This document shows positions 1 to 42,345 of a stretch of 42,345 nucleotides of DNA, piece by piece. Location of the stretch: NCBI GenBank assembly GCA_947066955.1, contig CAMTAF010000018.1, positions 1 to 42,345 on the forward strand, in the 5' to 3' direction. How positions within the stretch are numbered: position 1 is the stretch's first letter; each line of letters begins with the position of its first letter. The notes under the pieces were generated by a model. The model searched no databases. It was not told the DNA's origin and saw only the letters and a list, made by a program, of their open reading frames with translations. Origin of the DNA: an uncultured Hungatella sp. (GTDB lineage Bacteria; Bacillota; Clostridia; Lachnospirales; Lachnospiraceae). The translations under genes and the position numbers were made by a program.

Positions 1-38
1 TTGTCCATTTCTCTCTTTTGCACTTTAAAAGTAGTCAT
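1..38 (-). CDS. start of a leftward gene, product unknown (partial)
   Basis: An ATG on the minus strand at 38 is preceded by a good Shine-Dalgarno (GGAGG, about 9 bases upstream). The frame stays open to the left edge and begins M-T-T-F-K-V-Q-K-R-E-M-D. Only 12 codons are visible, so no product can be named. A consensus promoter with a CIRCE-like site lies about 110-150 bases upstream, which would suit a heat-shock or protein-quality gene, but this is inference. The gene is probably chromosomal backbone bordering the decayed island on its right. Confidence 0.6.
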   Translation of the reverse strand, partial: MTTFKVQKREMD

Positions 39-144
39 TTGTCTTTTCCTCCAAAATTACAAAATTTGTTAATCGGAACTGGGGATGAGGGGAAGGGAAC
101 CGATATCATTCACCGGCTCTATTCTTTTCCTTTGTTCTATTTGT

Positions 145-173
145 GTTATAACGCATCTATTGTCACTTGTCAA
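145..173 (-). promoter_or_regulatory. sigma-A promoter for the leftward gene at the left edge
   Basis: On the minus strand TTGACA (173-168) is followed after exactly 17 bases by TATAAC (150-145). The 5' untranslated region to the ATG at 38 would be about 100 bases. The -35 box lies inside a CIRCE-like palindrome. Confidence 0.7.
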
Positions 174-186
174 GAGTGAGTGCTAA
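160..186 (-). promoter_or_regulatory. degenerate CIRCE-like operator
   Basis: Minus strand 186-178 reads TTAGCACTC, a perfect left arm of the HrcA operator CIRCE. After the canonical 9-base spacer the right arm is AAGTGACAA, matching the consensus GAGTGCTAA at 6 of 9 positions. The site overlaps the -35 box, as operators of HrcA-repressed chaperone genes often do. The weak right arm makes real HrcA binding uncertain. Confidence 0.4.
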
Positions 187-357
187 TATTTCTGTGAATT
201 ATTTATGAACTTCGTTTTGCAGGCTGAGCATAATTTTTGCTATAAATGAGCAAATTTGAAATATTACCAAAATTGTAAGAAATTGCTCAAAAATAAAGAC
301 ATCAAGCCTTTTTAGGTATATACTGTCTTTGACAAGAAAACAAATAAACCTCAAAGG

Positions 358-1123
358 ATGATGTCTTATAGAAAACAGTATATACCATTCCTCAACACTT
401 TACAACTGCTTTAAAAAGTTAAATTTATGTAGGGTAAATCCGGAAAGCCTGTGTTCTGCATTGTGGATGACACCATCTCTTCCAAAACAAAGCCTTCGTC
501 ACGGGCTTTGCACCCCATTGAAGATGGGTATTTCCACCAGTCCCACCTCAAAGGGAAGCAAGACTATGGGCACCAGGCCGTGGCTGTCATGCTCTCCTGC
601 AACGGCATTGTCCTCAATTATGCCATTATCATGTACGATAAATCCAAATCAAAAGTGAAAATCGTGCAGGAGATTGCGGATGAACTGCCGGTTGCCCCGG
701 TAATCTCCTATTTCCTCTGTGACAGCTGGTATACCTGCGGGGGATATCATGGACGCTTTTATCAAAAAGGGATTCTACACGATTGGCGCCCTTAAGACCA
801 ACCGAATCCTTTATCCCTATGGAATGAAGCAGAAACTCAGCGAGTTTGCCCTCAGCCTGCGGAAAACAGACGCTCTGGATCGATATGTGGAAAGGTGGCC
901 GGTAGAGGCCTTTTTCGGCCAGAGCAAGAATCCGCTGGCGCTTGACCGGTATCAGATCCGTCCCTCGAAAGGAATCCGCAGGTACTGGCTGCTGATGTCG
1001 CTGTCCCATTTCATTGCCTGTACAGGAAGTGGGAAAACCCTGCCATTTGAGGAGGGTTATAGATTCTTTTACAACCGAATCCGGGAGGAGCGTATCCATT
1101 ATATCTATCTTATAGTTCTTTAG
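358..1123 (+). pseudogene. DDE transposase remnant (IS4/IS701-like), deleted and frameshifted
   Basis: An AAAGG ribosome site and ATG at 358 or 361 open a short N-terminal piece that stops at about 412. After a stop at 430 the same frame resumes with a transposase core starting around 451. It has the first catalytic Asp in F-C-I-V-D-D-T, a second Asp in F-L-C-D-S-W-Y-T, and the late W-P-V-E-A-F-F motif with the Glu, followed by the Y-Q-I-R-P-S-K-G-I-R-R-Y segment. The core is split by a +1 shift in a run of five G at 739-743: with four G the reading is continuous as C-D-S-W-Y-T-C-G-D-I-M-D-A-F. Most of the N-terminal region is missing, so this copy cannot encode an active enzyme. The exact IS family is not certain. 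Confidence 0.75.
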
Positions 1124-1258
1124 ACACAATACTACTGTCTCTCCATAAGCCTTATATAAACTGGCATAAGCCCCTGACTTATAAAAGCAGCTCCAAGGCG
1201 CATATCACCTTAGAGCTGCTTTATAAAAACACAAAATCATGTCTGACAGCCAAACTCA
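1114..1258. repeat. scar built from three collinear pieces of the 4.6-5.3 kb locus
   Basis: Bases 1132-1186 match 4772-4826 (inside the PD-(D/E)XK gene) with one mismatch. Bases 1183-1258 match 5193-5268 (the lysS terminator and beyond), joined at a shared AAAA. A shorter match, 1114-1127 to 4600-4613, precedes them in the same order and orientation. The piece therefore looks like a second copy of the 4.6-5.3 kb locus that has lost two internal segments. The transposase stop codon lies within the first match. Confidence 0.8.
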
Positions 1259-1303
1259 GTATGTTCATCTGTCCGACAACCCTTGAAATCTATATTTCCG
1301 ACT

Positions 1304-1745
1304 TTAAGATGGTATTTCGGTTACATCATCTTTGTCAAGCTGCACAGAACAATATCTTTCAACCAGCTTTATAAATTCGTCGGCTACTGCAATCTGCTGT
1401 TCAGCCTCTTCCATGCTGGCAATATAGAAATCATCATAATCACTTGCATGTCTGATTGCTTCTGCCCCGGCAATCCTTCTCCCTATTTCTTTTGGAAATA
1501 TTTCTGTTTTTACATAATCTTTATTAAAGTTTGCAATCGCATCTTTATGCCTCTTATAAGCCTTTCCTGCCAGTGCATAAACAGCATTAATGAAATGAAA
1601 AATCGCATAATATGCCCTGTTATTGGCTGATTTATACTCTTTCGAATCAAACAGTTATCTTCGTAGCGCGCAAATTTTCTTTTGACGTTTCAATCCTGTA
1701 CAAAACTAAATCTTTTTGAGTTCCTGAATCTTCAGGCTGCCTCAT
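1304..1745 (-). pseudogene. HEPN toxin (HepT-like) gene, frameshifted
   Basis: The gene starts with an ATG at 1745 overlapping the end of the MNT gene and reads through R-I-E-T-S-K-E-N-L-R before a stop at 1647-1649. In another frame, from about 1645 to the stop at 1304, it continues as a clear HEPN domain: N-N-R-A-Y-Y-A-I-F-H (the R-x6-H ribonuclease motif), then E-I-R-like helices and a C-terminal I-A-S-M-E-E-A-E-Q-Q segment. The total length of 442 bases is not a multiple of three, so a small indel near 1648-1660 separates the halves. HEPN-MNT pairs are type VII toxin-antitoxin modules in which the MNT protein AMPylates the HEPN RNase. Here the toxin is broken while the partner is intact. 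Confidence 0.8.
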
Positions 1746-2073
1746 ATAACACGACTCCTTCCTGTTTAACATTCGCATAAAAAGGATAATGAATCATCCA
1801 TTTTCTGAAATGGGCTTCGCTCTTTGCAATCGGTTTAATGTCCAGGCCATGCTCCATATTAAAATCAAAAGTTGTATCCACAAGATGGTCAAAATAAGCC
1901 TTTGTCTCAATATCTGAAATATCCAGCAAAATCATAATATCTACATCCGAATCTTCCTTAAAATCCCCTCTGGCATAAGAGCCATACAAAATCACCTGTT
2001 TCAGATGGGAACCATATATTTCCCGTATTTCATTTACATATTGTTTCAATAAATATTGTATTGTCTGCGGCAT
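1732..2073 (-). CDS. MNT-domain minimal nucleotidyltransferase (MntA-type antitoxin)
   Basis: A 113-residue protein with the nucleotidyltransferase signature G-S-Y-A-R-G at residues 31-36 and the D-x-D metal pair at 43 and 45, typical of MNT antitoxins that adenylylate a HEPN toxin. The start is placed at the second of two adjacent ATGs (2073): GGAGG lies six bases upstream, whereas the longer frame to 2094 has no such site. The 3' end overlaps the start of the HEPN pseudogene, the standard gene order for the pair. With the toxin broken it is an orphan antitoxin. Confidence 0.85.
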   Translation of the reverse strand: MPQTIQYLLKQYVNEIREIYGSHLKQVILYGSYARGDFKEDSDVDIMILLDISDIETKAYFDHLVDTTFDFNMEHGLDIKPIAKSEAHFRKWMIHYPFYANVKQEGVVLYEAA

Positions 2074-2108
2074 CATACACCTCCATGTGGCCATATTTTA
2101 TATCTACA

Positions 2109-2345
2109 TTAAAAAAAGTTAAAAAGCTGAATATATTTCGCACTGTCTGATATCGAATATCTTTCATCTATTACGAAATATGTAACCGATAATTTTTTCT
2201 TTGCAAAGTCTATCGCATGATCCACGACAAAATGCTCGATTTCCGGGTTAACCGGACAAGAAAAATCGGAAAGACGCTGTTTTAATTTCGTCTCTCCGAT
2301 TGCCCCAATCATATCTAAAATATTAATTGTTTCAAACTGCTTCAT
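2109..2345 (-). pseudogene. GNAT-type acetyltransferase toxin, C-terminally truncated
   Basis: The 78-residue product begins M-K-Q-F-E-T-I-N-I-L-D-M and contains the F-S-C-P-V-N-P-E-I-E-H-F-V and A-I-D-F-A-K-K-K-L-S-V-T-Y-F-V segments that open a family of clostridial GNAT proteins found beside small antitoxins. Such proteins are usually about 160-180 residues. Here the acetyl-CoA-binding half is missing and the frame ends 36 bases before the MNT start. Its ATG overlaps the upstream stop by four bases (ATGA), so the two were translationally coupled. A deletion probably fused this locus to the MNT-HEPN pair. The family assignment is from memory. Confidence 0.55.
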
Positions 2346-2527
2346 TTTACTGGGTCTCCCTTGGCCATTAACTGTCTGATAGCATCATAATCTGTCAATG
2401 GCGGTTTAACCGGAATGGATGATTTCCTCTTCGGTTTATTCTCCGATGCTTCAAGAGCATCAATAAACGCTTCCGCCTTCTTTGGATCACTAATCCTGAC
2501 TTTTTCAAAAATACTGGATGTTGCCAT
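2342..2527 (-). CDS. small antitoxin-like protein upstream of a GNAT gene
   Basis: A 61-residue charged protein, M-A-T-S-S-I-F-E-K-V-R-I-S-D at the start and P-P-L-T-D-Y-D-A-I-R-Q-L-M near the end. I recognise this layout (disordered KRK-S-S-I-P-V linker, then the P-P-L-T-D motif) from small genes preceding GNAT toxins in Firmicutes. AAAGGAGG lies about 9 bases upstream of the ATG. With the toxin truncated it is likely a relic, but the reading frame is intact. Confidence 0.6.
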   Translation of the reverse strand: MATSSIFEKVRISDPKKAEAFIDALEASENKPKRKSSIPVKPPLTDYDAIRQLMAKGDPVK

Positions 2528-2789
2528 ATAAAAGCGCCTCCTTTATCTCTTCTTAATTGTAGTATATGTTAAAATATTGCTTAGCTATACATCGTCTATC
2601 CCATTCTGACACTGTATAAAAATAATGTATAAATGAATCAACAACAATTCTCTTTATATTTTATCGTCGGAATTGTCAGTATGTCTCTTTTAGAAAATCT
2701 ATATGACTCTACAAATGCCTTTGTAGCAATCACTTTGTCCATCTCATTACCTATATAACTCTGTCGCCATCTTTATATCTGTACCGCTA

Positions 2790-2822
2790 TTTGGTACAGA
2801 ATTGGTACATGATTGGTACAAA
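2790..2822. repeat. three 11-bp direct repeats, candidate integrase arm sites
   Basis: TTGGTACA occurs at 2791, 2802 and 2813, an exact 11-bp period. Such iterated TTGGTACA-like arrays are common near ends of integrative elements of Gram-positive bacteria, where the N-terminal domain of a tyrosine integrase binds. The rest of the 312-base gap (2528-2839) holds only the upstream region of the antitoxin gene at 2527, with no convincing promoter. Confidence 0.5.
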
Positions 2823-2839
2823 GACAGCATTACATTTAA

Positions 2840-3676
2840 TCAGTTCTTCCAATATTCCATCACTTGTTCTTGGGAACCCTCTTTAGATAAGGTAAACTTT
2901 ACAGAAATCTTTTCTACAGTTTCTCTAAAATTCATTCCAAAATCCTGACACATTTCTACAGCTGTACGAATTGCAATTCCCCTGTCATGCGCCCTCATAA
3001 TTTCCTCTTGATCATATAACTGCATCATAATATCCACTACCTCACTTTCTCTGCTTTCCAAATACTCCTTCAACACATCGCTGTCCTTACAAATCCGAAT
3101 CGTTTCACGCACAGCAGTTCTTGTCCGCCCATGCTTCTTTACCTGCCTGTTCAGCACCCTGGTGAAGGACACATATTGATTGATAATATCTCCTTTTTTA
3201 CCATCATATATCATTTTTACAGTTACTTCAATCGCAACCTCTTGTCCACCGAAAAATTCTTCCAACAGTTTGATCTCATCAGGACGTTTCTTCCTGTCTC
3301 CTACATAAAGTACATATAACTCTGGTTTGGGAAGCCTCACCTTCTTGCTCCGATACAAATCTTCATCATTCTCTGAAAAATATCTGCGATATGAATTCAC
3401 AAGATATTCCAATGCCCGAATAATAATATTAACCGTCCAGGTACTCTGGGCCTCCATCAACACCATAAGTTTGTCACCTTTTGCAAAGCCAAGATCATTA
3501 TATATATCGTCCGTAAAGATATTTTCAAGAGTAACTGTTTTTAAATCGTCTTCTTCTACATCTTGATCCTCTGGATGGAGAGCCTGGTACAATTGAAGCA
3601 AATACTTGGAATTACCGAATAAATCCGTAAACACACTGTCTTTTATGGTATTCTTTACTTTGGTTTCATCTGCCAT
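2840..3676 (-). CDS. Rpn-family PD-(D/E)XK nuclease / transposase-like protein
   Basis: A 278-residue protein of the Rpn (recombination-promoting nuclease) type. The N-terminus has D-S-V-F-T-D-L-F, the usual opening of the family. The nuclease core is seen as Y-N-D-L-G-F followed by L-M-V-L-M-E-A-Q-S, which supplies the Asp and E-x-Q of the modified PD-(D/E)XK site. The C-terminal third is helical and charged. Start chosen at 3676 because AAGGAG lies 9 bases upstream; the longer form from 3685 would leave almost no spacing. It is monocistronic behind its own promoter. Such genes are multi-copy in Lachnospiraceae; their natural role is uncertain. Confidence 0.75.
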   Translation of the reverse strand: MADETKVKNTIKDSVFTDLFGNSKYLLQLYQALHPEDQDVEEDDLKTVTLENIFTDDIYNDLGFAKGDKLMVLMEAQSTWTVNIIIRALEYLVNSYRRYFSENDEDLYRSKKVRLPKPELYVLYVGDRKKRPDEIKLLEEFFGGQEVAIEVTVKMIYDGKKGDIINQYVSFTRVLNRQVKKHGRTRTAVRETIRICKDSDVLKEYLESRESEVVDIMMQLYDQEEIMRAHDRGIAIRTAVEMCQDFGMNFRETVEKISVKFTLSKEGSQEQVMEYWKN

Positions 3677-3718
3677 AGCCATCATCTCCTTCTATGCTAT
3701 GTATAAATGCTTTGTTAT

Positions 3719-3748
3719 ATTATACTCTATCAAAGACTATTTGTACAA
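3719..3748 (-). promoter_or_regulatory. sigma-A promoter of the Rpn gene
   Basis: Minus strand TTGTAC (3748-3743), 18-base spacer, TATAAT (3724-3719). The start codon is about 43 bases further on. Confidence 0.6.
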
Positions 3749-3776
3749 CTATATTTTTCATGGCCAACCAGAGGGA

Positions 3777-4004
3777 TTATTCCCTCTTATAATCGTTTCC
3801 ATTGTCTATCCACTGACCCCATTGCTGTTTCTGCTCTTCTAATTTCTTTTCAAAATTCCCAAACTCACGCTGTTTCAGTTCTTTAGTGACCGTTGTATAA
3901 ATATCCAGCGTCACATCGGATCTTGTGTGGCCACAAAGTTCCTGTATGACTTTGATATTAATGCCCGCCTTCACAAGCCTCGTGGTAAATGTATGGCGTA
4001 ACAA
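3777..4004 (-). pseudogene. tyrosine integrase, C-terminal fragment
   Basis: The frame gives L-L-R-H-T-F-T-T-R-L, then G-I-N-I-K-V-I-Q-E-L-C-G-H and V-T-L-D-I-Y-T. These are the R/H...H and active-site Tyr blocks of Xer/Int-family recombinases (HxxR box, GH box, catalytic Y in D-I-Y-T). Only the last 75 residues remain; upstream the frame runs into unrelated sequence and a stop at about 4052. A full integrase would be about 370-400 residues. It is the only integrase trace in the window and marks the left flank as a former integrative element. Confidence 0.85.
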
Positions 4005-4074
4005 TTGTTGATCATTACAGTCTCTTATGATTGATGATGGATACTGTCCTCATTTTTTTCTCCTTTTTTGCATG

Positions 4075-4111
4075 AAAAAAGGAAGTATCCTGCTCCTCAT
4101 AGAATACTTCC
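4075..4111 (-). terminator. Rho-independent terminator of the PD-(D/E)XK gene
   Basis: On the minus strand GGAAGTAT (4111-4104) pairs perfectly with ATACTTCC (4088-4081) across a 15-base loop and is followed by a run of six T. It lies about 60 bases beyond the stop at 4170. The remaining gap 4005-4169 holds nothing else recognised. Confidence 0.75.
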
Positions 4112-4169
4112 AAAGTCTGCATGTCTGCTTTTTTAAACCAAAATCCTTATGGATAATCACCATACTACT

Positions 4170-5072
4170 TTAAGCACCAATCTGTTCTTTCTCCAGGTTC
4201 CTGATTTCATCAATCGAAAGCCGAGGAACATATTCTTTAATTTCCTCTATAGAAAATTTCCCTGATTTCAGCATTTTAATTGCTGTCTCAATATCTTCCT
4301 CTTTTACTACCTTTTTTACCACCTTCTCAGTCTCTTTTCTTACTTTCTCTGTCGCCTCGCCTACAATCTTACTGATCTCCGGCTCCATGATCTCCAATAA
4401 TGCCTGACACATGCTCTCATCTCCTCTCAACTCTTCTACAATCTTTTGATTCGCACGGACACTCACTTCCAAAACTGCATCCGCTAACGCTCTCTCCTGC
4501 TCCTTCGTCAGCCCTTCGATCTGTTCCAGAAGTGCTTTCAGTTGCTGCTTTTTCAATTTATCCGACAAAGCCTTCAGCCACCTGTGGGATTCCTCTTCCA
4601 GTTCTTTAGACACTATAATCTGTGTGGGAAACAGAACTTGATCCAATACATAATAAATCCCCTTATACGGCCTCTCTGTTCTGATACCATGCTCTGCAAA
4701 GTATTGGAACAGCCCCTTTGGTTTTGTATCCCTGACTATGGAAACGGTGATATCCTCCGCCTTCCTCTCATCTGCTGTCTCTCCATAAGCCTTATATAAA
4801 CTGGCATAAGCCCCTGACTTATAAAACGTGTCTGCGTTCAGATGGTCTCCTGGTGATTTATACTCCAATATATTAAATTTCCGGAATATTTTTCCTATCT
4901 CATTCGCAATCTGAACATCTTTGTCCTTTTTGATAACCAGGAGATCGATCTCCAGTGGTTTTGTATTCAGATTGTATTCCCGCTCATAGATCAAATCATT
5001 CCTGTTGGCTGATAATTCCAGATCCATGGCGGCCACAAATCCGGAATGCCACTGTATCTTTACTTCATTCAT
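4170..5072 (-). CDS. PD-(D/E)XK nuclease-fold protein, Rpn-like, of unknown role
   Basis: A 300-residue protein. Residues about 25-75 carry the PD-(D/E)XK elements: an early Glu in I-Y-E-R-E, P-L-E-I-D-L-L-V with the metal Asp, and N-I-L-E-Y-K-S-P-G-D with the E-x-K. The A-D-T-F-Y-K-S-G-A-Y-A segment follows as in Rpn-related proteins. The C-terminal 120 residues are a charged, Glu/Lys-rich coiled coil ending in I-E-E-I-K-E-Y-V. It has its own promoter and terminator. A second, heavily deleted copy of its 5' half lies at 1114-1258. Function not established. Confidence 0.7.
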   Translation of the reverse strand: MNEVKIQWHSGFVAAMDLELSANRNDLIYEREYNLNTKPLEIDLLVIKKDKDVQIANEIGKIFRKFNILEYKSPGDHLNADTFYKSGAYASLYKAYGETADERKAEDITVSIVRDTKPKGLFQYFAEHGIRTERPYKGIYYVLDQVLFPTQIIVSKELEEESHRWLKALSDKLKKQQLKALLEQIEGLTKEQERALADAVLEVSVRANQKIVEELRGDESMCQALLEIMEPEISKIVGEATEKVRKETEKVVKKVVKEEDIETAIKMLKSGKFSIEEIKEYVPRLSIDEIRNLEKEQIGA

Positions 5073-5097
5073 CCGCTCAGTCCTTCCCTCTTTCTAC

Positions 5098-5125
5098 ATT
5101 ATATCACATCAGCATGATTTTACAA
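5098..5125 (-). promoter_or_regulatory. promoter of the 4.2-5.1 kb nuclease gene
   Basis: Minus strand TTGTAA (5125-5120), 16-base spacer, TATAAT (5103-5098) with an extended TG one base upstream of the -10. The ATG at 5072 follows after about 25 bases. Confidence 0.6.
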
Positions 5126-5190
5126 CCAACAGATCCGCAGGGTCCTGGCCAGCTTTTACTGGCAAACTGCCTCTTGATATCCGCGCGCAC

Positions 5191-5230
5191 AAAAAAGCAG
5201 CTCCAAGGCGCATATCACCTTAGAGCTGCT
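5191..5230 (-). terminator. terminator of the greA-lysS operon
   Basis: A 13-bp stem (5218-5230 with 5196-5208, one mismatch) with a 9-base loop is followed on the minus strand by six T. It lies about 175 bases past the lysS stop. The other side is T/A-rich too, so it may work in both directions. The same hairpin is copied at 1186-1220 in the scar. Confidence 0.75.
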
Positions 5231-5309
5231 TTATAAAAACACAAAATCATGTCTGACAGCCAAACTCATCTGCCATAAATCTACATATCCCTGCATAACT
5301 GTTGCATTA

Positions 5310-5342
5310 TTTGGCGTAAAATTGGCGTAAATTGGCGTAAAC
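5310..5342. repeat. three 10-11-bp direct repeats beside lysS, candidate integrase arm sites
   Basis: TTGGCGTAA occurs at 5311, 5322 and 5332. The layout mirrors the TTGGTACA array at 2790-2822 but with a different core word, suggesting two different integrases. It lies between lysS and its terminator, a plausible boundary of the decayed island. Nothing else is seen in the 5231-5403 stretch. Confidence 0.45.
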
Positions 5343-5403
5343 TACAGATATTCTTATTTTCTAAACTCTGAAAATGCCGATTCTTAGCGGATTTTCTGCA
5401 CAT

Positions 5404-6912
5404 TTACTTATCGGTGTTCCTCATCGTCGGGAACAACAACACATCCCGAATAGCCGGCGAGTTAGTCAAAAGCATCACCAGCCTGTCGATCCCATACCCG
5501 ATCCCTCCTGTAGGCGGCATGCCGATCTCCAAAGCATTCATAAAATCCTCGTCCGTAGTATTGGCTTCCTCGTCTCCCGCGGCCAGAGCCGCCTCCTGGG
5601 CCTTAAACCGCTCTCTCTGATCAATGGGATCATTGAGCTCTGAGTAGGCATTGCACATCTCCCTGGCGTAGATAAACAGCTCGAACCTCTCCACCAGCTC
5701 CGGCTTATCCGGCTTTCTCTTGGTCAGGGGGGATACCTCCACAGGGTGGTCCATGATAAAGGTTGGCTGGATCAGATGCTCCTCCACAAATTCCTCGAAA
5801 AACAGATTGATAATATCGCCTCTTGTGTGGCGGTTCTCATAGTGGACTCCCTTCTCGTCGGCCAGCTTCTTGACCTCCTCCGTGGTCCGGATCTCCTCGA
5901 AATCAATGCCTGTATACTTTTTCACAGCATCGATCATGGTCAGACGCTCAAAAGGCTTTCCAAGATCAATCTCCACGTCCGCGTAGGGAATCACCGTGGT
6001 ACCGCACACTTCCTGAGCGACATGGCGGAACATGTTCTCTGTCAGATCCATCATGCCGTGGTAGTCCGTGTATGCCTGGTAAAGTTCCATCAGGGTGAAC
6101 TCCGGATTGTGTCTTGTGTCCAGCCCCTCGTTTCGGAAAACCCGGCCGATCTCGTAGACTCTCTCCATGCCGCCTACGATCAGCCTCTTTAAGTACAGCT
6201 CCAGGGAGATTCTCAGCTTCACATCTTCATCCAGAGCATTATAGTGGGTCTCGAAAGGTCTTGCCGCGGCGCCGCCGGCATTGCTCACCAGCATGGGGGT
6301 CTCCACCTCCAGGAATCCTAAGTCATCCAGATATCTCCTGATGCAGCTGATAATCTTGGAGCGCATGACGAAGGTCTTCCTTACCTCCTCGTTCATGATC
6401 AGATCCGTGTAGCGCTGGCGGTAACGCATATCCATGTTGGTAAGCCCGTGATACTTCTCGGGAAGGACCTGAAGGCTTTTGGACAGCAGGGTCACGGAAG
6501 TGGCATGGATGGAGATCTCTCCGGTCTTTGTGGTAAATACGGTTCCGGTGAGGCCGATGATATCTCCGATATCCAGCTTTTTAAACTCCTTGTAGGACTC
6601 CTCCCCGATGCTGTCCCTGGCCACGTAAGACTGGATATTGCCCTTTAGGTCCTGGACATTGCAGAAAGAAGCTTTTCCCATAACGCGTTTGGACATCATG
6701 CGTCCTGCCAGGGATACTTCTTTTCCTTCCCACAGGGCATAGTCCTCCTTCACGTCTGTGCTGTGTACGGTCACTTCGTATTTGGTAATCTGAAACGGAT
6801 CCTTTCCAGCTTCCTGAAGCTGCGCCAGCTTCTCGCGGCGCACCTTAAGCAGCTTATTCAGATCCTCCTGTGTCTGGGCCTGGCCCTGGTTCTGCTCTGC
6901 CACTTTTTCCAC
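5404..6912 (-). CDS. lysS: lysyl-tRNA synthetase, class II
   Basis: 502 residues, the usual length. It charges tRNA-Lys with lysine in the cytoplasm. An N-terminal OB-fold anticodon-binding domain (about residues 55-165, with [11 protein letters not shown]) precedes the class II catalytic core. Motif 2 is [14 protein letters not shown] and motif 3 is [13 protein letters not shown] near the C-terminus. It is co-transcribed behind greA (32-base gap) and ends at the terminator about 175 bases downstream. Confidence 0.97.
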
Positions 6913-6944
6913 TCCTCTTTTCTTTAAAGTCAGACTTTTTTCAT

Positions 6945-7427
6945 CTATGACACTCTCTGGATTTCCAGGACTTTGTACTGGATCACTCCCACCTGGGTCT
7001 CCACATCCACCACATCTCCCACTTTCTTGCCAAGAAGGGCTCTGCCCACGGGGGACTCATTGGAGATCTTGTTCTGAAGACTGTTGGCTTCTGTGGAGCC
7101 TACGATCCGGAATTCCATCTCTTCCGCCTCGTCGATCTCGTACACCTTCACCCTGCATCCGATGTTAATCTTTTCCAGATCAATCTCTTCTTCTACAACT
7201 ACTTCGGCGTTTTTCAGGAGCTTCTCCAGCTCTTCGATGCGGAGTTCGATGTCTCTCTGTTCGTCTTTTGCGGCATCGTACTCGGCGTTCTCCGAAAGAT
7301 CCCCCTGCTCCCTGGCCTCCTTGATCTTCTGGGCCACTTCTTTTCTTTTCACCACTTTTAAGTTGTGAAGTTCATCCTCATATTGTTTTAATCCCGCGTA
7401 GGTTAAGATATTTTTTTTCTCTGCCAT
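6945..7427 (-). CDS. greA: transcription elongation factor GreA
   Basis: 160 residues, standard length. GreA enters the RNA polymerase secondary channel and stimulates cleavage of backtracked transcripts. The N-terminal coiled coil carries the tip motif [11 protein letters not shown] with the acidic residues that act in the polymerase site, and the C-terminal FKBP-like domain contains [18 protein letters not shown] lies 12 bases upstream of the ATG. First gene of the greA-lysS unit. Confidence 0.96.
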
Positions 7428-7500
7428 AGCTTCACATTACCTCCCAATACTTCTTTTCATGATCCTCTGGGCACACTCTGCCCTTTGCCATGTTCAAGGT

Positions 7501-7529
7501 ATTATATCCCAAACCTTCTCCATTGTCAA
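7501..7529 (-). promoter_or_regulatory. perfect consensus promoter of greA-lysS
   Basis: Minus strand TTGACA (7529-7524), exactly 17 bases, TATAAT (7506-7501). The -35 is just 4 bases past the dusB stop at 7533. The leader of about 65 bases contains a small GGGCA/TGCCC hairpin. This separates greA-lysS from the pfkA-dusB unit although read-through is possible. Confidence 0.85.
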
Positions 7530-7532
7530 GAT

Positions 7533-8501
7533 TCACTCCGCCCCGACACGGCCGATGAGCTCGCAAAACTCCTCGTAGGTCTCCGCCTGGTTGATCCTGT
7601 CCCTGAGCGCCGCCGAGTGGGGCATGCCTGCCGTGTACCAGGCCGCATGCTTGCGCATTTCCATAATGCCGAGGACAGGCCCTTTGTACTGGATCTGAAG
7701 CTCCAGATGGCGCAGGATCTCCTGCCGGATATCCCTGGCTGAGGGAAGAGGCAAAACCTCTCCTGTCTCCAGATAGTGAAGGCTTCTTGAGAAAATCCAT
7801 GGGTTTCCTCTGGCTCCCCTGGCGATGAGGACACCGTCGCATCCCGTGGCCTCCATCATCCTGGCCGCGTCCTCGGGGGCAAAAACATCACCGTTTCCCA
7901 GAACCGGAATTTTCACGGCCTCCTTTACCTGACGGACAATCTCCCAGTCCGCTGTGCCTGAGTAGTACTGCTCCCGGGTCCGTCCGTGGACCGCCACGGC
8001 GGCCGCCCCGCAGCTCTCTGCGATCCTGGCAATCTCCACCGCATTGACCGAGGCGCTGTCAAAGCCCTTTCGGATCTTGACGGTCACCGGCTTCTTCACC
8101 CGCTTTACCGTGGCTGTCAGGATCTGTTCTACCAGCCTGGGATCCTTCATCAGCGCGGAACCCTCGCCGTTGCCTACCACCTTTGGCACGGGACAGCCCA
8201 TATTGATGTCGATCCAGGCATAGGGCCCCTCCTCGGCCTGGGCAGCCATGCGGCTCAGGATATCAGGGTCGGAACCGAACAGCTGCAGCGCCACGGGGCC
8301 CTCGGCCGGGTCTACCTCCATCAAGGTCTTTGTATTCCTGTTTTTGTAGTAGATCGCCTTTGCGCTGACCATCTCCGTGTACACGGCCCCGCATCCCTGT
8401 TCCCTGCACAGCAGCCGGAAAGGCAGATCCGTCACCCCTGCCATAGGAGCCAGGATCAGCGGATTTTCCAGCTCAACATTTCCTATCATCAGTTTTTTCA
8501 A
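7533..8501 (-). CDS. dusB: tRNA-dihydrouridine synthase (NifR3/DusB family)
   Basis: 322 residues. An FMN-dependent enzyme that reduces uridines in the tRNA D-loop. The TIM-barrel start shows L-A-P-M-A-G-V-T-D-L-P-F-R, the active-site Cys lies in N-M-G-C-P-V-P-K-V, and the FMN-phosphate site in V-H-G-R-T-R-E-Q-Y-Y-S-G and G-N-G-D-V. The start overlaps the stop of the preceding gene by four bases, so the two are translationally coupled. The Dus subtype (B versus other firmicute paralogs) cannot be fixed from sequence reading alone. Confidence 0.93.
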   Translation of the reverse strand: MKKLMIGNVELENPLILAPMAGVTDLPFRLLCREQGCGAVYTEMVSAKAIYYKNRNTKTLMEVDPAEGPVALQLFGSDPDILSRMAAQAEEGPYAWIDINMGCPVPKVVGNGEGSALMKDPRLVEQILTATVKRVKKPVTVKIRKGFDSASVNAVEIARIAESCGAAAVAVHGRTREQYYSGTADWEIVRQVKEAVKIPVLGNGDVFAPEDAARMMEATGCDGVLIARGARGNPWIFSRSLHYLETGEVLPLPSARDIRQEILRHLELQIQYKGPVLGIMEMRKHAAWYTAGMPHSAALRDRINQAETYEEFCELIGRVGAE

Positions 8502-8824
8502 ATCTTTTCCCCCAAAAAAATCACCTTGTAATACAGTTCCAGCGCTTCCAGCAGCTCTCTCTTTTCTAATTGATACTGGCGGATCTTCAGGGCGCTTCCG
8601 ATCTCGTCAAAAAAATAATCGCCGTCGTCGGCTGTCACCTTAAACTCCAGATTGCCTTCCCTGTCATACTCCAGAGTCAGAATTCCGCCCACATCCTCTG
8701 TGTACAGCACGCACATAATCTGAAGTTCCTGCCGGATACTCTGGGGAAGAGCTGAAAATTTCTGATTAAAGTAATATTTTTGTTCATAGGAATTGGCTCC
8801 GCAGAGCACCACCTGTTCTTCCAT
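8498..8824 (-). CDS. DUF6145-like small protein, unknown function
   Basis: A 108-residue protein beginning M-E-E-Q-V-V-L-C-G-A-N-S-Y-E-Q-K-Y-Y-F-N. No catalytic motif is visible; it is compact, acidic, with an alternating strand pattern around L-T-L-E-Y-D-R-E-G-N and a helical C-terminus. The start at 8824 has GGAG 8 bases upstream and avoids an N-terminal stretch that would run back into the hairpin after pfkA. It sits between pfkA and dusB, an arrangement I recall from Lachnospiraceae, where it is labelled DUF6145. Confidence 0.75.
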   Translation of the reverse strand: MEEQVVLCGANSYEQKYYFNQKFSALPQSIRQELQIMCVLYTEDVGGILTLEYDREGNLEFKVTADDGDYFFDEIGSALKIRQYQLEKRELLEALELYYKVIFLGEKI

Positions 8825-8846
8825 TATCTGTCTCCAATCCCTGCGC

Positions 8847-8879
8847 GCAAAAGAACGCGTCATGGGCGCGTTCTTTTGC
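8847..8879 (-). terminator. strong hairpin after pfkA (weak terminator or processing site)
   Basis: A perfect 13-bp stem (8847-8859 with 8867-8879) with a 7-base loop begins 24 bases past the pfkA stop. It lacks a clean T-run on the minus strand, so it may reduce read-through or protect the pfkA mRNA rather than stop transcription fully. Confidence 0.5.
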
Positions 8880-8902
8880 ACAAATGCCTTTTATCGGCTG
8901 AT

Positions 8903-9928
<1,026 letters not shown>

Positions 9929-9936
9929 CTAGGCTT

Positions 9937-9965
9937 ATTCTAATTCATTTTTGTCAGACTTTCAA
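9937..9965 (-). promoter_or_regulatory. promoter of pfkA, overlapping the end of dnaE
   Basis: Minus strand TTGAAA (9965-9960), 17-base spacer, TAGAAT (9942-9937), about 60 bases before the pfkA ATG. The -35 lies within the last codons of dnaE. Confidence 0.65.
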
Positions 9966-12900
9966 GCCTTTTTGTACCACCTTGACATTTTTTTCACCTA
10001 AAATTTTTGAAAGCTCTTCCAAAAGCCCTGGTTCGCAGTTTACATTCCAGTTGGCCGGAAGTACTTTTTTCCCCCGCTCTTTGGAGAGCCAGATGACTAC
10101 CTGGTCCGCTCCGTCGGATGTCTTCAGACAGTCTGTGACGGTCTGGATGGATTGTTCATAAGCGCTCTTGTCTGCAAACTGGAGCCACAGCTGTTTGGGA
10201 ACCTTGTCAAAGGGCACCACCTTTTCGCAGATCAGTTTTCCCACCGGGTCCTCTCCCACAGACACCCTTCCGGATATAAACACCTTTGCCTCCTCTGTGA
10301 GAATCTCCCGGTTCTTCTCGTAATCTCTGGGAAATACCAGGACTTCCACGGATCCTGCCAGATCCTCCACTGTGATAAACGCCATCATCTGGTTGGTTTT
10401 TGTAATCTTTGTCACCTTTCCCGTGATCATGCCGCCGATGGTCACTTTTGAGTTGTCCTTGACCCTGGCCTCTTCTGTCTCCTCGTCCACCACAAAATCC
10501 GCGGACACCGCCGTTATGCCGGAGCGCCACAGGGCCTCATATTCCTCCAGGGGATGGCCGCTGACATAGATTCCCAGAGTCTCTTTCTCAAAGGCCAGAA
10601 GCTCATCCTTCTTAAATTCCGGCACATCGGGAAAGGTAATCTGGAAATTCTTCTTTTCATCCTCTGACACAAAATCGAAAAGGGACAGCTGGCCTTCCAT
10701 GGCGTTTTTCTTGTCCTTGTTTTTCTGGTCCAGCATCTCCGGGGCAACCATCACCTTCTGCCTCCTGTTTCCCGGAAGAGAATCCAGGGCCCCTGACTTG
10801 ATAAAGTTCTCCAGGGTCCGCTTGTTGACTTCCTTGTTGCTCATCCGCTCCACAAAATCATCCATGGTTCTGAAGGGGCCTGAGGCTGTCCGCTCCGCCA
10901 CAATGGCATCCACCACCGACCGGCCCACGCTCTTTATGGCCGACAGGCCGTAACGGATGGAATCTCCTGACACGGAAAAACCGCTCTCCCCCTCGTTGAT
11001 GTCAGGGGGAAGGATCTTGATCCCCATCTGGCGGCAAGTCAGGATATACTCGGAGGTCTTGGTGCTGCTGTCCATAACCGAAGTCATAAGAGCTGCCATA
11101 AATTCCTTTGGATAATAGTATTTCAGCCAGGCCGTCTGATAGGCCACCACCGCATAGCAGGCAGCGTGGGACTTATTGAAGGCGTAGCTGGCAAAATCCG
11201 TCATCTCGTCAAAGATCTTGTTGGCCACCGCCTCGTCGATGCCGTTGTTGACGCAGCCCTTTACCCCTTCTTCCTCATTGCCGTAGACAAAATTTTTCCG
11301 TTCCTTCTCCATGACCGACGCCTTTTTCTTGGACATGGCCCTCCGCACCAGATCGCTGCGGCCCAGGGTGTAGCCTGCCAGATCCCGCACGATCTGCATC
11401 ACCTGTTCCTGGTACACGATGCATCCGTAGGTGGAATTCAGGATGGGCTCCAGCTGGGGGCAGTCGTAGGCCACGGCTCTCTGATCATTTTTCCCCTTTA
11501 AGTACTTGGGGATAAAGTCCATGGGGCCCGGGCGGTACAGGGAGATGCCGGCGATAATATCCTCCAGATTCTCAGGCTTCAGCTCCTTCATAAAGGATTT
11601 CATGCCGCTGCTCTCCAGCTGGAACACCCCGTCATCCTTCCCTGTGCCGATGGACTCTAAAACCTGCCTGTCATTAAAGTCAATCCCGTCGATGTCAATG
11701 GTGATCCCATGGTTTTTCTCTGCCTGCCTCACCGCGTTCTGGATCACCGTCAAGGTCCGCAGCCCCAGGAAATCCATTTTCAGAAGCCCCAGCTCCTCTA
11801 AGGTAGTCATGGTAAACTGGGTGGTGATTGTTCCATCCTGGGCCCTTGACAGAGGCACATAGTTGTCCACCGCTGTCCGGCTGATGACCACCCCTGCCGC
11901 GTGCATGGAGGTGTGCCTGGGAAGCCCCTCAAGGCGCATGGACATGTCGATGAGATACTTGACCTGGGGATCCTCGTTATAGGCACTGCGCAGGTCCGGA
12001 CTGACTTTTAACGCCTTCTCCAGGGTCATGCCCAGATCTCCGGGTATCATCTTGGCGATGGCGTCGCACCTGGCATAGGGCATATCCAGGGCCCGCCCCA
12101 CATCCCGGACCACGCCTTTGGCCGCCAGGGTACCGAAGGTGACGATCTGAACCACCTGGTCCTTGCCGTACTTCTCCACCACGTAATCGATCACCTCCTG
12201 GCGCCTCTCATAGCAGAAGTCGATATCAATATCCGGCATGGAAACACGCTCCGGGTTCAGGAACCGCTCAAACAGAAGATTGTACCGGATGGGATCAATG
12301 TTGGTGATCTCCAGACAGTATGCCACAATGCTCCCTGCCGCCGACCCTCTTCCGGGCCCCACCATGATGTCATGGGATCTGGCAAAATGGATGAAATCCC
12401 ACACAATGAGAAAGTAATCCACATACCCCATGCTCCGGATCACTCCCAGCTCATAGTCCAGGCGTTTTCTCAGAGTCCCGTCGTCGTCCGGATAGCGCCG
12501 CTTGATCCCCTCGCCGCACAGCTTGTTTAAGTAGCCCCAGGAGTCGTACCCTTCGGGCACCTGGAACTGGGGCAGCTTGGTCACGCCGAACTCGATCTCC
12601 ACATTGCACCTTTCGGCAATCTTGTGGGTGTTGTCCAGGGCTTCCTGGGCATAGGGAAACAATGCCCGCATCTCCTCCTCGGATTTGCAGTAATACTGTC
12701 CTCCCTCATAGCGCATCCGGTTCTCGTCGGCGACCTTTTTGTTGGTCTGGATGCACAGAAGGATGTCGTGGGGCGCCGCGTCGTCGGCGTAGGTGTAATG
12801 GATATCATTGGTAGCCACCAGCGGGATATCCAGCTCTTTGCTCAGGCGCAGCAGCGCCTGATTCACGGTCTTCTGGGCCGGGATCCCGTGATCCTGCAGC

Positions 12901-13421
12901 TCCAGATAATAATTGCCCTCCCCGAAGATCCTCTGGTATCTCAAGGCCGCCTCTTTCCCCTGCTGGTACAGCCCTCTCTCCAGATATTTCTGCACCTCCC
13001 CTGCCAGACAGGCGGAGAGGCAGATGATGCCTTCGTGGTAGGTCTCAAGAACCTCATAGTCCACCCTGGGCTTATAGTAAAATCCATCCACATAACCCCG
13101 GGACACGATCTTCATCAGATTTTCGTAGCCTCTGTTGTTTTCCGCCAAAAGGACCAGATGATAATACCGGTCCTCCCCGCTGACATTCTCCCTGTCAAAC
13201 CGGGAACCGGGAGCCACATAGACTTCGCAGCCCAGGATGGGCTTGATCCCCGCCTCCCTGGCTGCGCGGTAAAAATCGATGACCCCGTACATGGCTCCAT
13301 GGTCGGTTATGGCCATGCTGTCCATCCCCAGCTCCTTAGCCCTGGCCGTCAGCTCCCCGATCTTGCTGGAGCCGTCTAAGAGGCTGTACTCTGTATGGAC
13401 ATGTAAATGTGTAAATGCCAT
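9954..13421 (-). CDS. dnaE: DNA polymerase III subunit alpha, DnaE type
   Basis: 1155 residues. The start is set at 13421, where GGAGGAG lies about 8 bases upstream and the protein begins M-A-F-T-H-L-H-V-H-T-E-Y-S-L-L-D-G, the PHP-domain opening. The palm has G-P-G-R-G-S-A-A-G-S and the catalytic P-D-I-D-I-D-F. The finger and tandem HhH region and an OB domain (V-T-I-G-G-M-I-T-G-K) follow. It is the DnaE rather than PolC form: no embedded 3'-5' exonuclease. In Firmicutes, DnaE extends RNA primers before PolC takes over. It follows crh after a terminator. Confidence 0.97.
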   Translation of the reverse strand: MAFTHLHVHTEYSLLDGSSKIGELTARAKELGMDSMAITDHGAMYGVIDFYRAAREAGIKPILGCEVYVAPGSRFDRENVSGEDRYYHLVLLAENNRGYENLMKIVSRGYVDGFYYKPRVDYEVLETYHEGIICLSACLAGEVQKYLERGLYQQGKEAALRYQRIFGEGNYYLELQDHGIPAQKTVNQALLRLSKELDIPLVATNDIHYTYADDAAPHDILLCIQTNKKVADENRMRYEGGQYYCKSEEEMRALFPYAQEALDNTHKIAERCNVEIEFGVTKLPQFQVPEGYDSWGYLNKLCGEGIKRRYPDDDGTLRKRLDYELGVIRSMGYVDYFLIVWDFIHFARSHDIMVGPGRGSAAGSIVAYCLEITNIDPIRYNLLFERFLNPERVSMPDIDIDFCYERRQEVIDYVVEKYGKDQVVQIVTFGTLAAKGVVRDVGRALDMPYARCDAIAKMIPGDLGMTLEKALKVSPDLRSAYNEDPQVKYLIDMSMRLEGLPRHTSMHAAGVVISRTAVDNYVPLSRAQDGTITTQFTMTTLEELGLLKMDFLGLRTLTVIQNAVRQAEKNHGITIDIDGIDFNDRQVLESIGTGKDDGVFQLESSGMKSFMKELKPENLEDIIAGISLYRPGPMDFIPKYLKGKNDQRAVAYDCPQLEPILNSTYGCIVYQEQVMQIVRDLAGYTLGRSDLVRRAMSKKKASVMEKERKNFVYGNEEEGVKGCVNNGIDEAVANKIFDEMTDFASYAFNKSHAACYAVVAYQTAWLKYYYPKEFMAALMTSVMDSSTKTSEYILTCRQMGIKILPPDINEGESGFSVSGDSIRYGLSAIKSVGRSVVDAIVAERTASGPFRTMDDFVERMSNKEVNKRTLENFIKSGALDSLPGNRRQKVMVAPEMLDQKNKDKKNAMEGQLSLFDFVSEDEKKNFQITFPDVPEFKKDELLAFEKETLGIYVSGHPLEEYEALWRSGITAVSADFVVDEETEEARVKDNSKVTIGGMITGKVTKITKTNQMMAFITVEDLAGSVEVLVFPRDYEKNREILTEEAKVFISGRVSVGEDPVGKLICEKVVPFDKVPKQLWLQFADKSAYEQSIQTVTDCLKTSDGADQVVIWLSKERGKKVLPANWNVNCEPGLLEELSKILGEKNVKVVQKGLKV

Positions 13422-13450
13422 GATCTCTCCTCCGTCGTTTCTTCTCTTCC

Positions 13451-13498
13451 CTGCCGCCGCCCAAGCGGCCGCGTTTTTTCCGCCCCGTGTACACAAAA
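13451..13498. repeat. intergenic repeat, copy 1
   Basis: This stretch aligns with 25991-26040: both contain GCCGC-(C/G)-CAAGCGGCCG, a T-rich run, CCGCCC-(C/T)-GTG and a CACA/GCAT-AAAA end. The GCCGC/GCGGC arms form a small hairpin. Both copies lie in the 5' leader of a leftward gene (dnaE and the ABC-F gene), shortly upstream of the start codon. Confidence 0.5.
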
Positions 13499-13532
13499 GG
13501 TGAAAAAGGATCTGGTCCTCTTTCACCTTTTG
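13494..13532 (-). terminator. terminator hairpin after crh
   Basis: CAAAAGGTGAAA (13494-13505) pairs perfectly with TTTCACCTTTTG (13521-13532). It lies 37 bases past the crh stop and before dnaE, closing the long uvrC-to-crh operon. The downstream side is T-rich only within the stem, so termination strength is uncertain. Confidence 0.6.
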
Positions 13533-13569
13533 CATCTTTCATTTCTGCTGTCTATGAGACATCTATGGA

Positions 13570-13824
13570 TCAGCCTTCTGTCAGATATTTTGCGATCCCG
13601 TCTACGGCTCTCTCCTCGTCGGCCCCATCCGCGATCACCACTACCTCTTCTCCCGCGATCAGGCCCAGAGTCATCATGCCCATGATGCTCTTGGCATTGA
13701 CTCTTCTGGAGTCACACTCCACGTAGATGCTGCTGTCGTACTGGCTGGCCACCTGAACGAGCATGGCCACCGGCCTGGCCTCCAGCCCGGACTCCAGTTC
13801 AATCGTGATTGTTCTTCTTGTCAT
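13570..13824 (-). CDS. crh: Crh-like HPr (Glu15/Ser46), catabolite-repression co-factor
   Basis: 84 residues, HPr fold. With the start at 13824 (GAGGAGG about 7 bases upstream) the numbering falls exactly on HPr: position 15, the phospho-histidine in HPr, is Glu in G-L-E-A-R-P, while Ser46 is kept in N-A-K-S-I-M-G-M. Loss of His15 rules out PTS phosphotransfer; Ser46 is the target of HPr kinase/phosphorylase, whose gene lies four genes upstream. This is the Crh pattern (Gln15 in Bacillus subtilis), and synteny with rapZ-whiA matches the B. subtilis yvcJ-yvcL-crh locus. It overlaps the end of whiA by 26 bases. Confidence 0.88.
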   Translation of the reverse strand: MTRRTITIELESGLEARPVAMLVQVASQYDSSIYVECDSRRVNAKSIMGMMTLGLIAGEEVVVIADGADEERAVDGIAKYLTEG

Positions 13825-14821
13825 AATTCTCCTCCTCATTCCTCTGAACAGCTGCCTGACCGTTCAATGCCGTACTTTTCTCCCTCAACTCTTCCGCCAG
13901 GATACTCAGTTTCCTAAGTCGGTGATTTACCCCGGATTTTCCCACAGGAGGATCCAGCGCCTCGCCCAGTTCCTTTAAAGACGCCTCAGGCCTCTCCAGC
14001 CTGAGCCTGGCGATCTGCTCCAAGTTCTCCGGAAGCTTCTCCAGACCCTCAGTCTCCCTGATATAAATAATATCCTCAATCTGCTTTACAGCAGCTGACA
14101 CCGTCTTATTGATATTGGCGGTCTCGCAGTTTACCTGCCGATTGACGCTTCCCCTCATCTCCTTAAGGATCCTGATATTCTCAAGCTCCATCAAAGCTAC
14201 CGGCGCCTCCATCACACTAAGGAGATTTACAATCTGGCTGCCCTCCTTAATGTAGACAACAAAATACTTTTTCCGCTGCACGATCCTGGCTTCCATGTCA
14301 AAGGTTGCTATAATGCTCTGAAGCTGCTTTGCCTTGGCCTCAGTTGTGCACGCAATCTCATAGTGGTAAAATTTCTCAGGATCGCTGATGGACCCTGCCG
14401 CCAGAAACGCCCCCCGCAGAAATGCCCTCCTGCAGCACGGATTCTGGATCACCAGATTGCCCACCACAGACAGATTCTCGCCGACCTCTCCATGCTCATC
14501 CAAAAGCTTCGCAGCAAGAAGGACCCTCCTGGCATCCCCATCCCTGGGAACCGACACCTGAAAGGTACGGTTTTTCTTCAGATAAGCATTGCGGCGAATC
14601 ATAATTTCCGTACTTATATTAAATGTTTTTTTCAATAATGTAAAGTACTTTCTCGCAACTGTTACATTTTCGGTACTTATTTTTATGCTGTAGCTGTCAT
14701 TCTCATCAATCTCCACCTTTCCGCAGAGGCTGATGATCGCCGCAATCTCCGCGATCCGGCAGTGCCTGGCCGTGCTTTCCTGTCTGGATAATTCTTCTTT
14801 TACCCTGGAAGAAAATGACAT
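13799..14821 (-). CDS. whiA: DNA-binding protein WhiA
   Basis: 340 residues. WhiA has two N-terminal LAGLIDADG-like subdomains without nuclease activity and a C-terminal helix-turn-helix. Here R-A-F-L-R-G-A-F-L-A-A-G-S marks the homing-endonuclease-like part, and L-K-E-L-G-E-A-L and S-G-V-N-H-R-L-R-K-L mark the HTH. In Firmicutes it affects cell division and chromosome segregation. Start at 14821 (M-S-F-S-S-R-V-K-E-E-L) has GAGGTGG upstream. It lies 14 bases after rapZ. Confidence 0.95.
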   Translation of the reverse strand: MSFSSRVKEELSRQESTARHCRIAEIAAIISLCGKVEIDENDSYSIKISTENVTVARKYFTLLKKTFNISTEIMIRRNAYLKKNRTFQVSVPRDGDARRVLLAAKLLDEHGEVGENLSVVGNLVIQNPCCRRAFLRGAFLAAGSISDPEKFYHYEIACTTEAKAKQLQSIIATFDMEARIVQRKKYFVVYIKEGSQIVNLLSVMEAPVALMELENIRILKEMRGSVNRQVNCETANINKTVSAAVKQIEDIIYIRETEGLEKLPENLEQIARLRLERPEASLKELGEALDPPVGKSGVNHRLRKLSILAEELREKSTALNGQAAVQRNEEENYDKKNNHD

Positions 14822-14834
14822 GTCCGATCCACCT

Positions 14835-15710
14835 CTATTTTTTTCGTTTGCTGTCGTTGTCCATGTCACGGTGCTCGATCTTCAGCCCCAGCTCCTCGTG
14901 TCCCTTCAAATGTCTGTAGAGGGCATCCGCGATGGTCACGGACCTGTGCCTGCCTCCTGTGCAGCCGATGGCGATCACCAGCTGGTTTTTGCCCTCCAGC
15001 ACATAGTTGGGTATGAGAAACTCCAGCAGGTCTGTAAGCTTTTTTAAGAATTCCTCTGCCGTTCCCCCCTGCATCACATAGTCCTGCACATCCTTCTCCT
15101 CGCCGGTCCTGGCCTTTAAATCCTCTACATAGAAAGGATTGGGCAGAAACCGGACATCAAACACCAGATCCGCGTCAGAGGGGATGCCGTACTTAAAACC
15201 AAAGGACAGAACGGTGACAAACAGATTCTTGTACTTCTGGTCCTCCACAAAGATCTTCTCCAGCTCCTGCCTCAGCTCCCTGGTCAGCAGCTTGGTGGTA
15301 TCAATGATCAGATCCGCCTGCTTCTTTAGAAACGCAAGCTTCTCCCGCTCCTTGCAGATCCCCTGGTCCACCCTTCCTCCGCCGGACAGGGGGTGGATTC
15401 TCCTGGTCTCTTTGTACCGCTTGATGAGCACCTGATCCGAGGCATCCAGGAAAAGGATCTCATAAGCAAAAGAACCCTGCCGCCAGGAATGAAGGATTCC
15501 CTCCATCATGGATAAGTCCTCCCCGCTGCGGATATCGATCCCGATGGCCACACGGCTGCGCTGCCCCTGGCTTTCCAAGATCAGCTGGGCAAATTTTTCC
15601 AGCAGGGGGATAGGCAGATTGTCCACACAATAGTATCCCATATCCTCCATCATCTTGAGGGCCACGGTCTTTCCTGCCCCTGACATTCCTGTTACAATCA
15701 CCAGCTTCAT
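14835..15710 (-). CDS. rapZ: RapZ/YvcJ nucleotide-binding protein
   Basis: 291 residues. The Walker A loop is G-M-S-G-A-G-K-T at residues 8-15; the C-terminal domain has G-C-T-G-G-R-H-R-S-V, which in E. coli RapZ senses glucosamine 6-phosphate and RNA. In Gram-positives it is YvcJ, a P-loop GTP/ATP hydrolase of less defined role. It sits between murB and whiA, so link to cell-wall amino-sugar supply is plausible. The yvcK gene usually between rapZ and whiA is absent here. Confidence 0.94.
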   Translation of the reverse strand: MKLVIVTGMSGAGKTVALKMMEDMGYYCVDNLPIPLLEKFAQLILESQGQRSRVAIGIDIRSGEDLSMMEGILHSWRQGSFAYEILFLDASDQVLIKRYKETRRIHPLSGGGRVDQGICKEREKLAFLKKQADLIIDTTKLLTRELRQELEKIFVEDQKYKNLFVTVLSFGFKYGIPSDADLVFDVRFLPNPFYVEDLKARTGEEKDVQDYVMQGGTAEEFLKKLTDLLEFLIPNYVLEGKNQLVIAIGCTGGRHRSVTIADALYRHLKGHEELGLKIEHRDMDNDSKRKK

Positions 15711-15770
15711 TGTTCCTCTCCTTTGTCTCTTCCGTCTAAAACGGCTTCCTCCCCCGGCCGGCGCGTAGGC

Positions 15771-16673
15771 TTACCGGCCCAGCAGCTTTACCTCCAGCTC
15801 AAGTTCCACGCCGGAATGTTCCCGGACCCGCTGCCTGACCTGGCGGCACAGCTCCGTCACATCTGCCGCTGTGGCATTGTTTCTGTTGACCACAAAGCCG
15901 CAGTGTTTCTCCGACACCTGGGCCCCGCCTACGCGAAAGCCTTTAAGCCCCGCATCCTGAATCAGTTTGCCGGCAAAATGTCCCAGGGGCCGCTTGAAGG
16001 TGCTCCCGGCGCTGGGATAGTCCAAAGGCTGCTTTTCCCGCCTCCTTGCGGCCAGCTCCTCCATACGGCCGAGAACGGCTTCCCTGTGTCCCTCTGCCAG
16101 CTTAAAATCCGCCTCCAGCACCACATAACCTCTGGGCGCAATACAGCTGGTCCGGTAGCCCAATTCAAGCTCCTCAGCCCCAAGGGTCAGAATCTGCCCC
16201 TCTGTGTCCAGGACTTGAACCCGCTCCAGCACATCCCTGATCTCGGACCCGTAGGCGCCTGCGTTCATCACCACGGCGCCGCCCACGGTCCCCGGAATCC
16301 CCGCGGCAAACTCCAGGCCTGTCAGAGATTTTTCCGCTGCCTCCCTGGCTGCCCGGGACAGAAGAACGCCTGCCTCCGCCCTCAGTTCACGGCCCTCCGC
16401 GCGGCACTTAGAGAGCCCCTCTGTGGACAGGATCACCCCGTCGTAGCCCTCGTCCCCTGCCAGAAGATTGCTCCCGTGGCCCACTACATACCAGGATGCC
16501 TTCTCTTGCCTGCACAGGGCCGCGGTCAGGGCCAGCTGCTCTTTTGTCTCCGGCCTGACATAATACCTGGCCGGTCCGCCTATGCGGAAGGTGGTGTGGC
16601 GGCTCATAGGCTCTTCTGTCTTTATACAATCTTTCGGAAGGATATCCCTAAGCTTCTCATAAAAATCACTCAT
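15771..16673 (-). CDS. murB: UDP-N-acetylenolpyruvoylglucosamine reductase
   Basis: 300 residues, the type II (short) form. It reduces UDP-GlcNAc-enolpyruvate to UDP-MurNAc with NADPH, using FAD. FAD-binding segments: T-T-F-R-I-G-G-P-A, V-G-H-G-S-N-L-L, and G-I-P-G-T-V-G-G-A-V-V-M-N-A-G-A-Y-G. The proton-donor Ser lies in P-S-A-G-S-T-F-K-R-P. It lies 27 bases after hprK and 60 before rapZ in the same operon. Confidence 0.96.
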   Translation of the reverse strand: MSDFYEKLRDILPKDCIKTEEPMSRHTTFRIGGPARYYVRPETKEQLALTAALCRQEKASWYVVGHGSNLLAGDEGYDGVILSTEGLSKCRAEGRELRAEAGVLLSRAAREAAEKSLTGLEFAAGIPGTVGGAVVMNAGAYGSEIRDVLERVQVLDTEGQILTLGAEELELGYRTSCIAPRGYVVLEADFKLAEGHREAVLGRMEELAARRREKQPLDYPSAGSTFKRPLGHFAGKLIQDAGLKGFRVGGAQVSEKHCGFVVNRNNATAADVTELCRQVRQRVREHSGVELELEVKLLGR

Positions 16674-16700
16674 TCCCGTTCCCCTTACTTATATGCAGGT

Positions 16701-17630
16701 TTACTCCCTGGGTCTGGTGAGATTGGCCTGCACCCTGTTGTAGAGTTCCTTGGCCGCGTTGTAGCCCATCTTCTTCTGCCGGTAATTGATAGCGGCAGTT
16801 TCCACGATAATGGCCAGATTTCTGCCTGGACGTATGGGGATGGCATGGCACACCACCTGGTTGCCTAAGAATTCCGTATACTGGTCCTCCAGGCCCAGGC
16901 GGTCATACTCCTTGTCCCTGTCCCACTCTTCCAGCTTGATGACGATGTCAATGGCCTGGGTGTCCTTGATGCTCTCCACACCGTAAAGGCTCTTCACATC
17001 AATGATCCCGATGCCTCTCAGCTCGATAAAATGCTTGGTGATGTCCGGGGCCGAACCGATGAGAGTCTCGTCGCTGACCTTGCGGATCTGAACCACATCG
17101 TCGGTCACCAGGCGATGCCCCCTTTTGATCAGCTCCAGGGCTGCCTCGCTTTTCCCGATGCCGCTCTCCCCCATGATCAGGACTCCCTCGCCGAACACGT
17201 CCACCAGAACCCCGTGGATGCTGATGCTGGGAGCCAGCTTCACCTTCAGCCACCGGATGACCTCTGCCATGATATCGGAAGTGCTCTGCTCGGACACCAG
17301 ACAGGGAACATCGTAGTGATTGCACAGTTCCAGTATATACTCGTCGGGTATAAACCCCCGGCTGTAGATCAGACAGGGAATCTTCTCCGCCAGCAGGCGG
17401 TCAAACACCTGCTTTTTCTGCTCCTCCCCCATCTGCCTGATATACTCCTGCTCCACAAACCCGATGATCTGAACCCTGTCCCTGTCAAAATGGTCAAAGA
17501 AACCAGTCAGCTGCAGAGCAGGACGGTTCACATCCGGATGGCTTAACACCGCCTTCTCCACATCGATCTCCGGGGTCAGGTTTTTCAGTTTCATCTTCTC
17601 TATCACTTCCGCAATGGTCACTCCATACAT
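16701..17630 (-). CDS. hprK: HPr kinase/phosphorylase
   Basis: 309 residues. It phosphorylates or dephosphorylates Ser46 of HPr and Crh and so controls CcpA-dependent catabolite repression. The P-loop is G-E-S-G-I-G-K-S near residue 154; the following V-T-D-D-V-V carries the catalytic Asp; and I-E-L-R-G-I-G-I-I-D-V-K is the family signature. GGAG lies about 10 bases before the ATG. Its likely substrate Crh is encoded in the same operon. Confidence 0.96.
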   Translation of the reverse strand: MYGVTIAEVIEKMKLKNLTPEIDVEKAVLSHPDVNRPALQLTGFFDHFDRDRVQIIGFVEQEYIRQMGEEQKKQVFDRLLAEKIPCLIYSRGFIPDEYILELCNHYDVPCLVSEQSTSDIMAEVIRWLKVKLAPSISIHGVLVDVFGEGVLIMGESGIGKSEAALELIKRGHRLVTDDVVQIRKVSDETLIGSAPDITKHFIELRGIGIIDVKSLYGVESIKDTQAIDIVIKLEEWDRDKEYDRLGLEDQYTEFLGNQVVCHAIPIRPGRNLAIIVETAAINYRQKKMGYNAAKELYNRVQANLTRPRE

Positions 17631-17650
17631 GTTCTGCTTCTCCTTTTTTC

Positions 17651-19519
17651 CTATCTGAAAAATTGGTACACGCTTTCCGCAGCTCTCCGGTTCATACCCG
17701 GCGCTCCCATCAATTCTTCCACCGTGGCCCCTTTCACTGCCTCCAAAGATTTAAACTGCTTCATCAGCGCTCTGCGCCTTGTAGGGCCGATGCCCGGGAT
17801 GTCATCCAGGATGGACTTTACCTGGCCCTTCCCCCTTAGGCTCCTGTGGTACTCAATGGCAAACCGGTGGGCCTCATCCTGGATCCTGGTGATCAGGGCA
17901 AACCCTTCCGAGTGCCTGTCGATGGGCACTTCCACATTATTGTAGTAAAGCCCTCTGGTGCGGTGGCTGTCGTCCTTTACCATGCCGCACACCGGGATGG
18001 AAAGCCCCAGCTCTTTTAACACCTCCAGGGCAATATTCACCTGCCCCCGGCCTCCATCCATCATCAAAAGGTCGGGGAATCTGGTAAAACTTCCCAGTCT
18101 CTGGTCCATCCCCTCCTCTTTAAGCTCCCTGGACTCTTCCATGCCGTGGGTAAAACGGCGGGTAAGCACCTCCTTCATGGAGGCATAGTCGTTGGGACCC
18201 TTGACGGTCCGTATCTTAAATTTGCGGTAATCGCTGCGCTTGGGCCTGCCGTCCTCGTACACCACCATGGAGCCCACGGATTCCAGGCCGCTGGTGTTGG
18301 AGATATCATAGGCCTCCACCCTGCGGATGTGCTCCAGCCCTATGAGATTGCCGATCTGGTTCATGGCCCCGATGGTTCTCAGCTCTTCTCTCTTGATCTT
18401 TTCCTTGTCCTGGGACAGCACCAGGGCCGCGTTTTTCTCCGCCAGCTCCACCAGGCGCTCCTTCTGGCCCTTCTGTGGCACCACCAGCTTTACCTTCTGC
18501 CCTCTCTTCGCGGTCAGCCACCGGACGATCACCTCCCCGTCCTCCGGCTCTGTCTGGAGCCACAGCTCCCTGGGCACAAAGGGCGTCCCCGAATAGAACT
18601 GCTTCACAAAGCTGGTGATCACCTGTTGGTCGCTCTCCTCAGCCCCCACAGACACATGGAAATGATCCCTGCCTATGATCTTGCCCTCCCTGACAAAAAA
18701 CACCTGCACAACCGCGTCGGCATCATCCTTGGCCATGGCGATAATGTCCCTGTCCTCCATGCTGCTGCTGGTGATCTTCTGCTTCTGGGCCACCTTTTTC
18801 ACGCTGGAGAGAAGCTCCCTGTACTCAATAGCTTTCTCAAAATCCATCCGCTCCGAGGCCTCGGCCATCTTCTGTTCCAGCATTGACAAAAGCTTATTGT
18901 ACCTGCCGTTTAAAAAATCCAGAGCCTCCTCCACGGACCGGCTGTATTCTTCTTTGGTCACATACCCCTGGCAGGGGGCTTTGCACTGTTTGATATGGTA
19001 GTTGAGGCATGGCCGGTCCTTTCCTATGTCCTTGGGAAGGTTCTTGCTGCAGGTCCGTATCTGGTAAAGCTTGTGGATCAGATCCACTGTATCGTTCACC
19101 GCCCCCGCGCTGGTGTAGGGGCCGAAATATTTATTCCTGTCCTTTTTCATGTTCCTGGACACCATGACCCTGGGAAAATCCTCCCCCACCGTCACCTTGA
19201 TGTAAGGGTAGGCTTTGTCATCCTTGAGCATGGTGTTGTACCGGGGCCTGTGTTCCTTGATCAGGTTGCATTCCAAAACCAAGGCTTCCAGCTCCGAATC
19301 AGTAATAATGTATTCAAACCTGGCAATCCTGGAGACCATCTGCTCGATCTTGGCCGTCTTGTTCCGGCTGCTCTGAAAATACTGGCGCACCCGGTTTTTC
19401 AGGCTGATGGCCTTGCCCACATAGATAATCTCGTCCTTTGCGTCGTGCATAATATAGACTCCCGGCTGGGCCGGAAGCTTCTTCAGTTCCTCTTCAATAT
19501 CAAATGCCTGTTCCATCAT
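17651..19519 (-). CDS. uvrC: excinuclease ABC subunit C
   Basis: 622 residues. Makes both incisions in nucleotide excision repair. The N-terminal GIY-YIG domain reads P-G-V-Y-I-M-H-D and I-I-Y-V-G-K-A; a UVR motif lies near residue 210 (F-E-K-A-I-E-Y-R); the RNase H-like domain has V-E-A-Y-D-I-S-N and D-G-G-R-G-Q-V; tandem HhH motifs end the protein ([10 protein letters not shown]). Its start overlaps the preceding gene by four bases. Confidence 0.97.
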
Positions 19520-20106
19520 CGGAGCCTTCCGCCTTCAAATTTCTTTCTCATCTGCAGATACTGTTCTATGGACCGGAACTGCTGCTCCGGATTCCCCGAT
19601 CCTTTTGGAAGATCCAGGGACTCGCAGAGAATATCCAGATCCTCCTGCCCCGCCTTTCCCTTCATGGCCCCCAGAATCTCCAGCTTCACGTCCAGATCCT
19701 CTGTCTCCACAAAAGCCAGGACAAGAGGGTTCGGCCCTCCCTGGGCGTTTTCGGCACAGCCCCGGACTGTCTCTGCCTCTCCTTTATCCCCTTCTCCTTC
19801 CTGGGATCCGGCCTTCTCCGCCTTGGGAACTGCCTCTTTTGCGTCCCCGGCAGATCCCTGTCCGCCGAGAGCATCCCTGTCCACTTTTTCAAACCGGTAC
19901 TTCTGTGCCGCGCCGGGGTATTTCTCCCTGTCGGTCTCCCCCAGAAACATGGACAGAGGCCTGGCGTAGACCCTGAAATCTCCGTAGAGAGCCTGATACA
20001 CTACCAGCTTCTCTCCTGTCTCCGTGTGCTCTGCCACGGCTATGATCTGATACAGCTTTCCTTTGAAATGCCGGTAGATCTCCCCCGGCCTCAGAGTCCG
20101 CTCCAT
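19516..20106 (-). CDS. DUF1653-domain protein
   Basis: 196 residues. The first ~70 residues are a DUF1653 domain ([14 protein letters not shown], then [16 protein letters not shown]), a small SH3-like fold of unknown activity. A low-complexity Gly/Glu/Ala/Lys linker (about 80-125) leads to a helical C-terminal region with [12 protein letters not shown]. It is translationally coupled to uvrC by an ATGA overlap, a consistent neighbour that hints at a shared role, though none is known. Confidence 0.85.
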
Positions 20107-20130
20107 ATGTTCCCCCTTGTCTCCTTCCGC

Positions 20131-21420
20131 CTACGCTGCCTTGTTCCCGGCCCGGCCCGCCTGATCCGGATCCGCCGCGGACTGGTCCTGCCGCTCTGCC
20201 TCCTTTGCAGACTTGAGCCCGCCCCAATGATACCGGCAGGCTGCGCTCCACAGCAGCCACTCGTCATATCCCGCGTCATACACTGCCTGGATCTGCTGCC
20301 GCACCTCCTCGTCCCCGTACTCGATATAGTGGTCCAGATAGGAGGCCGTAAAATCCTGCAGCCATGGCCGCACAGTGATCTCCCTTCCCTCCGCGGTCCC
20401 GTGATCCCCAAGATCCTCCTTGGAACCCTTGAGAGCCGCCAGGATGGTGTCGTAAGGTTGGGTGTCCGGATGGTCGATGCCGAAATATCCTGCCCCATAG
20501 TGGGAAGGGTAAATCATCGGGCAGATGTAGTCCAGATGATCCGCCATATCCCCGTAGGACTGCCCCACGGCGTCGGAATCCACTCCGCCCCCTATAATAG
20601 CGCCGAACACGTCGGCTGCCACAAAGACGCCCTCCTCCGCCAGCCTGTCATAAGCATATTCAATAAACTCCGTAATAATGTCCGTCTTGCTCCGGCCCAT
20701 GGTGTCGGCCTCGTCGTAAACCACATTGTTAACGCCCCGCTCCGTGGAAAAGCGGATATAGTCAAACTGTACCTCGTCAAATCCGGCCTTCTTTGCCTCG
20801 ATTCCCACCTCCACAAGGTAGTCCCACACCTCCTGCTTGTAAGGGTTCACCCAGGCCAGCCCCTTGCCGTCCCTGTAGATGCTGCCATCAGGCAGTTTTA
20901 AGGCCAGCTCCGGCTTAAACTCCGGCAGATAGGGATCCCGGAAAGCCACTACTCTGGCTATGGTATAAATATTATGCTCTTTCAGCGTCTTCATTAACCC
21001 TTCTATGTCAGGAATAAATTTCTTTACGGCTCCGATCTCGCTGACCACGGGAGAGTCCATGGAAAAAGTGATCCGGCCATTGTCATCCTTCACATCGATG
21101 ACCACTGCGTTGATCTCCGTCTCATCGATATGCTGTATGATCTCATCCATCAGATTCTGCGTTCCCGCCACATAGGCCGAGATATAGATTCCCTTTACCT
21201 TCACGGGCTTCCTCTGAAGCTTTGTGTCTATGGGATCTGTGACAATGTGGATCTCCTTGTCCACCACTTTGTTCTTATTCTGTTCTTTTCCGTCCTCTTC
21301 CTGGTCTCTGGACACTACCACCGGCGCAGGCATGGTGGCCGGCTCTTCTGTCCGCTCATACCGCCTGCATCCGCTGGCCAGCACAATACACACCAACAAC
21401 AGGCTTAGCTTTCCCTTCAT
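20131..21420 (-). CDS. putative glycoside-hydrolase-like lipoprotein (DUF4015)
   Basis: 429 residues. The start at 21420 (GGGAG about 6 bases upstream) gives a lipoprotein signal M-K-G-K-L-S-L-L-L-V-C-I-V-L-A-S-G-C with lipobox L-A-S-G-C. The mature part is a TIM-barrel of the DUF4015/GHL family: V-K-G-I-Y-I-S-A-Y near the start, A-V-V-I-D-V-K-D-D-N-G, W-V-N-P-Y and the hallmark D-E-V-Q-F-D-Y-I-R-F-S. It is expected on the outer face of the membrane, acting on an unknown glycan. First gene of the operon leading into DUF1653-uvrC. Confidence 0.88.
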   Translation of the reverse strand: MKGKLSLLLVCIVLASGCRRYERTEEPATMPAPVVVSRDQEEDGKEQNKNKVVDKEIHIVTDPIDTKLQRKPVKVKGIYISAYVAGTQNLMDEIIQHIDETEINAVVIDVKDDNGRITFSMDSPVVSEIGAVKKFIPDIEGLMKTLKEHNIYTIARVVAFRDPYLPEFKPELALKLPDGSIYRDGKGLAWVNPYKQEVWDYLVEVGIEAKKAGFDEVQFDYIRFSTERGVNNVVYDEADTMGRSKTDIITEFIEYAYDRLAEEGVFVAADVFGAIIGGGVDSDAVGQSYGDMADHLDYICPMIYPSHYGAGYFGIDHPDTQPYDTILAALKGSKEDLGDHGTAEGREITVRPWLQDFTASYLDHYIEYGDEEVRQQIQAVYDAGYDEWLLWSAACRYHWGGLKSAKEAERQDQSAADPDQAGRAGNKAA

Positions 21421-21456
21421 AACTTCTCCCTCTGTCTTTGGCATCTTTTGTTTTTC

Positions 21457-21485
21457 ATTATAACACATCTTTTCCTGTTTGAGAA
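21457..21485 (-). promoter_or_regulatory. promoter of the DUF4015-uvrC-hprK-crh operon
   Basis: Minus strand TATAAT (21462-21457) with a weak -35 TTCTCA (21485-21480) at 17 bases. It lies between the end of the HAD gene and the lipoprotein ATG at 21420. Confidence 0.5.
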
Positions 21486-21510
21486 TAGCCACCCTTTGTT
21501 TACCATATGG

Positions 21511-22167
21511 TCAGCGCAGCAGAAACCTCATAACATCTTCCGGCCGGTCTGCCAGGAACTTTGGATGAAAGGCTTCCAGCTCCTCCCTGCCCCGAAATCC
21601 CCAGGTGACCCCCACGGTATCCATGCCTGCCGCCATGCCTGTCCTCATGTCCGTGTTTGTGTCCCCCAGATACAGACATTCCCCAGGCAGCACTTTCAGG
21701 GTCTTTGCCGTGTACAGAGCGCCCTCGGGGTCCGGCTTGCGCTTCATGTCCGGCCTCTCCCCGGTGATCAGGTCAAAGCAGTCCCTGCCGTAAACTTTCT
21801 CAATATTGGCCTTTGCCTGGGCATCCGCCTTGTTGGTGAGGACCGCCAGCTTGATCCCCTGTGCTTTCAGCCAGGCCAGAAGCTCCTTCATGCCGTCGTA
21901 GGCCTCCACCCGGTACAGACAGTTCTCCTCAAAGATCCGGCAGTACAGAGGAAGAGCCTCCTCAAGACAGGCAAGCTCCCTGTCCCCCCTGTAGATCAGG
22001 GCTCTCTCCACAAATTTTTTGTAGCCCTCCCCCACAAAGATCTTGGTGTGTTCCTGGTCAATAGGAGCGTATCCAAAGTGCTCCAGCATCTTGTTGATGG
22101 TCCGGTTCAGGGCAAAGACCGTGTTGATCAGTGTCCCGTCAAGATCGAAAATACAGCATTTATACAT
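21511..22167 (-). CDS. HAD-superfamily phosphatase (Gph/PGP-like)
   Basis: 218 residues from the ATG at 22167, which has AAGGAG 9 bases upstream. Motif I is F-D-L-D-G-T-L, motif II L-T-N-K in L-A-V-L-T-N-K-A, motif III Lys in M-K-R-K-P-D-P-E, and motif IV L-G-D-T-N-T-D. The helical cap between motifs I and II is of the phosphoglycolate-phosphatase type (C1). Substrate unknown; 2-phosphoglycolate is the usual guess. Confidence 0.9.
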   Translation of the reverse strand: MYKCCIFDLDGTLINTVFALNRTINKMLEHFGYAPIDQEHTKIFVGEGYKKFVERALIYRGDRELACLEEALPLYCRIFEENCLYRVEAYDGMKELLAWLKAQGIKLAVLTNKADAQAKANIEKVYGRDCFDLITGERPDMKRKPDPEGALYTAKTLKVLPGECLYLGDTNTDMRTGMAAGMDTVGVTWGFRGREELEAFHPKFLADRPEDVMRFLLR

Positions 22168-22237
22168 AATTCTAATCTCCTTGTCAATAGATAGAGCCGC
22201 CGCTTTCCCAAAAGTCCGGCGACATGCGGATGCCTCT

Positions 22238-22266
22238 ATCCTACCATAATCGACTCTATTTCTCAA
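22238..22266 (-). promoter_or_regulatory. promoter of the HAD phosphatase gene
   Basis: Minus strand TTGAGA (22266-22261), 17-base spacer, TAGGAT (22243-22238). The leader to the ATG at 22167 is about 65 bases. Confidence 0.5.
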
Positions 22267-22316
22267 GATTAATCGAGTGGAGCCCCCATGTGCATAAAAA
22301 TGTAAGAAATATTTGG

Positions 22317-22345
22317 TTGACCCTGGGGCAGATTTCAAGTAGAGT
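22317..22345 (+). promoter_or_regulatory. promoter of the M14 peptidase gene
   Basis: TTGACC (22317-22322), 17-base spacer, TAGAGT (22340-22345), with the ATG at 22383. It diverges from the HAD promoter, the two -35 regions being about 50 bases apart. Confidence 0.6.
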
Positions 22346-22382
22346 AAGAACGTTCAGAAAATACAGATCGTGGAGGGATGTT

Positions 22383-23597
22383 ATGAAACATTTGCTGTAT
22401 ATCTCATTGACCGCAGCTTTTATAGGGACAGCGGCCTCGCCCCTTTTCCAGGCCCCTGCCGCCGCGTGGGCGGACTCGCCGGAGGTGGGGCCCGGGGTAG
22501 GGCTGGAATCCCCGGCCGGCCCCGGCTACGTGCCCTACACGCCCCCGAAGGAGATCGGGCCCGGCATCCATGACGAGGAGGTGGAGGAGCCCGGAATCGT
22601 AGGCGACGGGGAAGAAGTGTCCAACAACTTTCTGGACACCCCTGTGGCCAACCCCATCGTCCGGCCCGCGGACCGGTATACCCACGAGCAGATGGTCACG
22701 GACATCCAGTCTCTCCAGAGCCGCTACGGCAGCAGGCTCCAGGTGAATGTCATAGGCTGGTCCCACGACGGGAGAGCCATCTACGAGATCGTCATCGGCA
22801 ATCCGGACGCCCCGAAGCATGTGCTTCTCCAGGGGGCGATCCACGGCAGGGAATATATGACCCCTCTTCTCATGATGAGCCAGATTGAGCTGGCCCTTGC
22901 CAACTATGACACAGGCCTTTACAACGGCATGGCCCTGTCAGACATGTTTCAGCAGACAGCCCTCCATTTTGTTCCCATGGCCAACCCTGACGGCGTGTCC
23001 ATCTCCCAGTTCGGCATGGCCGCGGTGCGGTCGGATTTCGTCAGGCAGGAGATTCTGGCCAGCTACGCCCGGGACGTGGAGGCAGGCAAGACCACTGCCG
23101 CCTTGGAGGAGTATCTTCCCTACTGGAAGAGCAACGGCATGGGGGTGGATCTAAACCACAATTTCCCGGCCCACTGGGAGGAGATGCTTCTCCCCACAGT
23201 GGCAGGCTCCTACGCCAACTACAAGGGGACCTCTCCCCTTTCGGAGCCGGAGAGCCAGGCTCTGGCCTCCCTCTCCTCCCAGAGGAGCTGGGCCGCCACC
23301 ATAAGCTACCACTCCATGGGCAATATTATCTACTGGGATACAGAGGGCAACCAGGCTTCGGAAGGCTCCCTGGCCCTGGCCCAGCACATTTCCCGGATCA
23401 CCGGCTACGGCGTCAACAACAGCATGGGTAAGGGCGGCTACAAGGACTGGATGCAGGTCAACGGGCAGTCCGCCCCCAGCATCACCATGGAGGTGGGGAG
23501 CGTGGCGTGCCCTATGCCTCTTAGCGAGTTTGAGGCTGTGTGGAAGCAGAACAAGGGGGTGTGGGCCGCTGCTATGGATTTTGTGATCAGGCGGTAA
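22383..23597 (+). CDS. secreted M14 zinc carboxypeptidase
   Basis: 404 residues. GGAGGG is 5 bases before the ATG. A signal peptide (M-K-H-L-L-Y-I-S-L-T-A-A-F-I-G, cleavage likely after A-A-A-W-A) is followed by a Pro/Gly-rich linker. The peptidase domain has zinc ligands in I-H-G-R-E-Y-M-T (HxxE) and S-Y-H-S-M-G, and the general-base Glu in I-T-M-E-V-G. The substrate-carboxylate motif, usually L-N-R-N-F, is L-N-H-N-F here, so the Arg145 equivalent is His. A cell-wall peptide or dietary peptide substrate is possible. Transcribed with nfo. Confidence 0.9.
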   Translation: MKHLLYISLTAAFIGTAASPLFQAPAAAWADSPEVGPGVGLESPAGPGYVPYTPPKEIGPGIHDEEVEEPGIVGDGEEVSNNFLDTPVANPIVRPADRYTHEQMVTDIQSLQSRYGSRLQVNVIGWSHDGRAIYEIVIGNPDAPKHVLLQGAIHGREYMTPLLMMSQIELALANYDTGLYNGMALSDMFQQTALHFVPMANPDGVSISQFGMAAVRSDFVRQEILASYARDVEAGKTTAALEEYLPYWKSNGMGVDLNHNFPAHWEEMLLPTVAGSYANYKGTSPLSEPESQALASLSSQRSWAATISYHSMGNIIYWDTEGNQASEGSLALAQHISRITGYGVNNSMGKGGYKDWMQVNGQSAPSITMEVGSVACPMPLSEFEAVWKQNKGVWAAAMDFVIRR

Positions 23598-23615
23598 ATC
23601 GAAAGGAGAATGGAT

Positions 23616-24449
23616 ATGATGACCATAGGATGCCATCTTTCTTCCTCCAAAGGCTATCTGGCCATGGGGAAGACGGCGGCAGAAATCAATGCCAACACAT
23701 TTCAGTTTTTTACCCGCAATCCCAGAGGCGCCAAGGCCAAGGATCTGGACCCGGCGGATATTCAGGCCTTTTTGGACTATGCCCGGGAGCGGGGCATTGG
23801 AAAGATTCTGGCCCACGCCCCCTACACCTTAAACGGGGCCTCCAAGGACCCCCATATCCGTGAGTTTGCCAGGAATACCATGGCCGATGATCTTGACCGC
23901 TTAGAGCGCACGCCGGGAAACTGCTACAATTTCCATCCCGGGAGCCATGTGGGACAGGGGACGGAGGCCGGGATCTCCCACATCGCCGCCATGCTCAACA
24001 GCATCTTAAAGCCGGAACTGTCCACCACGGTCCTTTTAGAGACCATGGCCGGGAAGGGCAGCGAGATCGGCCGGGAATTTGAGGAGCTCCGGGAGATCCT
24101 TGACCGGGTGGAGCTTTCAGACTCCATGGGGGTCTGCCTGGACACCTGCCATGTATGGGATGCAGGCTACGACATAGTGAATCATCTCGATGAAGTGCTG
24201 GGCCATTTCGACCAGGTCATCGGGCTTGGGCGGCTGAAGGCTGTCCACCTCAATGACAGCATGAACCCTCTCGGAGCCCGCAAAGACCGCCACGCAAAGA
24301 TCGGCGAAGGCTGCATGGGCCTGGAAGCCATGACCCGGGTCATCAACCACCCGGCCCTGCAAAATCTCCCCTTCTATCTGGAAACTCCCAACGAGCTGGA
24401 TGGGTATGCCAGGGAGATCCGGATCCTGCGGGAGCGTTTTACAGGCTGA
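23616..24449 (+). CDS. nfo: endonuclease IV (AP endonuclease)
   Basis: 277 residues. Cleaves 5' to abasic sites in base-excision repair, with three zinc ions. Start set at 23616 (M-M-T-I-G-C-H-L-S) because GGAG lies 7 bases upstream; the ATG at 23610 is too close. Metal ligands are visible in [32 protein letters not shown], and H-L-N-D-S. It follows the peptidase gene by 18 bases and its 3' end overlaps the convergent ABC-F gene by 11 bases. Confidence 0.95.
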
Positions 24450-25980
24450 CCATCTCCGCGCCCACGGCCTTTCCGAAAGCGCTGTCATGCTCCACGCACA
24501 GCAGGGTAGGCCTCCAGGTCCTGATCAGCTCCTCGATCTGCATCCGGGAATAAATGTCAATATAGTTCAGCGGCTCATCCCAGATATACAGATGGGCCTG
24601 CTGACACAGGCTTCTAGCGATGAGCACCTTTTTCTTCTGCCCCTCGCTGCAGCATTCCAGGGGCCTTGCAAACTGTTCTCTGGAAAAATCCAGTTTCCGC
24701 AGCAGGGCTTTCATGAGAGATTCCTCCACCTCCCACCGGCAGGCGTATTCCTCCAGACTTCCTCTTAAGAAGGAGGTGTCCTGGGAAATGTAGGAGATCT
24801 TAAGCCCGCTCCCTGTCTCTAAGAGCCCGCCGGTCACTTCCGGTCTCAAAATCCCATCCTCTCCCCCGCTGTCTCTGCTCTCCCATGGGCCTGCTTTCTC
24901 CAAAATGGCCTTGAGCACCGTGGACTTCCCGCACCCGTTTTTTCCGTCCAGCATGACCCTGGCCCCCTGCCTCACCTGAAAACTCACAGGGCCGCACACC
25001 GTCCGCCCCCCGTAGCCTGCCTCCAAGTCCCTGGCTGTCACCAGGATCTCCTTGTGGTAGGAGAGGGGATTCAGCTTCAGGGGCTGGGCGGTTTCCACAT
25101 TTTTAAGAAGCCCTTCCTTCTCCTCTATGGCCCGCTCCTGCCGCCTCTCCAGATTCTTCCTCCTCTGCTGCATCCGCCGGGACTTCTCCCCGATATAGGC
25201 CCTCCGGGCGCCCATGTTTTTCTCATATTTTCCGGCTCTGCATCCGATCTTGGAGGCTTCTACCTGGTCTCCCCAGTTCCTCGTCTGCCTGGCCGCCTCT
25301 TTCAGATGACCGATGTCCTTTTTCAGCTGCCTCTGGCGGTCCAGCTCAAAGGCGTCCTGCCTCTCCTTGTTCTCAAACCACGTGGAGAAATTCCCCTTCT
25401 GCACCTGAATATCCGTCCTGTTGATGGACAGCATGTGGTCCGTGCAGGAGTCCAGAAAGGCCCGGTCGTGGGACACCAGGATAAAGCCCTTTTTCTGGCT
25501 GAGATATTGGCCCAGAAGCCGCCGCCCCGCCAAATCCAGGTGGTTGGTAGGCTCGTCGATGAGGAGAAAATGATTTTCCCGCAAAAACATAGCCGCGAGA
25601 AGGGCCTTGGCCTGCTCTCCTCCCGACAAGGTGACAAAAGGCCGGTACAGAATATCCTCTTTCACCCCCAAAAGCTTAAGCTCCTTCTTCAGCTGCCAGA
25701 ACTCCACATCCGGCATCCGTTCCAGGATTACTTCCAGCACATCCCTGTTCCCATCAGGCACGGGAAACGGAAAGTAATCGAATTCCACACTGGCCTCAAT
25801 CTTCCCCTGATACTCATACTCCCCCTGCAAAAGCTTCAGAAAGGTGGTCTTCCCCCTCCCGTTTCTCCCGGTAAATCCCAACTTCCAGTCCGTATCGATC
25901 TGAAAAGACACGGACTCAAACACCGGGTCGCTGCTTCCCTCATAGGTAAATGACAAATCCGTCACACGGATCATTGACAT
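24439..25980 (-). CDS. ABC-F ribosomal protection protein, Lsa/CplR type
   Basis: 513 residues with two ABC domains and no membrane segment. NBD1: Walker [10 protein letters not shown], signature L-S-G-G-E-Q, Walker [12 protein letters not shown]. The charged interdomain linker (about 240-310) is the antibiotic-resistance arm that reaches the peptidyl-transferase centre. NBD2: G-K-N-G-C-G-K-S-T, an unusual signature C-S-E-G-Q-K-K-K and W-D-E-P-L-N-Y-I-D, both of which I recall from Lsa. ABC-F proteins of this branch protect ribosomes from lincosamides, streptogramin A and pleuromutilins. AGGGGGAA precedes the ATG at 25980; the longer upstream frame overlaps the leader hairpin and is not the start. 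Own promoter and attenuator-like leader. Confidence 0.88.
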
Positions 25981-25990
25981 AAAATTCCCC

Positions 25991-26040
25991 CTATCGCCGC
26001 GCAAGCGGCCGTATTTCCTTTCCGCCCTGTGCGCATAAAA
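25991..26040. repeat. intergenic repeat, copy 2
   Basis: It aligns column by column with 13451-13498, sharing the GCCGC/GCGGC inverted arms around CAAG. It lies immediately before the ABC-F ribosome site and directly after the attenuator hairpin. Confidence 0.5.
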
Positions 26041-26072
26041 ATGGCTGCAAGAATCATCTCTCCCGCAGCCAT
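26037..26072 (-). terminator. terminator/attenuator hairpin upstream of the ABC-F gene
   Basis: On the minus strand ATGGCTGC (26072-26065) pairs perfectly with GCAGCCAT (26048-26041), followed by TTTT. It can end transcripts of the met operon and also attenuate those of the ABC-F promoter. Confidence 0.65.
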
Positions 26073-26253
26073 CTTTACTCAAAATACCTTCGATCCAACC
26101 GGATTTTCGGCACAAAAATAAGGGGCGGAGAGGCAAATATTCCTGCAGAAAACAGGCACAAGAAACAAGCAGGCCGAAACCCGCTGTCCTTATGCAGTTG
26201 CGCTCGCAGAAATATTACCTCATCCTTTCACCCCTCTCTTGTCTGTTTTCTGC

Positions 26254-26282
26254 ATTCTAACACAGAGGCTGTCCGCTGTCAA
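26254..26282 (-). promoter_or_regulatory. sigma-A promoter of the ABC-F gene
   Basis: Minus strand TTGACA (26282-26277), 17 bases, TAGAAT (26259-26254). The -35 overlaps the stop codon of the lipoprotein gene. Confidence 0.75.
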
Positions 26283-27487
26283 TGGATTTTTTGCTTTTTG
26301 TCCACCAGGATCCCCTCCGTGGTCAGCATCCCGTTCCATTCATTTCCGTCAGACCGGTAGAACAAGGTCATAAGGGAGCCGTCTGTCTTCTGGTACTCGA
26401 TCATGAACACCTGCCCTTTTTCCACAGCCATGGGGTAGTTGTTATAGGGAAGCACGTCGCCGCTTTTCTCTGCCTCCGCGAAATCATCGTAGGCATCTTC
26501 CAGGCGCCAGAACTGCCTGGAGGCGAGGCCCTGGATCTGGCCCGCGAGATCCTCCTTGCCAAAGTAGGAGGCCGTGTATTCCTTCCCCTCAACCTCCACA
26601 ATCTCTGTCTTAAGAGGGCTTAGGTTTTCCTTTCCCACCATGGTTAGGTCCTCCCCCGACACCTTCTCTCCGTACCGCTCTCTCAGCTGGACCGCCATGG
26701 AGGGCGTGTCCGTGCCTGACACATTTCCTCCCAGGTGGGCTCCGCCGTAGATCCCCATGACAGCCTCCCCTTTAAGCGCCTCTGCCTCCCGGCAGAAATT
26801 CTCCACCATCTTCTGCTCCCTATAGACAGAATCATTTGCCTCGTAGAACGTTTTTCCCTGCTCTATGTTTTCCTGGGCAAGGAGGCAGTCATTTGAATCC
26901 TTCTGCCCCATCTCCAAGAGCCGGTCCACATACCTCTGGCCTGTGGTGGCATACTGGTGACCGACATCGGTTCCGTGAAAAACCGTCTCAGGGCACGCTT
27001 CCTTGATCTGCTTGAAGAAAGTTTTGTAATCCTCCACATGGGAGGCTGTGTGCTCCCAGTCATCGTAGATCTCATCCAGAATCTGGTCATCCCCTGACTC
27101 CATCCAAAGGTTTAAGTACTGCGCCGTGTAGTAGGGCAGCTCCACGAAGAGGTGCCGCATATGCTCCTTCTCATAATGATCCTTCCACAGCTCCAGCTCC
27201 CTGTCATAGATGGCTTTCACGCCGTGCTGCTCCCCGTAGAGATAGATGTTTCCCACCTGCGCCTCCGCGGCCGATGTTTCCGCGGCCGATGATTCCGCAC
27301 CCCGTGTCTCCACGGCTGATGTTTCCGTAGCCGGCGTCTCCGCGGCTGATGTTTCCGCGCCCCGTGTCCCGGCATCCGCCTCCGCGGCGTACGTGGTCCC
27401 CTCTGATGAAGGTTCCCCTGCGGTTCTGCCCTCTGAACACGCTGTGAGAAGGCACATTGCAAACAGTATGACTGACACTCTTTTCAT
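26279..27487 (-). CDS. TraB/TIKI-superfamily (ChaN/EreA-like) lipoprotein
   Basis: 402 residues. The N-terminus is a lipoprotein signal (M-K-R-V-S-V-I-L-F-A-M-C-L-L-T-A-C). Residues ~35-75 are a low-complexity stretch of imperfect pentapeptides such as A-A-E-T-S, A-T-E-T-S and A-V-E-T-R, probably a flexible spacer. The folded part carries the two GxxH motifs of the TIKI/TraB superfamily: Y-L-Y-G-E-Q-H-G near residue 83 and I-Y-G-G-A-H-L-G-G near 250. The superfamily includes heme-binding ChaN, erythromycin esterase and TIKI proteases; activity here is unknown. It ends a met operon and overlaps the PAP2 gene by four bases. Confidence 0.7.
   Translation of the reverse strand: MKRVSVILFAMCLLTACSEGRTAGEPSSEGTTYAAEADAGTRGAETSAAETPATETSAVETRGAESSAAETSAAEAQVGNIYLYGEQHGVKAIYDRELELWKDHYEKEHMRHLFVELPYYTAQYLNLWMESGDDQILDEIYDDWEHTASHVEDYKTFFKQIKEACPETVFHGTDVGHQYATTGQRYVDRLLEMGQKDSNDCLLAQENIEQGKTFYEANDSVYREQKMVENFCREAEALKGEAVMGIYGGAHLGGNVSGTDTPSMAVQLRERYGEKVSGEDLTMVGKENLSPLKTEIVEVEGKEYTASYFGKEDLAGQIQGLASRQFWRLEDAYDDFAEAEKSGDVLPYNNYPMAVEKGQVFMIEYQKTDGSLMTLFYRSDGNEWNGMLTTEGILVDKKQKIH
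27260..27372. repeat. 15-bp imperfect tandem repeats in the lipoprotein gene
   Basis: About seven imperfect 15-bp units, each encoding a pentapeptide of the form (A/T)-(A/V/T)-E-(T/S)-(S/P/R). Such tracts change length by slippage and would alter the spacer between the lipid anchor and the folded domain. Confidence 0.65.
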
Positions 27488-28023
27488 GACTTTTTCTCCT
27501 TTCCGTTTTGCCTAATCCCTCGCTCTCTCAGATACCCTGCTGCCACGTATCCATTGACCGTCCCAAGGACCATCCCTCCCAGGATATCTGTGGGAAAATG
27601 GACGAACAGGTACATCCGCGAAAACGCGATCAGCAGGGCAAGCCCCAGAGCCGCCCACCCCCACTTTCTCTCAAAACGCCAGATGCACACCGCCCCCTCA
27701 AAGGAGACCAGGGTGTGGCCTGAGGGAAAGGAATAGTCCCGGGGGACAGGCACCAGCACAGGGACTTCGGGCCGGACCCAGCAGGGGCGGCTCCTGGCGA
27801 TCAGGTTCTTTAAAACCAGGTTCCCGGCCACATAGCCCACTGCTATGGACAGGGCCATGGCAAAGCCCATCCTCCTGGTCTTTGGAACGCAGCAGAAGAC
27901 CAGGGCCAGGAGCACCCACACTTCCCCGTGGTTAGCCAGGCTGGTGACAGCTGTCATAATCTGGTCCAGCCAGGGCGTGTGGAGCTCCTGCAGAAAGTGG
28001 AGGAACGCGAATTCCCAACTCAT
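27484..28023 (-). CDS. PAP2-family membrane phosphatase
   Basis: 179 residues with about five hydrophobic segments. The three PAP2 motifs are visible: K-N-L-I-A-R-S-R-P (KxxxxxxRP), S-F-P-S-G-H (PSGH) and S-R-M-Y-L-F-V-H-F-P-T-D (SRxxxxxHxxxD). These enzymes dephosphorylate lipid phosphates such as undecaprenyl pyrophosphate or phosphatidate outside or in the membrane. It is coupled by four-base ATGA overlaps at both ends (metH before, lipoprotein after). Confidence 0.92.
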   Translation of the reverse strand: MSWEFAFLHFLQELHTPWLDQIMTAVTSLANHGEVWVLLALVFCCVPKTRRMGFAMALSIAVGYVAGNLVLKNLIARSRPCWVRPEVPVLVPVPRDYSFPSGHTLVSFEGAVCIWRFERKWGWAALGLALLIAFSRMYLFVHFPTDILGGMVLGTVNGYVAAGYLRERGIRQNGKEKKS

Positions 28024-30479
28024 CTTGTCCCTGCCCCTTTCTCTCCATGCTCCAGCTCCTTTCCCAGGATCACCGACTCCGCGTAATTCACCGACGCCAT
28101 GGCGTCCCTGCAGTAGCAGTCCGCGCCGATGGTCCGGGCATACTCTTCGGTGAGCACGGCGCCCCCCACCATAACCTTTGCCCAGGGCGCGCTCTCTCTC
28201 AGCAGGCGGATAGTCTCCTCCATGCCAGGCACCGTGGTGGTCATCAGGGCGCTGAGCCCCACAAGGGGAACCTTCCGGTCCGCCGCCTCCTGGGCGATCT
28301 TCTCCGGCGGCACATCCTTTCCCAGATCCACCACCTGGTAGCTGTAATTTTCCAAAAGAACCTTCACAATATTCTTTCCGATATCGTGGATATCCCCTTT
28401 CACGGTAGCCAGAATGATGGTTCCTTTCTTCTCCTGGCTCTGACCGTTTCTAGCCATCTCATCCTTGATCACCTCAAAGGCCGCCTTTGCCGCCTCGGCG
28501 CTCATGAGAAGCTGAGGGAGAAAGACCGTCCCCTTCTCAAACCCCTTCCCCACATTGTCCAGGGCCGGGATCATCTCCTCATTGATAATGTCCAAAGCCT
28601 CCCGCTCCTTGAGAAGGGCCTTCACCGCCTCGTGGGCCTTCTCCTTTAAGCCCCGGCGGATACAGTCGCCAAGGCCCATGGAGCCCGGGGCAGGGCCTAA
28701 AACCTCCCTGGGGCCTCTCCTGCCAGCTTTCAGCCCCCCCGGGGCCTCTCCTGCCCCGGAAGGCCCGCCCCCGTACATCCCGATATAGTCTCCGCACTGG
28801 CTGTCCAGATCCGAAAGCGCCCGAAAGCTGTAGTAGGACTGCATCATTGCCTGGGAATTGGGGTTTATAATGGCAGCGTTCAGCCCGCTGGCCATGGCCA
28901 TGGTGAAAAACGCCCCATTGATGATCTCCCTCTGGGGAAGTCCGAAGGAAATGTTGGACACGCCCAGGATGGTTTTCCCCCCAAGCTCATCCCTCACCCT
29001 TCTCAGGGTCTCCAATGTGGTCAGCGCCCCTTTGCTGTCAGAGCTCACCGTGAGGCACAGCCCATCGATCAGGATATCCTCCTTCCCGATGCCGTACTCC
29101 GCGGCTGTGGCGTAGATCTTCTTCGCAATCTCCAGCCTTCCCTGGGCAGTGTCAGGGATTCCCCCCTCGTCCAGGGCCAGGGCCACCACCACGCCGCCGT
29201 AGTGCTTCACCAAAGGAAATATTGCCTTCATGGACTCCTCTTTTCCGTTGACGGAATTGATCAGGGGCTTTCCGTTGTAGATCCTCATGGCCCGCTCCAT
29301 GGCCCCTATGTCCGAGGTGTCGATCTGCAGAGGCAGGTCAATGACGCTCTGCAGCTCCTTCACCACCTCCTCCATCATCCCGGCCTCGTCGATCCCCGGC
29401 AGCCCCACATTCACATCCAACACATGGGCGCCGTGATCCTCCTGGGTCACCCCCTCCTGGAGGATATACTCCAGATTGTGGTCCCTCAAAGCCTGTTTAA
29501 ATCGGGATTTTCCCGTGGGATTGATCCGCTCCCCGATGATCACCGGGTCCCGGTCAATGACCACGGCGTGGGTGTAGGAGGACACAACGGTCCGCCCTTT
29601 CCTTGCAGGAAGGCGCTGCTCCTTGTCCCTGCACCGCTCCACCAGCTTCTTTATGTGACCCGGCGTGGTGCCGCAGCATCCGCCCAGCACATTGGCCCCC
29701 ATGTCCGCGATCTCCTCCATCACTGCCGCGAACTCATTTTCATCAATATCATACACCGTCCTTCCGTCCTGGCTTCTGGGAAGTCCGGCGTTGGGGTTGA
29801 CGATCACCGGGACAGAGGCGTATTTTAACAATTCTTTTAAGATCTCCTTCATCTGCACCGGCCCCAGGCCGCAGTTGATCCCCAGTGCATCCACCCCAAG
29901 CCCCTCCAGAAGGGCCACCGTGGACTCCACGCTGCCTCCCGTGAGAAGCTTCCCCTTCTGGTCAAAGATCATGGTGGCAAACACGGGAAGGCCGCAGTTT
30001 TCCTTTGCCGCCAGGATGGCAGCCTTGGCCTCGTAGCCGTCGCTCATGGTCTCCACCAGCACCAGATCCGCCCCTGCCCGGCTTCCGGTCTCCACAACCT
30101 CCTTATAGACAGCGCAGGCATGGTCAAAATCCAAGTCTCCCAGAGGCTTTAAAAGCTTCCCCGTGGGCCCCAGGTCCAGGGCCACATAGCCCCGCCCGGC
30201 CTCCTTCACAGCCTCCCTGGCATTGGCCACCCCGGCCTCCGTGATCTCCTTTAGGGAAAATGCCCCACCAGCCGGATATTTGATCCGGTTGGCTCCAAAG
30301 GTGTTGGTGGTGAGGATATCGCACCCTGCCCCTAAATAGTCCCCGTGGATCTGCCTTAAGATCTCCGGGTGCAGCAGGTTCCAGGTCTCTGGCAGTTCCC
30401 CTGCCTTTAAGCCTCTGGCCTGGAGAAGGCTCCCCATCCCCCCGTCAAAAAACACTTTCCTTCTCCTGATCTCCTCCAT
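28020..30479 (-). CDS. metH: cobalamin-dependent methionine synthase, lacking the activation domain
   Basis: 819 residues. The start at 30479 is preferred over the ATG five codons upstream because GAGGGG lies 7 bases before it. Homocysteine-binding domain (~1-290): F-F-D-G-G-M-G-S, zinc Cys in I-N-C-G-L-G-P and G-G-C-C-G-T-T-P. Methyl-THF domain (~305-570): G-E-R-I-N-P-T-G and D-V-N-V-G. B12 domain (~610-819): G-D-I-H-D-I-G-K-N-I with the cobalt-ligating His. E. coli MetH is about 1227 residues because it also has the AdoMet-binding reactivation domain, which here is a separate upstream gene. A Gly/Pro-rich linker (about residues 565-595) is unusually expanded. Confidence 0.95.
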   Translation of the reverse strand: MEEIRRRKVFFDGGMGSLLQARGLKAGELPETWNLLHPEILRQIHGDYLGAGCDILTTNTFGANRIKYPAGGAFSLKEITEAGVANAREAVKEAGRGYVALDLGPTGKLLKPLGDLDFDHACAVYKEVVETGSRAGADLVLVETMSDGYEAKAAILAAKENCGLPVFATMIFDQKGKLLTGGSVESTVALLEGLGVDALGINCGLGPVQMKEILKELLKYASVPVIVNPNAGLPRSQDGRTVYDIDENEFAAVMEEIADMGANVLGGCCGTTPGHIKKLVERCRDKEQRLPARKGRTVVSSYTHAVVIDRDPVIIGERINPTGKSRFKQALRDHNLEYILQEGVTQEDHGAHVLDVNVGLPGIDEAGMMEEVVKELQSVIDLPLQIDTSDIGAMERAMRIYNGKPLINSVNGKEESMKAIFPLVKHYGGVVVALALDEGGIPDTAQGRLEIAKKIYATAAEYGIGKEDILIDGLCLTVSSDSKGALTTLETLRRVRDELGGKTILGVSNISFGLPQREIINGAFFTMAMASGLNAAIINPNSQAMMQSYYSFRALSDLDSQCGDYIGMYGGGPSGAGEAPGGLKAGRRGPREVLGPAPGSMGLGDCIRRGLKEKAHEAVKALLKEREALDIINEEMIPALDNVGKGFEKGTVFLPQLLMSAEAAKAAFEVIKDEMARNGQSQEKKGTIILATVKGDIHDIGKNIVKVLLENYSYQVVDLGKDVPPEKIAQEAADRKVPLVGLSALMTTTVPGMEETIRLLRESAPWAKVMVGGAVLTEEYARTIGADCYCRDAMASVNYAESVILGKELEHGEKGAGTR
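28710..28755. repeat. 15-bp direct repeat in the metH linker
   Basis: GGGGCCTCTCCTGCC occurs at 28710-28724 and again at 28741-28755. The 31-base period is not a multiple of three, so the two copies are translated in different frames. They fall in the Gly/Pro-rich linker between the methyl-THF and B12 modules. Confidence 0.75.
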
Positions 30480-30523
30480 GATGGTTCCCCTCATGCCCCT
30501 CTCGCTCCCTTCTTAAATTAAAT

Positions 30524-31183
30524 TCAGCTTTTTTCTCTCCTGTAAGCGCAGTCTCTTTTGCCACAGGACCCACATCCTTTTCCAATGCACAAGCCCTCTG
30601 CGGCGCTTCCCTCCGCGGGGCTGACGCCGATCACCGCTGTCACGGATTTGGACGGGGCCATCAAAAGGCTGTCCGTCAAGGTGATCCCCACGCGCTTGCC
30701 TGCCTCCAAAGCCCCCAGAAGCGCCGGCTGGCACTCTAAGGGAAAATCCCCGTACCCGGGGCTGAAGCGGGGGCGCAGAGAAAGCCCTTTTTTTTCATAT
30801 TCCTGCCGGATCTCCTCATTGACCTGATCGCAGTAATCCTCCAGCATGGCCGCCGCCGCTGCCTGGAGCACCACGGCCCGGCTCATCTCAAGGCGGCTGT
30901 ACCGCCGGATCAGGATGTCCGTCTGAACTCCCAAGGTGGCTGCAAAAAGCACAACTGCCTGGCAGCCCTTAAGATTTTTGGACAGGGCCAGGCTTTTTGT
31001 CTGAAAACAGCCCAGATCCAACTGCCCGCTGTCTGAAAATGCCAGGGGATATTCCCGGAAACAGCTCCGCCTCGCCGCGGCCTGTTCCAGCTCCTGCCAG
31101 CACTCCTCCACCAGCTTTAAGGTCTGGAGGTCCCCCTGGCCCCTGCCGTACCCTAAGTACCGGAGGGTCTCCTCCACATTCAT
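30524..31183 (-). CDS. methionine synthase reactivation-domain protein
   Basis: 219 residues. It matches the C-terminal activation domain of MetH, which binds AdoMet and re-methylates oxidised cob(II)alamin: R-F-S-P-G-Y-G-D-F-P-L-E-C-Q and G-I-T-L-T-D-S-L-L-M-A-P-S-K-S-V-T are its core motifs. Split MetH/activation proteins are typical of Clostridia. A Cys-rich tail (C-I-G-K-G-C-G-S-C-G-K-R-D-C) could bind metal or an Fe-S cluster. The start at 31183 overlaps metF by ATGA. metH follows 44 bases later. Confidence 0.9.
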   Translation of the reverse strand: MNVEETLRYLGYGRGQGDLQTLKLVEECWQELEQAAARRSCFREYPLAFSDSGQLDLGCFQTKSLALSKNLKGCQAVVLFAATLGVQTDILIRRYSRLEMSRAVVLQAAAAAMLEDYCDQVNEEIRQEYEKKGLSLRPRFSPGYGDFPLECQPALLGALEAGKRVGITLTDSLLMAPSKSVTAVIGVSPAEGSAAEGLCIGKGCGSCGKRDCAYRREKS

Positions 31184-32049
31184 GAACCCCACCCCAGGAT
31201 ATCAGAGAGATTCTCCTGGATCTTGGCAGCCACGTCGGGCCGGTTCATAGAGTACACATGGATGGCATTGACCCCGTTGGCGATCAGGTCAATGATCTGG
31301 TCCGTGGCGTAGGCGATGCCCGCCTGCTTCATGGCTGCCGGATTGTCCCCGAAACGGTCCACCACTGCCTTAAAGCGGGATGGCAGGTACGTGCCTGACA
31401 TCTCACAGATCCGCTTCACCTGGGACACCCTGGTCACCGGCATAATCCCCGCCACCACCGGGATGGTGATCCCTTTCTCCCGGATCCGGTACAGGTAGTT
31501 GTACAGAATATTGTTGTCAAAAAACATCTGGGTGGTGACAAACTCGCATCCGGCCTCCACCTTCTCCTTCAGATGAAGGATATCCTCCGTCTTGTTGGCC
31601 GACTCCACATGGCCCTCGGGATAACAGGCCCCGCCGATACAGAAATCCCCGCTCTGCCGGATCTCCCGGATCAGCTCCGAGGCGTATCGGTAATCGTGGG
31701 CCAGCCTCCCCTCCTTTGGGATGTCTCCCCGCAGGGCCAGCACATTTTCTATGCCCCGGGCCTTTAACTCCTCCAGCACATGGTGAACCTTTTCCCTGGT
31801 GGAGGACACACAGGTCACATGGGCCAGGGTGGGCACATGGTACTCATTGTTCAGCGTGGCGGCCACATCCACCGTGTAGCGGCTGGTGCCTCCCCCTGCC
31901 CCGTAAGTGACGCTCATAAAAGAGGGAGACAGCTTGGCGATCTCCCGCGCCGCCGCCTCCACGGTCTCGTACTTATCCTCCGTCTTTGGGGGAAATACCT
32001 CAAAAGAAAGGGTAGGCCTTCCCTGCCCCAGTATCTCTCTGATCTTCAT
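31180..32049 (-). CDS. metF: 5,10-methylenetetrahydrofolate reductase
   Basis: 289 residues, TIM-barrel flavoprotein that makes 5-methyl-THF, the methyl donor for MetH. Typical segments: S-F-E-V-F-P-P-K-T, S-V-T-Y-G-A-G-G, H-V-T-C-V, N-V-L-A-L-R-G-D and the Q-M-F-F-D-N loop. It follows hflC by 17 bases and feeds the next two genes directly: methyl-THF production, reactivation and use are in one transcript. Confidence 0.95.
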   Translation of the reverse strand: MKIREILGQGRPTLSFEVFPPKTEDKYETVEAAAREIAKLSPSFMSVTYGAGGGTSRYTVDVAATLNNEYHVPTLAHVTCVSSTREKVHHVLEELKARGIENVLALRGDIPKEGRLAHDYRYASELIREIRQSGDFCIGGACYPEGHVESANKTEDILHLKEKVEAGCEFVTTQMFFDNNILYNYLYRIREKGITIPVVAGIMPVTRVSQVKRICEMSGTYLPSRFKAVVDRFGDNPAAMKQAGIAYATDQIIDLIANGVNAIHVYSMNRPDVAAKIQENLSDILGWGS

Positions 32050-32066
32050 CTGTCTTTGCTCCTGTT

Positions 32067-32939
32067 CTACTCTCCCATAAAAATCCTGGCAATGGGCGAA
32101 TCCCCAGGCAGGATTAAGGTGTTGTTTTTTCCCGTCAGGGATGCCCTGGCCGCGTCAAGGGCCCTGATGAATCCGTAAAATTCCGCTCTCTCCGGAGTGT
32201 TGTAGGCAGCTGCCAGGATCCTCATATATTCCGCCTCGCCCTCTGCCGTGACCGCTGCCGCCTCCGCCTGGGCGTTGGAGATACTGATGGCGATCTCCCG
32301 GTCCGTGGTGTTCTGGATAACCTTGGCCTCTGCCTGGCCTTCTGCCTGGTAGGTGGCCGCGATTTTGTCCCTCTCGGAGATCATCCGCTCGTACACCGCC
32401 GCCTTGTTGTCCGCGGGCAGGTCCAGCTGCTTGGTCTCAACCGCCAGAAGTTCAATGCCGTACTGCTCCATGGTTTCCCCGATGTTGGCCATGATGGCCT
32501 GGGACAGCTCCCCGTCCCTGCCGCTGATCACGTCGTTCTGGCTCATGCTGCTGATCACATTTTTAATGGAATTGTACACCGTGGTGTCGATCCTCCGCTC
32601 CGCGTTGGTAATGGAGGAGTTCAGGGTCTGGGCAAATTTAAGAGGATCCGTGATCTGCCACAGCACATAGCTGTCGCTCATCATGGTCTTTTTGTCCATA
32701 GTGATCACATCCGACGCAGCCAGATCATACAGAAGGATCTCCTTTGGAAGGCTGTCCGCTGTCTGGATAAAAGGGATCTTAAAGCTGAGCCCCGCCTGGT
32801 CAATGACACGGCTGACGCGGCCAAACTCCCGGATCAGCTTGTATTCATTCTCTCTGGTCACGGTCAGGGAACCCCCAAGACCTGCCACAGCCGCCAGCAC
32901 TGCCAATACTATAAGAAATTTACTGACCATCTTCTTCAT
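32067..32939 (-). CDS. hflC: SPFH-domain membrane protein HflC
   Basis: 290 residues: one N-terminal transmembrane helix (about 5-25), an SPFH/band-7 domain (I-R-E-F-G-R-V-S, G-L-S-F-K-I-P-F-I-Q) and a C-terminal coiled coil rich in Ala/Glu/Gln (Q-A-E-G-Q-A-E-A-K-V). HflC with HflK forms a large cage around FtsH in other bacteria and modulates proteolysis. Its start lies 20 bases inside the end of hflK, with GGAGG placed in the hflK 3' end. Confidence 0.92.
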   Translation of the reverse strand: MKKMVSKFLIVLAVLAAVAGLGGSLTVTRENEYKLIREFGRVSRVIDQAGLSFKIPFIQTADSLPKEILLYDLAASDVITMDKKTMMSDSYVLWQITDPLKFAQTLNSSITNAERRIDTTVYNSIKNVISSMSQNDVISGRDGELSQAIMANIGETMEQYGIELLAVETKQLDLPADNKAAVYERMISERDKIAATYQAEGQAEAKVIQNTTDREIAISISNAQAEAAAVTAEGEAEYMRILAAAYNTPERAEFYGFIRALDAARASLTGKNNTLILPGDSPIARIFMGE

Positions 32940-34017
32940 ATCCTGCCTCCTCTCCGCCTTCCCCGCTGTTCTCTGTCTCCGCAGAAACGCCTGCCCGGCC
33001 TCCGCTCCCTGCCGATGTGCCTGCCGTTATTCCTGCCGCTGCCTCTGTCCCTGAAACCGGGACCTCCTCCCTTCCCCCTGTAAAACTGTCCAGGGGCAGG
33101 ATGGTGTTTGTCTGATCCGTGCCGTCGATGACCACCTTAAGGCCCGGGAGCACATCCTCCATGGCCTCGTAGAACATCCTCTGGCGGGTCACCTGGGGAT
33201 TCTTCACATACTCCTCATACATGGCATTGAACCTGGCCACCTCCGCGTTGGCCTCATTGACCCTCTGGGTCTTCTGGGCCTCGGCCTCCTGCATGATCCT
33301 GTCGATCTCCGCCTCAGCGCCGGGCAGCTTCTCGTTGCGGTACTTGTTGGCATTGTTGATTGCAGTCTCCTTGCCCTGCTTTGCCGTCTCCACTGCCTTG
33401 AACGCCTCCATAACCTCCTTTGTAGGCGGCTCCGAGTCCTGGATAGTCACATTGACCACCTGGAGGCCCACATCGTGCTCCTCCAGCTTGGCCACGATCA
33501 TGTTGCGGATGCTGGCCTGGATCTCATTTTTCCCCGTGGTCAGCACCGAGTCCACGTCATAGCTGCCTATGACCGTGCGCACACAGCTCTTGCTGATATT
33601 TTTTAAGATCAGCACAGGGTCCTGGGAGGCGTACACCGCCTTCACCGGGTCCGCCACCTTGTACTCAATAAAAAAATCCACATTGACAAAATTGTAATCA
33701 TTGGTGATCATCAGGGAGTCCTCCTCCCTGCTCTCATTGTCCGCCTGGTCGTACCCCAGGGCAAAGCCCTGGATGGTGGTGTTCACCTTCTGAACCCTCT
33801 GGATCAGAGGGAGCTTAAAATGGAGGCCCGGCTCCGTCACCGCCGAGGCTGCCCCGAAGGTGGTCAGCACCGCCTGTTCCTGTTCCTCAATGTTGTAAAA
33901 AGAACCGCCGCCCAGCACTGCCGCCGCCAGGACGGCCAACACTGCCAGAGACGCCCGCCTGGCCTTTCTGACCGCATTTTTAACCTTACCTTCCATATCA
34001 GGATTAATCGTTTCCAT
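32920..34017 (-). CDS. hflK: SPFH-domain membrane protein HflK
   Basis: 365 residues. A single transmembrane segment (about 24-45) is followed by the SPFH domain (Y-N-I-E-E-Q-E-Q-A-V-L-T-T-F-G, P-G-L-H-F-K-L-P-L-I-Q) and a coiled coil with E-A-E-I-D-R-I-M-Q-E-A-E. The C-terminal 40 residues are a low-complexity Gly/Ala/Glu tail. First gene of the hflK-hflC-metF-metH operon, with a promoter upstream. Confidence 0.92.
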   Translation of the reverse strand: METINPDMEGKVKNAVRKARRASLAVLAVLAAAVLGGGSFYNIEEQEQAVLTTFGAASAVTEPGLHFKLPLIQRVQKVNTTIQGFALGYDQADNESREEDSLMITNDYNFVNVDFFIEYKVADPVKAVYASQDPVLILKNISKSCVRTVIGSYDVDSVLTTGKNEIQASIRNMIVAKLEEHDVGLQVVNVTIQDSEPPTKEVMEAFKAVETAKQGKETAINNANKYRNEKLPGAEAEIDRIMQEAEAQKTQRVNEANAEVARFNAMYEEYVKNPQVTRQRMFYEAMEDVLPGLKVVIDGTDQTNTILPLDSFTGGREEVPVSGTEAAAGITAGTSAGSGGRAGVSAETENSGEGGEEAGYEEDGQ

Positions 34018-34050
34018 ATGCCACCTCGCTTTTCACTCAAATTTATGGTT

Positions 34051-34079
34051 ACTATATCACAGGTTTGCCCATTTGTCAC
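34051..34079 (-). promoter_or_regulatory. promoter of the hflK-hflC-met operon
   Basis: Minus strand GTGACA (34079-34074), 17-base spacer, TATAGT (34056-34051). The leader of about 27 bases is too short for a SAM riboswitch or T-box. Confidence 0.6.
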
Positions 34080-34187
34080 AGAATTATCGAAATTTCTGGC
34101 AAATTCCCATGGAGCGGATCGGAAAGACCATACACAGAAAAAGGACCTCATCTGCCGCTCCTTCCTCACCGGAAGAAGTTGACGATT

Positions 34188-34511
34188 ATGGCTTCCGTTA
34201 TGAGTGCTATCACCAATACTGTTCCTATCACACAATTCAACCGTGGTCTTGCTGGAAAGATTTTTGAGGATGTCAAACGGTGCGGCGCAAAAGTTGTCAT
34301 GAAAAATAATACAGCAGAATGTGTTCTCCTCTCCCCCGACGAATACGTCCGTTTAATAGATGAATTGAATGATGCCCGTCTGCTGGCGATTGCTTCGGAA
34401 CGCATGGCACATTTTGATCCTTCCACTTTGATTTCTGAGGAAGAAATGAACCGCCGTCTTGGTGTTACAGAAGACGATCTTGTAGGTTTTGACGAGGTTG
34501 AAATCGAATGA
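34188..34511 (+). CDS. Phd/YefM-family antitoxin
   Basis: 107 residues from the ATG at 34188; an ATG four codons later (34200) is equally possible. The N-terminal half is the Phd/YefM DNA-binding fold (N-T-V-P-I-T-Q-F-N, then C-G-A-K-V-V-M-K-N-N and C-V-L-L-S-P-D-E-Y). The C-terminal part (M-A-H-F-D-P-S-T-L-I-S-E-E-E-M) should neutralise the RelE-type toxin. The downstream ORF overlaps by four bases. No convincing promoter is seen upstream. Confidence 0.85.
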   Translation: MASVMSAITNTVPITQFNRGLAGKIFEDVKRCGAKVVMKNNTAECVLLSPDEYVRLIDELNDARLLAIASERMAHFDPSTLISEEEMNRRLGVTEDDLVGFDEVEIE

Positions 34512-34762
34512 GTTGGAAACAGGTTCAACAGAATCCACTACCTGTTGATGAACAAGGATATGGTAAGCCCCTCGGCAGTCACAGCAGTACCAGCCTTGCC
34601 GGTTTGCTAAAAATCAAGCTGCGCTCTGCCGGCTTACGAGTCGTTTACCAGCTTCGCCGCACAGAATCATCTATGATGATTATTGTCATTGGTGTTCGCG
34701 CTGACGAAGAAGTATATGAACTTGCGCAGAAAAGAGCCATTAAACATGATTTACTTGGTTAA
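34508..34762 (+). CDS. RelE/ParE-type toxin, internally shortened
   Basis: 84 residues. After M-S-W-K the protein jumps to Q-V-Q-Q-N-P-L-P-V, the position that in related toxins lies some 25-30 residues further in. The rest is typical: G-Y-G-K-P-L-G, G-L-L-K-I-K-L-R, G-L-R-V-V-Y-Q-L and the R-A-D-E-E-V-Y-E end. So an in-frame deletion seems to have removed the first helix pair. This probably abolishes or weakens RNase activity while leaving the antitoxin contact surface. The frame is otherwise intact. Confidence 0.75.
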   Translation: MSWKQVQQNPLPVDEQGYGKPLGSHSSTSLAGLLKIKLRSAGLRVVYQLRRTESSMMIIVIGVRADEEVYELAQKRAIKHDLLG

Positions 34763-34819
34763 CTATTATATAAAAACCGAAGAGAAAGAACCAGAAGTTG
34801 CATAAACGTTTAAAAATCT

Positions 34820-34853
34820 CCCGCCCAGCCGCAACGGCTGAACGGGATTTTTC
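34820..34853 (+). terminator. Rho-independent terminator of the Phd-RelE module
   Basis: CCCG-CC-CAGCCG pairs with CGGCTG-AA-CGGG (one internal mismatch pair), three-base loop, then ATTTTTC. It lies about 57 bases after the toxin stop. Confidence 0.75.
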
Positions 34854-34915
34854 TTTGTCTGCGGGCAGAGCTATCGCCTTAAAAAACAGATATCGTTAAT
34901 TTTCTATCAAAGGGA

Positions 34916-34943
34916 TTGCTTTTTCTTGGATCTATGATAAAAT
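34916..34943 (+). promoter_or_regulatory. promoter of the PTS EIIC-like gene
   Basis: TTGCTT (34916-34921), 16-base spacer, TAAAAT (34938-34943). The ~110-base leader contains short stems (for example CCTG...CAGG around 35010-35030) and ends with AAAGGAG 8 bases before the ATG at 35058. Confidence 0.5.
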
Positions 34944-35057
34944 GAGACATAAAACTGCTTTGACCCTGGGAAGTCAAATGTGTGTATGATCCCCGCTATG
35001 CCTGCCCGCCTGAAAGCCGGGACAGGACACTTTTATTGAACAAAAGGAGAGCTGCAC

Positions 35058-36080
35058 ATGAATCAGACAGGTATCAAAGCATTTTTAAAGAAAAAAAATA
35101 TCAATCTCACCCTCAAAACCTATTTCATCGACGCCATGGGAGCCATGGCCTTCGGCCTCTTTGCCTCCCTTCTCATCGGCACCATCTTCGCCACCTTAGG
35201 CGAAAAATCCGACATCCAGGTGTTCAACACCATATCCCAGTACGCCAAAAACGCCACAGGGGCAGCCCTGGGCGTGTCCATCGCCTATGCCCTGAAAGCC
35301 CCCCAGCTGGTGCTGCTGTCCGCCGCCACCGTGGGCATCGCGGGCAATGACTTAGGAGGGCCCGTAGGAGCCTTCGTGGCCGCCATCGTGGCCGTGGAGC
35401 TTGGGAAAATGGTCTCAAAAGAAACCCGGGTGGACATCCTGGTCACCCCGGGCGTCACCATCATCTCCGGCGTGTTCATGGCCCAGTTCGTCGGCCCCGG
35501 CGTGTCCGCCTTCATGACAGGGTTCGGCAACCTGGTAAAAACCACCACCCAGATGCAGCCGTTTTTCATGGGCATCCTGGTGTCCGCCCTCATCGGCATC
35601 GCCCTGACCCTCCCCATCAGCAGCGCCGCCATCTGCATCATGCTCAGCTTAGACGGCCTGGCAGGCGGAGCCGCCACAGCCGGGTGCTGCGCCCAGATGA
35701 TCGGCTTCGCCGTCTTAAGCTTCCGTGAAAACGGCGTGGGCGGCCTTCTGGCACAGGGCCTTGGCACCTCCATGCTCCAGATGGGCAATATCGTGAAAAA
35801 CCCCCGCACCTGGATTCCCCCCACCCTGGCCTCCATGGTCACAGGACCTGTAGCCACCATGATCTTTCACATGGAAAATATCCCCACCGGCGCCGGCATG
35901 GGCACCTGCGGTCTGGTAGGGCCCATAGGAGTGTACACCGCCATGGGTGGGGGCGCCAATATGTGGATGGGAATCATCCTGGTGTGCTTTGTCCTTCCCG
36001 CGGTTCTCACCTGGGTATTTGGGGAAGCCTTGAGGAAAATGGGGTGGATTAAGGATGGGGATTTGAAGTTGGAATTATAG
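35058..36080 (+). CDS. PTS EIIC-like membrane transporter (PTS_EIIC_2 family)
   Basis: 340 residues with about 8-10 hydrophobic segments, for example F-G-L-F-A-S-L-L-I-G-T-I-F-A and A-A-T-V-G-I-A-G-N-D-L-G-G. Family traits seen: V-T-P-G-V-T-I-I-S-G, T-L-P-I-S-S-A-A-I-C and a G-x-G-M-G-T-C-G-L-V-G-P-I-G loop near the C-terminus. The related family is annotated as PTS EIIC, but no EIIA or EIIB domain is encoded in or near the gene. It may therefore be a transporter or regulator of unknown substrate. Confidence 0.75.
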   Translation: MNQTGIKAFLKKKNINLTLKTYFIDAMGAMAFGLFASLLIGTIFATLGEKSDIQVFNTISQYAKNATGAALGVSIAYALKAPQLVLLSAATVGIAGNDLGGPVGAFVAAIVAVELGKMVSKETRVDILVTPGVTIISGVFMAQFVGPGVSAFMTGFGNLVKTTTQMQPFFMGILVSALIGIALTLPISSAAICIMLSLDGLAGGAATAGCCAQMIGFAVLSFRENGVGGLLAQGLGTSMLQMGNIVKNPRTWIPPTLASMVTGPVATMIFHMENIPTGAGMGTCGLVGPIGVYTAMGGGANMWMGIILVCFVLPAVLTWVFGEALRKMGWIKDGDLKLEL

Positions 36081-36100
36081 AAATGTAAAGCAGAGGGAAT

Positions 36101-36148
36101 GGGAAATCTGTTCTGTCTTTGCAATCGCGCGGACGGAACAGATTTCCC
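36101..36148. terminator. long inverted repeat between the PTS gene and the RT gene
   Basis: GGGAAATCTGTTC (36101-36113) pairs perfectly with GAACAGATTTCCC (36136-36148). There is no T-run on either side. It separates two convergent genes and may act as a weak bidirectional terminator or stabilise the 3' end of the RT mRNA. Confidence 0.5.
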
Positions 36149-36194
36149 GGCATCTCCCCAGCAAAAGCCGCGGAGGGAGGCGGCATTGCCATTT

Positions 36195-37541
36195 TCACTT
36201 TCTCGTTTTTTTAAGAAATCCCCGTATCTTTGCCATATTTCTCTCAAGAATCACCTTGATCGATGCCTCCCCCCTGAACTGTGACGGCCCCTGGGCGCGC
36301 TTCACGTAAGTGAGAAAATTTCCCGGCCTCTCCCCGGCCCCCTTTACAGAATACCTCATGTACAAATTTTTCATGCTGATATGTTTTCCGCTTTCCGTGT
36401 ATCCCCCGCTCCTGGCGATGGTCTTTGCCTTCCTCCTCATTCTCTGATAATATTTAGAAATTGTTTTGTCCCGCAGTCTCACCTTGTCTCCGTCAAATGT
36501 AAACCCAAGAAAATTCAGATAACGGTTTGAACAGTCCGCCCCCTCATGAATCTCTTTGCCGCAGTTTTCGATCCGCTTTCCGCAAAAATGGTAATACTGG
36601 GTCTTAACCGGCTCCAGTTCAAGGCCCGGACAGCCCGGTCCGTTAAACATTTCGCTTACCCGTGTCAGCGCCTCTACAGCCGCTTCCCGGTCAATCCGGG
36701 GCAGCACAATAATGAAATCATCACTGTAGCGCATATACATTCCCCTGTACACTGACACAAAATCGTGGATCGATTTGTCTATCTCCAGCATGTACACATT
36801 GGCCAGCACTCCGCTCACAGGCGAGCCCTGGGGAATCCCGCAATCTCTATTTTTCCGAATATAAAATCCCTTTTCCTTTAATTCCTTTGGAGACAAGACC
36901 CGTTCCCTGGCATTTAACTCCCGCCTTCCCTTCCCGTTGTTCTCCAGGTCATAGATTTCTAAAAGATCTGTCAGCTCAACATAACTATATCTTGTAATAT
37001 TCTTAAACACCGCATAGTGGTCCGCCGGCAGCCTGTCTATATGGAGCAGGCGGCACCACTGCCTTTTCAGATACCTGTGGTCAAGACGCTCAAAAAACTT
37101 TGTAAAATCACCGATCATAATATAGCAGTCGCCGCTTTCACGGATAAAACCCATCGCTCTCCTGGCAAAATCAATATTGCTCTGTTTGTTTAAATTAGTC
37201 CGATAGGCAACCGCCACATCATGAATTCCCAGCCAGTCACATTCCTCATTGTAACGCTCATTAAGCAAGAAATTATAAAGCTGAAAAATGCAGCGATCCA
37301 TATGGGACGCATAACAGATGTCCCTGTGTTTTTCCTTCATCCCGCCCGTCTTCGCCGAATACTTGCTCATATTTTTGGTGTAATGGATAAATGGATAGAA
37401 TCCATGTCTGCGGATATTTTCAGGATCCGAAATGTAATCCCAACATTTTGTGATGTCCGTGCGGTAATCAAAATGAGCATAATAACGCCGGCTTTTTTTG
37501 ATGGCCTTCTCCGAATTCCGCCAGGTTTCTATGTCTGACAT
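36195..37541 (-). CDS. UG/Abi-class reverse transcriptase, DRT2-like
   Basis: 448 residues from the ATG at 37541 (GGGAGG about 9 bases upstream). RT motifs in order: motif A G-D-F-T-K-F-F near 144-150, motif B G-I-P-Q-G-S-P-V-S-G near 235-244, motif C Y-S-D-D at 272-275, and motif D/E region N-F-L-G-F-T-F near 375. The N-terminal block (F-Y-P-F-I-H-Y, then Y-A-S-H-M-D-R-C-I-F) and the A-x-R-T loop are those of defence-associated RTs I recall as DRT2 (UG2). There is no maturase X or HNH domain, arguing against a group II intron, and no msr-msd retron pair is seen. A promoter and ~310-nt structured leader lie upstream. Class assignment is from memory and not tested. Confidence 0.8.
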   Translation of the reverse strand: MSDIETWRNSEKAIKKSRRYYAHFDYRTDITKCWDYISDPENIRRHGFYPFIHYTKNMSKYSAKTGGMKEKHRDICYASHMDRCIFQLYNFLLNERYNEECDWLGIHDVAVAYRTNLNKQSNIDFARRAMGFIRESGDCYIMIGDFTKFFERLDHRYLKRQWCRLLHIDRLPADHYAVFKNITRYSYVELTDLLEIYDLENNGKGRRELNARERVLSPKELKEKGFYIRKNRDCGIPQGSPVSGVLANVYMLEIDKSIHDFVSVYRGMYMRYSDDFIIVLPRIDREAAVEALTRVSEMFNGPGCPGLELEPVKTQYYHFCGKRIENCGKEIHEGADCSNRYLNFLGFTFDGDKVRLRDKTISKYYQRMRRKAKTIARSGGYTESGKHISMKNLYMRYSVKGAGERPGNFLTYVKRAQGPSQFRGEASIKVILERNMAKIRGFLKKTRK

Positions 37542-37566
37542 GATTTGCTTTCCTCCCAAATGCAGA

Positions 37567-37608
37567 TACCCGCTGGTACGGAGGATAGCATTCCTAAACC
37601 AGCGGGTA
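37567..37608 (-). other. 11-bp stem-loop just upstream of the RT ribosome site
   Basis: TACCCGCTGGT (37608-37598) pairs perfectly with ACCAGCGGGTA (37577-37567). The loop contains a second small stem AGGA/TCCT. The RT Shine-Dalgarno lies about 13 bases downstream, so the structure could mark the 3' end of an ncRNA or affect RT translation. Confidence 0.7.
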
Positions 37609-37640
37609 CAGACCCAAACGTGGTATTTAATTTTCACCCT

Positions 37641-37827
37641 TCAGGCGCTCTGTGTTAAATAACCAGCTATCCAACAAATGCAATACTCAATCGTGATACA
37701 ATCAAGCACATCATATCTGTCAACGCAAGCGTGGCAGTAATCATTCTGGTGATCCAGTTCTGTCAAAGTAAATTTGAAACCGATCTGGTCATCGAAATTT
37801 CACTGGAGGTGTTGACAGCAATGACAT
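37641..37827 (-). pseudogene. coding-like frame inside the RT leader
   Basis: A 52-codon stretch without stop (37799-37644), in the same phase as the RT, reads N-F-D-D-Q-I-G-F-K-F and later C-H-A-C-V-D-R-Y-D and I-E-Y-C-I-C-W. An ATG at 37827 preceded by AAGGGA joins it if one C (37794) is removed, giving about 61 codons and ending at a TGA (37643-37641). It may be a decayed small Cys-rich gene, or a protein-like frame carried by a template RNA. No homologue recognised. Confidence 0.4.
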
Positions 37828-37857
37828 TCCCTTATACCGAATGTGTAAGGTAACATT

Positions 37858-37886
37858 AGTATAGCAATTTACTGCGGGGATGTCAA
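37858..37886 (-). promoter_or_regulatory. consensus promoter of the RT leader and RT gene
   Basis: Minus strand TTGACA (37886-37881), 17-base spacer, TATACT (37863-37858). It starts 7 bases after the stop of the ATPase gene, so the leader RNA and the RT form an independent transcription unit. Confidence 0.8.
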
Positions 37887-37892
37887 TTTATA

Positions 37893-39653
37893 TTACAGCT
37901 TCCCGCAGTATTTATCAAGGTTTCTCAAAAAATCATTTACATTGATAAACTGTACCATGACCTCCCCTTCCACAGCCAAGTCATACTCTTTCTTAAATCT
38001 CTCCCTTGCCTCCCCATCCCTCGCCTTGTCAGCCAGATCTCTGTATAGCTGCCTGGGCCACATGGGTTCAATTTTAGACTCTCCGGTATAGATCACATGG
38101 GGAACGCCAGGCGCCTTGCTGCTCAACAGCCATTTGCACTGCTCAGGCACAACCTTGTTGGAATGCTTGATCTCAAAAGACCCTGTGCCAGGTATCACCA
38201 GATCAATCTCATATGCTTCTGACTTAAACTTATAATATGGAATTCTCATCTTGTGCAGATCCATATAGATCATTGCCTCTATTAAACCGCCGGACGCACT
38301 GTTTATTAAAATCTCCCTCAATTTATCCGCGCCATAGGAAATATCGGTTCCACTCACTAAATCCACATAGTTGAGCATGAGGGTGAGTATCGTCTCACAA
38401 GTATATCCCCAGCGCATTATAATGGGGAACAAAAATTCACTCTTGATCTCCGGACACGTCATAAAGCAGCCCATTCTCTCCAATATAGCTTTCAGTTCCT
38501 TTGCCAGAGAAGGCTCAAAAAAGTCGTAATCATAGATCTGTAAATCCAATCTCAAGTTATCGAACAGCCTCTCCTTAAATACATCAATATCATCAAATTC
38601 CGTATGCTGAGACAACAGCTCCGCTAAGTTTCCTATATCATCAGAAGTCAGATCACTTTTCAAAATCCCTATGGTTAACTCCTGAGCATATCTCTGCATC
38701 CATTTGAAGATCATAACCCGCAGTTGATTTCTGTCATTCCAATATAAATCCTGAAGCTTTGGGCACACGGAACTTAAATCCCCATGTTTAAAGCAGTTAA
38801 ACAGATTGTCAACAATAGAAGTGCCGATATACTCGACTCCTTCCTGTTTATACAGCTCCAGGTCAAACTTATGCAGTCTCTCATAATCCGCAGAACTCCG
38901 CAGCAAACCTCCGCAGGCAATGTAATCATCAACTGTCTGATCTCCATATAAATAATCAAATTCTTTAAATGAGATATAGGAGGTCATCACTTTTTGACAT
39001 CTTCCATATAACACGCTGTCAAACGCAGAAATAAAAACCGCAGAATGCGTACCTGCCACAACAATATGCGGGGAAAATCTTCCCTCTGCCGCCTGGATGA
39101 GAAAGTTCATATTTGATTCACAAAATGTGATCTCATCAATAAAAAGATACTGAATACCCATTTTACTCAGCAACCGCATAGCTTTATGAACTTCTAAATG
39201 GGAAATGCCCTGCTCTCTTAAAGTTATAAAAGCAATCTCGTTCAAAGGTACGCCTGAGTATATAAGATTCTGAACTTCATGCCGCATTGCCACCGTCTTC
39301 CCTGTGCGGCGGGTTCCAAACAACACTGTAAAGCTATCCGGATAGCCAGTTATGTTTTTGTGCAGGGAATCTACCAAATAGCGCTTTCTCCAAGAGCTAT
39401 ATCGGGTTATCTCGCGTAACAGATCCAGCCCTAAATCGATAGTTATAGTGAGGGAATCACCTGGGAAACTGGCGGTCAGCTTCTCGTAGGCTTCTGGGGA
39501 ACTGTAGGCTCCTACCAGAAATTCCGGATTGACTATTTCTCGTAAATGATCTAACACCCAGGGGAGAGGTTTGGTTAGGATTTTATCTTTAATCTGTAAT
39601 GAATACTCTGGTACCTGGGTATTGGGCGGGTTTATGGATTTAAGAAGTTGCAT
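37893..39653 (-). CDS. AAA+ ATPase with DUF4143-like C-terminal nuclease fold
   Basis: 586 residues; AAAGGAG 8 bases before the ATG. Walker A is G-T-R-R-T-G-K-T near 112-120, Walker B I-Q-Y-L-F-I-D-E-I-T-F near 168-178 and a sensor-like V-A-G-T-H-S. A helical middle part follows. Near the C-terminus E-I-D-L-V-I-P-G-T-G-S-F-E-I-K supplies the D...ExK of a PD-(D/E)XK-type fold. Proteins of this plan are common, multi-copy and functionally obscure in Clostridia. Its last third and downstream leader exist as a second, degraded copy at 40428-40687. It may form a unit with the upstream YefM-YoeB genes. Confidence 0.8.
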   Translation of the reverse strand: MQLLKSINPPNTQVPEYSLQIKDKILTKPLPWVLDHLREIVNPEFLVGAYSSPEAYEKLTASFPGDSLTITIDLGLDLLREITRYSSWRKRYLVDSLHKNITGYPDSFTVLFGTRRTGKTVAMRHEVQNLIYSGVPLNEIAFITLREQGISHLEVHKAMRLLSKMGIQYLFIDEITFCESNMNFLIQAAEGRFSPHIVVAGTHSAVFISAFDSVLYGRCQKVMTSYISFKEFDYLYGDQTVDDYIACGGLLRSSADYERLHKFDLELYKQEGVEYIGTSIVDNLFNCFKHGDLSSVCPKLQDLYWNDRNQLRVMIFKWMQRYAQELTIGILKSDLTSDDIGNLAELLSQHTEFDDIDVFKERLFDNLRLDLQIYDYDFFEPSLAKELKAILERMGCFMTCPEIKSEFLFPIIMRWGYTCETILTLMLNYVDLVSGTDISYGADKLREILINSASGGLIEAMIYMDLHKMRIPYYKFKSEAYEIDLVIPGTGSFEIKHSNKVVPEQCKWLLSSKAPGVPHVIYTGESKIEPMWPRQLYRDLADKARDGEARERFKKEYDLAVEGEVMVQFINVNDFLRNLDKYCGKL

Positions 39654-39668
39654 GGGGGAAAACTCCTT

Positions 39669-39806
39669 TCATTGATGCTGATGTTCTTTTTCTGACAATC
39701 TCATCAGCATAGACGGATATTTAATCTCCTCGTTATTCAATACCGGAACCATATACCCGCACACCATCAACCGCAGTAAAAAATCTCTATTTTTATTAAC
39801 CATCAT
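39669..39806 (-). CDS. 45-codon ORF between the toxin and ATPase genes
   Basis: ATG at 39806 overlaps the last codons of the YoeB gene, with AAAGGA about 5 bases upstream. It reads M-M-V-N-K-N-R-D-F-L-L-R-L and ends K-E-H-Q-H-Q, stopping 15 bases before the ATPase start. The C-G-Y-M-V-P-V-L-N-N-E-E segment is not recognised. Coupling to both neighbours suggests it is translated; the shortness leaves doubt. Confidence 0.4.
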   Translation of the reverse strand: MMVNKNRDFLLRLMVCGYMVPVLNNEEIKYPSMLMRLSEKEHQHQ

Positions 39807-40059
39807 AATGTCCTTTGCAAGATTTAACAATTATCTGATTATCTGAAACTTCATAAACTAAACGATTCGCTTCATCTATCCGTCTGCTAAATGACCCCGA
39901 CTTTCCATATTTCAATGGTTCAGGCTTCCCTATTCCTTGCAATGCTCCATCTCGTTCTATGCTTTGCAGCAATTGATTTATCTTCCTCACTATCTTTTTA
40001 TCTTGTGTCTGCCAATAGAGATATTCACTCCAGCCATCTTCCGCAAAAGTGATTTTCAT
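39796..40059 (-). CDS. yoeB: Txe/YoeB-family ribosome-dependent mRNA interferase
   Basis: 87 residues, usual length. Typical YoeB features: Y-L-Y-W-Q near the start, G-I-G-K-P-E-P-L-K in the middle, S-R-R-I-D-E-A-N-R-L-V-Y and C-K-G-H-Y at the end, covering the catalytic Glu, Arg and His. The usual His in the R-R-I-x-x-x-H-R-L-V-Y block is Asn here. It lies 3 bases behind the YefM gene. Expected to cleave mRNA in the ribosomal A site unless bound by YefM. Confidence 0.88.
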   Translation of the reverse strand: MKITFAEDGWSEYLYWQTQDKKIVRKINQLLQSIERDGALQGIGKPEPLKYGKSGSFSRRIDEANRLVYEVSDNQIIVKSCKGHYDG

Positions 40060-40062
40060 AGA

Positions 40063-40320
40063 TTAGTCCTCCATTGCCAAAAGCTCATCTATGGTTTTCG
40101 TTACTACCTGTCCATTTTTAATCTGTTCATCTGCCCTATTCAATTTTTCCAAATATTCTGCGTTCTTCTTAGCTTTTGCTAATTCGTTATATTTTGCTTC
40201 AGAAATTATAACAACATTTTTATTTTCTTTACGAGATACAATCACTGGTTCACCATTAAATGCGATATCAAAATATTTTTTTATATTTGCCCTTACATCC
40301 ATCTGTTTTGTTGCGATCAT
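40063..40320 (-). CDS. yefM: YefM/Phd-family antitoxin
   Basis: 85 residues from the ATG at 40320 (AGAGG about 8 bases upstream; the upstream in-frame extension crosses the promoter and is excluded). M-I-A-T-K-Q-M-D-V-R-A-N-I-K-K-Y-F opens the Phd/YefM fold; P-V-I-V-S-R-K-E-N-K-N-V-V-I-I-S is the core strand region; the acidic C-terminal helix binds YoeB. The gene and its promoter form a standard autoregulated module. Confidence 0.88.
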   Translation of the reverse strand: MIATKQMDVRANIKKYFDIAFNGEPVIVSRKENKNVVIISEAKYNELAKAKKNAEYLEKLNRADEQIKNGQVVTKTIDELLAMED

Positions 40321-40335
40321 AGCATACCTCTTTCC

Positions 40336-40364
40336 GTACTTAAAACCGTACTGTTTATTGTACT
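40336..40364 (-). promoter_or_regulatory. 12-bp iterated operator candidate of yefM-yoeB
   Basis: AGTAC on the minus strand occurs three times at an exact 12-bp period (40364, 40352, 40340), directly downstream of the -10 box. This spacing puts the repeats about one helical turn apart, as expected for cooperative binding by the YefM-YoeB complex. Function inferred. Confidence 0.45.
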
Positions 40365-40368
40365 TTAT

Positions 40369-40397
40369 ATTATATGCTCCTATTGTACACAAGTCAA
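40369..40397 (-). promoter_or_regulatory. promoter of yefM-yoeB
   Basis: Minus strand TTGACT (40397-40392), 17-base spacer, TATAAT (40374-40369). It probably also drives the small ORF and the ATPase gene. Confidence 0.8.
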
Positions 40398-40427
40398 TAA
40401 AATTATTAAAGATACTTTAGTAAGTCA

Positions 40428-40687
40428 ACCAATGGGTACAGACCCAAACACTGTATTCAATTTTCACCCTCCCTGCACTCTGTGTTAACCCCGTCCCTCG
40501 CCCTGTCAGCCAAATCTCTGTATAACTGCCTGAGCTACATGGGCTCAACTTTAGACTCTCCGTATAGATCACATAGGGAACGCCCGATGCCTTACTGCTC
40601 AACAGCCATTTGCACTGCTCAGGCACAATCTTGTTGGAATGCTTGATTTCAAAAAACCCTGTGCCAGGTATCAGCAGATCAATCTCA
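40428..40687 (-). pseudogene. deleted second copy of the ATPase 3' part joined to the RT leader
   Basis: Bases 40489-40687 match 38012-38212 (C-terminal region of the ATPase; P-E-Q-C-K-W-L-L-S-S-K-A is shared), with small indels that break the frame. Bases 40428-40488 match 37599-37657 (the 3' half of the RT leader). The intervening 354 bases of the first copy, including the ATPase end and the RT promoter, are missing. Nothing beyond the leader piece matches the RT. Confidence 0.8.
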
Positions 40688-40713
40688 ATTAGATACCAAT
40701 GCCCACGAATAGG

Positions 40714-40748
40714 CGCTTGCTTTGGCTGCCAAACCGGCCAAACAAGCG
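40714..40748. repeat. inverted repeat between two degraded genes
   Basis: CGCTTG at 40714-40719 pairs with CAAGCG at 40743-40748, with additional TTGG/CCAA pairing inside. There is no T-run. It lies at the junction of the ATPase remnant and the AAA-PD-(D/E)XK pseudogene; possibly a breakpoint mark. Confidence 0.4.
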
Positions 40749-40778
40749 ATGATTTCCTTTCCCGGCTAGTTCAGTCAG

Positions 40779-42345
40779 CTAGGCCTCCATGATGATCCCA
40801 TCACCTTCCGGATCCCTTGGCTCCAGCATCACATCATATCTTCCAAATCCACTTTCTCTGTTTGAAGTCAAAATATACCAATCAGCCAGATCCACCATCA
40901 GCCCCAGCACGAATCCATGGTAAAATCTCTCCGGCTCCTGTGGAAGGATTTTTTTCCAGTATCAAAATAGCTGAAGGTTGCCATAGCTACCTGGTTCATA
41001 TAGATATTCATAGCCTTGATATCCCCCAGAAGAAGTGCCCTGATAAAATCATTGTATACAGATAAAGCGCCGGAAAACCATTTTCTTACCATATTGCGGA
41101 ACATAAGCCTTACCTCAAAATTGGTCAAAGCTAATTGGTATTCTTGTTTCCAATCCCCAAAATCTGTGGTGTATGTCTTCAAATTTTTCACTTTCAGGTA
41201 CCCGCTGGCTAACAGAAGGCTCCATACTGCCTGCTCGTCATTGTATAATTGATCATAGACAATCTGTTCATCTAATTCCGCTGTGATAGTCTCTCCGGTC
41301 AGCAGAGATTGAAAAGTAGTTTTCAGGTCTTTGCTCCCTTTACGGACCAGTTTATCCACCAGACTGTTGGAGCTGGAGTTGGCCCAGTAAGGAGCAAACT
41401 GTTTTTTGTCCAAATAATTGAGAATGGACCAGGGATTGTAGATATCCGTCTGATTCCCAAAGGTGAACCCGTCATACCAGTTTTTCACCTCCCCCTTCTG
41501 GTCAGACAGACCATACTCATCCAGCGCGACGAACACCTCCTCTTCCGTAAAACCAAAACAATCCTCATATTTTTTAGAGGTTGTAGTCACTACCTCAAGG
41601 TTGTTCAAGTCTGAGAAGATGGATTCTTTCCCAAGGGATGCCTCCGGTGTACTCACTCTTGTGATGCCCGATAAAGCGGGGCACGCTGTCCCAGTCATGA
41701 CGGCCCGCTCCAGATATGGGTTGGTCTTAAAAGTGGAGTAAAAATAGGTTTCTGGTAAAAGAGACCAAATCATGCCAGTATCCATTGACATACGCTTCCT
41801 GCATAGGTGTATCGTACTCATCTAACAGAATAATCACCTTTTTGCCATAATACTTTGACAGGTACAAAGAGAGCTGATGAATCGCCATGGTAGCTGTCGC
41901 GTCATCCATCTCCTCAGACACCAGCTCAAAAAATCGTCTCCCCCGCTCCCTGAGCACAGGGCTGTCCAGCAAAAACTCATATTCCGAATACAGATTCGAT
42001 AGGATCTGGCAGATCTTTCTCCGGGCGTTCTCATAGTCGGTTTCTTTTATATTGGCGAAAGATAAATTAATAACCGGATAGGTTCCCTGCAGGTCTCGAA
42101 AGTCTTCCTTCTCCCAAATCTTAAGTCCCTCAAATAGGTCTTCTCTGTCTTTATATTGAACGGAAAAGAAGGCCTCGATCATACTCACATTCAGGGTCTT
42201 CCCAAACCGTCGTGGCCGGGTGATCAGGGTGACCACATCTTTCTCGTTCCACCATTTTTCAATGAACTGTGTCTTATCAATATAAAAGCAATGTTCCTTT
42301 CGGATAACTTCAAAATCCTGATGTCCGATTCCCACGTTCTTTTTC
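40779..42345 (-). pseudogene. AAA-ATPase/PD-(D/E)XK protein, frameshifted, partial at the right edge
   Basis: The 5' end lies beyond the window. The N-terminal part has F-Y-I-D-K-T-Q-F-I-E, a Walker A-like R-P-R-R-F-G-K-T, and Walker B I-I-L-L-D-E-Y-D-T-P (AAA-ATPase_like family). A run of five A on the plus strand at 41740-41744 carries an extra base; with four the frame continues as N-L-F-Y-S-T-F-K-T-N. At 40949-40955 seven T stand where eight would restore G-K-K-I-L-P-Q-E-P-E-R-F-Y-H-G-F and then S-N-R-E-S-G-F-G-R-Y-D-V-M-L-E-P, the PD-(D/E)XK_9 domain. That domain is then cut short by a stop at 40779-40781 just where the usual I-x-E-F-K should be. Not functional as read. Confidence 0.8.

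Follow-up and report, generated by a model that had tools for sequence, protein, structure and literature searches.

A DRT2-like reverse transcriptase locus of Bacillota and the predicted template RNA of a putative concatemeric neo gene

A locus encoding a reverse transcriptase (RT) and a structured RNA, located in a 42,345-nucleotide stretch of DNA from an uncultured Hungatella sp. of the Lachnospiraceae (the window), very probably forms an abortive-infection antiphage system of the DRT2 type, in which an RNA template is copied into a concatemeric neo gene. The predicted template is 138 nt long and lies in the leader upstream of the RT gene; its concatemer carries a promoter across each repeat junction and a reading frame without end. 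The original prediction, made from the sequence of the window, had suggested a Gram-positive relative of DRT2, and this reading is supported and was largely right.

Reverse transcriptase and neighbouring genes

The RT gene, identified from its open reading frame (ORF), profile HMMs, and sequence and fold matches, occupies positions 36195–37541 of the minus strand, including the stop codon. It encodes a protein of 448 residues with the YSDD-type motif MRYSDDF. The list of ORFs gives a longer version with a GTG start at 37637 (480 residues); the ATG at 37541, where the homologues begin to align, was chosen as the start. RVT_1 is the sole Pfam domain found in the protein; the Pfam search detected neither a maturase nor an HNH domain, which bears out the earlier description of an RT frame with Y-S-D-D that lacks both. 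In the 4.2-Mb genome a single RT match was found at E up to 0.001, and the 3′-scaffold model of the RNA described below likewise matched once.

Profile, sequence, and modelled fold all support the placement of the RT in the DRT2/UG2 group. The PADLOC profile Drt2 (PDLC03757) matches the protein with 473 bits (E 3e-142), compared with 71 bits for RT_UG39, the best PADLOC family other than Drt2, and 60 bits for the Drt9 HMM. The best solved relative by sequence is a DRT2 RT, PDB 9c0i (E=1e-58). The same structure is the best Foldseek match of the AF2 model of the RT (pLDDT 86.3), with TM 0.74/0.78 and E=3.6e-32, whereas the runner-up, a DRT9 RT, reaches E=6.6e-12. The NCBIfam Drt2 equivalog NF041746 scores 370.1 bits, under its cut-off of 390. 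The cut-off governs naming, and because of this score the RT is considered a divergent member of DRT2.

In a 48-row RT tree, which was calculated by a quick method with midpoint rooting and has several long branches flagged, the window belongs to a set of six rows together with the related loci L002, L003, L004, L007, and L009 (SH-aLRT 100). All the sisters in this set are Bacillota MAGs. A branch with a support of 98 splits the Bacillota-type rows from 15 rows including those from E. coli, Photorhabdus, and a viral contig. Rows L027, L017, L028, L035, L031, L045, L044, and L057 were left out of the tree. The RT of the window shares 33–37% identity with four aligned RTs of the ACA type, named after the end motif of their templates.

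The promoter of the RT unit is adjoined by the ORF of an ATPase (37893–39653). No tblastn match to the ATPase was found in loci L002–L057 less L032, several of which have short flanks. It was therefore rejected as a conserved partner of the RT and is taken for a mere neighbour. A remnant of a second ATPase–DRT2 copy is located at 40427–40687 of the minus strand. Its segment 40489–40687 is 91% identical to the 3′ end of the ATPase gene (38012–38211), and the directly joined segment 40427–40488 is 84% identical to the 3′ scaffold of the ncRNA (37597–37658); the intervening promoter, handle, and template are missing from this copy. A pair of genes for a YoeB-like toxin and a Phd/YefM-like antitoxin (Pfam) is positioned between the ATPase and the remnant, at 39796–40392 of the minus strand. 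An AAA-ATPase-like gene at 40898–42335 of the minus strand, has PF09820 in 41727–42335; the overlapping ORF 40898–41821, in another frame, looks like its continuation, perhaps owing to a frameshift.

Promoter and leader RNA

The promoter of the ncRNA–RT unit is positioned directly past the end of the ATPase ORF at 37893, as had been described from the sequence. It consists of a −35 box TTGACA (37881–37886) and a −10 box TATACT (37858–37863) on the minus strand, separated by 17 nt, and the −10 region is aligned in the homologues. The leader RNA is provisionally assigned to 37542–37851 of the minus strand, approximately 310 nt from a predicted start near 37851, placed from the −10 box, to the ATG of the RT gene. 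According to the ORF list, no frame of at least 60 residues lies wholly within it. The RNA is situated between the shared promoter and the Shine-Dalgarno sequence of the RT gene.

Alignments indicate that the leader is a structured, pseudoknotted RNA just upstream of the RT. Homologous leaders have in common the promoter region, a 5′ hairpin, a tower, and a pseudoknot with compensatory changes; the terms handle, tower, buttress, and pseudoknot are adopted from the cryo-EM study of KpDRT2, as given in the available text of PMC12039810. The pairing was quantified in alignment A2, in which 15 leaders are aligned from the ncRNA −10 box through the tower. Helix 1, the 5′ handle hairpin CCTTA..TAAGG (37830–37850, minus strand, as are all segments of the RNA given here), is 100% paired, and three of its five pairs change on both sides. 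Helix 2 is the pseudoknot between the strands GGATAGC (37666–37672) and GCTATCC (37583–37589); it is 97.1% paired, with changes on both sides in five of seven pairs. Helix 3, the tower stem, is formed by the 5′ strand 37599–37608 and the 3′ strand 37567–37576, and is 98.0% paired, with nine of ten pairs changed on both sides. Over the 22 pairs of the three helices 98.2% of cells are paired, a percentage that benefits from taking the structure from the window row. Slid structures are 37–49% paired. Both sides have changed in 17 of the 22 pairs, compared with a mean of 8.1 in shuffles and with 2–5 in slid structures.

RNAalifold, run without a supplied structure, recovered the tower and the handle from A2. 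From A1, in which 17 rows of the 3′ part are aligned, it recovered the tower and a 5-bp stem beside the pseudoknot strand, between 37661–37665 and 37621–37625, of which four of the five pairs are formed in the window. This short stem is taken for a putative counterpart of the KpDRT2 buttress. The R1 covariance model matches the window with 127 bits over 37558–37704, the window being one of its source sequences. When the covariance model built from A1 was searched against 50 sources (E up to 1), 26 of them gave a single match each, namely the 17 that had supplied the sequences for building and nine others, of which four are Paenibacillus loci. The E. coli and Photorhabdus loci were not matched by this model.

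The non-coding leader of about 310 nt with several stems, noticed in the window alone, is therefore shared by homologous loci and has compensatory changes. An RT outside UG2 and other ncRNA-templated classes, or leaders of close homologues without conserved structure or length, had been named as findings that would speak against a DRT2-like system. Neither was observed, because the RT groups with DRT2/UG2 and the homologous leaders conserve their structure with strong covariation.

Relationship to the RT-6 and RT-12 RNA families

No Rfam family matched the leader at the gathering thresholds. Under the threshold, RT-6 RNA (RF03027) matches 37778–37852 of the minus strand (35.7 bits, E=3e-6, gathering score 46.7), which corresponds to the first 75 nt of the window RNA. 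The proposal of a template RNA in the original prediction is supported, but the RNA is not wholly undescribed. The model is 75 nt long and comprises no more than the handle and the beginning of the template. Matches to RT-6 (E up to 0.1) were found in 10 of 12 relatives searched, seven of which (L002, L003, L005, L033, L034, L036, and L040) attain the gathering score; the other two relatives, L043 and L049, have no RT-6 match. In another set of 10 loci, L011 and L041 have RT-6 matches under the gathering score, and L019, L029, L051, and L052 match RT-12 (RF03016) with 77–87 bits. RT-12 has no match in the window. It covers the 3′ part of these four ACA-type DRT2 RNAs, where the 3′ scaffold is positioned in the window RNA.

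Both families presumably originate from a survey in which RNAs associated with RTs were sought by comparative genomics. The papers available to the literature search contain no mention of RT-6 RNA, RT-12 RNA, RT-10 RNA, RF03027, or RF03016. Two RNA families whose Rfam lines state no function would thus gain a likely one.

Predicted template and neo gene of the window

According to the available text of PMC12039810, the sequence between two ACA motifs of the KpDRT2 RNA, when reverse-complemented and concatenated, has a repeat length that is a multiple of three, one frame free of stop codons, and, spanning each junction, a sigma70 promoter whose boxes are 17 bp apart. The repeat of KpDRT2 is 120 nt long, and that of most of 42 homologues is 117 nt. 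ACA as the jump motif gave no candidate in the window, whereas ATTG fits. ATTG(1), the 5′ motif, is located inside the template at 37819–37822, and ATTG(2), the 3′ motif, is just outside it at 37681–37684; the run that they share is ATTGC. This direct repeat on the junction diagonal has P 0.018 in the window by shuffling, a value to be read with the fact that loci were chosen partly for a shared motif. The predicted template between the motifs is 37685–37822 of the minus strand, and neo is on the plus strand of the concatemer. The −35 box TTGACA (37812–37817, plus strand) meets the −10 box TACAAT (37697–37702, plus strand) only after concatenation, when the two are 17 nt apart across the repeat junction. 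The leader of the window thus fits the logic of a cryptic neo gene in its length of 138 nt, junction promoter, and open frame, which extends the earlier suggestion of an ncRNA template.

By analogy with KpDRT2, from which RNA binding, cDNA synthesis, the jump, the trigger, transcription, toxicity, and defence are all carried over, the RT would bind the pseudoknotted RNA transcribed just upstream of its gene and, upon infection, copy the template over and over. After ATTG(1) had been copied, the end of the cDNA (..CAAT) would realign on ATTG(2) and synthesis would restart. Repeated jumping would result in a tandem 138-nt cDNA, every junction of which would set TTGACA 17 bp from TACAAT. The cDNA, once double-stranded, would be transcribed into an mRNA with a single stop-free frame, and its product Neo, a repetitive hydrophobic protein with 46 residues per repeat, would arrest growth.

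The predicted concatemer of 138-nt repeats contains one endless stop-free frame with a hydrophobic repeat of 46 residues, and its endless peptide is LNRDTIKHIISVNASVAVIILVIQFCQSKFETDLVIEISLEVLTAI. By itself the open frame of the window is weak evidence, because about a third of its shuffled templates (34.5%) also contain one. All 147 of the 147 multiple-of-three junction variants tested in the window and five other loci are open, and therefore the open frame cannot fix the exact junction. The GRAVY value of the predicted Neo is 1.00, which none of 150 shuffled open frames reached. An AF2 prediction of a single Neo repeat, based on 14 divergent rows, is tentatively one long helix with pLDDT 79.6 and pTM 0.40.

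A Shine-Dalgarno sequence of neo, GGAGGTG, is present at 37805–37811 of the plus strand. The predicted junction codon 9 nt past it is ATA in the window and ATG in L002, L003, L004, and L009, and the neo frame of the window contains no ATG, GTG, or TTG with a Shine-Dalgarno sequence. The linear plus strand of the window has an ATG at that distance from GGAGGTG, because C precedes ATTG(1) and T precedes ATTG(2). Which of these two bases stands at the junction is decided by the motif copy that is read, and the true junction codon is therefore uncertain.

It is possible, although rather unlikely, that the clade functions as described and the window contains a decaying copy, in which Neo has no start codon and the effector does not work while the RT and the RNA persist. 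The ATA codon past the Shine-Dalgarno sequence would agree with such decay, as would the largely deleted second copy at 40427–40687, the sister locus L007 that has no open frame, and the broken RT frame of L009. However, the RT of the window is full length and has YSDD, the RNA helices are intact, the template retains a length divisible by three, an open frame, and a hydrophobic predicted product, and the ATA itself is subject to the ambiguity of the base before the two ATTG motifs. The interpretation of the window as a DRT2-type system with its own neo template is preferred here.

Neo logic in related loci

The related loci were drawn from draft genomes and MAGs. The templates of L002, L003, L004, and L009 are 141, 153, 159, and 153 nt long, and have the same promoter and frame as the window. 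Fifteen loci of the ATTG/ATT type, including the window, fit the neo logic, with template lengths of 126–165 nt in the relatives, but the close sister L007 (RT identity 69%) does not. Its 166-nt template has no open frame, and shifting the junction by up to 10 nt at either end does not create one. L111 is the same sequence retrieved again. A 129-nt open candidate in the wider leader of L007/L111 was treated as a chance occurrence because it overlies the 3′ scaffold and the RT gene. In L009 the RT frame is broken around 5001–6334 (193-residue ORF, separate tblastn pieces), through either a MAG error or decay, and the predicted neo template is intact.

The leaders were searched without reference to length or reading frame for both promoter boxes, set 17 nt apart over the junction and with no more than one mismatch in total, and for a 4-mer, or else a 3-mer, common to the two template ends. 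The repeat length is set by the two promoter boxes alone, and the test of length and frame is therefore independent of the motif. Candidates were found in 32 of 48 leaders, and 30 of the 32 best candidates are multiples of three and stop-free, L007 and L028 being the failures; this test was not blind, since the loci had been inspected beforehand and only those fetched later were fresh. The 16 leaders without a candidate include all four Paenibacillus loci and most of the alphaproteobacterial ones. The best candidate of L040 in this test, 105 nt long, was set aside for a 141-nt ATT candidate, and that of L034 requires two promoter mismatches. The leaders of L020–L025 and L030, which are of the alphaproteobacterial type with one viral beside them, have no candidate when one mismatch to the sigma70 boxes is allowed, which might reflect promoters of another kind; some of them have weaker candidates with other motifs.

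Background frequencies were determined for 40 non-redundant leaders, with a shared 3-mer and at most one mismatch, in dinucleotide shuffles and in other windows of the same loci. The near-duplicates L031 (whose leader is identical to that of L004), L035, L045, L044, L013, L014, L030, and L039 and the leaderless L027 were left out. The real leaders gave 27 candidates, of which 25 pass, against 341 candidates and 22 passes in 4000 shuffles. In 5699 other windows, some of which may overlap leaders with a misjudged gene start, 366 candidates were found and 86 pass. When no mismatch is allowed, 17 of the 40 leaders have a candidate and all of them pass, compared with 1 of 4000 shuffles and 4 of 5699 other windows. 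The counts of loci are not independent because the loci are related. Eight of nine loci fetched later pass, and L065 is without a candidate; L063 (leader of L029), L111 (leader of L007), and L064 (leader too short) had been removed from this set. In the candidate from the leader of L113 the two ends share 8 nt, TGTTGCAC, and the template measures 87 nt, less than in any other of the later loci that passed. Among 43 loci with weak RT matches taken as non-DRT2 (L067–L109, 36–57 bits), one candidate was found and it is not open; these loci are a weak control because their gene starts were extrapolated. The positive controls, E. coli L051 and L052, Photorhabdus L019, and viral L029, gave ACA and 117 nt.

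These frequencies bear on the reading of the leader as merely an attenuator-like cis-regulatory 5′ untranslated region of the RT gene, with the neo arithmetic a coincidence of base composition. The location of the RNA between promoter and RT Shine-Dalgarno sequence would suit such a role, and so would the openness of a third of the shuffled window templates. Nevertheless, 25 of 40 real leaders pass, as opposed to 22 of 4000 dinucleotide-preserving shuffles, and the later-fetched loci pass nearly throughout, which makes this explanation extremely improbable.

The sequences expected of a translated gene are found in most of the relatives examined. A Shine-Dalgarno sequence of at least 5 nt, plausibly spaced from an ATG in the stop-free frame, is present in 20 of 26 templates, the window being among the other six. 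None of the 52 closed frames contains such a pair, and 73 of 1232 shuffled open frames do. For 20 of the 26 templates, the hydrophobicity of the predicted Neo is reached by no more than 5% of shuffled frames, a comparison that for L042 is based on three frames only; the hydrophobicity is not significant in the other six (L008, L029, L038, L047, L049, and L050). The pN/pS ratio pooled over five pairs is 0.51 in the neo frame, and 0.82 and 0.52 in the shifted frames, values that speak neither for nor against neo.

Class 2 UG RTs vary in their products, which are poly-dA for DRT9 and tandem repeats for DRT10 in the available texts of PMC12483538 and PMC12632851. The repetitive cDNA itself might therefore be the effector here, as in DRT9 or possibly DRT10, and the open frame a by-product. 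Such a DNA effector is improbable, as it leaves unexplained the multiple-of-three lengths, the 17-bp junction promoter, and the in-frame Shine-Dalgarno sequence and ATG in many loci. A template encoding Neo remains the preferred reading.

End motifs of the templates

The two ends of each candidate template carry one and the same motif, which varies by clade. ATTG or ATT is found in the 15 loci that include the window, GTAT/GTA in L049, L039, L038, and L050, AGTAT in L015, TATTA in L043, TATT in L041, TTAA in L047, and TCGT/CGT in L026 and L016. ACA occurs in L019, L029, L051, and L052, the sole ACA rows among the labelled rows of the tree. The longest shared run at the ends has a mean of 4.0, compared with 2.05 in shuffles, a test that is biased because loci entered the set partly for having a shared motif. 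Ends that match within a locus and differ between clades are just what a realigning cDNA end would require; the model of the jump comes from Tang et al. and Wilkinson et al., as far as the available texts present it.

The assembly of a hidden neo gene probably reaches beyond ACA-type DRT2 to Bacillota and some other UG2 loci. The end motifs would change together while the 17-bp promoter and the frame are kept, consistent with a telomerase-like realignment; RT-6 and RT-12 would be pieces of neo RNAs, and Neo would be readable by the promoter-junction rule. The rule reads a Neo in many divergent loci and predicts exact junctions, and the pairs of end motifs in these loci, which look co-varied, form a natural series. 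In its available text, the preprint of Tang et al. (PMC11100668) states that ncRNAs are predictable in more divergent DRT2 clades and calls the annotation of Neo there “more challenging”, suggesting alternative mechanisms. No report of neo in Bacillota was found in the available texts of the DRT2/neo literature, including PMC12596737 and PMC13174585.

Comparison with known systems

DRT9 (UG28) resembles the locus of the window in having a Class 2 UG RT and an upstream ncRNA, but differs from it in the profile and fold scores given above (60 versus 473 bits; E=6.6e-12 versus 3.6e-32). In DRT9 a U tract serves as the template for poly-dA (PMC12483538, available text). A DRT9-like poly-U template was rejected for the window, because inspection of the aligned RNAs by eye found no U tract at the template end.

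KpDRT2, which was compared as a PDB chain and via papers, differs from the window in its end motif (ACA rather than ATTG or ATTGC) and template length (120 rather than 138 nt). The Neo of the window has no obvious similarity to that of KpDRT2 in an informal comparison. Unlike in KpDRT2, the neo Shine-Dalgarno sequence is upstream of the −35 box in the subclade of the window, and the window has ATA at the expected start of Neo. Nevertheless, the two systems have in common a UG2 RT, an ncRNA just upstream of it with a 5′ handle, tower, and pseudoknot, and a template between short direct repeats with a TTGACA-17-TATAAT-like junction promoter, a stop-free frame of a length divisible by three, and a hydrophobic Neo. 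The locus is therefore regarded as a variant of DRT2, and the ACA-type trait is not treated as defining the family.
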